Assembly (NCBI GenBank): GCA_033439295.1 | Contig: JAVTLE010000005.1 | Span: 1,290,501-1,354,500, forward strand | Direction of reading: 5' to 3' | Length of the DNA: 64,000 bases | Origin: Deuterostichococcus epilithicus | Lineage: Eukaryota; Chlorophyta; Trebouxiophyceae; Prasiolales; Stichococcaceae | Made by a program: the position numbers and the translations under genes | Notes under the pieces: model-generated | Told to the model about the DNA's origin: nothing | What the model saw: the letters and a program-made list of their open reading frames with translations, nothing else | Database searches by the model: none | Part shown: one piece after another, positions 1-64,000 of the stretch | Position numbering within the stretch: position 1 is the first letter of the stretch | How the letters are laid out: the number at the start of each line of letters is the position of its first letter

Positions 1-3000
1 CGACAGCAGCATCGCGTGGTACAGAAGCTTTCTGCAGAGGAAGTCAGCGCACCAGCGTCTTGAGGCGCTCCAGGGCGTCCGCCTCCGAGACGGGCGCCGG
101 CGCGTTGATCGCGCTCCCGCCTGCGGGACATGGCCTCACAGCGTCGATTTTTGGGCAGCCAGCTGCTTGTGAGAGGCGCCGTCAGGCGAGACTCCTGCTA
201 GCGTAAGACTTGGAACAGTTTGCCCCGCACACGGTGCTCCACAGGGAGCGGACACGGTGTGCGCTGTTTAAGAAGCTTTTGGGGCGGCAAAACGCTCCAG
301 ACAAGCTCCGCAGGCCTGCCGAAGCTCACCAGCGGCCCGACAACAGCTCGACAATTATCTCAACGTACATGTCGTGGTCGACAGCGGGCGCACCGTGCGT
401 CTTGTGGAGCACCACGTCGAGGTACTTGACGGCCAGGTCATTGTCGAACTCCTCGTGTGACGCGCTGCCCGCCGCGAGCGCTGCCTCCAGGTATGGCACC
501 GCCAGCTGCGGCGCCTCCGCCTGGGTGACCCCAATTCAATCACTATTCAGTTGCAGGTCACGCCGGTGCTGCAAGAGGCAGCATCGCGGATCCTGGAGCG
601 CGCGGGGTAGCACGCCACGAGCAGTGCCGGTCGACTCAGGGTCAGCCGTTGGCGTGCACACTGAAACTTGCACATGCCATCGAGCGTTTGGCGCCGCTCA
701 GCGCCAGCCCACCTGGATGATGGGCAGGACGTCCGAAGGCGAGATGGGGGGCCGCATGTTCGCAAACATGTCTATGCCCGCCTCAGAGTCCTCGTGCAGG
801 ATCCACCTGCCGCGGCACGCATTGCCTCACTTGAGAGTGCCGAAAGATATAAATGCACCACTTGGGGGCCAACTTCGCGCTGAGCATGCATGCAGCTCGA
901 AATTAATGACCGTGCCCTCAGCAGCAAAACCCGGATGCCAGGTGCTGGTGTCCAAGCAACCACCATAACTTCCAGCATGGCGACCTCGCACCGGGCGTGG
1001 TCCCGGATCAGGTCCAGCTCGGTGGGCCCCATCGCCCAGATGTACTTGATGGCCGCCCACACGCCCGGCAGCCCCGCCAAGTCCTTAGCCGCGCCTGCAG
1101 TCCAACAACACATGGCGGCTGAGCGGACCAACGCCCCTTTCCAGGCCCTCTGTATGCCCCTCGCCGCCAGGGCGCGCCGTCAGGGCGCAAAGACCACATA
1201 CGGTGGCGCAGTGAGCTCGTGCTCAGCGGAGTCGGGCGGTGCGAAAGAGGCGGCAAACCTGAGAGGCTGGAAAGTGCACGTGTAGCGGGACACACCCGCG
1301 GGCGGGACTGGCAGCTCGCCGGGCGCCCGTGACAACGAGCGCAACAGGTCCAGCGCCTGGTCGTGACGCCCTCGCGCCTGCAGCAGCGCCACCAGCTCGC
1401 TGTACCGCCCCGCCGCCGCCAGCGCGGCGCCCCCCGCCTGCGGGCGCGGCGGCACGGAACAACAGTGTGAGGGGCGACACGGCCAGCGATGGACGCTTGA
1501 GATGCGCGGCCGCCCGAGCCACGCGCATGCAGCGTCCCACAGGACTGCCGCAGCACCGTCAACAAAACGATTTGTCCGCCATTCCAGGTAGCACAGGAGC
1601 GTGGGTTGAGTGAGGAGCGAGAAGGCAAAAGCGCGACCACGGCAGATGACGATGAACGGCAAACCGGAGGCTTGCCCTCGGATCAACAGAAAGTGTCAGC
1701 CTGTATGGAATGTATGGAAAGCGTGGGCGTGATTACTGCACCTTCAGGTCGATGAGGTTGTCCCTCTGCACGAAACGCAGCAAGTGGCCAGTGTCGCTGA
1801 GCGCCAGCATGGCCTGTGGGACGGGAGGAAGTGTACTTCTCATGTTCTGCAGCATCACGACGGCCATGTGCCGAAACCCCGGGTGGGCAATTAAGGGGCG
1901 CCAATGCCTCTGCTGGCCCTCACCCTGGCTGACTACCAGCCAGGAGCCCAGGTTCTGTGGTCGTATGCAGCACCATGTGCGAAGCCGCAACTGCCATGTG
2001 CGTTCAATCGTCAGGCACCTTCAGCAGGGCGGTGTCCAGCAGTATAGCCAGGTGGTGCCGCTGGCCAGGCGTCAGCTGCTGCAGCTCTGGCTGCCTGCGC
2101 AGCGGCGCCCGCCCCTGCGCCGCGCTCCTGCCGGCGTTGCCGCTGCTGTCTTCCGCTGCGGCAGGGAGGCTGCTCCCCGTCGAGGGCGGGCCGGCTGCCT
2201 CAGACCCGTCGGCGCTGGCGCCCGAGTTGGCGCTGGCGCCCGAGTCGGTGCCGGCTGCCCGAGTTGCGCCAGGGTCGCCGCCAGCCTCGCCGGCGGACGC
2301 CGCCTGCCCCCCCGGCGAAGCGAGGCAGCTCTGCTCGGCGTCCGCCTGCGCCAGCCGCGTGCGCCAGCTGAGCAGGTACGGCAGCAGCATGTTCACGGCG
2401 CGGGCATACGTATCGCCCTCCGGCTCGTTCGCTTCTGCCTTCCCATAGTCTGCAGCTGCAAGGGACACACAATGTGAAGCCAAGCGCCGGTATGCATTGG
2501 CATGAGTCGGATCTGGCTAATCATTGCGCGCCGCCACCAGCAAATATGTTAGCACCTGTGCTGTTTGCCGCTCTGCATTGCCACGGCCGCACGCAGTGTC
2601 TATGCAGTGCCGGCACCGCATGGGGACGGTCAGCCTTGTCGCAGGAGGTGGTGAGCTAGGCGGACTCGCCTGGGAAGAGGTCGAGCGCGGGCTGCAGCAG
2701 TGCGGCCGGCGCCAGCGAGGGGAACAGGCGCAGCAGCACGACAGGGTTGGCGGAGGAAGCCATGCCAAAGTGCGCCATGGCCTCCTCGAAGGCGCCGCCG
2801 CCGAAGAGTTGTTGCCCATACTGGATGTGCAGGTCGTCCTCCAGGGCGCCCCGCTCTGCCGTCTGCACACAGTGAAGACAGGCGATGAAGGCAGCCGTCA
2901 AAGACGTCATGTCGTCCGGTCAACGCCGTCTGGCACTTGGGTAGGGATCCTAAAGGTGCTCATCTGAAACACCACGGCATCGATGCAACCATTGCACGCC

Positions 3001-4897
3001 CTGCTGGGTCCCTGCAGCAGGCATGCGGTGGCTGGTAGCACACCTGATCCGAGGGGCAGAGGGAGCAGGTATCCAGTGCCTCCTCATATCTGCATTGTGC
3101 CGCCAGCTCCTGCGCCTGCACCGCGTGGGAAACCCGTCAGGTTGGCTGTCTGCGAGGTTGGAGATGTCCCTCCGCACGAGACGTGATGCAAGGCAGCACG
3201 ACGTGTCAGATCGGGGATCGGCAGCAGCCACGCTGCGCCGCACCTGCTCGAGCAGCGGCACGGGGCTGAGCCGCCAGACCTCGGCGGCGCCGACCGCCAG
3301 CAGGCTGCCGTCCCGTCCTGGCGAGGGGCTGGCGGCCCGCAGGCCAGGCGCAGGCAGCGCCTGCAACAGCTTGAAACCCGACGCCGCACGCAGCGACCTG
3401 ACCTGCAATGGTGAGATTCAGGCGTCCCACGAACGACCAAAAGCGAGGTGAGGCGTCCCACAAGTGACCAGCGGACCAGGCCCGCATCCATTGCATGCGT
3501 CTGGCTGCAGCAATGCGGGGAGCAGCAACAAGGCGGCAGGCGAGACTCTGCCAGCTCCAGCTTGCCTCGATGCCAGACGGCAGCAGCGCCAGCACATTCG
3601 GCTGGGAGTGCGCCAGCGCCACCGGCGAGGCGCTCCACTGCAAGACCCGCTTCAGGGCCCTGCCGCCCCTGCCTGAGCACGACGGCGCTTGACGTGTGAG
3701 ACCAGCAACAGCGACCGGCACAACCACTGGGCAGCCGGCAGCAATGTCACGCTGTGTGCGGAGTGGCTGTCCGTGTCCTTTGTGCAGAGCGCTGCGGCTG
3801 TCGCACCCACCGAAGACCTGGCTCTGGCTGCCCAGCGACAGGATGATCTCGCTGCTTTGCAGCACCGCCAAGGCCGGCAGCACATCCCGGCCGATTGTCG
3901 GCAGCGGCGTCTGCTCGCCTGTTTCCACATTAAGCAGAGCGTACCTGCACGACATGCGCGACGTCAGGCCCGTCTTGTGCCGGCCCCACGTCCCCAGGTC
4001 GGTGCATGCCTGTCGAAGGTCCATGCCATAGGCCAAAAGTTGCCAAGGGCTGGCCTGATAAGTGCACTGCATCAATCACAATGCGTGATTGCACTGGGGT
4101 GCTGCAAGTGCAGCTGCAGTCAGATGCAGATGCGCTCGCTGGCTCGGGGCTCCGGGCTCACTGCGTCTTGAAGGCGAGGCAGACGCTATTGCCGAGCCAC
4201 GACATCTGCAGCGGGCTGTGCGGCAGCGCCACCTCCTTCAACTCAATGAAGTCGGAGCCGTCGTAATGCAGCAGCTGCACCCGCCGCTTGACCGCCACGC
4301 ACAGCATCGCGCGGCTGTCGTCCCACGCAAAGCACTTGCCGCCTCTGCGGTGCAGCATGTGCAACCAGCTGAGGCTAACCAGGCGTAGTTCTACGTTTGA
4401 GCAGTCGAAGCACCTGTGGCAATACAACCATGCACGCGACACTCGACGTGATATGGATCTTGGTCCAGGCAGTCATGGCTGTGTCCGAAGGCATACGGAG
4501 ACCACCCGCACCGGGTGCGGCTGGCCTGGCAGGTGAGCTGGAACGCCGGCAGCCGGTGCACGCTGACGCCCTGGTCGCCCAGGCTGAGCAGCAGGCTGCG
4601 GCCGGCAGAAACCTGCAGCTGGCTGAGGGTCCGGTTCCCGCCAAAGCTCTTGAAGGCCTGCACAATGCGCCAGCTGCCGTTCTGGCCCGCCGCCGGTACA
4701 TCAGCACTCGGCTGGGCCCGGCTCCCCGCCTCCGGCGGCGCAAGGATCATGAGTGTGCCGTCCTGCAGACCCGCCAGCGCCCTGTCGTCCGGCGAGCCCG
4801 GCTTCTGCCATGCCTCCACGCATGCCGCCTTGCCCGGCAGCGTCACGGCCAGCTCCGCTCTAACCGTGGTATGCTGCGGCGGCGCGTCAGGCGGCAT
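1..4897 (-). CDS. VPS39: VPS39/VAM6 HOPS subunit (3' part lies beyond the left edge)
   Basis: Large cytosolic tethering subunit of the HOPS complex, which acts in fusion of late endosomes with the vacuole. The N-terminal CNH/citron-like propeller is seen in the first exons (residues such as GGKCFAWDDSRAMLCVAVKR near 4350-4280, then SEIILSLGSQSQV near 3850). Next come the alpha-solenoid exons: YGQQLFGGGAFEEAMAHFG near 2815-2760, LTPGQRHHLAILLDTALLK near 2070-2020, GRYSELVALLQARGRHDQAL near 1410-1350, and PELD-type helices down to about 350. An Ala/Ser/Gly-rich insert interrupts the solenoid near 2330-2120. The start is the ATG at 4897, where MPPDAPPQ leads into the propeller. The last visible coding block (KLLYHAMLLS at 1-31, after the acceptor at 32-38) matches the family before its C-terminal third, so the zinc-binding end must lie outside the window. 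The exon at 50-115 is followed within about 20 bp by that acceptor, so splicing there is not resolved. Confidence 0.88.
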
Positions 4898-5900
4898 AGT
4901 GAAAAGCTGCCCGACTTAAGGTGTGGAAACCGACAGCTGAAATTTTATCACGCGCTCTACGACAAATTAGGTCAAGGCACAGGCAGGCTATATGGCTTGC
5001 ACTTGGGAATGGCAGCGGTGCGAGCCGGAATGATGTAGAGGACTCTCATCTGAGGCTACAACATAAAGAAAAATGATGAAGCAGCTGCAAGACATCCTGT
5101 GCACCACACAAGGCTGCCCACTGACATGAGACGTGGGCAGCACTGGTGCTCTTGGAATTCGCAAGGTGTTCAAAAAGTGATCTGACTGCGGGCAGCGATT
5201 TGGGACAAAGCCTAATTTTCGCTTGATGGTAGAGATATAATATGAAGTGTTTTCATTGAACTTCTCTTCCTGCAACAGCAAGGGAAGAGGGAGGAAGCAG
5301 TTTCCAATTTTCATCAAGTAAGCTTTGGTCCTTCCAGTGCATCCTGCTAGGTGTTGTAACGGATCACTTAAAGGCCCCTAATCCTGCACAAATGCAGTCC
5401 AATTGCGCCTCAGCTCCGCAGAGCGGCGGTTTGCACCACCGCATGGTGGTCTGACTATCTCACAGACCCTAATATGCAATAGTACGTGACCTTGGCGTTC
5501 TGGCATCCTGAGCCGGCGCGATCGCAAGTAGCCTCTGCCCATTTCCGGCATGCAGGTACACCGCACATGGCAGCCGCAGCAGGCCTCACAATGGTCCCAC
5601 AGGTGTTGTGCCTTTTGCTCGTCACTCCCAAGCGTGCCATGCATGCACATGTAAGTGTCTGGAATGCAAACCCGAGGTCGTGCCCGAGAGATCGTTCAAA
5701 AGCAGGGCGTATCGGTAGGTGCGCCATCGCGAAGTGTTTGGCATTTCAGTAGCCTCATTTTGTCTCAGGAAGTATTTGTATTTCTGCAGAATGCCGTTCT
5801 GCAGCACTCGCCGCCCGTTCGGTCATGGGGCAGGCGCCAGCGGGCACCACCAACCAGCCTCAGGTGCCGATTTTGCAGAACGAGTTCAGACGATCATGAC
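4898..5900. promoter_or_regulatory. Divergent spacer between VPS39 and HPT
   Basis: About 1 kb between two start codons on opposite strands. Base composition is lower in GC than the flanking exons, and only short, unconvincing reading frames occur on both strands. It presumably holds both 5' UTRs and promoters. I see no repeat or RNA gene in it. Confidence 0.5.
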
Positions 5901-8110
5901 ATGCCAAGTAAGCCAGCCCACTGATTCATTGGAAGACCGGCGTCCACTGGTCTGATTTACTCGTCCTGCAGGTGCCACAACCCTACCAGCCCGGCAACAT
6001 GCGGCCTCACCGCTGCAGTGTGGCAGCCGGCAGGCACGGGGGTGGCATGACGAGCGGCCGCACCAATGGCGTCTGAAGTGCCTCGGCAGCTCAGCTCTGG
6101 ATGCGTCAGCACCCGAGCAAGCAGCAGAGCCTGCCATGGTGGATGTGCCGTCAGCGGATAATGGCGCTACGCCGCTGGCATCGACAAACGGCGCCCATGC
6201 CACAAACGGCAGCCCAGCCTGGCCGCAGCAGTCGCCCGCAGCCGGGCCAGCGGCTTTTGCGGTCGCGCTTTACAGGTTTTCAAGGCCGCACACGATGATT
6301 GGGACCTTCATCAGTGTCTGCTCCATCTCAGCGCTAGCACTGGTGAGTGGTGTCGCATCCTGGCATGCTGCGAAACCTTTCTCAAGGCTGCACAGACGCA
6401 TACAAATCACAGCATTGGGCCTGCACAGACGCATGCGAACCACGGCATTGGGGCTGCAGCCGTGGCTTGCGCCTCAATAAGGCGCCTGCGATGCGACATG
6501 CAGCGGCTCGCTTGATCCAAGTCGTCAAGCCCTGGCCTGATCCCGCATGCTGCATGAGCCCGCAAACATCTCAAAAGTCTCCTGTGCGGCGCAGCGTGTG
6601 GGCGACCAGGGCGCGGCGGCCGCTGCGGCGCTACTGCAGGCGCTGGTGCCGGCGCTGCTGATGAACATCTGCATCGTGGGCCTGAACCAGCTGTACGATG
6701 TGGAGATAGACCGCGTCAACAAGCCCTATTTACCCCTCGCCTCAGGGGAGCTCAGCGAGCGGCAGGGGCGCTGGATCGTTGGCGTCTCAGGTGGGCTGTG
6801 ACCCGCGGAGCGGCAGTCGGCAATAATAATATAATAATAATATATTATAATAATAATAATAATAATAATAATGCCTTCAACGCTCTGGAAGATGTCCCTG
6901 AGGGCTCTTGCGACTAGGGCCTGTAAAGATAAACCGTGAACCCTAAGCCCTGAATAGCCATGCTGGTGTGCTGGTAAGGTGCCCAGTTTGATGCCAGCCC
7001 GTGCATTGGACTCAGGGGCGGTGGGGCTGGCCATCGGTGCGGCGGTGGGGTCGCCGCCGCTGCTGGCGACGCTGGCGGGCAGCCTGGTGCTTGGCATCCT
7101 GTATTCCACTGAGCTGCCGTTCATGCGGTGGAAGCGCAGCCCCGTGCTGGCGGCAGCGTGTATCCTCGCTGTGCGGTAAGCTGCGCGCTGCTCGTGATTT
7201 CATGCACACTGTTCACACTACATGCTAATTGACGTGCTGCAAGACTTGAGCCGTGTATTTTACTTTCTGCACTTTGTGATAACGATGCAGCCATGCTCAG
7301 TACGACATTCCATCGGGTGCAGGGCCGTCATGGTGCAGTTGGGGTTCTACTTCCACATGAAGCAGGCCCTCGGGCCCGCAAGCTACACACTGACGAGACC
7401 GCTCGCATTTGCCGTCGGATTTATGCTGTTCGTGTCCATCGTCATCGCCCTGTTCAAAGACATTCCCGACATCCAGGGCGATCGTCAGGTAGGAGTTGCA
7501 GGGAGTCTCAGGGTTATACCCGTTTATACCCGTTGACTGTGCATCAACAGCTTGCAGCGCCCCTATCGTGCCGGAGCTGAAGCTGGTTGTTGTGCCTGTT
7601 GAACACAGGCAGGCATCTTCACCCTCAGCGTTCAGATCGGAGCCCGCCAGGTGTTCTGGACCTGCATCGCCCTGCTGGAGCTGGCATATGCCGGCGCCAT
7701 CGCATTTGGGGTGACATCGCCGGTAAGTCTGCTTCGGGTTGCTCCACTTTGGCAAGTGATCACGGGCTGTGCATGCGAGGGTTGCACATCCCACCGAGCT
7801 TCACTTACCGAGCGACGAATTACCTGTGCGCAGGTGGCATGGAGTAAGTATGCCACAGTAGCAGCGCATGTGTTTATGGGTGGGCTGCTACTGGTCAGAG
7901 CCAAGGCCACTGACCTGACCAGCAGCAAAGCCATCTACAAATGCTACATGTGAGACTGGCTGCCAACGCTTGCCCGCCCGCATTGCTTGTGCACGTCATG
8001 TGCATGTGCATCAGGTTGCAGAGCCGCGCTTGATTCGTGCCCTCTGGACTTGCAGGTTTGTGTGGAAGCTCTTTTATGCAGAATATCTGTTTCTTCCCTT
8101 GTTGCGGTAG
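5901..8110 (+). CDS. VTE2: Homogentisate phytyltransferase (tocopherol synthesis), plastid
   Basis: UbiA-family membrane prenyltransferase that joins homogentisate and phytyl diphosphate, the committed step to tocopherols, in plastid membranes. Exons: 5901-5907, 5972-6342, 6595-6790, 7016-7175, 7323-7488, 7609-7722, 7834-7949, 8056-8110. Phases close and give 394 residues, against 393 in Arabidopsis VTE2. The first 7-bp exon (ATG CCA A) joins to a basic, Ser/Arg-rich plastid transit peptide. The core begins at [14 protein letters not shown]. The first Asp-rich motif is [17 protein letters not shown] and the second is [14 protein letters not shown]. The end, [14 protein letters not shown], matches HPT rather than the solanesyl enzyme (HST), as does the [12 protein letters not shown] form. 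The start choice rests on phase, because the longer upstream frames do not join exon 2 in frame. The family assignment is firm and the exact start is moderate. Confidence 0.93.
6388..6453. repeat. Diverged 33-bp tandem duplication in HPT intron 2
   Basis: Two adjacent copies starting CTGCACAGACGCAT, at 6388-6420 and 6421-6453, match at about four fifths of positions. They lie within the intron between HPT exons 2 and 3. Confidence 0.7.
6822..6872. repeat. AAT-rich microsatellite in HPT intron 3
   Basis: A run of about 50 bp made only of A and T, mainly (AAT)n with a short TATATTAT interruption, stands out sharply from its GC-rich surroundings. It sits in the intron between exons ending at 6790 and starting at 7016. 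Confidence 0.95.
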
Positions 8111-8623
8111 GAGCGGCAGCTGAATCATTCGAATTTGTGCATTCCGGAGAAGAGGTCATCGAGAACCAAATCAGAGAGCGAGGCAGAGGGGTGTCGTGAG
8201 GACTGGTGAATTGCAATTGATCAGCTCCGCTGGGATTGGAGAGCGTCTCGGACTGAACGGCAGTTGTACCAGGGGTAGCGCGTAATATTTGTGGCGTTGT
8301 TTTGTCACGACTGAGAGAGCTCTAGCCTTGATAAGGAGTTCACATCCTGGTAGATATTTCAACGAGGGTGATTCAATATTTTTGATTACCTACATGTGAA
8401 GACGTCTGCACGACCCATGCACTCCTGAGCGGCGCGCGCATCTCCTGTAGTGACGAATTTGCACATGTCGTGCTGTAGGTAGCTACCTGACACGAGCACC
8501 TGTCTGATGTGCATCATTGAAGTGCTGTGCTGTCTGCAGTCTCTGACGGTCCTGTCTTATGAGTTTGCTGCCGCTGCCCGGCAGCATCAGACTTCCATTG
8601 TATGTGTCCTGCCAGTCCCGTCT
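8111..8623. other. Convergent 3' gap between HPT and PAM71-like gene
   Basis: About 0.5 kb between two stop codons, expected to hold the 3' UTRs of both genes. It has no convincing reading frame, repeat or RNA gene. Confidence 0.5.
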
Positions 8624-10629
8624 TCAGACACCGCGCACCAGGTCCAGCAACTGTGTCGCTGCAAAGAGCAGGAAGAGGGAGCCGCCGCTGCAACGACAGC
8701 ACACATGATCCTGTGTCAGTCGTCTCTGCTGCCTTGCATTCAACAAGCTCCTTCTGAGAAGCACAACCGGCCCAAAAAGCACGAGGCATCGCAAGGCAAG
8801 GGTCAAGAAAGAGCTCCTCACATGTACTGCACGGTCTTCTCTGAGATGTATTTGGACAGCACGTTGCCGCCCAGGATGGCGATTGCCGTTGCAACCCCAT
8901 GCCCGGTGACAGCTCCACCCACGACTCCTGCGCCACACAAGCATGACAGCGCTGATAAGGGCGCTGTCCAAATGACCGTCTTGCAGCTGTTGCGGCAGTG
9001 AGCTCGCACACGTCGTGACGAGGTAGCGTGAGGCATGCAGCAGGGCGAGAGCTCAAGAAACAAGCTGGGGGCATGGGGTGCTGACCCACGGGGGAGGATG
9101 ACGCAGCAAGTGCAATGGTGGCCAGGAAGGATTTGTCGCCCCACTCCGCGGCGAACACCAGCGCAAAGGTGGACACCACGAGACCCGCGGCATCTGCAGA
9201 CATCGACAGATGCTGGAGGGTTCATCTCCAGTTGATGTCGCGCAGGTTTGCATGCCGCTTTGCGGCTTATTTTGTTGGCGGCAGGCAGCGGCACCGCGTG
9301 CACAGCCCTGATGCACATCAAGGCGACTGCATGTACTGCAGCAACGAGGAGCTACGGCACACCGTTGAATGCGCCAACTGTCTCCTGTGCATCCTCCTCC
9401 TCTTCCTTCGCCTTGTTATCGGCGTCGGCTGCTTCCTGCATCCGCCAAGACGGCTCCTCAGGAGCTTCAGGAGCCCCTTCTGCCAAACCCTTCGCCTTGC
9501 TCAGCTTTGGAAGCGAGTGTGCCATGCCAGGAGTGGGGCAAAGCGCGCCTGGAGGGTGCGGATACCAAAAAACAGCAGGAGCGCAATCGCGACGATGTCG
9601 TCGAGCGGCAGGCCGCCAGTGTCAAAAACATTGTCGGCCTCATGCAGCACAAGGCCCAAGCCCACCTGCACCGGAATACCGGACGTGAACAACGCGAGGT
9701 ATACTGGTTGCCAAGCTTGGCTTTCACTTCATCGAGGGATCAGGCCTACAGGGCGTGAGCACATCTCGAGGGAGCATTAGAAAGCGCACCGAGATGACGG
9801 TCATCACCGCCAGGGCGCCAAAGGAGCCGGCAAACACGAGGCCCTGCGCCTCGCGGTACTTGAGTGCCAGTAGCACCGCAATAAAAAACGTCTTGTCGCC
9901 AAGCTCCGAAAACAGAATCAGCAGGAAACCAGAGACGAAACCCTCCCTGAGCTGTGAGTCACCCAGCAGCCCTGCGGCGCAGCAGTGCAGGGATTGGCAG
10001 TGCAGACGGGTGCCATGGCACGCTGTGTCAGGGGGCTCCACGACCATCAGTGACGGATCAGCCCAGGCGCAATGGCAATGAAGGTGTGGTACCCACCTGG
10101 AACGAAAGGGCCGCCCATTGCCTGTGCTATCTGCGCCGGTGTGTCCGCGAAAGCCGGCGAAGCCAGCAGCGCCGCCGCGATCAAACCTAGAGCAGCCGCA
10201 GGCGGCAGCCATCCAATAGGCGGTCTCGAGACCTGGATCAGGGCACTTATTAACAGTGAGTCACCAGGTACAGATGAGTGGGCAAGCAGGCACATCCGCA
10301 GGCCATGCCGGCGAATCGCATGCCATGTAATATCAAATCAGCGCATCTGAACCTCCTTGCCATGGCAGTGGAGACGGACACTGCACCTGCTTGTCGTCTG
10401 CATGTTGCAGCGCCTGCCGTTGAGGCTGCTGGTGCTGCTGGTCATGTGATGCTTGTGCATGCATACGCCTGCTGTCGCGTCCCTGCCGGCCGGTACCGCA
10501 CGGCGGATTCACTGATGATCGGGCGGTGTGCAACTGCGACGTGAACGGCCGCAAGGTGCGCGATGGAAAACACGAGCACGCGCCTGACTGACCGGACAGA
10601 GCCTGCCTGTATGACAAAGGAATTTGCAT
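8624..10629 (-). CDS. PAM71: PAM71/GDT1-like (UPF0016) thylakoid Mn2+/Ca2+ transporter
   Basis: Cation transporter of the UPF0016/GDT1 family; the plant plastid members PAM71 and CMT1 deliver Mn2+ for photosystem II. Both signature repeats are intact: FSELGDKTFFIAVLLA in the exon at 9971-9790 and AEWGDKSFLATIALA in the exon near 9196-9090. Between them is a charged linker rich in Glu/Ala/Lys. The start at 10629 opens a basic plastid transit peptide ending at 10387. Its splice joins in phase to the exon at 10232-10097, which holds a hydrophobic segment and a thylakoid-processing-like site ASPAFA. The last exons give GHGVATAIAILGGNVLSKYI and FLLFAATQLLDLV, with the stop at 8624. The junction between the exon ending FFGIRTLQ (near 9552) and the charged-linker exon (from about 9517) is in a different frame, and I found no splice that closes it. 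PAM71 and CMT1 cannot be separated by eye. Confidence 0.87.
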
Positions 10630-10974
10630 GGTGAGATCGCTATGCAGGACAATTTCCTGCGCAGAGGCGATGGATCCACAACTCTAGACACTATGGACTC
10701 AAAAATGCTGTCTGGTCCTTCCAGGAGCGATCAACACGGTTGGAACTGGGGTACAATGCCGCTGCACCTGACGAAAGCTAGAACCAATGCCATCACCATT
10801 CCCGGGAGTTTTCCCGCCACGAGGGACGGTTCAGGGCTTTGGCTGCTGCTTGCGATAGGTGGCACCGGCGAGACGCAGAAGCGATCACCGCCACGAAGCA
10901 CGCATTGTAGCTTGCACAAACGGCATCGTTGTGAAGTTTGTCCACCAGCTAACTGTGTTCTGCTGCGCGCCAGC
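10630..10974. promoter_or_regulatory. Head-to-head promoter region of PAM71-like gene and PSRP3
   Basis: A 345-bp spacer between the proposed start codons of two plastid-protein genes on opposite strands, so a shared or bidirectional promoter is likely. A plus-strand frame runs through it in phase with the PSRP3 ATG, but it lacks a transit-peptide look and is taken as 5' UTR. Confidence 0.45.
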
Positions 10975-12388
10975 ATGGCAACGTGCCTACGATGCGCGGC
11001 CCTCCAGGCGGCCGTGCTCCCCAGCGTTGCCAGCAGCTCGCGGCCCGTCCCACAGCAGGTGGCAGCACCTCGCGGAGGGCATCATTGTGCGAATGCGTGC
11101 TGGTGTACACATCTGAGGGTTGTCGGAATGGGTACACCTCACCCAGATGGTCGTCCTGCTGCGCAGGTGGCTTTCAGCAGGAGAGCGCTGCGGCCAGCAC
11201 AGATCAGCAGGCAGAGCTGCAGGCAGTCAGCTCGCAGCCTGAAGCAGCAGCTGCGCGCTCAGGTGGGCAAGCTCGTGGTTGAGGCGCTGGGACATGTTCG
11301 CGGCACGTCGCGCGGTGCTGACCGGATGTCGAGTGCCCGCTGCACGGCTGCTACACCAGCACGCAGGCGACCATCTGTCGAGTCATTCCATTTGCAGGCG
11401 GAAGAGGCGGTCCTGGCCGAGGAGGCGGAGGAGGCGCCAGTGGCGTCTGAGGCAGAGGAGGAGGCCCCCGCCGCAGCTGAGGTGCGTGCTTGCTGGGTCT
11501 GATGGTCAAGGACACCACTGCACCGGTATCGCAGCGTCAGACTGCCGGTCTTCAATGATGCGCACACGCGTTCGCGTAAGAGTGCATCTTCAGATTGGCC
11601 GGAGTGAGATCGTAGAGCAGTGGTGCGCTGATGGTGGTGTCTCCCGTATGCACGACAGGCACAGTCTGGTGCATTCCCCGATGAGAAGCCGGCGGAGCTC
11701 GACGCGGAGTACGCGCTGAACGTTCTGTGGCTGGACAAGAGCATCGGGCTGTCGGTGGACCAGGTCTTCAAGGGGGTGTGTGATCTTTGCTCTCAAGCAA
11801 GAGTGTCAGCTGTGCCAGTCGCTGTGCATCCGGGGACAAAGTCCTGAAGCCTCGTGTCTGTTGCCACAACCTGTTCTGGCCACCTGTCTGTGCTCATGTA
11901 ATCATGGCTGGCCATACACGGTGTCGCACTTGCCCAGTGCTGGCGGCATCACCAAGCGCGCGCCTTGCTGGTTGCAGGGCCAGAAGAGCCCCATCACGGA
12001 GTACTTCTTCTGGCCGAAGACAGACGCGTGGGAGGCGCTGAACGTGTCGATCGAGGCCAAGGACTGGATCAGCGAGAGGTGTGACCCGCAACCATCGCGC
12101 CGCCTCAAGAGCTTTGCAAGAACTGCAGAAAGAATTGCAGCATGCTGGCAAAGCCGCTTTGGGCAGCTTGCAAACCCATGTGACGTTGTGCTGCAAGATG
12201 TGCTTGTGACTAAGGCTGGCGGTGCTGCTGAGGCATGACTGAAGTTTCTGCCGTGCAACTACAGGAACCGGGTGCTACTGCTCAACCTGACGACCGACGT
12301 CATCAACTTCTGGCAGGACGAGGCAACGAAGCACAGCATCGACGAGGCACGCGAGAAGTACCCGCAGGTCCAGTTCCAGGGGAACTAA
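10975..12388 (+). CDS. PSRP3: Plastid ribosomal protein PSRP3 (Ycf65-like, cS23)
   Basis: Plastid-specific protein of the small ribosomal subunit, a nuclear relative of the Ycf65 protein of algal plastids and cyanobacteria. Exons: 10975-11058, 11167-11262, 11398-11481, 11665-11775, 11978-12078, 12265-12388. All phases close, giving 199 residues. The first two exons form a plastid transit peptide ([20 protein letters not shown], then a Ser/Arg/Gln-rich stretch). The third is a Glu/Ala-rich spacer. The conserved domain starts at [19 protein letters not shown] and continues [39 protein letters not shown] and NFWQDE. The ATG at 10975 is preferred over an upstream in-frame ATG at 10624 because the transit peptide begins there. 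Confidence 0.93.
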
Positions 12389-12918
12389 GCGTTCGTTGAG
12401 CCACTCGCATGTGCGAGGAGCCAGCACCGGCAGGAGGCAACGGGCACGCCACGTCAGCCCACTTGGGTACTGACCATCAGCTGGAACGTGGAGGGCTGGT
12501 TGGATCCAGTCTTGCATCGATCGTTTTGCTCTGACACGGTCTGAAGGAACATCGCATATTTCAGGTTGACTGTGCCTGTTGACAAGCCGCGTCAGTTTGC
12601 GGGTCACGCAAGTTGCGCAAGGACAGGTTGCAGTGTGCATAACCTAATTCAGCAAGTGCAAGCAGCTTTCTCGCGAAATACACCGTCCCGTCCAATCCAA
12701 TCACATGTTGCTCCGCTGCCGTCAAAAAATCCATTCAAGACGTGCGGCGCCTGCGGCAGAATGTCATTTCTCACCTGTCGTGTTGGCGATGTGGCGCACT
12801 TGTCTAGTCGATGGGAAACGGCGCAGACCTGAGTATTGCGAACATGAGTTAGACACAGACAGACCTCGGATGTGAGGACGTACGTGCAGACCACAGGATT
12901 GCTACTGGGCAGATCGCG
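12389..12918. other. Tandem gap between PSRP3 and ALG9
   Basis: About 0.5 kb after the PSRP3 stop and before the proposed ALG9 start, on the same strand. Only short, poorly biased frames are present. It should hold the PSRP3 3' UTR and ALG9 promoter. Confidence 0.45.
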
Positions 12919-15900
12919 ATGGCCAAGGCTCAACTCGGCCGTGAACGCAGAGACGATGAAGATAACCTAAGGCGAGAGAAGTTTCTCATGTGCATCGCGT
13001 CGTGCTCGCTCGCAGCCATCTCAATTTGACTGCAACTGATGCCCGCAGGACGGCGCTGGATCAATCGGCAGGCCCACGGCTGACGCCGGCGGTCGCCTTC
13101 GCTCTGCTACTGTTCGTTAGAGGCTACAGCGCCCGCCGCAACCTCGTGCACGACTGCGACGAGGTGTACAACTACTGGGAACCGCTGCACTTCACGCTCT
13201 ACGGCTACGGGTTTCAGACATGGGAGTACAGGTGCTGCAGCTTGATCCAAGCAGATAGAATGTGCATCGAGATGGCCTGCTGCAAGGTATACCAACGGAT
13301 ACCAGATACAGCGAATCTCCACAGCAGCAGCAAGATCGATCAGTGAGCCCATGAGCACGGCGGCACAGCAGTTGACGGGTTTTTTCTAATCGCGCAGCGC
13401 CCAATTTGCGCTGCGGTCCTGGCTATACATCCTGCTGCACTGGCTCGTGGCCGCTCCGGCTGCCTGGTGGTATGGCGCCGGCGCAGGCAAGGTGGAAGTG
13501 TTCGCCAACACGCGGGCGGCCCTGGGGCTTGTCTCGGCACTTGCTGAGACTCTCCTCTTCAGGTATGCCGTGCAGCAGGCTGTACGGCTGAGCACGCCTC
13601 GCACTGATTTTCAATTCGTTTGTGTTGGAACACAGGGCACTGTGAGGTAGCTTGAAAAAGCTCAGCATTTCGTCGTCTGTGGGCAGGGCTGTGCAGCAGC
13701 AGTGCGGGCAGCGGACAGCGCGGCGCCTGCTGTGGCTGCTGTGCCTGAGCAGCGGCATGTTCACGTCTGCCACTACCTTCCTACCGTCCACTTTCGCAAT
13801 GTGAGTCTGCGTGTGCTTTGCAAAGTGCCTGGAGTTCGAGCGCTCTGGTCAAGCAGGATTCGCCGACCTATGCCATTCGCTCAGAATTTGCATACATATC
13901 CTGCCAACTGCCGCACCTGAAGCTCATGTCGACTGCTCCGACAGGTACACACTGACTTTCGCCACAGCAGCGCTGCTGGCGAGCCAGTACGCGGCCGTGA
14001 TCGTCGCAGCGGCAGCCGGCATCCTGTGGGGCTGGGCGGTGGCCGCGGTGGCATTCCTTCCGCACGCGCTGTGGGTGCTGTGCGCCGCGCCGCTGGCGGG
14101 CGCGGTGACGACGGCGCTGGCCGCTTGCCTCCTCCTGGGCGGCGGCCTTGCCGCCGTGGACGCCTGGTACTATGGCCGCTGGACGGTGACAGCCGCGCCT
14201 GCTTCTGCCTTTGCAGTCAAGCAGCAGATCTGGCACTGTCTCCGTTGTACGAAATGCTGTCTTGCATGTCGCTTGGCGGCGCATGCACGGCACGCTGCAG
14301 CAGCCGCTCACAGCCTTAACGCATGGCTGAATCAAGCATCTGTGCTGTTACTCCTGTTCCGCCGAGACTGATCTACCGCTTGGCGCTGCCCAGGCGTCGC
14401 TGTGGAATTTCGTAAAGTACAATGTTGTCGGCGGCGGCCAGAGTGCTTTGTATGGCGTGGAGGGTCCGTTGTTCTACCTGCACAATGGCGGCCTGGCCTT
14501 TAACGCGGCACTGCCACTCGCGCTGGCGCTGCCGCTGCTGGCCGCCCTGCGGCGCTTGTGCAGTGGCGGCTGGCCGGGCACCGGCGCGGCCCGCGGCCGC
14601 CGGGATGGAGTAAATTCATCAAACCAATCTGGCGGCCCGGCGGCGTCGGAGGCAGGTGCGCTGCGGCTTGCCGTGGCGCTGGGGCCACTGTGGCTGTGGC
14701 TCGCCGTCATCAGCGCGCTGCCGCACAAGGAAGAGCGCTTCCTGTACATCGTCTATCCCCTGGTGCGCCTTTCGCATCACCTCTCGTCCTCTGCAGGATG
14801 TGGCCTCTCGTGACTGTTCGTAGAGCCACGGAAAGCGAAACTGTCTCAGCGCGTCAACAGCGTCCACCACCTTCAGAGCTCTCAGCTCAAGCTCCTGTGC
14901 CGTCACACTAGCATGCCGTCTGTCGCAGGTCTGTCTGGCGGCAGCGCTGTCCCTTGGGGCGGTGGAGGACATTGCCGCTGCTGTGGCTGCGCTCATGGTG
15001 CGGCGGCTGACCGCAGAGCAGCTTGGGCATGTGCTGCAGAGAGGTGTGCGCGCCTGGCTTCGCTGCCTGACTGTCGTTGCATGATGCTCGTCTCAAGACA
15101 GGCTCGAGGAATTTAAGTTATCTTGCGCTCAAATTCGTTGAGGCTCAACTCACATGGGCAGGTCTGCTGGTGGCAACGTTGGTGGTGTCAGTGTCACGCA
15201 CCGCCGCCCTGCTCTGCAATTACAGCGCCCCGATGGCTGTTTTCAGAAGCCTGCCGGAGGTGTGGTATTGGCTCTCTGGCTCTCTCGACACAGTGTCCGC
15301 TGTGCAGGCACCCTCCGAGGCTGCCGTCTCATAACGCTAGGTCGATCCTGCATGCCAAATTCTCAGCAGTTTACGATGAAGTACAATATCGGCTTGCCTC
15401 CATGACTCTTCCCCACAGCTGAGCAGCATCGCCGCGGCCTTGCATGTTTGCAGGTGCCGGCGCACAGCACGGAGCTGCGGCATGTGTGCATGGGGGACGA
15501 GTGGTACCGCTTCCCCTCCTCCTTCTTCCTTCCGGGGCCGCAGTACCGCCTGCAGTTCGTCAAGTCGGGCTTCAGCGGCCTGCTGCCCCGGCCCTTCTCC
15601 CCCAGTGAGGTGTGCTTCAGCGCCTGCAAGCGAAACCACACAAACATGTGCAATCGCCGATGTGACCGAACGTGCATTGCCAGCATGTGTGCTTGCAGTC
15701 ATGGCATTCGGGGTTGACGAGTTCCATGTGGCGAGTTGGGCAGCTGGTGCGCGCAGGGAGGCACCCGTGCGGCGCCACACCAGCTGAACGACCAGAACCG
15801 GGAGGAGCCAGAGAATTACTGGGCAACCAGCGAGCTGTGCGACTATTTTGTGGGGCTGTCGCCGCCGGCCGACTCCGATGGCCGAGGTGTGCCTGCACTG

Positions 15901-16185
15901 CCCCACTCTTGCTCCTTCCAAACCTTTACTACACTCTTTACATAAGTGGATCGACCCTGTCGACCAGCAAGACCTTCCCAATGCTGAAGCTGATGTTGCC
16001 GTAACGCTGCAGATTGGACCGCAATTGCTTCAGAGCTCTTCCTGGACAAGGATGCCTCTCCGGCGCTCGGCCGCGCATTCTGGCTGCCCTCTTGGGCTGC
16101 GGCGCCGAACGTCATGGCGCAGTACTCGATGTGGCGGAGAACAGCGGCTGCCAGCGGGAGCCACAAAGCATACCAGGCTGTTTGA
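12919..16185 (+). CDS. ALG9: ALG9-type dolichol-phosphate-mannose alpha-1,2-mannosyltransferase
   Basis: GT22 family multi-pass ER enzyme that adds alpha-1,2-mannoses to the lumenal lipid-linked oligosaccharide used for N-glycosylation. The catalytic HDCDEVYNYWEPLHF loop, with the acidic residues typical of GT22, is at 13148-13195 and is followed by YGYGFQTWEYS. Membrane helices follow in exons near 13395-13560, 13690-13800 and 13945-14215. LPHKEERFLYIVYPL, the second family landmark, is near 14720-14765. The C-terminal domain has MGDEWYRFPSSFFLPG (near 15490), LNDQNREEPENYW (near 15785) and the last exon FLDKDASPALGRAFWLP, ending at 16185. A first exon 12919-12989 with the intron 12990-13048 (59 bp) joins in phase and gives an Arg/Glu-rich cytosolic N-terminus. 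An alternative start at 12990 reads through that intron. The family call is firm. Confidence 0.92.
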
Positions 16186-16531
16186 CGCTCAGTCCCGGGG
16201 GTTTGCTCAGCAGGCGAGGCTGCGACCTCAGCGCCTGATCAGGTGAACAGGCAGGTGAGCCACGAAAGTGCTGTGCACGAGTATTCTGTTGCACACAAGC
16301 AAGCATGCTAAGTGTGTGCGCCACTGCCCTGCTGAGACACCAACCACGTTTCCTGCTCTCTGCAGGATGTTGGGTGCGCACGCCCAGAACATTTGGTTTA
16401 GCGTAGGAGTTCCTGTTGCGAAAAGCTGGATGGAATTCAACCAAAAGGTTGATCCGCTCCGCACTGATGTGCAAAGCGATTTTACAGCACAGACATCAGA
16501 ACGCAACGGTACAAACCACACAAACGTCACG
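16186..16531. other. Convergent 3' gap between ALG9 and HIT gene
   Basis: A 346-bp stretch between opposing stop codons. It holds 3' UTRs and no recognisable gene. Confidence 0.5.
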
Positions 16532-17465
16532 TCACACAGCTACTGCTGAAAGCGCTGTGCGCAGCTTTTTCAAAAGGCTGTCCAGATCCTCTGCTCCAAA
16601 TGGCTGCGCTGTCCCGACGCCATAGCACTGCAGGAAACAGCACGGCTTGTCAAATAACGTCGGGGTGCACGGTGCAACTGATTTGCAGGGAATGAATCAC
16701 GATCGCCTTACCGGGCCTGGCCAACAAGCGTCGCCTTGATGCCTCCCGGTCACGTGGATGTGGAGCTGCGGGCACACATTGCCTGCCAAAGCACAGTAAC
16801 CCGCTTGGCCACGTGTGGATTTCCTGAACCTGCTCGCTTGATCTACAGCATTCAAGAAAAGCTACCGTGAGCAGCCTCACCGATGGCAGCAACGTTCAGC
16901 TTCTTGACGCCGGGCAGCTTATGTATGACAGCTGACACTGCCGCTGTCTCCCTCCACAGCACCTCCTGCTGCTCCTCCGACAGATCTGTCACCTCCACCG
17001 CTCCGTTCTGCACCACCGTTGATTTCATCGAGGCTCCGACACTCGGAGCGATGTGCATGTGCTGCACTGCAAGATTGCCACACTCCAGGTGACGCTCGTA
17101 CGCCTCACCTGGCGCGGGACGAGCACCACCCACGCAGGATACCGTGCGTCATCCATCAGGAGCACCGTGCACAGCTCTAGCTGCGTGATCTACGTTGATT
17201 TGATCGCTTTGAGTCAGAAGATCTGTGCAAATTGGCAACCCGTGTGGGATGCTGTCAATCGAGCGCGGCGCCATTTGAGCATCTGACCGACCTCGTGCTT
17301 GCCGGCCGCTAAATCTCTCCTCAGCGCGAACGGTTCAGATGTCATGACTGCATGGGACCGTCTGCGGCGGCGCAGCCCCGCTGCTGCATATCCTAGAACG
17401 AAGGAGAGCAAGGCTGCAATGAGCGGCTTGGCCGCCGGCTCGACAGAACGGTTGCCACTGCCCAT
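16532..17465 (-). CDS. HIT-domain hydrolase with N-terminal membrane anchor
   Basis: Histidine-triad protein of the bacterial Ap4A-hydrolase-like type (inferred substrate: dinucleoside polyphosphates or nucleotidyl adducts). Exons: 17465-17292, 17180-17109, 17007-16881, 16782-16712, 16627-16532. All phases close and give 179 residues. Residues 1-35 are a membrane segment (AALLSFVLGYAAAGL) followed by RRRRR. The domain starts at EPFALRRDLAAGKHE and continues with VLLMDDARYPAWVVLVPRQ, DLSEEQQEVLWRETAAVS and KKLNVAAIGNVCPQ. The catalytic triad is QLHIHVTGRHQGDACWPGP, in which the HxHxH-type third position is Thr (HIHVT). The C-terminus YGVGTAQPFGAEDLD is also typical. The start at 17465 includes the anchor. 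A second Met just before the HIT domain (about residue 41) would give a soluble form. Confidence 0.87.
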
Positions 17466-18054
17466 GCTGCAGGCGATGCACTAGTCCACTTCACCGACAA
17501 GTTGCGCTGTTTCTGCTGCGAAAACTGATAATTTTTCACGGTTGCATGCTTTTGAAAGGATCTCTGATTCTCTCTGCAATGTGGCACGTGTGTCACCTGT
17601 ACTTGCTGCTCACTCTTCTCGTCAACAACTACGTTGATATCATGAGTAATTTGGGCTCGCACAGGTACGGTGCAGTGTACCTCTGCAGGACTGATCCGCT
17701 GATCGTGGCCCATTGTTGAGCAACCAGACAGTGACTGGCCATGCGGCCCTGCCGAATCAAGAACTAAAAGTCGGTAAGCGCGAGGTTCTGTTGTGCACTC
17801 GCCTGATTTTACCAGAAACATGGACATGATCCGAAGGCCAGAGATGTTGCGAATGCATCATGGTGCCGCACGGCGCGAACAGCACACATGTTGGCGCATG
17901 TTGCCGCACACAAGCCGCGAATCCTCAGCAAGGACGGCAGTTCGCAACGAATCATCAAGTTAGATACACGTGTCTTGAACTGATGGGTTCTGGTCTATGC
18001 GAAGAGACCCCCGGGAGTTTGGCACTCCTTGCACGGCATACACACAGGTGCGAC
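17466..18054. promoter_or_regulatory. Divergent spacer between HIT gene and methyltransferase
   Basis: About 0.6 kb between opposing start codons. No convincing coding or repeat is visible. An in-frame upstream ATG at 17860 precedes the methyltransferase, but the stretch between does not look coding. Confidence 0.45.
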
Positions 18055-20603
18055 ATGGGAAAGGGGTGGAAGTCGGGCGCGCGTGGCGGCAAGCTTGTCA
18101 AGCCCGTCGACTTTCGGGACCTGCGGGTCGCCAACTCGCCAGAACCAGGTACATTTCAGCATCGCAATACAGTCCACGCCGCCTCCAAGAATCAACACAT
18201 GAACAAGTGTTTGTGCAAAGCTGTACGGCATCCCGGCCTGACCCATGCTACCTGTGCGGCGCAAGGTGATGCACCACATGGCGGCGGCGCAGCTGTAGGC
18301 AAGGTGGACAAGTTTGCGCTATATCAGAGCGCGGTGCAGGCGCCGCAGGGCGACATCTCGTGGATGATTCGCTTCTACCGCCAGTACGTTGGCCTGCAGG
18401 TGAGCCGGCAGCAGCCTGGTTAGGACACCCAGGAGCGGGATTCATGGTTACCCCGATGGCTGTGCAGTATGCGCTTTCGGCAGTCGATAGAAGAGCGCAT
18501 AGCCGGCCAGTGTGGCCTGAGGCGGGGTCGTCCGCACAAAACAGGTGCCGCTCGCGCTGCGAGAGGACTTCTGCGGCACTGCACTCATCTGCGCCACCTG
18601 GTGCAAGGGCGACGTGCGCCGCACTGCAACTGGTGAGGCTGGACTGGACCCTCAGCTGGGTTTTACGAGGCATTGTTCTCTAAAGCCCTGAGCTGTCTCA
18701 AGCATCAAAATGGAAACATGATACTTGGATTGAGGCTGGCCTGTGATGGAGCTTGACGTAGGACAGCCGCCATGAGTGATGCAATGCCGGTGTTGTCGCC
18801 GCAGGTGTAGACCTTGACAGCGAGGCGCTGGCCTGGGGCGCGCAGCACAACGGTGACGGCATGCTTGGCGGCAGCGCCGCAGATCAGCTGTGCCTGCTGC
18901 ACTCCAACGTGCGCCACTGCTCAGCCGCCGACTCCCGGCCGCATGTTGCATTGCCTTCTGTTGTCATTGGCTTGATGTTTGGTGCAACCCCCTGTCACAA
19001 GCGTGCAAAGCTTCTGAGGGAATGCTCCATAGAGGTCCGCAAGCAGGGTCAATACTGCGTCAAGCCTGTGTGGCGCTGCAGGTGCTGGACGAAGTCAGCA
19101 GCGCACCGCGCATCACCGCACAGCCGGATGCCACAGCTCCTGAGGCGCAGGGGCCTCTGGCGGCGTCATCTGACGGCGCCGAGCCAGGGGCATGCCAGCC
19201 AGACGTGGACAGCGGCAGCGGCGGCGTCGGATCGCTGCAGTCGGACCAGGCATCAGCGGCGCCCGCGGGCGGGGACACAGATGAGGATCCCGGTCGAGAG
19301 GCGCAGCTGCGATCGACGCCGGCCGACATAGTCGCGGCGCTCAACTTCAGCCTGTGCCTGCTGCACACGAGGGAGCTGGCTGTGCGATACCTGCGGCTGG
19401 CACGCGCTGCAATGGACCTCCAGCGCGGCAGCATCATGGTGGGCTATTCGGGAACACACCTTTCGTCATCAACACGCTCCCGGCCGTCTCTGATCCCGAG
19501 AGGGCAAGCGTGTGCGACGGCGTGCAGAAATTGTCCGCCAAAAGCCACGCGGCGCTGCAGGGCCAGGCTGGCATCCTGCTTGGCTTTGCGCTTACGTGCT
19601 GTGAACTCCCCGGGTTGCAGTCCTTGCCCTGAGAGTCTGTCCGCCCTGGCGCCAGGTGCTGGACCTGCTGGGTGGCCCAGCGGCGGAGGTGGACATGAAG
19701 CTCGACCGCACAAACACCGTCACCGCGGCATCCTTCCTGTGGGAGCAGGAGGGCTTCTCGCCGGTGCGCTTTAGCGTGTTGCCTGCTCTGCGACGACTGC
19801 GATCGCGAGACCCTGGTTTATGGGCAGTGACCCAGGTGCAGGGCGGTTGCTCGGTTATCATTCAGAGGCGCCGCATGACTGTTGTGTGCTGTTTGGTGCA
19901 CTGGGATGCAGGATGCCCGCGGCATTTTCACGCATGGTGGAATGGTCGGATGCAGGTGACTCGCGAGATCTATTGCCACATCTCCCTGCGACAGCGCGGC
20001 ATCATAGTCCTGCCCAGGTGAAGCAGGCATGCAACATGCGGCTGGCATCTGCCCGCCTGCCATGGGGTTGATGCCGCTCGGAGGCACCACTCCGACTCCA
20101 TTGGACGTGCAAACATCCAGCAGTGCTCTCGGCGTCGTCTGCAGGATCTGGAACTACCACTGGCGGTTGTGGACGATACCTGAGGCGACAGAGCTGCTGC
20201 TGATCGCCGGCTTTGACGCCGTGCACGTGTGGCTGCGGCCCATGCGGCAGACGCGGCCGTCCAATGGCAAGCGGCCCCAGGTGTGCGACTTTTCTGATGC
20301 ACCACGTGTTGCCACGCCTCGGCTGGCCGCTCGTGAAGTATGCAAATGCCCACATGAGGGTGTCACTATGTGCAAGCTTGCGAGCAACCTTGGAATACTG
20401 TGACAAGCTGTGCTGCTGTCTGCAAACGAATGTGTGTGGCTGCTGTGACTTTGCAGGCAGATGATGGCGAGGAGGACGATGATGAGGCCGAGTTTGTTGA
20501 GGTCACCCCCAAGAAGCCGCTGACGCCCGCGGAGTTGCAGAAGATCAACCGCGGTTGGACGGCATACATTGTGGCTGTGGTCCTTCCAAAGGCCGACAGC
20601 TGA
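18055..20603 (+). CDS. SAM-dependent methyltransferase of a plant/algal uncharacterised family
   Basis: Class I SAM methyltransferase, substrate unknown. It starts at MGKGWKSGARGGKLVKPVDF (18055). The exon near 18301-18399 gives DKFALYQSAVQAPQGDI and the YRQYVGLQ helix. The SAM-binding region is LALREDFCGTALICATW with CKGDVRRTATG, then GVDLDSEALAWGAQH across the intron ending near 18804. Later come DIVAALNFSLCLLHTRELAV (near 19327), the acidic-loop exon VLDLLGGPAAEVDMKLDR (near 19657), FSYSWRLW-like IWNYHWRLWTIPEATELLL (near 20148) and GFDAVHVWLRPM. An acidic insert DDGEEDDDEAEFVEV precedes the last helix NRGWTAYIVAVVLPKADS, with the stop at 20603. Land-plant homologues share LREDFCGTALL and the NYxWRLWxxPE block, but I know of no assigned substrate. 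Exons in the middle, especially the 19080-19270 Ala/Ser/Asp-rich part, are approximate. Confidence 0.8.
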
Positions 20604-20788
20604 AGCTTTCGGTCGACGCGTTGCCCAGGTCGCATTCGTGACTGATGTAATGCATGACATATGACCTGAAATATGATTGAAATCTCTTCGTCCAGAAGCC
20701 CTGAATCTCGCGCAAGCGACGCCTGGCCACAAAACACAGCAAACAAAGTGTGACTAGGTACAACAAACACTACGCGGCGCGGACATCG

Positions 20789-23700
20789 TCACAATGCCAA
20801 CAGCTTGCGGATCTCGCCAAGCGCCGACTTGTCAAAAGGGGCACAGCCCATTGACAGCGGGAACCAGATGGCGGCGCCAAGAACGAACGCCGGCTTTGCA
20901 TACGCGCGCAGCAGGCCGCGCCAGCTGCCGCCGCCTGGCTCGGCTCCGTGAGAATAGTCGCCCTGTAGCAGGTGCCCGTCAGGGCCATGCAGCGACTGCT
21001 GCCTGTGCCCCGAAGGCGCCTGCGCCTGCGACACCGCGGAGTCTGGCGGCGTCGGCGGGTGCAGCAGCCGGTGCACCGCGCCCAGATTCATCACCAGGGC
21101 GCACTGCGCGCCGATCCAGGACCACCAGAGCGCCAGCCAAAGCTGCGGCCGGCCGCCGATCTTGGCCACCGCAAAGTAGCCGAGGCCGCCGCACACGAGG
21201 CCCATTCCCAGCAGCAGCTTGTTGAGCGGCATGACATGGTACGACGCCAGCAGCCGTGTCTTGAGCAGCACGAAGGCTGTGCCCAGCACGATCAGGACCT
21301 GCGGGCAGCGGGCGGATGTGTCGTCACAGGGAGTTAATGTGGATGCACCTCGTCACCGTATATGAGGACACGTCCTCATGACGACCAGGTGGAGGTTTTG
21401 CAAGCTGGCATGTGCAGCAGAACTGAGACGAGACCACAGAGGGATGTAGGAAACAGGGATGAAGAGGTAAGCAGCTGCTGAGAAGGACACCTGCTGCTGG
21501 ATGGGGCAGAGGAAAGGGAAGGCTGCGCACCCCGAACAACACGTCGCCAATGGTCAGCAGCCAGCAGGCGGCGGCCTGCAGTGGCGCCAGGACCTCCCAT
21601 GGCCGCAGCAGCGACACGGATGCCGGTGCGAGCGCCGGGCACGCGGCCAGGCGCACGTGCAGCAGCCCGTAGCGCGCGCCGCAGTACAGCGCCGCGACTG
21701 TTTGCAGCGCCAGCCCCAGCACCGTACAGTCCGTCAGCGACTGCGCAACAGGATTGGATTTCCTCGTGTAAGCGCTCTTCTTGCAAAGCAGATGAAAGTC
21801 GACGCTGTTTCAGCCTAGTACCAATCGGCATGGCGAGCTTCCCATGGCCGCTGGACGCCGCGCCATCTGCACTGCACCTGCACAGAGCAACGCAATGTGC
21901 CGATGCGAGCATAGGTATCACCGGCACAAATATTGCCGACGTGTTGAGACATGCAATGTTGCAAGTTCGCCAGGTCGGAATGTAAATCTCTTATTTTGCG
22001 TTGTTGATTGCATTTGCTGGAAGACGGGTTGTTTTCAATCGAATTCCTTGTCTCTGGAAATAGCGACAGCACCTGCTGCAGGCTGGCAATGCCGCGCAGC
22101 TCCTGCTGCGCCCGGAAGCGCGCCTGCTTGTCGGTCAGCCCCGTCGCCACCAGCCGGTTGTGCTGCGACCGCAGCGCATTGGCCTCCTCCCCGCGCCTGT
22201 GGTTCATGGGGGGATGCGTGCGTTGTGAGTGAGCTGGTGGATGCAGATGGATGCAGGTGGATGTCGTGACATCAGTGGGCGCACGTGTCAGGTCCATTGC
22301 ACGTAACTTGAACAACTGACCGAAGGGGTGCACTGCATTCAATTTTCATCAAGTGGGCTGCGCCCCATTTGCACAGGTTCATGCAAGCCACCTAATGGTC
22401 TTGTCAGCAATGCTGCATGTGGCAGGGCAAAAAGGCGCTCACATGGCGGTTTCGCGGTGGTAGTCGCGCTGCTGGAAGGTCTGCCATGCGCCGACTGCCG
22501 CGGTGATGAGCTGTATCTTCTCGCCCGCTGACAGGTCATCGACACGGATGTTCAGCCGGTCCGCCACCACCGACACCAGCTGCGCAGCACGGAGCAATTG
22601 ATATAAGTGAGTACATTTGATTTTCTGGTTACCATTTGCCACAACCTTCTTGCCGCCCGCCAGGTGGTCAACATGGATGGCTCAGCCGCTGTGCCACCAG
22701 TGACACCAGCTACGGACAGGAGCGCGTTAGTTACTTGCCGCACACTCTTCCACAGGAAGGAACCCGCGTCCTGCCTCTCTGAGATGGCACCAGGCTCACA
22801 GCCCTTTTGCTGCTCCCGAGGCCGATTTGGCCAACCATCGTGCAATTGTCCTCGTTGCAACCATGGTCCACTTCTTTTTGGACGAAACTTGGTGGACTGG
22901 AACTGTCCAGATGACAACGTGTGTGACACCTTCATCACCGCTCACCTGGGCTGCCTGCTGCCAGGAGTCCTCGGCCTCTGCCATGTGCCCCGGCTGCATG
23001 CCCGGCAGCGGTGGCAGCCGCTGCGTTGAGGCCGCAGACGCCTTTGAGTGCTCCGCTTCACCACTGTGCGCCGCCAGGGCTGCGGAAGTGCCGTGCTTGC
23101 CGCTTCCGCCATCGCCGACCGGCTGCTGATGGTTTGAAGCCTGTTCGTGTGCCGTAGCGGTGCTGCCCTCGCTGTGGCTGCTGTTCTGAGCTGCTGCCGG
23201 ACTAAATTGCAGCACGCCTGGCATGCCAGGCGTGGCAGACTCCAACTGGCTGACCTCAGCTGTGCTTGCCGGCAGGGTGTCCAGCGGTGCTGCCTGCAAA
23301 AGATCATGCAAGCGCCATTGCGATGCTTTCACAAAGAAGATTTCGTGTGACCTACAATACAGCAGCTGTACACGCAAGAGGAAGAAGGCCACACACCTCA
23401 TCGGCCCTGCTGCTGACTGGGAGCGGTGTCAGCGGCATCTGCACTTCGCCTTCAGCAGGCTCAGCTGGTGAGGCCTGTGCAGCTTTAGGCGGCCGCGCGG
23501 TCGCCGTTGGACTGTCAGTGCCGTTGCCAGCGGCCGCTGCTGTGCCGCTGCAGGCTGCTGCGGAGGCCTGTCGGCCCAACCGCTGAATTCGCGATGCTTC
23601 AGCGACCCCAGCGGCTGCCTGCTCTTTCTGCATCACTGCCGTGGTGGGTGCTGCGTCCGCGGCCATGGCTGTCGCAGGTGCTGTCAAATCAGCCAAGGCT

Positions 23701-24074
23701 GTAGGCTGCCCTCTCCTGCACCTGATGCCTCTCCGAAGCTGCCGGCGGCCCATCAGCCAGCCAGCCGCAAAGGCGACGAGGGCAGCAACAGCCAACGCCA
23801 GCCATAATTGCGGCATCGACAGATGTCCTGCAGCAGCGGCCGAAGGCGCGGGGCATTGCGACGAGGCGTCAGGGCAGGAGCCCCAGGGCAAAGGCGTCTC
23901 CACCAGGGCCGGTGTCTCCTGCCTCGCTGCCGGCCGGACCTCCACAGATTTGGCGGCAGCGTGCGGCGCTGCCGCCCTCGGACGGATGGTGGCCTTCGGG
24001 CCTGCGGCCCTCAAACGCTCCTCGGCGGCCAGTGCCGCGCGCCAGCCACGCGGAGCATGCTGCTGCACCGGCAT
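20789..24074 (-). CDS. Unrecognised multi-pass membrane protein
   Basis: I do not recognise this family. The likely start is 24074 (MPVQQHAPRGWRAALAAEER). The first large exon, to about 23395, has an Ala/Pro-rich segment, then a clear membrane helix (LWLALAVAALVAFAAGWLMG near 23790-23735) followed by basic residues. A Ser/Gln/His-rich low-complexity exon follows (near 23275-22950). Then come two helical, charged exons (SAGEKIQLITAAVGAWQTF near 22535-22475; LTDKQARFRAQQELRGIASL near 22140-22080) and hydrophobic exons (LALQTVAALYCGARYGLL near 21720-21660; NKLLLGMGLVCGGLGYFAVA near 21225-21165; KPAFVLGAAIWFPLSMG near 20905-20850). About six or seven membrane segments lie mostly in the C-terminal half. 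The stop is at 20789. It could be two genes split near 22650, since the joins around 22650-22950 are not resolved. It lies head-to-head with the torsin-like gene. Confidence 0.6.
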
Positions 24075-24670
24075 TGCGCCGCTGCAGCTGTGGCCGCATG
24101 CGCCCGAGAGTCAAAACGTCGTTCTTTCAAATCGTGTCTCACATAGCACACGATAGTCTGCACCCAATGAAAGCCTCGTTCATAGTCGATGTACGGAACG
24201 GCCGCTGCTACTGCTGTTGTTCCGAGCCTGCCTCCACCACCCGAGGTTGAAAGAGCGCGCCTGCTGCTTGCGCCGCTGAAGGCACAAGCTCTTTCGCATT
24301 CGCAAACTACTGCACCACTTCTTGTGCCGTTGGCTCCTCGGCGCCGTGCACAGCTGCTTGCGGAAGCTGCCTCACGCAACGGTGACTCAGCACTGCCTAG
24401 AGAGATGGCAAGGTGCAGCCATCTCCATCGCGTCTCACTCTGTCTGACCGTCGTCCGAGTGCATCAAGGAGTTGATTACCGAGCTCAGCCGGACCGCGGC
24501 GTATCGGAGCCCTCAGCGAAGCCTTTCGTGCAGGCCTTGAATTCGCTCTGGTTTTGCTATTCTCGACATCGGTCATGCGCAGCACTTCAAATCTGTGAAA
24601 TTTCTGCTGAGGCTTTCAATCTTCCAGCCTAGCGTGGTAAGCACCAGGCGCGCGACAACAGCGTCGTCGC
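24075..24670. promoter_or_regulatory. Divergent spacer between orphan membrane protein and torsin-like gene
   Basis: About 0.6 kb between opposing starts. Open frames exist on both strands (plus from 24189, minus from 24379), but they overlap each other and neither joins its neighbour's coding exons in phase, so they are taken as 5' UTR exons or chance. Confidence 0.4.
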
Positions 24671-27256
24671 ATGGTAACGCCGCTCGCGGCGGCAGCCGCG
24701 ACCGCTGTGCTTGGCGTCGTGGCCACCATGTTCCAAGGTGATGTCAACATTTCGCTGATTGTCTCAGGAGTGGCTTCAGTGCAAGAGCCACACACGTCCT
24801 TCAAGTCCACATAGTGTGGACTTGACATAGACTTACTCATGCGGCGTTCTGCAGGGCACCACCGCTTTGCTCCGGGCGCCTGCGAGCGACTGGAGCCCTT
24901 TCTGTCAGAACACATCGTGGGCCAGGAGCTGGCCATCAGGCAGTTCTCAGACGCCGTGTGCGACCTGCTGCGCCAGGAGGGCGTCGCAGCACCCGGCAAG
25001 CCGCTCATCATGTCAGGTTGGCATTGTTTGGACTGCCACATGGACTGCCACATGAAGCGTCCAGGCTGACTTGCGTTTTCACTGGCATGCTGCCGATGCT
25101 ATGAGGAGGCATTGAAGATGTACAATACTTTTACTCGAACCTTGTGGTTCTTTTCCAATGTCGATCTGGCTGTGCAGCACATGGGCCACCGGGCGTCGGC
25201 AAGTCGCTGACACACTGGCTGGCAGCAAGGGCTTTGTACAACACGGACCCCCTGGCGGACAGTCGATGTCCGGGCCATGCCTGTGCAGGCTACAAGGTGC
25301 GGCCGAGGCGAAAGGGTCTCTGAATAGCCAGTCGAGATGTGCTTTTCTGAATGGCATGTGATTCTTCATTCACGCTGGCAAGACAGGCAAACCCAAGGCA
25401 ATTTGATTCGGAAAGCTGTTCATTGATCAAGCAGACAAGTTTTTTGCGTCAGGTTCAGTCTGTCGAATGTGAGCAGCTGCTGGCCCATCGAGAAGTCCTT
25501 GTGCCCAGGAGGTGCTGTACGATTTGAATGCATGCAGCTGCTGGCTCGTTCAGACGTCCTTGTGTCCCAAAGGTGTTGTACGGCATGGACTACGTGAGCG
25601 CGGAGCGCTCGGACCAGCACGGCTACCTGCGGGCCGCGCTGCTTGACCACCTCAAATCGTGCGGCAGCGCGCTGCTGGTCATCGAGGAGTACGACAAGCT
25701 GGACTGCCCGACGCGCGCAATGTTCCGCCAGCTGTTCGAGAACCTGCACTCTGCCAATGTCACCGGCAGTAGGTGCGTAGAGCTGCTCGCAAGGGGCACG
25801 TTGAGAAGTCAGAATGCAGGAGCAGGTCCAAGGCTACCTTGGGTCCCTGCCGAACGCCGCCCTCAGTCAAGGCGACACCACACTGTGTGCTGACATCCGC
25901 GCGAGCCAGCCACACGTCTGAGCCGGTCAGACAAGCTGAAGATTTGTTCTCGGCTTGCAGACCTATCATCCTGCTAGAGTCCAACACCGGCTACACGCAA
26001 CTCCACCAGATGCTGGAGGAGGCTGGTGACCGCTCCAAGGTGGGTTGATGCCGTCGACCAATTTTAGACAAGGAGGAATGCAGCGTATGCACTTCCCATT
26101 TTTCCCAGGAAGGCTGGCTCCTAGGGAGGCTGCCTGTGCAAAACAGCCTATGTTTGGTTCTGCCCAAATGTGCTCCACGTTGTGTCAGCTTCAGCGGGTC
26201 ATGCCGCCTGCATCTCCCAGGTCCATGCGGAGGACGCACAGCGGGCACTGAAGGACCTCATCTTCCAAACCTGGGCGAGCGGCGAGTGCGAGTCGCGGGC
26301 CGACACGCTGAAGATGGTGCGCCTTGCCACCCGCGGTGTCAGCATTGTCTGGAGGGCTGTGTTGTGGTGCTGTGTCGCCCGCCAGAGGGAGGGGGCCATG
26401 GTGGTCTTGCAGGCTTGCAAAATCTCGGCCTCCAATGCACACCAGCACTGATGCACTTCAGTATGACAGCACAGGCCCACTATAGAGAATTATGAGCCCG
26501 TCGAACCCGGCCGCAGGTCGGCATGATCGACTTCTTCCTGCCGTACTTGCCGCTGGAGCAGCCGCACATACGGCGGCTGTTCGGGATGCAGCTGCGTGAG
26601 GAGGCTGACACGCTGCGGCGGCGGCACCGCTGCCGCCTGACCTGGGGCTCGGCCGAGGTCGACTTCCTGGTCAGCAAGGTGAAGTCTCGTCCTACTGTGG
26701 TAATTAATTACTCCCTTCATTTCATGCCTGCATTTGAGGCACTGGAACAGCGCTGCGAGCTGTATCGTCAAGCTCTGCTGCGTCCGACCTTACTGGTCAA
26801 CGTGTCGCCTGTCAGGTGGATTTCGAGGTTGGCTACGCCATTGAGGGGGCAAAGGAGGTGTCCACGGTCATGACGCGGCACGTAAGCCGGCTGCTGCGGC
26901 CCTGGCTTGCAAGCCAGCTACAGGGCGAAGGTCTTCAGGTACGCCTGGGCAAGTGTGATGCTGGTCTTTGAACGATCCATCCTTAAAACTCAGAACAGAC
27001 GGGCAAGTCCTCACGGCTGTCCTTGCAGGCGCGTCGGCGGCAAGCCACCGACCATTTCAAGCACTATTTACAACAAGCAGCAAACAGCGGCGGCCATGCA
27101 GTCAGCCGCATGCTGGGCAGAGGCAGCGGCAGCAGGGCAGAGGAAGTGGTCAGGCATGCAGAGGCAGAGGAAGATCATGGAGTCTCGTTGCATCTGCAGC
27201 TGTCGCCCGACGGCCGGACGTTGACATTGGAAGAAGCGTCTCGGCTTTCAGTCTAA
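24671..27256 (+). CDS. Torsin-like AAA+ ATPase with predicted ER signal anchor
   Basis: AAA+ ATPase of the Clp/torsin branch. Exons: 24671-24737, 24855-25016, 25178-25296, 25573-25772, 25961-26039, 26221-26316, 26517-26678, 26816-26938, 27029-27256. All phases close and give 411 residues. Exon 1 is a hydrophobic N-terminus (MVTPLAAAAATAVLGVVATM). Then FLSEHIVGQELAIRQFSDAV matches the start of torsin cores. Walker A is HGPPGVGKSLTHWL and Walker B is LLVIEEYDKLD. A sensor-1-like Asn is in ILLESNTG. DFFLPYLPLEQPHIRRLF matches the torsin 'DYFVPFLPLEYKHL' block. Sensor-2 is EGAKEVSTVMTRHVSRLL. Classical torsins have GxTGxGKN and a GCK cysteine motif; here these are GPPGVGKS and GAK, closer to ClpB. 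One sequon (NVTG) lies after the Walker B exon. About 75 residues extend past the core. Family assignment is firm at the AAA+ level and good at the torsin-like level. Confidence 0.82.
25030..25053. repeat. 12-bp tandem duplication in torsin-like intron
   Basis: GGACTGCCACAT occurs twice in direct succession just after the exon ending at 25016. Confidence 0.8.
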
Positions 27257-27477
27257 TGTTGTCTCTACATACGATGGTGCATTTTTCCAGTGATCGCGAC
27301 CCTCAATAGTTGAAGCTCAGCGTCCTTCGGCAGTTGTATCAGAGGGCCCTGTCAGGCTCAAGATCACTGTGCGGTTGCACTCCCGACAGCAGGCCAAGAC
27401 AGTACCCTACAGAATGTCCGCCTGTCCAGGCCACACACCGTCCTCGAGATAATGTCATGCCCACTCGCTGCAGGTCC

Positions 27478-30400
27478 CTACGAGAGCTCGGCGCACTGCT
27501 GCACCACCATAGCTTCCCGCCCCGGCCCAACGCCGATCCAGGTGCACTGCACTCCGACAAGCTCCTCGATGCGCCTGCGGGGTTTGATGAGGCTCGAAAT
27601 CACCGTTCGAGCCTGGCCACAACAGCAAGTCAGGACGCATTGCAAAGCAGCGAGAATGTACAGAGCGCAGCGCATTGGCCGAATGCCCTGCGATGCCAGG
27701 ACACAGTAGGTGTGCCGCAGAATATCACCGAAGCGGTAGGGCAGTTCATTGCACAGGGTTTGTGCGACAGGCACCTGATGTACTTCTGGGCATTGGCGGG
27801 CAGCTCGTCCCAGGAGCGGGCGCCGGAGATGTCCTGTTGCCAGCCGGGGTGCTCCTCCCACACCACCTCAACCCCGCTGAAGGTCTTCAGGTCCGACGGC
27901 ACCGACGGCAGATCCTGTGCGACATTCGTACAGCGACTGAAGACGGTGATCGCTTCTACTTGCTCCTAGAGAAGGCAACGCATGTTTCCAGCTCTCCCAG
28001 GCTTCCCTCCAGCCCTCGAATGCACCGTCCAAGCACAGCTTTTGAACAGCATTGCAGACGCCTGCTTGCGTTCGAAGCCTGCAGGGTGTCTCAAACATCG
28101 AACCATCAAACAGCAGACGGCGCCGGTCACCTGGCCGTTGTGCTTGTACCCTGTGCACAGCTTGATGGTCTCCAGCTTGGACAGCACGTCCAGCTTGGTC
28201 AGGTTTAGGTGCGTGAAGCCGTTGATTCTGTGGCAGGTGACTTCAACTGATCAGCTCTTTGCGAAACTGCGAAGCGATGGCAAGATGCAGTACCCTCGCC
28301 GCAGAAGCAGTGCTGCCATCTTTGGCGTCAGTGGCCATGCAGGTGCCTTGTGCGACCAGCGACAGACACAAGATCACTTCAGGGCAAGTAGCCGTGCGCA
28401 CACTCGAGCCTGGCCGCCCGTGCCTGCCGCCCTCGAGCACAACCACCTGATGACACACTGCAAGGCGGGATGTCAAGCCGGCTGATGCACGGCGAGCACA
28501 CCTGCGCCATGCCCGCGCTCGCTGCCTTGTGGCTCACCTCGTGACGTACTGCAGCGCCGGGATGTCGAGCCAGCCAATGCGGCGGGGGCGGCCGGTGGTG
28601 GTGCCGTACTCGGCGCCCTCCTCGCGCAGCTCCTCTGCCAGCTCGCCGTGAATCTCCGTCGGGTAGGGGCCCTCGCCCACGCGCGTGGTGTACGCCTTCA
28701 CCTGTTTGGGTTTTGGCGCAGATTGAGTGCGGGGCCTTGCACACATCGCGTTTGAACCGCTTGCAGATCCCTTGGACCCTTGCACCCCCTTTGTCTCCAA
28801 TGGGAGAACTGTTCGTTTGCCGGCACCTCTGTCAGACCACTGAGACCTCAAGTCTGCAGCCACTGCTTGGACAGAGCCACACAGTGTAGCCGTCCCACCC
28901 AGGGTGGTCCCAGCAAGGCCGCGCCGCAGAGCATTTCAGAACGAGAAGATTACAGCTGGCGCACCACGCCAATGACGGTCTGCAGCTTCTGTGGTGCGAT
29001 GCCCAGCCCCGCGATGACGCCGCCGATGGAGGGGTTGGAAGAGGTGACGTAGGGGTAGGTACCAAAGTCCAGGTCCAGCATCGTGGCGTTGGCGCCCTCG
29101 ATCAGGATGCGCTTCCCCTGCGCGTGCGCCTCATGCACATAGTGCACCGTGTCCGTGATCCTGTGGAGGGATGCAACATCGTTCCGTGTCAGGCGGTCGT
29201 TCAGTGGCTGCTTGCACAGCACCGCCTGTTGTCTACATTGACACCACGGCGGCATGGGCCCCGGCCAAATCTGCGCGTCGTTGGTGGCTGCGACCGGTCA
29301 CAGACACTGAGTTACAGGTTCGCGTGTCACCATCTAGCCATAGACCCCCATTCAGACAGCTCGTCATCCGCAGCCGCAGCGTGCCCAATCTCATTGCGGT
29401 ATGCCGGCAGGACGCAATGGCTTCGAGGAGACGTGAGGTGCTCGGCGCTCACATGGGCAGCACTCGCTCGGCGATGCCCTTGTAGGCCTCGATGTCCGCC
29501 TCCACATCGTACTCGAAGCCTTCGAAGCGCTTGGCGCCGTCCGCCGCCAGCACCCGCAGCTTGGCGGCAAAGGTCTCCGAATCCCGCAGGTCGCCAGCGC
29601 GCACGCCATTGCGAGTGGCCTGCACAAGCAGCAGACGACGCCTCTGGTCTCAACTGCCGACCGCACGTCGCTGCAGTGTCGGACCCTGCCCGAACAGCGT
29701 TCTTTGTCCAGACCCCTCCATGTACATGCCCCGATGGCTTGCTGGCGCAGGTGCACTGACTGCCGGCCTGCACATCACTGTGCATGGCCTGTGCCTGTGC
29801 ACACTGACGACTCGAACTGGCAGCACCTGCTTTCATGGCTGTGAACGAGGTCTGCACTGAGATGAGGGCATCTTGTCCCTCTGACAAAGCAGTCTGCGAG
29901 ACGTGTGGTTCCAGCTGCCAGCTGCCGGCTGCCGGCGACTGGTGCTCATCTGCAACCTGCAACAAGGAACGACGCCACCCCCCTGCCCACATGAGGCTGT
30001 CTTTCCTGAGTCCCCACCTTGGAGGCGTAGGCCGGCCCGATTCCGCGCTTGGTGGTGCCGATCATCTTGCCGGCCAGCTCCGCCTCCCGCAGCCCGTCGA
30101 TCTCCTTGTGCAGGTCGAACAGCAGGTGGGCGCGGTCCGACACCTTCAGCCGCCCGTCCACGTCGACGCCCTGGCCCCTCAGCGTCTCAATCTCCTCGAA
30201 CAGCCCCGGCAGGTGCACCACGACGCCTGCACAGCAGAGCGCATGATGGGCATCGGGCTGCGCTGTCGCGCGGTGGGACTCTGGACGTATGCGCAAATGG
30301 GATCCAGCAGGTGCAGATATGCTGGTTTCTGCTGATCCAGCAGGCCCACTCTTCGTCTCGGATGCATAAGGCGAACAGAGCATGATCAGCGTGCTGCCAG

Positions 30401-31014
30401 AAGACGCACAGCTGACACATCTTGTCGACGAAGCATTGGAGCAGCAGCGCACCGTTGCCGATGATGCACTCCGCAGACTTGTTCAGGATGCCAGACGGCA
30501 CCAGGTGCAGCTTGTACTTATTGCCCTCCAGGTCGTAGATAGTGTGCCCAGCGTTGGCGCCTCCCTGACAAATGAAGAACGCAAGCAGCCTGAGCGCCGC
30601 TGCGGCCAGGACACTGACGCATGGTCATCTGGATGTTGCGCAGCCGCGGCGGCAATGGAGCCAACCGGGCTGTACCGGCGCATAAGTGCAGCCACAGCTT
30701 ACCTGAGCGCGGGCAACGACGTCGTACTGCTGTGCCAGAATATCGACGAGCTTGCCCTTGCCCTCGTCGCCCCACTGCGAGCCGAGCACTACCGCCACCT
30801 GCGACTCGAGCCGGTCTGCCGCCGCTGCCGCTCTCGTCACAACGCTGCCCCAGCGAGCGGCCTGCCTCCTGGCCGCCGAGCGTCTGTGCGCGGGTCGCAC
30901 GGCTGCCCTGGCGCTGCATTGACTGGAGCGACCCAGCTGCATGGGCGCCGGCTGGAGGCTGGCTGGCCGGCCCATCATGCGCGTCTGGCCCGCCATCATA
31001 TTCAATGTGCTCAT
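27478..31014 (-). CDS. ADSS: Adenylosuccinate synthetase, plastid
   Basis: Purine enzyme joining IMP and aspartate with GTP, the first step from IMP to AMP; in plants it acts in plastids. The start at 31014 opens a long Arg/Ala/Gln-rich transit peptide (about 60 residues) ending near [15 protein letters not shown]. The enzyme begins with [19 protein letters not shown], which carries the GDEGKGK phosphate loop. Then come [20 protein letters not shown] (near 30560-30500), [30 protein letters not shown] (near 30065-30020), the [15 protein letters not shown] exon near 29600, [20 protein letters not shown] (near 29110), [11 protein letters not shown] and [15 protein letters not shown] (near 28690). 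After these are [32 protein letters not shown] near 28210, the [16 protein letters not shown] exon near 27890 and [14 protein letters not shown] at the C-terminus. All hallmark motifs are intact. It converges with the torsin-like gene across about 220 bp. Confidence 0.95.
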
Positions 31015-31625
31015 ATCAGATCGTGAGCATGTAGCAGCGGCTTCAGCTGGCAGAAGCCAGCACGTCTCGCCAAACAGTCGGAAGTGATCGGTGATGGAAG
31101 CCGCCGGATTTGCGTGTCGCAGAAATGATTCTCAGCGCCAGACCACTGCACCAATACTGCCCGTCGCGAGTAGATAGTTTGAATCCCTGCTGCCGCGATT
31201 TGGTGCGTTGTGCTCGTGCAGAGGCCGATTTGTCATGCAAGGGACAGACAAGACAAGATGCCCTTCGCCCAGATAGCTTTGCACGGACAGAGACGAGTCA
31301 GATGCAACACAGAATAGCAGACGAATCCGACTTGCTGTGGTTGTCGTGACACAGTCTGCAATACTGCGCTTCGAGGTTGGCCCAGATCACTTTGGCCTCG
31401 ATTTGAAACCGAGCCTTGCAGCACAATCATCGATCGGAGGCCATGCCTGATCAGCAAACCCAGACCGACTAGACATCTTTGTGCCGATCCCAGCTGGCGA
31501 TCACCCTGGCTGGGTGCAACTAAGGCCAGGGGGCGCGTCCAGCAGCCGGCAGCCCCGCGGCACCTGCGCAGAGCATGCAGGGGCAGGTGGCGACTGCCAA
31601 CCACCGCTGCTGCTGCCGCCCTGCC
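31015..31625. promoter_or_regulatory. Divergent spacer between ADSS and nucleotidase
   Basis: About 0.6 kb between opposing start codons. Short frames on both strands show no domain. A B-box-like stretch near 31177 does not belong to a tRNA fold. It presumably holds both promoters. Confidence 0.45.
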
Positions 31626-32568
31626 ATGCTGTCCAGTCTAGCACGACACAGGGGGGTCCAGCGCCTTCTGCGCGGCGCACTCGCTCCAGTTGCGGTGGAC
31701 AGGTATGTGACCACGGCGCGCAAGACGCTGGTCCCAGGCGATGCACGCTGGTCGCCAGACCAGGGCTGAGAGCTGCTCGCATAGCCTCGAGCAAGGTCAC
31801 ATACACAGGGGGCTTGATGGCCGAGATGCTGCTGTGCATCAGGTCACCCATTCAGTGGAGCATGGTGGCCGACGCCATGCCCTCTACGCAGCAGGCAGCT
31901 GCGCGGGCGACATGGCCATCGCTGCCGGAGCACGAGGTGAGCATCGCTAGCTTCCAAGGCCCAAGCAGCCGCAATACGCCGTGCAGCGGCCGGATACATA
32001 CGTGGACGACGCCGCATTGCAGCACACTCAACCATGTGTTCTTGTTGGCATGGCAGAGGGACGCAGTGTTCCCGCCGCCGCCGCCGCCGCCGTCAGACGA
32101 GCACCCCTCTTGGACGGACGAGAGCTGGGCCAGCCCGCTGGACGTGACGCGGCGCATCTTCTGCAACCGCTCGCTGAACATGCGGACCATCAGCGCCGTC
32201 GGCTTTGACATGGTCAGTGTTCGCAACCGATGCGGTCAGAAGCAAACATGTGAAAGTTCTCAGGGTCGACTCCTGCATGCATGGTGAAAGACGCTCTCGT
32301 GTTCTACTTTGCGCTGCCTGAAGCACCAGGCACACTTCAGGCAACTGCCGGGTTCATGTTCATATGATTGTCATGCAGGATTACACTATGGCACAGTACA
32401 GACCAGAAACTTTTGAGGTGCTGGCGCACACGGAGACGGTCAAAAAGCTGGTCACGCAGCTCAACTACCCCGAGGTGGGTACCTGACAGTCGCACATGCT
32501 GTCATTGTGATTTGCCCGGCCACACATGCCTTCGCCGGACCTGCCATGATCGGCTCCGAGACCTGCAT

Positions 32569-32609
<41 letters not shown>

Positions 32610-35600
32610 CTGTCGCAGCGTCGTGGTGAGGTGCTATCATGTATTGCAGCTGCTGTACGACTGGAAGTTCGACTGGCGTTACATGGTGCGGGGGCTGACG
32701 ATTGACAAGCACCGGGGCAACGTGAGCCTCCGTCGCATGCTCAGTCTACTGGCACATGCTCAAGGTTTTCTCGTTGTGTGCCAGTGCCGTCAGCGCTTGA
32801 CAGTAGGCCCTGCATCAGGAATGCTGTGAACGTGGTCCGGAACCTGACACCTCAATGTCGCGATGTTCAGGTGCTGAAGATCGACAAGCACAAGTACGTG
32901 AAGATTGCGTACCATGGCTTCAAGCCGCTCAGCCGCCAGGAGCGCCTGGACACCTACTCCAATTCCCAGGTGTTGGGTCGTCGTTTTAGGGTCTAGGGTT
33001 TGCCATCTGGGCCTGCCATCTGCTGCTGTGTGGTGTTCAACCTGCACGGTCTCCAATAGTGCTCAGGCCGACCTGGCCAGGAAGCACCCCAAACCGCACA
33101 CCGCGTCCTGCCACCGCTCACCCTTGCTGCCGGAGATCTGACGAGCCGTGCTCCAGATATCGGGCTGCTGTTTTTGCAGGTGCGGTTCAGCTTCGACGAG
33201 CCGGAGTTTGCGATGATCGACACGCTGTTCAGCCTGGCGGAGGCGCACCTGTTCATGCAGCTGGTGGAGCTTCACGACTCGCAGCCGGAGCTGCTGCCAC
33301 CCGGCAAGGACTTCTCCACCATGTACCGGTGAGCAGGCTCGCGGGAATGTGCGCATGGCTGCTTGCACCTGAGCGTCCACAAGCTCCCAGCCTGCTCGTG
33401 AAGTGGAGCTCCGTATGGTCGGCAAACACTCGGTTTTCGGAGCGCGGGGCCGGGCTATGGGAGCTGTCGCAGCAGGAAGGTGGGTCAGCGTCTATGTTGG
33501 AGGCGGCCAGGATGGCTTTGGCATGACGGCAGCGCCAGCGGCCGGAACAATGTGCCAGCAGCGACCGGCGCCATCTCAGCAGCAGCAGCGGCGGCAGATG
33601 TTCAGCGCACGAGCAGCCACTCAGCGCGTCACGCGTGCCGAGGGTCCTGTGTGCATGCGCAGGGACGTGCGGGCAGCTGTGGACCTGTGCCACAGGGACG
33701 GCAGCCTGAAGCAGTCGGTAGCAGCGGATCCCGGGAAGTACATACACCCGGACCTGCGCCTGGCGCCGACGCTGGACATGCTGCGGGCAGCTGGCAAGAA
33801 GCTGTTCCTGGCCACCAACAGCCAGTGGGACTACACCCACGTCGTCATGAACTTCCTGCTGACGGGTGCGGGCGTCCGCACTGGAATATATCGGGGCAGC
33901 GGAGCGTCTTCGTTGCATGACACTTCAAATTGACAATATGGGCATGCCCGAGCATCTGATGCCAAGAAGGTAGCGTCAGGTGTTGACGGCTCCGCGCTGC
34001 TGCAGGCCGGACCAACAAGGAACGGAACGAAGACTGGCTGGAGTACTTTGACGTGGTGCGCCTCAAGCCTTGTCGATCAAGACCAGTGCCATGACGCGAT
34101 GCTGGCCCAGGCGGCGGCGTGGCCACCGTCGCATGCATCCAGTCGATCGAGACCATGGACAGAACACCATCAGCAGCGTGGACAACGGTATATAAACTTC
34201 ACTATTGAGTATATTTTTCGAGTTTTTTAAAATATACGGCCGGCACGTGCGTCGTGCAGGTGGTCACCGGGTGCGGCAAGCCGGGCTTCTTCTCGGTGCA
34301 GAAGCCCATCTTCGAGGTGCAGACGGACACCGGCCTGCTGCGCAACACCGACGGCGGTACCCCCATGACACCCATCGGTGCGCGGGGAAGCCAGCGGCTG
34401 GAACACGCTGGCTGGTCGACTGAAACATGCGCTGATCAGTCGTCCTGCGGTTCAGAGTGCACACAACTCCTCCAGATGGGTAGAGCTTGATAGACCTTGG
34501 TTCGGGACACTGCTCCCGGCAGTGCGCTCGACGCATGATGCCGGGGGGTTACAAGATGGGAACGGCCCAAGGGCGTGTTTTCGAGTGTGGCAGAGAGCTC
34601 AAGACCCTTTCCGCAGGCGAGCATGAGGCGCCGACCAGCACAGTGGCACCGGTGGACGGGGCAGACGGACGGGCGCGGGTGTTTCAGGGCGGCACATACA
34701 TGGACCTCCACCGCATGATCGGGGTGACAGCCGGGTCCCAGGTCCTCTACGTCGGTGAGTCTGTGCGCCTGTGGTCAGGGGCGAGGTGCATGCTGCATGC
34801 CTGAGATCGTGTGACATTTGAACTGCTGTCGGTGGCGCGGCGCTGGTGCTCACGGTGCACCATGATTGCTCGCAGGCGACCACGTGTATGGAGGTGCGAG
34901 CCACTTGTCTTCCTTGCTCGGCCGCTGCTCAACTGCTGTGGATGACCCGTGATGCACCAGGTTGGGGATCCGCCTGAGTTGTGGCCACACAGCGTTTGAC
35001 CCCGCTGCGCGTTCGTAGATGTCCTGATGTCCAAAAAGTCGCTGGGGTGGCGCACGATGCTGGTGGTCCCTGAGCTGGAGACGGAGCTGCGCACGCTGCG
35101 CCACTGCGGCAGCACCATGCAGGTGCGCACGTGCGACGGCAGGCCAGATCCGCAGGACCCCTGGCAAACACTGCATCACCCCGGGAAGCCCGCAGTGAGT
35201 GGAGTGGCGCCAGCCCCTTTCCTACTGGCGCGGGGCATGGAGGGACGGAAACGCGCGGCTGCAGCGCAGCCGCCATGACCGGACGGCGCGACTTGGAGGC
35301 GGCTTGGGTTTCAACATATACGGAAACAAAAGGCAAACAAAGGCCGCCCTATCGTGACTTTCGGACGCACCGCCGGCTGACTGCTTGCTGCGCCGACGTG
35401 CGCAGGAGCTGCGGACGCTGAGGGAGCAGCGGGAGGCGCTGGACGACCAGATCGAGCGGCTGCTGTGGACGCAGCAGCAGCAGCAGCATGGCGGCAGCGG
35501 CGACGGCGACGGCGCCGACGGCGACGCAGAGGATGCGCGGCAGCTGCAGGAGGTGAATCGGCAGGGTTCAGGGTCCAAGGTTTCGAGGGGGCAGCACTGC

Positions 35601-36597
35601 AGCAGCTCAAAGCAGGCGGTGACCTGCCACCAGCCTGCCGACGACCTGACAGCGGCCGGCCTGCAGCCGTGAAGCGTGCCTGCCGCTCTGCCCTGCTGGC
35701 TTGCAGCCAGCGGGCGCCGCACGGGGTTCCGCATGCCATGCCCAAGCGCATGCCGGAGGGCCTTGCCGCTGAGCTGGGCCTTGCTGCCTCACCCCGCCCG
35801 CTGCTGTGCGACCGTGCAGCTGCTGGAGAACCTGACGGTGCAGCGGGACCAGGTGCGGGAGAGCCACCGGGCGATGCTGCAGCGACACCACCAGCGTTTC
35901 CACCACACGTACGCGCTTCCAGTGCGTGGTCGCATCGGCTCATGCATGAATCGTCCCCGCACGCCGCTGAGGTCCTGGTCCTGCGCGTGCTGCCGGCACA
36001 ATGGCCCTTGACATTTGCGCATGAATCTGTGTGCCGTGCCAAGCTGCCACTATTGACATGTCATTGCTGCAGGTGGGGCCAGCTGACAAAGACGGGGTAT
36101 GCCAACAGCCGCTTTGCTGCTCAGGTGTGCACCGCTGATCCGGTTCACTGTTTCAGGGATACAAGCGCAGTCGTGCGTTTCGTTGCACGATCTGTCGACC
36201 GACATGGATTTTGGTATGCAGCTGGAGCGCTTCGCCTGCGTCTACACCAGCCATGTGTCGAACTTGGTGAGTTGCAAACTCAGCCATGCCTGCGATGCCG
36301 CTTTTGCCGTCGTACTCTTGTGCCAGATGGCGCTTTGACAACCATTGACACCTTTCCTCGTCCTCGTGCAGGCCTTCTACAGTCCAAACAAGGTGACCAT
36401 CGTCCCCACCAAGAGGCCTGCGTTTCATCCATGCTCGGCGATGGCGCACCTACCATACCCCCCTTGCAGGGGCACCAGTGTCTGGTTAGCTGTCCTGTTA
36501 CAGCGTGTCTCACTGTTTGTGTGCCTTCTGCATGCAGACTTACAGGGCACGATACAATCGCATGTCGCATGAGCAGGAGCCCTGCTTCTCGGGGTGA
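31626..36597 (+). CDS. HAD-superfamily 5'-nucleotidase, NT5C2/NT5DC type
   Basis: Purine 5'-nucleotidase-like HAD protein; land plants have homologues, and the substrate (IMP/GMP in NT5C2) is inferred. The start is MLSSLARHRGVQRLLRGAL (31626), which looks like a mitochondrial or plastid presequence. The core exon near 32052 has seven prolines, then RIFCNRSLNMRTISAVGFDM. The catalytic motif FDMDYTMAQY is rebuilt across the intron ending near 32376, with both Asp residues present. Further landmarks are LLYDWKFDWRYMVRGLTIDK, NVLKIDKHKYVKIAYHG, LRAAGKKLFLATNSQWDYTH (motif II), ERNEDWLEYFDVVVTGCGKP, PGFFSVQKPIFEV and QVLYVGDHVYGDVLMSKK (motif III). A coiled-coil insert with five glutamines (near 35405-35550) splits the C-terminal part. 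The final exons are LERFACVYTSHVSNL, AFYSPNK and YRARYNRMSHE, ending at 36597. The exons between 31700 and 32050 are unresolved. Confidence 0.88.
32072..32092 (+). repeat. (CCG)7 run encoding polyproline in the nucleotidase
   Basis: Seven CCG codons sit in the exon just before the HAD core and give seven prolines in a row. Confidence 0.9.
32574..32606 (+). repeat. (CTG)11 microsatellite in a nucleotidase intron
   Basis: Eleven uninterrupted CTG units lie about 40 bp upstream of the acceptor before the LLYDWKFDWRY exon, so the run may act as part of its pyrimidine-containing tract. Confidence 0.92.
32984..33001 (+). repeat. Telomere-like motif inside a nucleotidase intron
   Basis: TTTTAGGG followed by TCTAGGG and TTT resembles two algal/plant telomere units. 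It is short and lies mid-gene, so chance is the simplest reading. Confidence 0.25.
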
Positions 36598-36893
36598 GAG
36601 AACACTGCAGCCGCTGCGGTTGAGTGCCCCTGACAGGGTGTCAAAACTCGGTCACAAGCAGCCGCTGGGAATGTGTTGGAGTATGGGCGTCCCTCGTTTA
36701 CCCACGTTTGGTCGATGTGGTTTGAGGGAGTATGGATATTGCGATGCTCAATTCAGTGAATGTCTCGAAAATCGACCATCATCTCACACTCTGCTGGAGA
36801 CTTCCTATGTAGTTGGCTCTCGCAGCCCCCAGTCTGCCAGAATTCCACCACAATGCACCGGCCACCAGGTCAGACGCCTGTTACTCCGCCTGA
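36598..36893. other. Convergent 3' gap between nucleotidase and TAB2
   Basis: A 296-bp stretch between opposing stop codons. No gene or repeat is visible. A long plus-strand open frame crosses it but also crosses known introns. Confidence 0.5.
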
Positions 36894-39151
36894 TCAAACG
36901 GGCGCATCCAGCTGGTCTTGAAGGAGCCACAGGCCGGAGCTCTCCTCTGCCTCCTCGTCTGACTGGATGGCGAGGAAGTGCAGTCCCCTGAGCACCGCAA
37001 AAGCGGCTGTCAGTGGGCAGTATGCTTCGAAGTGTTGAGCGCGACACCACAAGAATATTCCAGCATTATCCCACTTCGTGGGAGCCCCACGTTCGATGGC
37101 ACACCTGACGTCCACCTTGGCTTCCTCCCAAGCCCTCGCCTCTGCTGTCGACTCTGGCGTGCGACGGTAGCGTCCATACCTGCGACGCATCAGAGGTTTA
37201 CATATGTCACGATGCAGGCAACACCACACCCATGTGACATGCTCATCCTCATCTCCTCACGTCTACACGAACTCGCCAATCTCACAGCCTTTCAAGAGCA
37301 GGCGCCCTTGCATCGCAGGCTCCTCTGTGTGCAAGTGTCCATATGCTAGTGTCCGTATCCTGACCTGAAGCGATCATTGACGCCGGTCTCCATTATGAGG
37401 CATGCGCGGTCGGCGTCGGCGACCACCGCAGCCAGCTCCACGCCGCTGGTCCACGCCGCCAGCGCCTCCGCACGGCGGCTGAACACCGCGACACCGGGAA
37501 TGAGGGTGTCCTGCGAAAGCCCCGCCGCACCCACCACGCCCAGTGGGAAGGTATCCCCGAAGATCTTGCCCTGCGGCAGCGTCGGCTGCGGTGTCAGGCG
37601 GCGATGCGACGGTGGAGGCATAACAAGAAGTGGCCGCTCAGGGTGTACAGAGGGCGCAGCTTGACGCAAGCAAGCAGCATCCACGTCTGCAATCCGAGCT
37701 GCTACACACTATGTGGTTCCGATTCCCAGCAGGAGTTGGAATGTATCTGCCGTACAACAATGCGTGCCTGCACGCCGCCTGCTGTCGGAGCAGCCCCCAT
37801 GCAGGCGGTCGTCTCCGAGATCAGACGCCGGATGTGGCACGCTGAAACCTTGGCTGTTCGTCTTCCGTGCGTTTGGGTGCTGACGTTTGGCTGTATGCTT
37901 CTTGACATGTGCAACTGCCCACCTGCTGCGCCTGACCCAGCTCGGCCTGCAGGTCGCTGAGCGGCAGCTGCACGAACTGCCAGGCCTCGCCCCGCAGCGT
38001 GTCGGGCAGCTCCTTGGGCGGGCCCGGCTCCGCTGCCAGCGGGTTTTTGATCGAGGCGTTGAACCCCTCCAGCTGCTGGTACACGCTCTCCGACCGCTCC
38101 CGCAGCCACCCTGGGCAACGGAGAACAGGAGTGGGTCCCATGGCAGGCTCTCAACGCCAATCGTTCGGAGGTTTGCAACAGCGCACGATACATAGATCAA
38201 GACGTGGTTGGGTGGTGGAGGCGGCTGGCCACAGGTCGTCACAGCATGTCTGCCTGATTGTCAAACGGAAAATCAGAATCGACCAGAGCTGCAGCCAGCT
38301 CTGCAGTTCCACTCACTCAGGAGCGTGAAGCAGCGCCGGCTGGGGATGGGCTTGATACCCAGGTCTATCAGTGCCCGTGTGATGATGGTCTGCATCTGGC
38401 CCCTGAAGAATTTGACGCGCTCCGGCCGCCGTGCCCCCGGCTTCGCCAGAAGCTCGCCAATGGCGTTCTTCAGCTGCGCACGCAAAATTGCAGCAGGTTT
38501 CGGAAACGAGCTTAACCGCCTGCTGTACGGCATGATGGGAACAGGCACTGCCGCCATACCTGCATCGTCATGCAAGGTGCTGTCAGGAAACGCCATGCCC
38601 AGATCGCCGTTCGCCACTTGCCTGTGTGCTGTTAATCTGGTTGTTGGAGAAGAATCTTGAGTGCTCGAACTCCCGGTTCTCGTCGCAGATGAGCAGCTCC
38701 CAAAGCTTCTTGCCGCGCTCATCGAGGACCGGCCGCGAGCAAAAGTCCAGCTGCCACACGGCTGCGCGCGGGACGCTGCTGGCCTGCGGTCCGGCGTCCG
38801 CCTCTGCATGCATGCATTCGTGCAAGGTGTCAGAACCACGCGCTGTTTGTATATGTTTCGGTCGAGGTTGCCCGACAAGCATCAGTCCGGGTTCCTTGGC
38901 AAAGGTGGAGTGGGCAGACCTGTCTGGGGAGGAGCTGCGCTTTCCTCCGGCTTCGCAACGTCCGCCTCGGCTGTACAGGCGGCCACTCTGCAGCGAGACA
39001 GCCTTTGCTGGCCGCCACGCTGTTGTAGCCTCCGCCGGAAGCACACTGTGCTAGGCGAGCTGCCTATTCTATGCACCGATGATGATTGCAAGAGCACCGC
39101 TGCTGAGCACGACCCTCGCTGTGCCCCCACGCCATGCCGGTGCGACTGCAT
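36894..39151 (-). CDS. TAB2: TAB2/ATAB2 plastid translation factor (DUF1092)
   Basis: Nuclear-encoded RNA-binding protein needed for translation of photosystem I mRNA (psaB in Chlamydomonas; both photosystems in Arabidopsis ATAB2). The start at 39151 opens a Ser/Arg/His-rich transit peptide. That exon ends in phase after SAAPPQT and joins the exon with AVWQLDFCSRPVLDERGKKL (near 38780) and FEHSRFFSNNQINS. Next come RVKFFRGQMQTIITRALIDL with GIKPIPSRRCFTLL (near 38425-38330), RGEAWQFVQLPLSDLQAELG (near 37985), GVAVFSRRAEALAAWTSG (near 37500) and EARAWEEAKVDV. The last exon, RGLHFLAIQSDEEAEESSG with GLWLLQD, ends at 36894. Domain order and conserved blocks match ATAB2 throughout. A longer in-frame start at 39325 exists but adds a region without transit-peptide character. 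Confidence 0.93.
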
Positions 39152-39409
39152 AGTCCTATCCCAAAGCGATTTGTACAAGCAGCTCCAGGGACCAAGCAAA
39201 GGCTGCAACCCAGTTTCAATATGTATACAGAAGGTACGCAGCAACGTCTGCAAGCTGCAAACCTCACGACTGCGTATGCATCGGTGTGCAGCGACGAAAC
39301 ATCTCAGATCCTCTTTTGGGCTCACGTGTCAGGTTTTGCAGCAGGGTAGCTCTACTTCAACGTGTGCAAATGTCATTGTCATCTTTGCCAGTACACATCC
39401 AGCGCCACC
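39152..39409. promoter_or_regulatory. Short bidirectional promoter between TAB2 and mitochondrial uS9
   Basis: Only 258 bp separate the proposed start codons of two divergent genes for organelle translation. No TATA-like element was securely placed. Confidence 0.45.
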
Positions 39410-41284
39410 ATGCTAGCCGGATGCGCCTCCCGCAGCGGTCGCCATCTGGCGCGACTGTTGAGCAACAGTTCAACCACAGCAGCAGCCAGACTTGAGGCAC
39501 CAGAGACACCTGCGCAGCAGCAGCAGCAGCAGCAGCTGCACGACTGCAGCTGGCTGTCCTCCAGGTCGGCGGACTCCGCCTCCTGCACCGGCAGCGCAGC
39601 CACCAGCCCTGTGCGCTTCTCCCGGCCGGCGGCCCGCCAGCAGCTGCAGCACCAGGCCTGGCGCGGCGTCGCCACCGGCACGTCCACCTCCAGCGGCCCG
39701 CCTCACCGGGAACCTTCAGACAGTAGTGCGCCTCCCGGCGCGATAGGCCAGTCACAGCAGGGCGGCGGCCATCGTGCCGGCGACGGCCGCGGGGCTGCAG
39801 GCGACGAGTCACCTTGGCAGACCGCCGGAGGCGGCGAGCTGACGCCTCACAGCGAGCCCAGCAAGGAGGAGGGGGAGGTGGACGACCTGCTGGCGGAGTG
39901 GGAGTCGCTCATGGACGCAGGGACGGACCCAATGGAGGTCCTGGACACAGTGATGGCGGGCCTTGAGGGCGAGCAGGTCAGTGTTCGATGAGCTTCGGTG
40001 ATCTAGAGGCACAGTCGCGCCGTCATCAAATTGTCATGATCGCAGATTCAGCATGCTGCCACCTGCGGGCGCCTCCGGTCCGTGTGCGGCATCCGTGGCT
40101 GACAAGCAAGCCGTGGCAGTGTATGGCGGTGAAGTGAGCTGGGTGTTGCCAACCACACGCCAGGGCAAACACAGGCTGAAAACCTGTACTGCAGACCAAA
40201 AGAGCTGTTTTCTTCCTTACACTCCGGGTCGTTCACGACCTCAAGAGAACCTGCACTGCACATTCACGGTATTGGCTGAACCCTCAGACACCAATCTTGC
40301 CGCGCAGGGGCTGCCAGAGTGGAAGGAGATTCTGGAGCGTGGCGACGAGGAAGAGGCCCTGGAGCGGGCCGCTCGCCGCAGCCGCGAGCAGCAGCTGCAA
40401 GATGAGTTTGCGGAGAAGCGCGTGCGCGTGGTGGACCGCTTCGGCCGCTCCTACGCAACAGGTGCAAAGCGCCTTGTGTGGTCTGGGGTGCGGCGTTGTA
40501 TTGGCATCAGGCACAGCTGTGCGACCTCCCGGATTTTGCAAGCTATGGTCGGATGGGACCGCCCGAGCTGTGTGGTCCACCAAAGCCGCAGCACCTGCAC
40601 TCGACGCCGCCAGGGGGGCCAGTGCCAGGGTCGTCTCTGACGAGGACGCCACCGTCGCTGCGCAGGCAAGAGGAAGACCAGCATCGCGCGCGTGTGGGTC
40701 AAGGCGGGAACCGGCGCCATATCTGTGAACGGGCGCCCGATGGCGGCACACTTCCCGGAGCTGATCCGCCGCGCCGATGTGCTGGCGCCCTTCATCGTGA
40801 CCGCCACGCTGGGCACCTTTGACGTGTACTCCACCGTCCGGGGCGGCGGCAGCACAGGTGCCCCTGGCAGCACGCCTTTAGTCCTGCAGTGGCGCTGCGC
40901 TGCACACTGCGCCCCGTGCGCCGGGCCTCTCAGCGCCAGTGTTGCCTTCGGCGACTGCGACGACGCTTCACGGAACGGCAGGGCCCGAGCCTGCGCGTGG
41001 TGCCGAGGCGATGCAATGAGCCGATGCAATGCGGGCAACTTCACGTCGAACGCTATGCGGCATCTTGTCGCACTACGCTTATGCCGGCACATGGAATTGT
41101 GACACCCGCAGGGCAGGCGCAGGCGGTGCGGCATGGCGTCGCGCGGGCGCTGCAGCTGTTCGACCCGGAGCTGCGGCCTGCGCTCAAGGCGGCGGGGCTG
41201 CTGACGCGCGACCCCCGCATTGTGGAGCGCAAGAAGCCCGGCCTGGCCAAGGCCCGCAAGTCCTTCCAGTGGGTCAAGCGCTGA
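39410..41284 (+). CDS. RPS9M: Mitochondrial small-subunit ribosomal protein uS9m
   Basis: Ribosomal protein S9 of the mitochondrial small subunit. Exons: 39410-39976, 40308-40461, 40666-40857, 41112-41284. Phases close and give 361 residues. The first exon encodes a mitochondrial presequence ([20 protein letters not shown]) and a long low-complexity region with seven glutamines and many Ser/Gly/Ala residues, then an acidic helix [19 protein letters not shown]. The S9 domain spans the last three exons: [56 protein letters not shown] and [20 protein letters not shown]. The end KSFQWVKR replaces the usual FSKR tail. The roughly 240-residue N-terminal extension resembles that of land-plant mitochondrial S9. 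Mitochondrial rather than plastid placement is inferred from the presequence and extension. Confidence 0.92.
39515..39535 (+). repeat. (CAG)7 run encoding polyglutamine in uS9m
   Basis: Seven uninterrupted CAG codons lie in exon 1, in the non-conserved extension. Confidence 0.92.
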
Positions 41285-41741
41285 GTCCGTTGCTGGGGGT
41301 CCACCCCTTGCGTGGGCGCGGCAGCGGCTGCGGCCTCGCCGGCCTGGCAGGCGCTGCACCGCGGCACATTGCCTGCCGGTTTTCCGTGCGGACTGCCATG
41401 ACTCTACATGCGTCCGACTGGTGTAGATTGTCAATGTTTGCTGTGTCGTGGGAGAGGTGGTCGCTTCATGGCCATGGATTCGATGCAGCCCGCCTGAGGT
41501 CCAAGCATCCAGAAGTACCTCTTGAGGTCACAGTCACACTCAGCGCCAGCATGCAACGTGCAAAGCCACGTTCAGATCGTCGAGTCAAACGAAGAAGGCC
41601 TGCCAATCAACATCTGCACACCACGACACGAGCAGCGCACACACATGGCTGCCTTCAGTCCTCGACACATGTCTTTCAACCCCCGCTTGACGCAGACTCG
41701 AGAGCTGTGCGCTCCGGGCGTATGATGACGCCGGGTGTCCG
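41285..41741. other. Convergent 3' gap between uS9m and RPAP3
   Basis: About 0.46 kb between opposing stop codons. It should hold both 3' UTRs, and no gene is seen. Confidence 0.5.
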
Positions 41742-44505
41742 TCAGAGCTGGTACTTCGGCTTGACCTGGGCCAGGTGGCGCACCAGGCCCTGGTCTTTCA
41801 CGCCGCGCACGCGGTCGTCCCAAAGGTGGCTCAGCATCGCCTTGGAGGCGGCGCCGATGGACATGACTGCCAGGTCGAAGCGCGGCACCTTCGGCAGGGC
41901 CGCCAGCAGCTGCACCTGTTGCGTCAGCACCGCCCACACGTCACATGCCGTGTCGTTATCCCCCAGGCGCGGCAGCGCAGGTGCAATTGCCGGCAAAGTT
42001 TGAGTTTTGGTGGGAGCCGACCGGAGCCAGGCGTATAGAAAAGGGCTTGAGTGAGGGCCCGATGATTGGGCGAGTATCAGCATGTCTGGTGCTCAACCCA
42101 CAACCCTATCGGTAAGCTGAAAGCGCACCGCATGGTCGGCATCTGTTTCGTCCGCCAGCAGCAACAGCAGCGGCGGCAGCATGCCCGCCAGCAGCGGCGC
42201 CGTCAGCGACACCCGGAACAGGGACGGCAGCTCTGCGGGCCGTAGCCGCAGCAGGTAGGAAGCCTGCAGCTCCTGCTGACCCGCCAGCGTTCGCCAGGTG
42301 CGCTCGAAGTCCAGGCCTGCGCTAGGGCAGCCGCATTGCAAACCCCGCATGGTGTCGGGCAGATGCGGCACACGCTGCATGCCTGAAGGCAGGCCACAAG
42401 GAACCACGTGGTGGGGCAGCGCGTCAAAGCAAGCAGGTTCATCATTGCATGGAAATGCGGGGTCACTTCTGCACAGGGACAAGTACCTGTCTTGGGCCGA
42501 ACCAGCTTGACAGGCTGCACGGATGGCGACGGCGGCGTGTGGCCATTGGCTGATGGCTGCTGCCCTCCAGCAGTGGCAGGGCCGTTCAGCTGGCGCGCCG
42601 GAGGCGAGGGGGCAGGCGGCACGGCTGACGTGCCTGCACTGGCAGCCACAGGCGCCGGGTGCGATGGCGGACTGCCTCCTGAGCTGCCTTCACTGCCTGC
42701 CGCCTGGGCTGCAGCCGCCGCTGGCGCGGCGGCAGCTGCTGGTGCGGCGGCAAAAAAGGGTGCATCAGGGAGCACAGCAGCGATCGCGGCATCCGCTGCA
42801 GCAGCTGCCTGCTCCGTCGCGGCTTCAGCCCGAGCCGCTGCAGCCCGGATCGCATCAGAGGCATGCGCTGAGGTGGCAGGCACCTCGGGTGTGCGGCTCG
42901 TGGGCGCTACGGCAGCAGCTGGCAGATCCGAGATAGCTGGCGAGGCGGCAGGCGAGGCGGCAAGGCCTGCGGCCGTTGGCTGGCTGGGCTCCGCTCCACC
43001 CGCGGCGCTTGCCGCCATCGGCGGTGGGACAGCCGACGGCGCGTCCGCCTCTGCAGCGCTGCCAACCTCCAGACGCACCGCGACCGGCTGTGCCTGTGTC
43101 GGGCGGGGCTCCCCAGTCTCCCTGTGATACCTGCGCGACATTGCCGGCCTCACAGCTGAGCTGCCTGCGCAAGTGTCGCCCAGATAGATGGCTGCAGCTG
43201 CCGGGCATCCTTTATCCTTGTCTAGGTGTTGGAAAGCGCTGGCGGGTCCAGAGCAGGGTCCAAGGCAGCAGCTCCACACCGTCGCGGCCGCCGCACCTGT
43301 CGATGGCCACGCTCCGCTCTGCGGCAAGCGCCTTGCTGGTGGGCTGCAGCCGCACTGCGTGGTCCAGGTCCGCGATCGCCGGCAGGAGGCGGCCCTGCTC
43401 CGCCCGCGCGGCCGCCCGCCGCTGGTACGCCTGCACATCGGCGGCAGTGGCCCGTCAAGGATAAGGTTCGTTGTCAACACCGGGCTTCGGACTTGAGGCT
43501 GATTGAGCTTACAGCCGACGACCCATCGGCAGTGACACGTTCCTGGTTGCAACATACAAGGTTGAGACTTTTGACCTCCCAAAGGAGCCCGGCAGCTTGC
43601 CTTGACGTAGGATGCGTCCAGCTCGATTGCCGCCGTGCAGTCGGACTCGGCGGCCGCAAAGTCGCGAAGCTTCAGCGCGGCCATGGCGCGGTTCGCGAGC
43701 GCCAGGTGCGACGGTCGTGCCGCAATGCTGGCAGCGTACGCATCACGGGCCTCTGCGAACTTGCCGGCCTGCAGATGATGCGCTGCCCCATGGTCGCACC
43801 AGGAGGTTTCCTCTTGAGTTCACATGGTCCGCCAAGGTGCATGTCGGGCCACATCGATAGCGCCGTGTGCACACACCCACCTTGAAGAGCGCATTGCCAT
43901 GCTCTCGCTTTTCGTCGGCAGTCGCCTGCGGACAAACGGCCGCCGGTGCAGCCGCCGGGGCGGCCACGGGCGTGGCGGCGGCTTGCGGTTTTGCACCGCT
44001 GCTGCCAAACGAAATTGACGGGCTGGCTTCTGCTTCAGCAACCGCAGCCGCATGCGCCGCCGGCGCTGCGATTGCAGGCTTCGACTTTGAGGAGCTCGAC
44101 TTGCGGTTAAAGGAGAACCCCGAGGTGGTGTCCTTGGACTTGGTGGGCACGCTGCTGCGCGGCAGCTTGACGGCAGGAATGGACGTCACCGATGCCTGCG
44201 ACTGCCGCAAAGCCGACTCATCAGTGCATGGCGACCCTGGCGCGGTGCTGATGCCTGAAGGTTACACCCGCTGAACCTCTGAATGTGCCGACTACGGATG
44301 GCGTCCGACAGCGATGTTCCACGCCATGTTTTCGCCTCACCGCGTCGCTGTCGCCGCCGCTGATGGCAGCCGATGCTGCCTTGCGAGCCGCAGCGTCCTT
44401 CAGGGCAGCGTCCTTTCTTTTCTGAAGTGCCGAGACCTTCTCGAGCTCTTTGATGCTTTCCCGCATCTCCATGGCGTGGTGCCTGATGGCCGCCTGGGCC
44501 TCCAT
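41742..44505 (-). CDS. RPAP3: RPAP3-like TPR co-chaperone
   Basis: TPR adaptor of the R2TP complex that links HSP90 to RNA polymerase II assembly and snoRNP/PIKK maturation. Exon 1 starts at MEAQAAIRHHAMEMRESIKE (44505; an upstream in-frame Met is at 44550) and is a charged coiled coil. The next exon is a Ser/Ala/Pro-rich linker ending in EKREHGNALFKVG, the first TPR helix. It joins AGKFAEARDAYAASIAARPS and LALANRAMAALKLRDFAAAE (near 43780-43640), then YQRRAAARAEQGRLLPAIAD (near 43430). A long Ala/Pro/Ser linker (about 43130-42530) precedes the C-terminal RPAP3 domain: FERTWRTLAGQQELQASYLL, LPSLFRVSLTAPLLAGML, and KVPRFDLAVMSIGAASKAML ending at 41742. The C-terminal domain identifies the family. 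SPAG1 and DNAAF-type TPR proteins share parts of it. Confidence 0.87.
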
Positions 44506-45033
44506 GGCTGCGGGTGCGGCGCACCGTTGATCGAGATTCGACCGATGCAACGGCGTCAGGTCACACCCCCCGGAAGCGTAGTACGTCTTGTACTACTGTG
44601 GTGGATGAAAGGACGCTAAATGCTCCGCGATCCGTCCGCACGCCGATCTGCTGAGCTTTTTCACTTCCTCGCTTCCCTTTCATCACCCTGCTGTCAGACA
44701 AGCACAGAAGCGAGGTGCAGGCGTCCGAACGTCTAACAACGTGCAGACGACATCGGAAGACACCATTTTCTGGTACGATTGCTGCGTTTGCAAGACTGTC
44801 GGACTGTCTAGTGTGCCAAAGTCCGTTTTCTTAAAGTCTCGGAGCGGTGGTCTGGAAGCTGCCAATCAGCGCTTCCGACGAGGCACTGCCTATTGCAGCC
44901 ATCACCATCATCTACAGTTACTTCGCTACCAGCCTATATCGTCGTTTGAGGCGACTCGTGGACTTCAAGCATCGCGGCGGCGCTCGGATTTGCGATTCAG
45001 AAGCATGCAACACAAGTCTCTTGGGAGCTCACA
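44506..45033. promoter_or_regulatory. Divergent spacer between RPAP3 and XPA
   Basis: About 0.5 kb between opposing starts. Short frames on both strands show no family features. Shared promoter control of the two genes is possible. Confidence 0.45.
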
Positions 45034-45925
45034 ATGCTAAGCTCAGGGGCGTCAGAGGAGCAGGGCGGTGGCTTTGAGCGCTCCGGCTCCGGCACCTGCA
45101 CGGACTGCGGCAGCATCACCTACAGCAGGCAGTGGGAGGCTGCATTTGGCGTCCGGCTGTGCACAGAGTGCAGGACGAGCTACGGCCTCATCTCCAAGGT
45201 CAGTCATGATGCAGTCGACACCGATACGGAGACGGGTTGTCGCGGCAATGTCATTTGCAGCAGCAGCCGTTCATGCCGCAGGGCAACGCAAAGCAGCGGT
45301 ACGCTGTGACTGATGGCGACCTTCGGAAGCTGGGGACTCTGGAGAAGCCCAACCCGCAGTACAAGGGCGGCGCGCCGATGCAGCTGCTCCTCGAAACTCA
45401 GGTGGGGACCGGTGCCACTGCCGGCCCGCGCTTCAGGGGCTGCGAGCTGTGTGAATGTTCTCGCATGCGCGTCGTTGATTCGTCATGTGTTTCGCGAGAG
45501 CTCGGGCAGTTGGTGCGAAGGCTGCAGATCCTATGGCGGACGTGACGATGGTTGGCAACCAGGCATGTCTGCTGTTGGCACGTCGCATACTGCTCAGGTG
45601 AAAGTTGGCACCAGGCTTGTCTGATGTTGTCACCTCGAGCCCTCCTCAGGTGCAAGCGGTCAGCCTCGCAAAGCACGGCAGTGAGGACCAGCGAGAGGCG
45701 CGCATCGAAGAGCTGCGCCAGGCCAAGTCGGGGCCCGCAAGGGCAGCCAAGCAGAAGGCCGAGGAGAGGAAGGTGGCGGCTCTGAAGGCGCGCATCGCGG
45801 GGGCCAAGAAGCGGGTGACCGCCTGCGCGCCGCGCCTGAGCACGCTGCTGAGCCCAGGCAGGCACGCCGGCGGAGGCGGAGGGGGGATTGGCAGTGCGGC
45901 AATTGCCGACGTTGAGGAGATCTAG
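45034..45925 (+). CDS. XPA: XPA/Rad14-like nucleotide excision repair protein
   Basis: DNA-damage verification scaffold of nucleotide excision repair. Exons: 45034-45198, 45282-45401, 45650-45925. Phases close and give 186 residues, shorter than human XPA (273). The zinc finger is CTDCGS...LCTEC, with exact C-x2-C-x17-C-x2-C spacing as in human XPA. It is followed by YGLISKGNAKQRYAVTDGDL, matching the human 'KLITKTEAKQEYLLKDCDL' block, then LEKPNPQYKGGAPMQLLLE, matching 'KNPHHSQWGDMKLYLKLQI'. The last exon is a basic helix (REARIEELRQAKSGPARAAK, AEERKVAALKARIAGAKKR), where XPA has its C-terminal basic helix. The N-terminal region that binds RPA32 and ERCC1 in animals is almost absent: only about 20 residues precede the finger. 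Family assignment is strong from ordered motifs; function in this alga is inferred. Confidence 0.88.
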
Positions 45926-46128
45926 AGCTGTCTCTGTATCAGAAGTAGCATCGGCTGTCCTGTGTGGGTTTCGGACGCCTAAAACTTTCTGCAGAAGCTT
46001 CTGCTTCGCTATGCTCTATTCGCTTAACCGTCTGCTTCTCAGTTCTAGTAGGGACCCTTCCGTCGGCCGAGAAGGACAGATGCTGTAGATACCAACGCAC
46101 AAAGCCTGATCGAACAAGAACAGACTTG
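45926..46128. other. Convergent gap between XPA and DMT transporter
   Basis: A 203-bp stretch between opposing stop codons, presumably holding both 3' UTRs. Confidence 0.5.
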
Positions 46129-48131
46129 TCATATTTGTCTCGAATGATGCCTGCCAGGCGACTGGTGCGCCGGCTTGCGCGTCGGCAGCGGTGTCAGACT
46201 CACTTCCCGCTGCTTGCCGCTGTCCCTGCCGTCAGATGTGACCAACAGCAGGCCGGATATGACGCCGATGCCGCCCATGTCCCAGAACGTTGGCCGCTCG
46301 CCTAGGAACAGGAACGACAGCAGGGTGCCAAAGAACGGCTGCAGGCACTGGAATGCCGCCACTTGCGACGCCGGCAGCCGAGAGACGGCCCAGGTGAGCA
46401 GGTAGTACCCCCCTATCGATGCCACACATATCCTGCACGACAACGAGGGTTCACTGCATCACTTTTCCCGAGCAAGACAGCCATTGGTGTCAGCGCTCGA
46501 TGCCAGCGCTTGTGCCACCCACGACAAGGCAGACGGCATTCCCTGCATGCTGTTCATGACGGGCGAAGGGCTTGCCAGTTATGAGGAGCGCACCAGTATA
46601 CCAGCGGGCCAAACATCGCAGACGGCACCGTCCACTCGTTGCGTTGCACCGTCAGCACCGCAGTGGTGCCCATCAGCGAGGCCGCCACGATGTACGCCCA
46701 GGCCGCAACGCAGACCGGATTGTACCGCTGCACCAGGTGCTTGGCGACGATGTAGTACAGCGCCATGCTGACGGTATTGGCAACGAGGCACAGGCAGCCC
46801 AGCAGCATGTTGTTGCCGGCGCCGCCGGACTTGGCGTCACTCTTCAGCACGCCGCCCAGCACCTGGGGTTCGGCCATGCAACCTGTCACTGAACGAGCGA
46901 TGGTTCCCTCTGGCCCAGGCGCATTTTGTGTCATTGTCACACAGGTGCGGGTCGACGGGTGCTGCCAGGCCGACGCGTCTGCCCGCCTCACGCGGCATGC
47001 AGTGCATCGATGTCTGGACTCGGCGTTGACCGTGCCCAGCACACCGGCTGTGGCGGGTGGCATACCTCTGGCTGTGTCTGCAGAGGTCATGCACGTTTGC
47101 TCACCATGCAGACGGAGCCTGCCACGGCCAGCAATATTCCGGAAAACTTCTGCAGCGAGCCGGCCTCCAGGCCCAGGATGACGCCCAGCATCGCCGTGAT
47201 GACCGGGATGGATGGCTGCATGCATGTTGCGATCATGACGCCACTCATGTCGATGCCTGCAACACAAACATGCGGTTTCTCAAGGCCATGAATGTGCTCG
47301 TTCTTGGAGCCCTCACCTTGTAGGCGTCTGAAACGAGGCGACAGGAATGAGCAGAGTCTCACCTAAGATGTAAAACAGCTGGTTGAGGAAGAGGCACAGG
47401 CCCAGTCCGAATATCGCCAGCAGGTCTGCCCGCTTTGGCGTGTCGCCTGCAGATGCGCACAGATCAATTTCTGCCGTGCCAGGGCTTGCTATGGCAATGT
47501 ACGTGCGCCTGCCGAGACGTGCATTGCAGCGCTGGATCAACATGCAACATGCCAGCGGCCGGTGAAATGCATCCGGCGCACCCGCGGTGAAGAAAGCGAT
47601 GGCGCACAGGACGGGGCCGGCAATCGCTTCTGCATGGGCAGCCACATAGTTGCGTTCATGGCGCTGTGACACTCACGATGCTTGCAAACCGTCGGTGCTC
47701 TCCGGGAAGCACCACTGGCAGTGTGAGACGCACCTCGCGCAAAGGCAAATATCACCGGGTGGAAGTGCAGCCCTTGCACCAGCCTGAAACTCGATTTGAG
47801 GTACACGCTGCCGATCACAAAGCTCGTCTGCACCGCTGCGACCGCCAGCTGGCACTGCAGCGTCTTGTTTTCGGTCAGGAACGCCCCTCGCCCTACCGTC
47901 CGACATGAACATGAAACATAGATTCAGGTTTTCACAAGCGGATGCGGGCTGCAGGCACCTCCGCACTGCGTGCATAACGAGCAGAATGCCAGCGAGGCGC
48001 GGCGCGCCTCTTTTCGGCGTCTCCGGCGCTCCATCGTCGACGCTCACTGCCTTGTAATCACCACTAGCTGAAGGCGCTATGTTGATCCCGCCATGATCTC
48101 GAGGCTTGGGGGCAGCCCAGCTCATAGCCAT
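46129..48131 (-). CDS. DMT-superfamily transporter with two EamA domains (WAT1/UMAMIT-like)
   Basis: Multi-pass carrier of the drug/metabolite transporter superfamily; the substrate is unknown. Plant relatives (WAT1/UMAMIT) move amino acids or auxin. The start at 48131 (MAMSWAAPKPRDHGG) opens a soluble N-terminus. The first EamA half includes AVAAVQTSFVIGSVYLKSSF and LVQGLHFHPVIFAFARG (near 47850-47735), ADLLAIFGLGLCLFLNQLFY (near 47420) and QPSIPVITAMLGVILGLEAG (near 47215). The second half has LLGCLCLVANTVSMALYYIV (near 46800), CVAAWAYIVAASLMGTTAVL (near 46710), ICVASIGGYYLLTWAVSRLP (near 46430) and FQCLQPFFGTLLSFLFLGER, then WDMGGIGVISGLLLVTS. The cytosolic tail ends at 46129. About ten membrane segments fit the family. 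Exon joins were not all checked for phase. Confidence 0.85.
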
Positions 48132-48787
48132 GGATGACTGGCCCTGAGGTTACCTCAGATCACATGTTGTGCGGGTGCCCCAGGGAACACGCAGCAATTA
48201 TCCACGTCAATCCAAACGGTGTCAGCCACGTGCTTTCTGACTGCGAACTGGACACTTGACGCGCCTTGTACAGCTCCGATCTCGAAAACCGGACCGAGAA
48301 TCGTCAGGGATGCTCTGGCGCAGGGAGACCTGCAGGAGGACAAGCGGTATCGGAGCAGGTTGCTCAATGTGGTTTGCGGAGTGAGCGTCGCGATGCAGAT
48401 TCGGCCAAAGACAAGAGTCATGACTCGCGCGTGCACGTGCGAAGGGACGATTCCTTAGCTAATCGGCAGGAGGACGCGGGAGGAGGCAGGCAGGTCAACA
48501 TGCAGTACAAGCGGCTGCTTGCACATGCCTATGATTTCCATTGTGGGGAATTGCAATATCAATATATTGCAACGACAATGGTGGCAGCTCAAGCATGCCA
48601 ACAGGAAATGCGCGCAAGCAACAGGTGTGCGACGGCGACACGGGGAAAACCACAGCAAAGGACTCAAACCAAGCGCAAGTGCCAGTCCTAGACATAAAGT
48701 TCCTAAAGAAAAACGTTCCTGCTACCTCATCCTAGGACGATCGTTGCTGATCAACACAATACAAAAGCCCAACGCTGCACAGCTGTA
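48132..48787. other. Tandem gap upstream of the DMT transporter
   Basis: About 0.65 kb between the AFG1-like stop and the DMT transporter start, both on the minus strand. It is lower in GC near 48540-48580. Several plus-strand frames of 60-180 codons cross it but show no domain. It should hold a 3' UTR and a promoter. Confidence 0.45.
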
Positions 48788-51700
48788 CTACTTGGTGGAC
48801 GAGCGCAGGCCGCCGCGTTCGTGGCGGCCACGGCGCTGGCTCTTTGGGTTGGCCTTCCTGTCATACAGCGCCAGCAGGAGCTCCGGTGCATGCTGCTCTG
48901 CATGCTGCGTCAGGTACTCCCGGCTCTGCATCTCGATCAGGCGCGAGATGGTGCGGTCCTTGGTGAACCCTGCAGGCCGCAAGGCACGCAGGCTGTCGGT
49001 CGGTCGGACAGTTTGCAGATCAAGATATGGGTCAGTCGGTGGATGCTTGCCCGCTTGCGTGTGAACTACGCAGGGGTGCTGTGTGCAGGGTGTGCTACGC
49101 TGCGCACCAAGGTTGTCGTCGACCACGAGGCCGTCGTCGTTCCGCCCCTTGGCCTCCGCGTGCGGCACCACGTTTTCGAACAGCTCGAAAGGCTCCGCTT
49201 CGGCAGACAGGAACAGCCTGATCCTGCAAGGAAGGCGGCATGCAGCGTCACCAGCAGTCGGTCGCAGCAGCTGGATGAGCCAAGATTGCGCCTCACACGC
49301 AGGCGGTACTGGTTACTTGATGGCGAGAGATTGAGAGCATGTCCCGGGCGCAGGAAGCAAACATCAAGGATTCAAATAGCTGGGTGGCGGGGGCAGCTGG
49401 CAGCCGTGTTGCTGATTCGAGGTTGGAAGCGAGCACGCACTTGTGCTCGTACAGGACGTCAATGAGGATCATGAAGCGGTATGCGGCTGGTCGGTTGGCG
49501 GGCGTCACGACGGGCACGCCGCTGATGGCCACGGAGTGGTAGTGTTCTGCCAGCGCGATGTAGTCCGCCGCCGCTACGGGCTTGCCACAGAGCTCCTGGA
49601 AGGACAGCATGCAGATGCAGCCGCCTGCGCGCACACAGCCAGCGGAACTGCCGTCAGCCACGGACGGGAGCTGCCGAGGTTGCTGCTGACCAGCCGTGGA
49701 TCAATGTGAAGGTCGATACCACGGGTGTGATGTGGTTGCGCATCAGGGCCTCGGGACATTGGGAGTCCTTTTGACCAGACAGCGCAACCAGATTGATGTA
49801 CGCGAGCATTTGCACACGTTCTGACCACTCTGAAGGCTCAGCACGTCGGCTTAATAGCTGCGAGACGATGCAACGAGTCAACCAATACATAGCAAGGCAG
49901 ATCGTACACCTGCATGTGCGGCAGGTGCTCCAAAAGCAGCGGGGCCTGGAACGTGCACTGACCTGCCCTTTCGATGTGCAGCTTGCGACCCATCTGCACG
50001 CTGATGCTGGCCGGTGCGACCGGCTGATTGTTTATCAGGTCCGTGAATGCCGACGCCAGCTCCTCATCACGCCGCTCGCCTGCGGCCAGCGACCGTCAAG
50101 GTTCTTCAGGTTTGAGTTTCCAGTGTAAAGTGCTTCAAGAAAGGACAATCAGCAGTCCATTCAGCCCTCGTGCAGGTGCATCACCGGCTGGCAAGCCCGT
50201 CAACGACTGTCAACCAAGTAGCCTTCCGAGAAAGTTTGAGCTGTTCATTTCAGTCAAGCCCACCTGTGAAGAACATGCCGAGGCGCGGGTGCGCAAGCTT
50301 GCGGTAGTCTGTGCCCATCTCCATGTCGTGCGTGATGCAGTGCGCCTGCAGCGGCAGCGGCAGATCACGTGTTCCAAGTCCAGCAGCTGCAACGCGCGGA
50401 CCTGGAGGCAACCACGCGGAGCACAAGGCACAGGGTGCCATCGCTGGTGTCTCCACTTCCATGCACCCTTCGCTCACATCTGTCAAGTAACAGGGCGGTG
50501 TTTCGGACGTCAAGGCACAGAAATGTACGAGAGAAGCGATGTTGCGGACGAAGGCACTTGGACGAACTTGTCACCTTCAGGCGGTCAATGAAGGGCAAGA
50601 AGAGGACCCGCTGGAGGCCGCCCTCATACAGCGCGTCGGGGGCGCGGTTTGACGTCGACACCAGCACCACGCCGAGCTCCCACATACGGCTGAACAGGCG
50701 GTTGAGGATGACGGCGTCCGCGACGTCCGTCACGAAAAACTCGTCCAGCGCCAGCACCCGCATCTCGGCCGCCAGCTCGTCCGCCACCTGCAGGGTTTTG
50801 CGAGACCAGGTCTTGCCAACATGTCGACAAGTCGCACAAACATGCACGTGAAGCACGGCATGCACGTGAAGCACGAAACACGTGGCTCACCTCATGCAGT
50901 GCGTCGCTGGCGGTGCGGTGCTTCTGCAGCCGCGCATGCACGTCCAGCATGAAGTCGTGGAAGTGCGCACGCCTGAGCTGCGCGCATGCAAATAATCCGT
51001 GGTTCAGTGCCTGTGCACGGTTGCGAGCAGGAATGTCGTCAGGACCGCAGCTTGACGGGCAGGCTGCGCTTGCAGGACGCCACAGCGGAAGTGACAAAGG
51101 CCACAACGGCATGGCCGCTGCCGCTGCCACTGCTGCTGCTGCTGATGGTCAAGCAAAACGAGAAACGGAAGTGGGCACCTTGAAGTCTGGCGGCGCGGCG
51201 GCCACCAGCAAGTCCATCAGCATGGTCTTGCCGACGCCGACGCCACCGTACATGTACAGGCCCCTAGGCGCCTCCTGCCCCGCCTTGGGCTCGCTGCTGC
51301 CCACGAAGCTGGACCACCTGTGAGGGAGGAGCAATGCAGATCGCGTCAGTAGAAGACAGCAGGCGCAGTTGACGGCAGCACAGGAGTCACACCACAGTGG
51401 TGAAACAGCAGTTGTGGGCTGTGGAGGACCAGTGCACAGATGCCGGGGCTATGCCACTGCAGGCGCACAGTCAAAATGCTGCGAAGGCGGGCGCAAAGGA
51501 AGCTGAAGCGGCGAGGGCATGGCCCACGTACCAGCCACTACCGCTGCTGCTGCCCTGCGCCTCGGCGTCGACGCTGTCCACGACCGTGAGGCCGCTCGGC
51601 CGCCGCTTCTTGGGCGGGTGCACTTCCCTGAGGCTGTCGTACAGCTGCTGCAGCTTCCGGACGGTGCGCACCTGCCCAGGATCCTGCAGTGCATTGAGGC

Positions 51701-52395
51701 GAGGGTTTCAACGTCAAGAGTGCATGTGGTGTGTGGGATGGTTGGCAGTGGAAAATAAACCCGACACGGCAACAGCAACCGCACGTTCGCCGCATGGGGC
51801 GACTGATGGGTGCCTTGACTACAGCCTATGCAGAGAGCTCGCTGCGGCTCACCTTGCGATACAGGCCGTCCTCTCTGCCTTTCCTGTACAGCGCGACAGG
51901 TCCCTCTGTGACATTGGCCGAGCTCTCCAGGAAGGAGTCGGCATCGTCGCTGTCAGCCGCAGGTTCACCTGCATCGGCAAGTGTGTAAAAAGGTGTGCGA
52001 CTGCCACCATGTATGCGAGTCGTGCGATATCATATTGCAATGCAAGCAAGCAAACTACGGCCAGGTCGTGCAGCGCTCAGGGCAAATATTCAGGTCCTCA
52101 CGAAGAGATAGGTTTGAACAGCAATTGTTGGGTTTGGTGTCATCATTGCGCTCGTGCCGTGGGCTTGCTGTACAGGAAGCCAAGAGTCGTTTCATCGATG
52201 ACAGAAAGCGTGGCGTTTGCGACACTCACTTGGCTGGGCAAGGGCGGCAAACCCGCGGCCGCCGTCGGGGTGCCTTTGCCATTCAGGCACCCTGCGTTGC
52301 TCCGCTGGGGCTCCGATCGATGCAAACCGGGCTGCCGATGATGCTGCGAGGCTCGTATTGCAGTTCAAAGCATCGCCTGAAGCCCACACGGTCAA
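48788..52395 (-). CDS. AFG1L: AFG1/LACE1-like mitochondrial AAA ATPase
   Basis: P-loop ATPase related to yeast Afg1 and human AFG1L, which act in mitochondrial inner-membrane protein turnover. The start at 52395 ([20 protein letters not shown]) gives an organelle-type presequence. Its exon ends at a strong GTGAGT donor and joins in phase to the exon with [18 protein letters not shown]. Next come [20 protein letters not shown] (near 51670), then [20 protein letters not shown] (Walker A, near 51260), [20 protein letters not shown] (near 50970) and [20 protein letters not shown] (Walker B, near 50750). These are followed by [20 protein letters not shown], the [17 protein letters not shown] exon (near 50320), [20 protein letters not shown] with [20 protein letters not shown] (near 49560-49440), and a basic C-terminus ([20 protein letters not shown], then [17 protein letters not shown]). 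All family blocks are in order. Confidence 0.9.
50841..50876. repeat. 18-bp tandem duplication in AFG1-like intron
   Basis: CATGCACGTGAAGCACG occurs twice with an 18-bp period just outside the Walker B exon. Confidence 0.85.
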
Positions 52396-52504
52396 CGAAA
52401 GCTCAGGTGAGGACAGCAGATGGCGCTCACGACTGACTGTGGGAGCGTTTTGGGCGCACCTGCATGCGTTAGAGGGCTGATAATCGACTGTGAAGTAGCG
52501 CGGA

Positions 52505-52528
52505 CGTCTCTCACAACATTGAGAGACG
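52505..52528. other. Perfect 9-bp stem hairpin
   Basis: CGTCTCTCA, a 6-nt loop CAACAT, then TGAGAGACG form a perfect inverted repeat, 13 bp before the 95-bp duplication. It could fold in RNA or DNA. No function is assigned. Confidence 0.75.
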
Positions 52529-52541
52529 CCCTGACCTGACG

Positions 52542-52731
52542 CATCGCCAGCCGAAAGGAGCAGACCAGGCGAGACAACTCTATTGCCCAGGGCGTGGTGC
52601 TTCGAATGAGTCAGTGATGAGCTTGAGGCCAGAATACATCGCCAGCCGAAAGGAGCAGACCAGGCGAGACAACTCTATTGCCCAGGGCGTGGTGCTTCGA
52701 ATGAGTCAGTGATGAGCTTGAGGCCAGAATA
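52542..52731. repeat. Perfect 95-bp tandem duplication
   Basis: Two copies, 52542-52636 and 52637-52731, are identical as read, each starting CATCGCCAGCCGAAAGGAG and ending AGAATA. The lack of differences points to a very recent duplication or an assembly artefact. The period is not a multiple of three and no gene covers it. Confidence 0.95.
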
Positions 52732-53474
52732 CAGCTCTTCTGTCAGCGTTGGGGGCAGCTCGAGTGATATTGTGGAATGGGATTAGCAGCGGAAGCGGTC
52801 TTGCAACACAGCAGTCAGCACTTGCGCCTGGGGCCGCCGCACCACCGCCCACGACAGTCAAGACATCTGGTGGCACGGCGGCCTACAGGCGACTGTGCGC
52901 AGACAGGACAATGGAGTGCGCGTGTGGGCGGCGCCAGCTTTTGAGACTGCACTAGACTCTCAATTGCTGAGACCGCGGGAACGAAAGGGATTCAGCTGAC
53001 ACAGCCGCAGCAGGTGGTTCAATTGCTCGGCAATTTGCCCTTTCAATTTCCGTTCCATTTTGCACTCTGGCGAACGCGGCACGCTGCCACTTTCCTTTTT
53101 GCAACCTACCTTGTAACATCCAACGCTCCTTGCCGACGCGCGGCAGCGACGCGTGTGACATTGTGCTTATCGGCTCAATCCCTGGTGAAGCTGCATTTTG
53201 AACGGGACTTGGGCTGACAGCAGGAGAGCAGACTCTGATGCCGGGGAAGCCATTGGAAACAGATATGAACCTGTCCTGCTGACCCTGGTAGCTTTTGCGC
53301 CTGGCCAAAGTTGGCAGCATCGCTCTGGAGGTACGCGGCTTGCGGCGCTGACATGCATGCACTCTGACGTGCTTGACACCCGAAATAAATCTTCGAACAC
53401 GTTGCTGGCCTGCATCGTTACAACGGCATGCCTATTGCTTGCAAGTTCAGGTCTGAACAACCGCCACACGCAGC

Positions 53475-53941
53475 ATGGGCAAGCGCAAGAGCAGCAAGCC
53501 GCCCCCAAAAAAGCAGCGGCCAAAGCTCGCAACGACCTTCGCCTGCCCGTTCTGCAACAGCGACAACAGCGTCTTCTGCCAATTCGACCGGGCTCGAGAC
53601 ATCGGCACCGTCACATGCAATGCTTGTCAGGTATCTTGTCTTTGCCGCCTCCATTTGGCTATACAGCATTTGCCTGGCACTTCGTGGACAATAATGGCAG
53701 AGGCTGAGAAATTGCGTACCGTTCGGTCGCAGAGCAGCTACACGACGAAGGTCACAAAGCTGAGCGAGCCCATCGACGTGTACTCAGGTGCTGCCTGCCG
53801 TGCTTGTGCCGCTAGCCATGCTTGTCCCGCTGGCATGCTTGTGACATCAATGCTGCCCAGATGCGCAACCCGACGACGTCTCGTGCATGGGCTGTGTGTG
53901 CAGATTGGATCGATGCCTGTGAAGCGGAGAACACGGGGTGA
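53475..53941 (+). CDS. ELOF1: Transcription elongation factor 1 (ELOF1/Elf1)
   Basis: Small zinc-binding factor that rides with elongating RNA polymerase II and supports transcription-coupled repair. Exons: 53475-53630, 53733-53787, 53904-53941. Phases close and give 82 residues, against 83 in human ELOF1. It starts MGKRKSSKPPPKKQRPKLAT, the conserved basic tail, then TFACPFCNSDNSVFCQFDRA and RDIGTVTCNACQ, which supply the CxxC...CxxC zinc ligands. The final conserved block KLSEPIDVYS|DWIDACE is split by an intron at the Ser-Asp junction. It ends AENTG. The short exons would be missed by simple frame scans. Confidence 0.96.
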
Positions 53942-54204
53942 TGGCGTCGGTGCTGATGGTGGCAATGGCACAGGCATTTATGGCGATGGCGGCGGCCGAG
54001 GGCCTTGTAAATTATGAGCAAATCCCTGTTGGGTGTTCTCAGCGTTGCGTTGCAGATTTCAACGCGAACGTCGTTGCACTCAGACAGAGCGTCTGCAGTC
54101 TGAGAGAGAGCTAGAAACCACGAAGACCCAGAACGCCACAGTCAGAGAACGTCCATGACAAACCAGTCAAACTGTGCTCAACGGCAATGGAACCTTCGAG
54201 CTGC
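53942..54204. other. Convergent 3' gap between ELOF1 and VPS33
   Basis: A 263-bp stretch between opposing stops. It contains GTTGCACTCAGACAGAGCG-like purine/pyrimidine stretches but no gene. Confidence 0.45.
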
Positions 54205-57200
54205 CTACACGACCTGCGCCTGCGTCATGCTGGCCAGCACCGAGTCGTCGATGCACGAGCTGAGCAGCGAGCTGCCGCTGACCAGCTTGGTGGTGCACAC
54301 CAAGAACCTGGCGTTGACATCCGAGCGGTTGCTGAGCCACCGCAGTGCGGCGATCTCGGCGAATGTCACGCCGCCAATGAACATGACGACCACCAGCCGT
54401 TCCCGCCCTGCAGTTGCCCAGATGTTTCATCAGACAAAGAGGCACTGGACTCTGGGCGCCGCCAGGTGCAAGCCGGCCCTGATTGCACGCAGGCACACTG
54501 GCCCATGCAGCATACCAATACTGGTGCCATATGGCGCTGTTTTGCCACCCCACCCGATGATGCAGAAGAGGACTGCGCCGCCGCCTCCCCGTCGTCCTGC
54601 TGCACCGCCTCGAAGTGCGGCCCCGGCAGCAGCTTGAGCACGTCCTCGATCTGCATTGCAATGTTGTCGCTGGTGGGCTGCCTCCCCGAACAACGCTGGC
54701 AACATACGTAACACAACAGGCGCACAGCTTTTGAGGAAAAGCACTGGACATCCCTCTTGCAGATCCTGAGGCACCTGAGCCCTTGTACTCGGCACGACCA
54801 CACCGCGCAGTCACCCCAGCACGTTGGCTGCACCGCCAATCCACAACACGCGCATCACGGTCGGTCCGATTCATCAACACCATCACCTGCCCCCAGTTGC
54901 TCCCCGGCTTGAGCGCCGCCTCCACCAGCCGCACGGACAGCGGCGCGTAGCCGGAGTAGGTGTATGCGATGTCGTCCGGCGGCGCATCGTCGGTGCCCTC
55001 CACCAGCAGCCGCAGGCCGCGCTTCAGGGCCGGGAAGGCGCTCCGCGTCCCCTCCTGCCGCCTGATGATGCCTGCGAGGGGGGGTTTGGGGTGGGGTGGA
55101 ATCCCTTCAGTGGCTGTGCAGGCCTGTGTGGCACGGTCAAGACGGCAGCGGCACATAGCGACCGCACAACATGCCCGCTGTTGTAGAGGACCGCCCCACA
55201 CGTGCCCGGTCCCTGAGACCCATTCCGTTGCAAGGATCGCTTTTGTCAGTGTGGGGCTCAGAGGAGGGAGCAAGACCTGCATCCTGCAGGCGGCTGAGGG
55301 TGAGGATGTTCTCGTGGCCGTAGGTGTGCAGGATCTCGCGCCGCAGCGGGTCGAAGTACTTTTTGGGGATGCCGCCGGCGGTGAGCGTGACGAGCGCCAG
55401 CAGCCGCAGCACGTTCTGCAGCGGCTCGCCCGCGCATATGAGCTCCTGCGCGCGCCACCAACACAGCTCCGATGTCGGGCCATCAAGGGCTGCAGCCACG
55501 CGCGACTACAACCCTGCGTTCAGCAGTGCCGACGTCCCTCCCTTGGTGGCGCGTAGGAAGTTTCGGCGGGCAAGCACCCTGGCGCTCAAGAGGTCCGAGC
55601 CACACCAGGAGGACCGAAGGGAGCGATGGCGGCCCCAGCAGGAGGCAGAGCACCTCGATGCTGTCGCAGCTGGCGTCGAGGCCGACGCCGTCCAGCAGCG
55701 ACTGCTCGATCGCGATGCGGTCTCGGAAGGCGCTCCTGGCCACCCGCCGCGCCAGCTCCTCCGCCAGGCCGATGTGGCGACTGATGTGCGGCAGCTCCTT
55801 CAGCTCGCCCGCAAACTCCTTGAGCTCCGCCATGGTGCGCTCCTGCGCCTGCGCGGACCCAGGTACTGCAAAAATGAGCAGGCGCATGCCCTTCTTGGAG
55901 CGAAGTCTCGACTCCTTGTTCGGGTGCGCTCCTGCGCCTGCGGGGACGCGCGGCCCCGCAGGGCTGAGCGGGAAGAGCCACTCTTGGGACGTCAGGTGGA
56001 CTCCTTGAAGCTCTGACACCCAAGTCTCAGGGATGCCCCGCATACATCCATCCACGTCCTGGAACAAGCCAAGGGAAGGCGGAGAGCAAAGTGCTCCAGG
56101 GTGGTGGTGGCAGCGAAGCTCCAAGACCCACCTTGCTGCCCTGATAGTTGCTCTGGATGACCTTGGCCTTCTCGCCGAGGCGCGGGCCCACCGCCGCGAA
56201 GCTGGCGTCCCGCAGCTCAGCAAACAGCTTGTCGCTGGAGTTGAGCACCATCTTCTGCTTGCTGCCTGCGCAGGCGGCCGTCATTTTCTTTGGCATGCCA
56301 GCGTCTGCGCTGTCCGGAGGCGCGTGCTCTGCACGCGTCTGCATGTTCGCGGGCGATTAACCAGGACATCGGCTCCGGCGTCCAATGCAGCAGACGTGAA
56401 GTCGGGCAATCTTGCAGAGTGCTGACCTGGGTCCAGCTGGACGGCGCCATTGACGATGCCGAACACCTCGTCAATGAGGCCCTCATACGTCAGCTGCGTG
56501 CAGCAGGGGCTGATCAGATCCACCGCTCGGTCCAGCAGGATGAGCGTGTGGATCTGCCGCCCCGTCGCCGGCTGCTGTGGCGCCTCTGACGCTTCCTTCC
56601 GCAGCCTGTGCAGCGCAAAGGACGGGGCTGAATTGCGTGGTGTCGTCAGAGTCGCAGGAATCTCTCAACACCTAGCTGGACGCTGCTAGTCGGCAATGAA
56701 GCAGCAGCAGCCCAGGAGCTCACACCGTCTTGCTTGCCCGCCTCACTAGCGCCTGCTTGTGACTAGCGCTGCTTCTGTACTTTCTGTCGAGTGCCGAAAT
56801 ACGACTGCAAAACCATGCGCTTCACCTGGCCAGCATGCCCTGGATTGCTGCAGCGCCAACGCCCTTGCCCTTAACCTCGCGGACACTGCCGTAGACCGCC
56901 TGCAGGTGCGCCAGCGCCTGCGCTACCTGGTACAGCGAGCTGTAGTTGCCCTCGCACACGTGCTCCTGCGCAAGAGTGTCCACAGTTGTCTGAGGGGCAC
57001 CTGACCCGACGCTGTGCATCGCAGAGTACTTTCCTGCCACTGCAGGACCCCGCAGCAGTCAGGCACCCCGCAATTCGCATGACGGTGGCATGCTCGCTTT
57101 GAAAAGGCTGTGATCATGGCCAGCCGGCTCTTGACCATGTGGTCCACAGCTCCCAAACAACCTCAACCCTAGCCAACTTCCAGATGCCTCGATGACAGAA

Positions 57201-58192
57201 TCGCCACAACCTCAAGGGCATGGGGAACCCCCCCTCACCCTGAAGGTGGACTCCAGCTCCAGGGACAGGACATCGGTGTCGTAGGGCACCCAGTCGACGG
57301 GGATGTCCGCGATGGTGATGTCACCATACACGCCCTCTGCCTTGAGCAGCCGCTCGCACAGGATGCTGCGCTGCGGCACGAAGAACACAGACACATCGTG
57401 CCGCGCCTCTGACCTGCGCCGAGTGAGCATGGTCTGCGGTTGGCAGTTTGTGGGGTACACAACTCTGGCAGAATTATCTCACCACGCATCGACACCGCCC
57501 GCGGTGCGAGAAGAGGGTTCTCAGGCAGCAACAGCCCGCGCCAGATGGACGGTTCCGTGGGTTCAAGGTTGCACCTGTTCAGCTCCTTGACCTGGTCCGC
57601 AATGAGCTGCGCATTGGCGACCGACGCCCGCGCAAAGTAGATGACACTGCGCACGCCGACTTCCCCCAGCCCCTGCTGCTCTAGATGCAGCAGCCTGCGG
57701 TGCAACAGGGTGCAGGTGCATGTTTAGCAGCATGCTGCAATACATGACGTGTGCGTCAGTGATGTCCAGCCGGACTTCGAACGTGAAGCTTCAGACCACC
57801 TCTCGACGCCGTGCTCCCGCAGCAGAGCAATCTCGGTGAGAAAGCCCAGATATGCGCTGACTTTGGGGTCCAGCACCAGCAGCTTCTTGCCACGCCGCTG
57901 CGCAGACGCACAGGTGCATCAGTCACACGTGGGTCTGGAGAGCAGCGTGACGTGCATCAAGCGCAGTGGATCCCACTGGCACCCACCGAGTCGATGGCAG
58001 CAAGAATGTGGCGCCGCGCTTCGGCTCTGTGGCACACACATTCGGACCGTATGGGCGGTGTCAATCGAAGGTTTCAGACAGATCAGGTGTATGAGACTCT
58101 TTCACGCGCTACCTGTCCGATGCGAACCGACAGGTAACTCACCGAATAAGGCTCAGGCTCACAGGTCCGGAGCGAAGATCAGGTAGCGACAT
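54205..58192 (-). CDS. VPS33: VPS33 (Sec1/Munc18 subunit of HOPS/CORVET)
   Basis: SM-family protein that binds SNAREs within HOPS and CORVET. Exons 1-3 are 58192-58143, 58026-57987 and 57897-57800. They join in phase as MSLPDLRSGPVSLSLIR, AEARRHILAAIDS and KKLLVLDPKVSAYLGFLTEI. Next come EQQGLGEVGVRSVIYFARAS with IADQVKELNRCN (near 57700-57560), VFFVPQRSILCERLLKAEGV with ADIPVDWVPYDTDVLSLELE (near 57380-57250) and YQVAQALAHLQAVYGSVREV (near 56940). LLDRAVDLISPCCTQLTYEG (near 56540) is the SM-family domain 3a landmark. Later exons include FAGELKELPHISRHIGLAEE (near 55800), DAPPDDIAYTYSGYAPLSVR (near 54970) and the C-terminal FIGGVTFAEIAALRWLSNRS (near 54375), a VPS33 hallmark, ending at 54205. 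VPS33A and B types were not separated. Confidence 0.93.
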
Positions 58193-58508
58193 TTCGAACG
58201 GAGACACCGGCCGTCATGGATAACCGCCAGAGATGATCTATCGACGTGCTTTTCACCGCATGATGCAATGAATGTCGCTGACTGCCTCCCGGACACTCCC
58301 GGAACAGCTTCAAAAACATGCACAAATGCCACGTGGCATTGTGTCACACGTGCCCGCCGAAACTCACGTGCCTTTTTCACAACTGGTGCAGCATCTCTGA
58401 GGGAGTCCAGCGCAATTTGCGAGGTGTTTGATCTAGCCAGCCAAAAGATAACAGCCTTGCTCAGAGGACGTCCTGCGCGGTCGATAGGCTATCTGGACGG
58501 TTACAGCA
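58193..58508. promoter_or_regulatory. Divergent spacer between VPS33 and ILR1-like gene
   Basis: A 316-bp stretch between opposing start codons, probably holding both promoters. No other feature is seen. Confidence 0.5.
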
Positions 58509-61221
58509 ATGCATGCCAAAGTCCTCCTCGCTGCTTTGGCCATCGTGCTGCTGACAGGCGAGCATGGCTGCACAGCAGATGTATCTCTAGGCGAGTGGCT
58601 TGATGCCGCGCAGCAGATCGAAGGCTGGATTATTGACAGGCAGCAGGAGCTGCACAAAATACCAGGTGCGCCGGCAGGTTTTCCATTTCGTGCGTCCACT
58701 GAAAACAATCGCTTCCTATGCTGTCATGCGGATATGAGATGACTTCACTTTTGAAGTTGCAACGTCCAGAGCTGCTGTTCAACACCACCAAGACATACGC
58801 TGCGCTGGAAACCTACCTGGCAGACCTCGGGATCAAGCACAGGTGTGCTCTTCCCAAGGGCTGCGAAGACTGACCAGTGGCTATTATCTAGGTGCCACGT
58901 CATTCCACAGGCATCGGTCGCAACCCGATATGTCATGACAATGTGCAGGCGACCAAGGTCCGGCACGGGACTCATTGCGGAGATTGGCACCGGCAAGCAG
59001 CCAATCGTGGCGCTGCGCTCCGACATCGACGCGCTGCCAATCGTAGAGCTGGGCGACGCTCCTGTCAAGTGCGCCAACATTTCGGCTCATGCTGCTTCGA
59101 CCATGTGAACTTCGCCATGCATCCTGAAGAGCCTTCTCGAGGGCTGAGAAACACATTGGTTGTGGTCTGCTACCGTGGCTACAACCTCAAGGTCGTGTTC
59201 ATCCTCTGCAGGAGCGAGCACGAGGGCGTGTCACACATGTGAGGCACAGCGTGCGCCTTTGCACTCGTGCTTGACGTGGTTCTGAGTGTCTGCTTCTGGG
59301 TGTCTCGAGCGCAGTTTGATGTGCCAATCGTTCATGTGATCCCAGGTGTGGACATGACGGTCACATGAGCATGCTGCTTGGCGGCGCGCGGCTGCTGCAG
59401 GAAAAGGAGAGCTCCCTTCAGGTCTGTGTGAAGTCCTGTGCCAGCTGTTGGGTGGAGGGTGCTTATCGACGTCGTAAACATGTTTGAGTGCACTGTCGCT
59501 ATGCTCATTGCAGGGCACTGTGCGGCTGCTGTTCCAGCCGGCCGAGGAGGGCGGCGCAGGCGGCGACGTCATGGTGAAGGAAGGTGAGCACGCGCTGTGA
59601 GTCGATCACATCGCAGGTTCTCGCACTTCTAGTACCTGACCCTCGTTGGTGTAAGTACCGCTGGCTCACAAGCCTTCTGGTCGCTGCAGGGGCGCTGGAG
59701 GGTGTCTCGGCGGCCTTCGGCTTCCATGTCATGCCGCACATACCCACAGGTGAGAAGGGATCGCAGCAGCCAGGCTACATGCCTTGATAGCCTGGATTTG
59801 GAGCAGGAAAGAGGGTTTTGGGTTAAGTTTGGCTTCGTCGGGCTGTGAAACCCCATTGTCACCCCCTGACGCTCTGCTGTGACGACGACATATGCAGGGG
59901 TTGTCGGCAGCAGGGTCGGGCCCATCATGGCAGGAGCCATGGCCTTGAGGGTTATCGTTACAGGCCGTGGCGGCCACGCAGCCATGCCGCACACCGCGCG
60001 AGACCCGGTGGTGGCAGGTACGGTGATATGCCCGAACCCTGCCTTCTGCCTTCGTGCGGCCCCCTGAGCCGATGAATACCCAGGGCCCACGTCCTCTGGA
60101 ACTCCACCCAAGCGTGTGGCGAAGGAACGAGTTCCTGACGCAGACGTTTGCCTGTTGTGCAGCCTCCGCCATCGTGCTGGCGCTGCAGTCGCTGGTCTCG
60201 CGCGAGACGGACCCGCTGGACTCCTCGGTGATCAGCGTGACGCAGATCAACGGCGGCGAGGCGTTCAATGTGATCCCAGACACCGTGGAAATGGCCGGTA
60301 CCGTGCGCACACTGACCGATGAGTGGGCGCATACGTTGCGGGGCCGTATTGAGGAGGTGAGGGCGTGCAACATGACCACGCTTGCGCATGCACTGTCACC
60401 CCTCGCTTGCATTGCACGAGCGCTGAACCTCGGCAAGCTGCACGTGTGCCGCAAGTCATCCTGGCATAGGCAGCGGCTCAGGCCTCAAGCGGTTAAGCCA
60501 CTCGCTCAAAGCTATCTCTGCTGGTGCAGGTCGTCAAGCACCAGGCGGCGTCTTACGGCTGCACCGGCGAGGTGGACTGGCGGCAGAACACCAATCCCTT
60601 CTATCCTACCACCATCAATGACGAGGGCGCCCACAAATTTGCCACAGACGTGGCTGTGCGGTGAGGTCGCTGGCGTGAGACACGCCCTATAACATGAGTG
60701 TCAGGTCCTTGGAACTATGTTCGTGCCCTTGATTGCAGACGCACGCATGCTATCCTCACCAAATTACTTAAAGCTTTGATTTCTGATGTTGCAGACTGCT
60801 TGGGGAGGAGCGTGTCGACCGGAACACGGCGACGCTCATGGCTGGCGAGGATTTTTCCTTCATTGCCAGGCGCGCCCACGCTGTTGCCACGATCTCCACA
60901 CGATCTGAATGTGTCGCAACCTGCCGTTTCTGGGTTCGACAGGCACGCCGCTGGAGTGAATCTGGCTGGCGCCCCGCGGAAACCACGTGGTGGCGGCATG
61001 CGTTAATCCCCAACTTTTCCGGCGCGCGCAGGAAGGTCAAGAGCGCTTTCCTCTTCCTGGGCATCAGGAACGAGAAGCTGGGATCGGTGCACGGCCTGCA
61101 CAACGCGAAGTTCAAGCTGGACCCGGCCGCGCTCAAGATAGGGGCCGCGATGCACGCGGCGCTCGCAAGCGAGTTTCTGGCCACCAGAGCGGCAGGCGGC
61201 GGCGGCAGCGACGAGCTCTAG
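58509..61221 (+). CDS. ILR1-like M20D amidohydrolase with signal peptide and SDEL end
   Basis: M20D metallopeptidase-type amidohydrolase, related to plant IAA-amino acid hydrolases (ILR1/IAR3) and bacterial hippurate/N-acyl-amino-acid hydrolases. The start at 58509 gives a signal peptide ([20 protein letters not shown], then CTADVS). The [19 protein letters not shown] block joins in phase across the intron near 58676-58768. [17 protein letters not shown] is near 59000. The metal motif [20 protein letters not shown] (near 59347) follows a Met split by the intron. Other ligands are in [20 protein letters not shown] and [11 protein letters not shown]. Dimerisation-domain blocks include [20 protein letters not shown] and [20 protein letters not shown]. 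The end has LMAGEDFSF, then [14 protein letters not shown] with the last His. The protein ends GGGGSDEL at 61221, close to the K/HDEL ER-retention ends of plant ILR1 enzymes. Substrate in an alga is uncertain. Confidence 0.92.
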
Positions 61222-61523
61222 TCGCACCTGAAGAGAGGTGGCCTGGCCGATGGCATTGACGTCTGTAGGTAGACTTGACTTTTGACCGTTGAAAGATGTC
61301 GGCACGACTTTTGTTGCAACACAGAATGCCCGTGGGCGCTTTGGCAGCCGGTTCAACAGTACACTACCTAACGTCAAGCGGTTTCCCTTTCAAGGGGACT
61401 TCCGTGACCCACCATTCGCCTTGAATACAACACAGTCAGACGCCTTACGTCCCCTGACAGCACTGCTGATCCCTGCAGCAATTTCTATCTTTGACACCCC
61501 AAACTGGAGAGATTCAAGCGCCC
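61222..61523. other. Convergent 3' gap between ILR1-like gene and PSMA2
   Basis: About 0.3 kb between opposing stop codons. Presumed 3' UTRs; nothing else is seen. Confidence 0.5.
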
Positions 61524-63060
61524 CTACTCCACCTCCTCCAGATAGTCTGCCACCTCGGCGGGCGTCAACACCCGGAATTTGTTGTCCTCCCCCACGATGG
61601 CCACCTGCAGCCATGCAGCCATGTGCTCAGCACCCCGACAGCAATCTCAAGGCCTCACAAAGCGTGCTGCGGGATTTCTGGGCGGTGACAGTGGGTGGTC
61701 GGCGGGGGAGCGCGGCGGTCGAGCATTGCAGCACTGCAAAGCGCCGCACGGGAAGGAATGCCGCAGTAACTTCCAGTGCCGAGCGGCGCACCTCGATGTT
61801 CTCGGCGCTGATCTGGCCCTCGAAGCCCTCCTTCAGCGTGAGCAGCGCCGTGTGGATGGCGTCCTCCAGCTCCATGTCGTCGCTGTACCTGCGGGAAGTG
61901 GGGCAACCTCTGCATGAGAGACACGCTGTGTACAGCAATGGTGTGAAAATGGATGCCCATATGGGTGGCCCACGTGTGTGGACAAGCCGCAACCACCCGC
62001 AGACCCCACGTGATACAATTGCGAACCGAGATCGCAGAGCGTGCACATTCAAGTTGGCTGGCTGTGCACGGCAGGCAGAGTGCAAGCCTAATGGCGGCTC
62101 ACCGCTTTTCGAGGAAGGTCTTGGCGTTGGTCATGTTTTTGCCGATCGCCGATGCCTTCCAGGCGAAGTAGGAGCCCGAGGGATCAATCTGATACAGCTG
62201 CGGCCCATTATCGTCGCGCCCCGCCAGCAGCAGCGACACGCCGAAGGGCCGCACGCCGCCTGACTCTGAAGGCAGGACATCAGAAGGAATCGTGAAAGGC
62301 ATGTTCGTTGACCAAGTTCATCAGCTTGGCAAGGTTACCATGCTGTCACCGTGTGACTGCCCTACAGCGGCATGAAATGGGACCTCCAAGCATAGTTCTG
62401 GAAGAACGGACAGCATATGCAGGGGACCTCACGTGTGTACTCCTGCATGACTGCTGCCACCTCCCGCACTAGCTGCGCCACGGGTATGTGCTCCTTGTAT
62501 AGCCTGTAGTATGCCTGCGCCTGCTTGCGGGCTTTTCGTATTAGCACCCGCGAGTCCGGCCCCATGCCGCTGTACACAACGCCTATATTCGGCGTCAGCA
62601 GCGATATCTTCTGAACCGTGGCCTCGTCCACCAGGATGGAGGGCACCTGGTACAGGAAAGAGGAATCAGTGTATGCAACATGTGAGCCAACAGAGTATGA
62701 ACAGAGTACAACAGATCAAACGCGCAACCATGAGCTGGTCTGGTTCATGAGAAGCCATTGCGCGTGCAGTGCTGCAAGCTTGCTTCCGCACCTTCCGCTC
62801 CGTGGCGACCACGACGCCGTTGGTGGCTTTAATGCCCAGGGAGGTGGCACCGGCCATCACCGCATTAAGCGCATACTCAATTTGCACCAGCTTCCCGCTT
62901 GGGCTGAATGTGGTGAGCGAGAACGAATACTACGCGGACAGACAGCACACAGCTTAGCCAGTGGTAATCATATATGCAGACGAACCGCAGTGCGTGCACA
63001 TGCGGGTGGCGGCGGTCTGCGCTTGGCATCGAAGCCGCTCGTTACCTGTGATTCGCCCAT
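61524..63060 (-). CDS. PSMA2: 20S proteasome subunit alpha-2
   Basis: Structural alpha-ring subunit of the 20S proteasome in cytosol and nucleus. A 15-bp first exon encodes MGESQ (ATG at 63060), followed by the exon starting [20 protein letters not shown], the invariant proteasome alpha signature. Later exons give [40 protein letters not shown] with [20 protein letters not shown] (62646 onward), [20 protein letters not shown] with [20 protein letters not shown] (62270-62100), [20 protein letters not shown] (near 61890) and [20 protein letters not shown], ending LEEVE at 61524. Length is close to the usual 235 residues. There is no Thr protease site, as expected for an alpha subunit. The tiny first exon decides the start. 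Confidence 0.95.
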
Positions 63061-64000
63061 GGCCGCCTGGCGACGGTCAGCTCAGCTGCAGGAAATGCTG
63101 ATAGCCCTACAGGCCTCCGCCAGGACACACTCGACAGTAGGCCGAGTCGAAGAGTCAGTGGGTGATGAAGCCTGCAGCTGACGACGTGACCGCAATAGTG
63201 GACGGTATGTCAGCAGCGTATCACCACAAGGTAGCTGCAATGATGTGTTTGAAGGTTGAAGAAAGCTTCAAGCTTGCAAATGTCGGGCATTGCACCCCAG
63301 AACCGACTCTTCGAGTGGGAATCTGGGACCAGGCTAGCAGGCGTAGAGTCTCGCCTTGGAAGTGACGCTCAATTCGCAGTGCTGCAAAGCCGCGCACGCA
63401 GCGTGAAGGAGGTGCAATACGCTCGTGTTTCAGCTTTGCAAAGTAGCCCAAGAGTTCGCTGCGAAATCCGGCCAGAGGTTTGACAAGAACGTCTGAAAAT
63501 CCTGCAACCCAGCAAGTGGACGTGCGAGCCGATCTTATCTGCCGTCACAAATGCATGTCAGGGACGAGCCACCATTTTCGAGCGCTTGAAAAGCTGTCGG
63601 CTGTCGTGCCAGCTTGAGGTTCTCGATCCGCCATCTCACACATCGAGGCCTCCGCGCTTAAGGCACCGTTGATCACCCAGCCGTATCAGAGTTGCGCACC
63701 ATCAACGAAAAATTGGAAGTATTTCGGCACAGAGAAACAAGATGGCTGCATTTCGGCTCGGCGTGCCAGGCAGCTGAGCCAGCAGACCCCGCATTTCTGG
63801 TTGGCGTCGATGCAGGATGTCAGGCACGCCTTACGTCAGCAAATGCTGTGCAGACAGATACAAGTGCGGACACACAGACGCCGCTCCCGGGAAGGCCTGC
63901 GCATACAGGACGGATCTTGGCCGCATCAGGTGCGTATGCGTGTGTCATTTGGTTGCCGCCGCCACCCTGCCATTCCCAGCACAGTGCCGCAACAACACAT
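63061..64000. other. Right-end region upstream of PSMA2
   Basis: About 0.94 kb with no gene I can support. Frames on both strands are short and lack family features. The first part should hold the PSMA2 promoter. The remainder may belong to a gene beyond the right edge. Confidence 0.4.

What the first reader, a model, noticed from the sequence alone, without database searches (positions are those of the whole stretch)
24671..27256. Torsin-like AAA+ ATPase in a green alga, with a predicted ER signal anchor
Torsins are usually described as animal ER/nuclear-envelope ATPases and as absent from plants. This algal gene has the torsin-type C-terminal block (DFFLPYLPLEQPHIRRLF), a hydrophobic N-terminus on its own small exon and an N-glycosylation sequon. 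It keeps a canonical Walker A (GPPGVGKS) and a GAK sensor-2 in place of the torsin GxTGxGKN and GCK motifs. It could represent an ancestral-like form between ClpB and torsins, perhaps self-sufficient in ATP hydrolysis rather than cofactor-activated. The sequence features are read directly; the evolutionary reading is inference.
Basis: partly seen in the sequence, partly recalled or inferred. Interest (0 to 1): 0.75.

Follow-up and report, generated by a model that had tools for sequence, protein, structure and literature searches.

The report
Green-algal sister family of animal torsins
This green-algal gene encodes a small ATP-driven protein machine that looks like the closest known relative of animal torsins, dystonia-linked proteins usually described as animal-only, and it shares their unusual missing catalytic residue, which suggests that it too needs a partner protein to work.

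Summary
The gene is real: nine GT-AG exons at 24671-27256 encode a 411-residue AAA+ protein, with no second copy found in its genome. It belongs to a family whose named members seen here are all chlorophyte green algae (many others are unnamed environmental sequences). Tree, profile and motif evidence set it apart from the genome's own Clp proteins (grouping rejected, p = 0.0007) and join it to animal torsins (98/95 support). It shares torsin departures from Clp: no arginine finger (0 of 86 aligned members), no aromatic pore loop, Lys sensor 2, and S-x-HG before Walker A. A conserved short hydrophobic N-terminus, a sequon at one column in 73 of 86 members and conserved cysteines point to the ER/perinuclear lumen. 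It lacks three torsin hallmarks: GKN Walker A, GCK sensor 2 and the TOR1A_C domain; its C-terminal end is ClpB-like. I therefore call it a torsin-like sister family, not a torsin proper. No LAP1-type partner was detected, but that test is weak. The tree has long branches and only vertebrate torsins. Localisation and activity are inferred, not shown.

The parts
24671..27256 (+). whole gene, nine exons, 411-aa torsin-like AAA+ protein
   Evidence: spliced translation, all introns GT-AG; the nine matches found in the own genome all lie at this locus (counts there are lower bounds)
24671..24737 (+). exon 1: start codon and hydrophobic segment (residues 4-21 are a helix in the model of the close relative P0001); predicted ER signal/anchor
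   Evidence: 50 of 60 members with at least 30 residues before the GQ motif have a 17-residue stretch with mean hydropathy of 1.6 or more
24855..25016 (+). exon 2: F-x-P-x-A-C (C32), helix and GQ-x-LA
25178..25296 (+). exon 3: Walker A GPPGVGKS (25183-25206) and invariant CPGxxC loop (25267-25284)
25573..25772 (+). exon 4: Walker B VIEEYDK (25678-25698), C161, R164, R168 and N-glycosylation sequon at N178 (from 25756)
25961..26039 (+). exon 5: sensor 1 ESNTG (25977-25991)
26221..26316 (+). exon 6: helix with invariant C232
26517..26678 (+). exon 7: arginine-finger position occupied by M244, then the torsin-type block IDFFLPYLPLE (26520-26582)
26816..26938 (+). exon 8: sensor 2 GAK (GAKEV at 26846-26860)
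27029..27256 (+). exon 9: C-terminal end; in P0001's model it carries two strands (388-394, 401-405) within the range matched by SKD3/ClpB structures but not by torsinA

Best explanation
A chlorophyte torsin-like AAA+ ATPase, sister to animal torsins and derived from the Clp/HSP100 type. A short N-terminal hydrophobic segment sends it into the ER/perinuclear lumen, where it is probably N-glycosylated at N178 and disulfide-bonded. Each subunit has a Walker A, Walker B and sensor 1 and can bind ATP, but provides no arginine finger and no substrate-threading pore loop. By analogy with torsins, it is expected to hydrolyse ATP only beside a partner that supplies the arginine in trans, and to remodel a lumenal or membrane protein rather than thread it. 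Shown by sequence: gene, family, motif losses. Supported but not settled: tree position. Inferred: compartment, glycosylation, disulfides. By analogy only: partner, remodelling role.
For: Gene and family. Tree: 27 algal rows plus 12 torsins against 15 Clp/SKD3 rows, 98/95; same split at 99 SH-aLRT in three quick rebuilds, one without the FLPYLPLE columns. Grouping with three own-genome Clp rows rejected p = 0.0007, with SKD3 p = 0.004. Profile: torsinA 83 bits, best ClpB 58.8, SKD3 57.2; algal HMM scores 120 torsin hits at 77.5-132 bits and 15 Clp/SKD3 rows at 17.3-58.7. Arg finger 0/86 against R in 14/15 Clp; sensor-2 K in 76 of 85 against R in 15/15 Clp and K in 119/120 torsins; H before Walker A 86/86 algal, 120/120 torsin, 0/15 Clp. 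Pore-loop pattern in 0 of 80 algal regions, 0 of 109 torsin, 13 of 14 Clp. Compartment: sequon at one column in 73 of 86, +2 residue S in 46 and T in 27; C107, C112, C161, C232 in 86/86. Torsin properties: PMC4358337, PMC4999309, PMC7175109 (passages).
Confidence: 0.66

Rival explanations
1. A self-sufficient homo-oligomer: the canonical Walker A plus a family-specific arginine (R164 or R168, in the helix after Walker B) acts in trans in place of the lost finger, so no partner is needed.
For: R164 is Arg in 85 of 86 and R168 in 76 of 86 members; the commonest Clp letters there are F/L/Q/Y and L. Walker A has S/T in 86 of 86.
Against: These residues lie in the helix after Walker B, not at the end of helix alpha5 where the finger is expected and where LAP1 places it (PMC4358337, passages). 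The R168 column is Lys in 120 of 120 torsins, which are partner-dependent.
Confidence: 0.15
2. An independent ER-targeted offshoot of a ClpB/SKD3-like protein that lost pore loop and arginine finger convergently with torsins; the tree joins it to torsins by long-branch attraction.
For: Long-branch warnings; alternative rooting not rejected, p = 0.296; structure best matched by SKD3; equal hhalign scores to torsin and Clp.
Against: SKD3 grouping rejected p = 0.004; shared S-x-HG, Lys sensor 2 and FLPxxPLE block; every torsin hit scores above every Clp row in the algal HMM; the split stays when the FLPYLPLE block is removed.
Confidence: 0.2
3. An organellar (plastid or mitochondrial) Clp-family chaperone subunit.
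For: Clp/HSP100 fold; one relative is named 'probable chaperone protein ClpB' and others ClpA in databases; TIGR03345 (ClpV/TssH) is the best NCBIfam hit at 30.3 bits, cut-off 885.
Against: Grouping with three own-genome Clp rows rejected; no room for a transit peptide before the hydrophobic segment; conserved sequon and cysteines.
Confidence: 0.05

Closest known systems
Animal torsins (TorsinA/B; PF06309 + PF21376)
   Same: Clp-derived single AAA+ domain, hydrophobic N-terminus, no arginine finger, no pore loop, Lys sensor 2, S-x-HG before Walker A, [IV]D-x-F-x-P-F-x-PLE block, a Cys in the aligned C32 column in 102 of 120; profile and tree neighbour
   Different: Walker A GKS/T not GKN; sensor 2 GAK/GGK not GCK; C107, C112, C161, C232 not in torsins, and the torsin Cys before Walker B (120 of 120) in only 2 of 86 algal rows; ClpB-type C-terminal end, no TOR1A_C; no LAP1/LULL1 found
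SKD3/CLPB (human mitochondrial)
   Same: AAA+ domain of ClpB-D2 type; best structural match of the P0001 model, to its C-terminus
   Different: SKD3 has an arginine finger (FLGRINE), GYVG pore loop and GAR sensor 2 (sequence), and (recalled) ankyrin repeats and mitochondrial targeting; grouping rejected, p = 0.004
ClpB/Hsp104/ClpC D2 domain
   Same: fold and nucleotide site, canonical Walker A
   Different: Clp rows keep arginine finger (14 of 15), pore loop (13 of 14) and Arg sensor 2 (15 of 15)
LAP1/LULL1 lumenal domains
   Same: the expected kind of partner
   Different: no LAP1_C match in this genome (weak test, control empty)

Membership tests
Torsin | AAA+ domain of Clp/HSP100 type, one per chain | tested here: met
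Torsin | Pfam Torsin PF06309 above curated cut-off | tested here: inconclusive
   window 24.5 bits and P0001 22.0, both under 27; P0004 42.7, P0103 30.8 and P0043 27.1 pass, P0039 25.0 does not; 85 of 85 relatives match at E <= 1e-3
Torsin | arginine finger absent | tested here: met
   0 of 86 Arg at the aligned column, and 0 of 18 dropped members with the block; Clp 14 of 15 Arg. Arg one residue earlier in 17 of 86
Torsin | aromatic pore loop absent | tested here: met
   0 of 80 algal regions found with the pattern; torsin 0 of 109; Clp 13 of 14
Torsin | Walker A GxxxxGKN | tested here: not met
   S 57, T 29 of 86; torsins N 120 of 120
Torsin | sensor 2 GCK | tested here: not met
   G 45, A 40, gap 1 of 86 at the Cys column; torsins C in 119 of 120
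Torsin | TOR1A_C domain (PF21376) | tested here: not met
   not among the nine families matched by any of 85 members at E <= 1e-3; present in Torsin-1A P0142
Torsin | groups with animal torsins apart from Clp | tested here: met
   98/95; three rebuilds at 99 SH-aLRT; but one alternative rooting is not rejected and only vertebrate torsins were used
Torsin | ER/nuclear-envelope lumen residence | tested here: inconclusive
   hydrophobic N-terminus, sequon and cysteines conserved; no localisation data
Torsin | activation by LAP1/LULL1-type cofactor | tested here: inconclusive
   PF05609 no match in own genome, control empty
Organellar ClpB/ClpC | groups with the genome's own Clp proteins | tested here: not met
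   p-AU 0.0007 with three of five own-genome Clp rows
Organellar ClpB/ClpC | arginine finger, pore loop, GAR sensor 2 | tested here: not met
SKD3 | groups with SKD3; arginine finger present | tested here: not met
   p-AU 0.004; no Arg at finger position

The most novel reading that the evidence does not exclude
Torsins are not an animal invention. An activator-dependent, ER-lumenal, non-threading AAA+ ATPase existed before animals and green algae split; green algae keep a form with the original ATP site and ClpB-like tail, together with an unknown arginine-donating partner unrelated to LAP1 by sequence.
Probability: 0.4. Interest if true: 0.82.

Novelty: new variant of a known kind. Interest (0 to 1): 0.62.

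Why it matters
[quoted passage not shown] 'animal-specific subfamily', PMC4210606, passage). A chlorophyte sister family, present also in Chlamydomonas and Volvox species, suggests a series from ClpB to torsin: pore loop and arginine finger gone, Walker A and C-terminal end still Clp-like. It would let one ask, in a tractable unicellular alga, what a lumenal AAA+ ATPase does at the nuclear envelope or ER without neurons, and which protein supplies the missing arginine.

Tried and rejected
Pfam Torsin, TOR1A_C and LAP1_C searched directly in the own genome: no hits. The Torsin search missed even this gene, since exons are scored apart, and two of the three controls were empty, so these absences carry no weight.

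Prokaryote genomes: 591 stretches matched peptide patterns, none confirmed. Viral contigs: 38 stretches, none confirmed. So no close prokaryotic or viral source was found by this method, which depends on a few short peptide patterns.

A typed consensus torsin probe, meant to reach invertebrate torsins, listed in its best 120 of 2455 hits only vertebrate torsins where named (TOR1A, TOR1B or just 'torsin') and a few unnamed ones. Invertebrate, choanoflagellate and protist torsins are therefore missing from the tree. No streptophyte or mamiellophyte name was seen among the 120 listed of 397 profile hits; absence there is not shown.

Considered and rejected: organellar ClpB, SKD3-like, pseudogene (open reading, splice sites and conservation intact), chance motif match.

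Ten paper searches on torsin with green algae, Chlamydomonas, choanoflagellate, Viridiplantae, Archaeplastida, algae, plants and non-metazoan: no title, abstract start or passage that I saw describes an algal torsin family. I opened eight papers, passages only; other listed papers were not opened, and only open-licence papers are held. One of them (PMC3352338) calls ClpA and ClpB the torsinA orthologues of bacteria, yeast and plants.

Rows: of 128 algal-type proteins listed (P0001-P0128), 85 were aligned as A2 and 43 dropped as fragments, poor models or long divergent forms; one search checked these 43 and found the finger block in 18. The tree used 26 of the 128 plus the window, and 12 of 120 torsin hits. 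The pore-loop count left out 6 of 86 algal, 11 of 120 torsin and 1 of 15 Clp rows in which the region was not found.

Full report
Observation. Nine exons, all with GT-AG introns, run from 24671 to 27256 and give 411 residues. The start codon follows an in-frame stop at 24638 with no other ATG between. No second copy was found: all nine matches of the protein in the 46.8-Mb assembly are its own exons (the tool's counts are lower bounds). Close relatives have the same short N-terminus, so exon 1 is conserved as protein: P0001 begins MVAPLAAAAATAVIG against MVTPLAAAAATAVLG in the window.

Family. One search gave 87 homologues at E <= 1e-5, and a profile search 397 at E <= 1e-3, of which 120 are listed. 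Many are unnamed. Those that bear an organism name are chlorophytes: Chlorella, Micractinium, Coccomyxa, Elliptochloris, Myrmecia, Auxenochlorella, Nannochloris, Trebouxia, Symbiochloris, Apatococcus, Picochlorum, Ostreobium, Gonium, Edaphochlamys, Volvox, Chlamydomonas, Raphidocelis, a pedinophyte, and Pyramimonas parkeae. Only the last was looked up; the others are placed from recall, and Botryococcus and Tetraselmis are my reading of database codes. Databases call members 'Torsin-1A', 'probable chaperone protein ClpB', 'ClpA' or hypothetical.

Relation to torsins. With one sequence the best solved relative is TorsinA (E 3e-8; SKD3 0.001). With the profile TorsinA scores 83 bits against 58.8 for the best ClpB and 57.2 for the best SKD3. 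The algal HMM scores 120 torsin hits at 77.5-132 bits and 15 Clp/SKD3 rows at 17.3-58.7. In a careful tree of 54 rows, 27 algal rows and 12 torsins lie together against 15 Clp and SKD3 rows with 98/95 support; the bootstrap had not settled. The split held at 99 SH-aLRT in quick trees without ClpX, without ClpX and the FLPYLPLE columns, and without four long rows including ClpX. Support for the algal rows alone was 95/97 in the careful tree and 94, 79 and 92 in the quick ones. Holding the algal rows with three own-genome Clp rows is rejected (p-AU 0.0007), as is holding them with SKD3 (0.004). Against this: with ClpX outside, a tree with torsins and Clp together and algae out is not rejected (p 0.296), and one with algae and Clp together is only just rejected (p 0.039). 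Branches are long, and only vertebrate torsins were available.

Shared and unshared features, from an alignment of 86 algal rows, 120 torsin hits and 15 Clp/SKD3 rows. The arginine-finger column is never Arg in algae (L 42, M 11, S 10, A 8, others), L or V in torsins, and Arg in 14 of 15 Clp rows. Eighteen of the 43 dropped members contain the block and none has Arg. In 17 of 86 rows an Arg lies one residue earlier. Sensor 2 is Lys in 76 of 85 algal and 119 of 120 torsin rows, Arg in all 15 Clp rows. The His before Walker A is in all algal and torsin rows and in no Clp row. The Clp pore-loop pattern is in 0 of 80 algal regions, 0 of 109 torsin regions and 13 of 14 Clp regions. Three torsin hallmarks are missing: Walker A Asn, sensor-2 Cys, and TOR1A_C. 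The window protein is below the Pfam Torsin cut-off.

Compartment. 50 of 60 members with at least 30 residues before the GQ motif have a 17-residue stretch of mean hydropathy 1.6 or more, mostly starting within the first ten residues, with about 42 residues in all before that motif; 10 of 60 do not, and 26 of 86 were not assessed. A sequon stands at one column in 73 of 86 rows; the next most frequent column has 12. Position +2 is Ser in 46 and Thr in 27 of the 78 rows with Asn there, a switch that fits selection on the sequon. Four cysteines are in 86 of 86 rows, C58 in 81 and C32 in 69 (13 gaps); the C32 column is also Cys in 102 of 120 torsins. The algal core has a median of six cysteines, the Clp rows none. 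This fits an oxidising, glycosylating lumen. It is inference.

Mechanism. Torsins lack an arginine finger and are activated by LAP1 or LULL1, which supply it (PMC4358337, PMC4999309, PMC7175109; passages). The canonical Walker A suggests that ATP binding is ordinary. R164 (85 of 86) and R168 (76 of 86) are the only arginines conserved at 85% or more and could be an alternative finger. No LAP1_C match was found in the genome, but its control was empty.

Novelty. [quoted passage not shown] In ten searches I saw no paper on an algal torsin family, though not every listed paper was opened. The family fails three torsin-defining features, so I file it as a sister family that probably works like a torsin: a new variant of a known kind.

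Noticed in passing
window 27630-27965 and 28950-29297, - strand: Exons of an adenylosuccinate synthetase gene (PF00709) lie convergent to the torsin-like gene, beyond its 3' end.
   Followed up: partly
window 23352-24110, - strand: A 252-residue open frame with a hydrophobic stretch lies divergently upstream; no Pfam match, and it may be chance in GC-rich DNA.
   Followed up: partly
own genome C3, C7, C10, C13, C14 (L026-L030): Five Clp/HSP100 loci with canonical arginine fingers, the Clp set against which the gene was compared.
   Followed up: partly
family alignment, window residues 107-112: CPGxxC loop with both cysteines in 86 of 86 members, not in the torsin or Clp rows; role unknown, possibly a disulfide or redox element.
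   Followed up: no
family alignment, window residue 154: The Walker B Asp is Glu (EE instead of DE) in 85 of 86 algal members, an unusual but consistent change.
   Followed up: no
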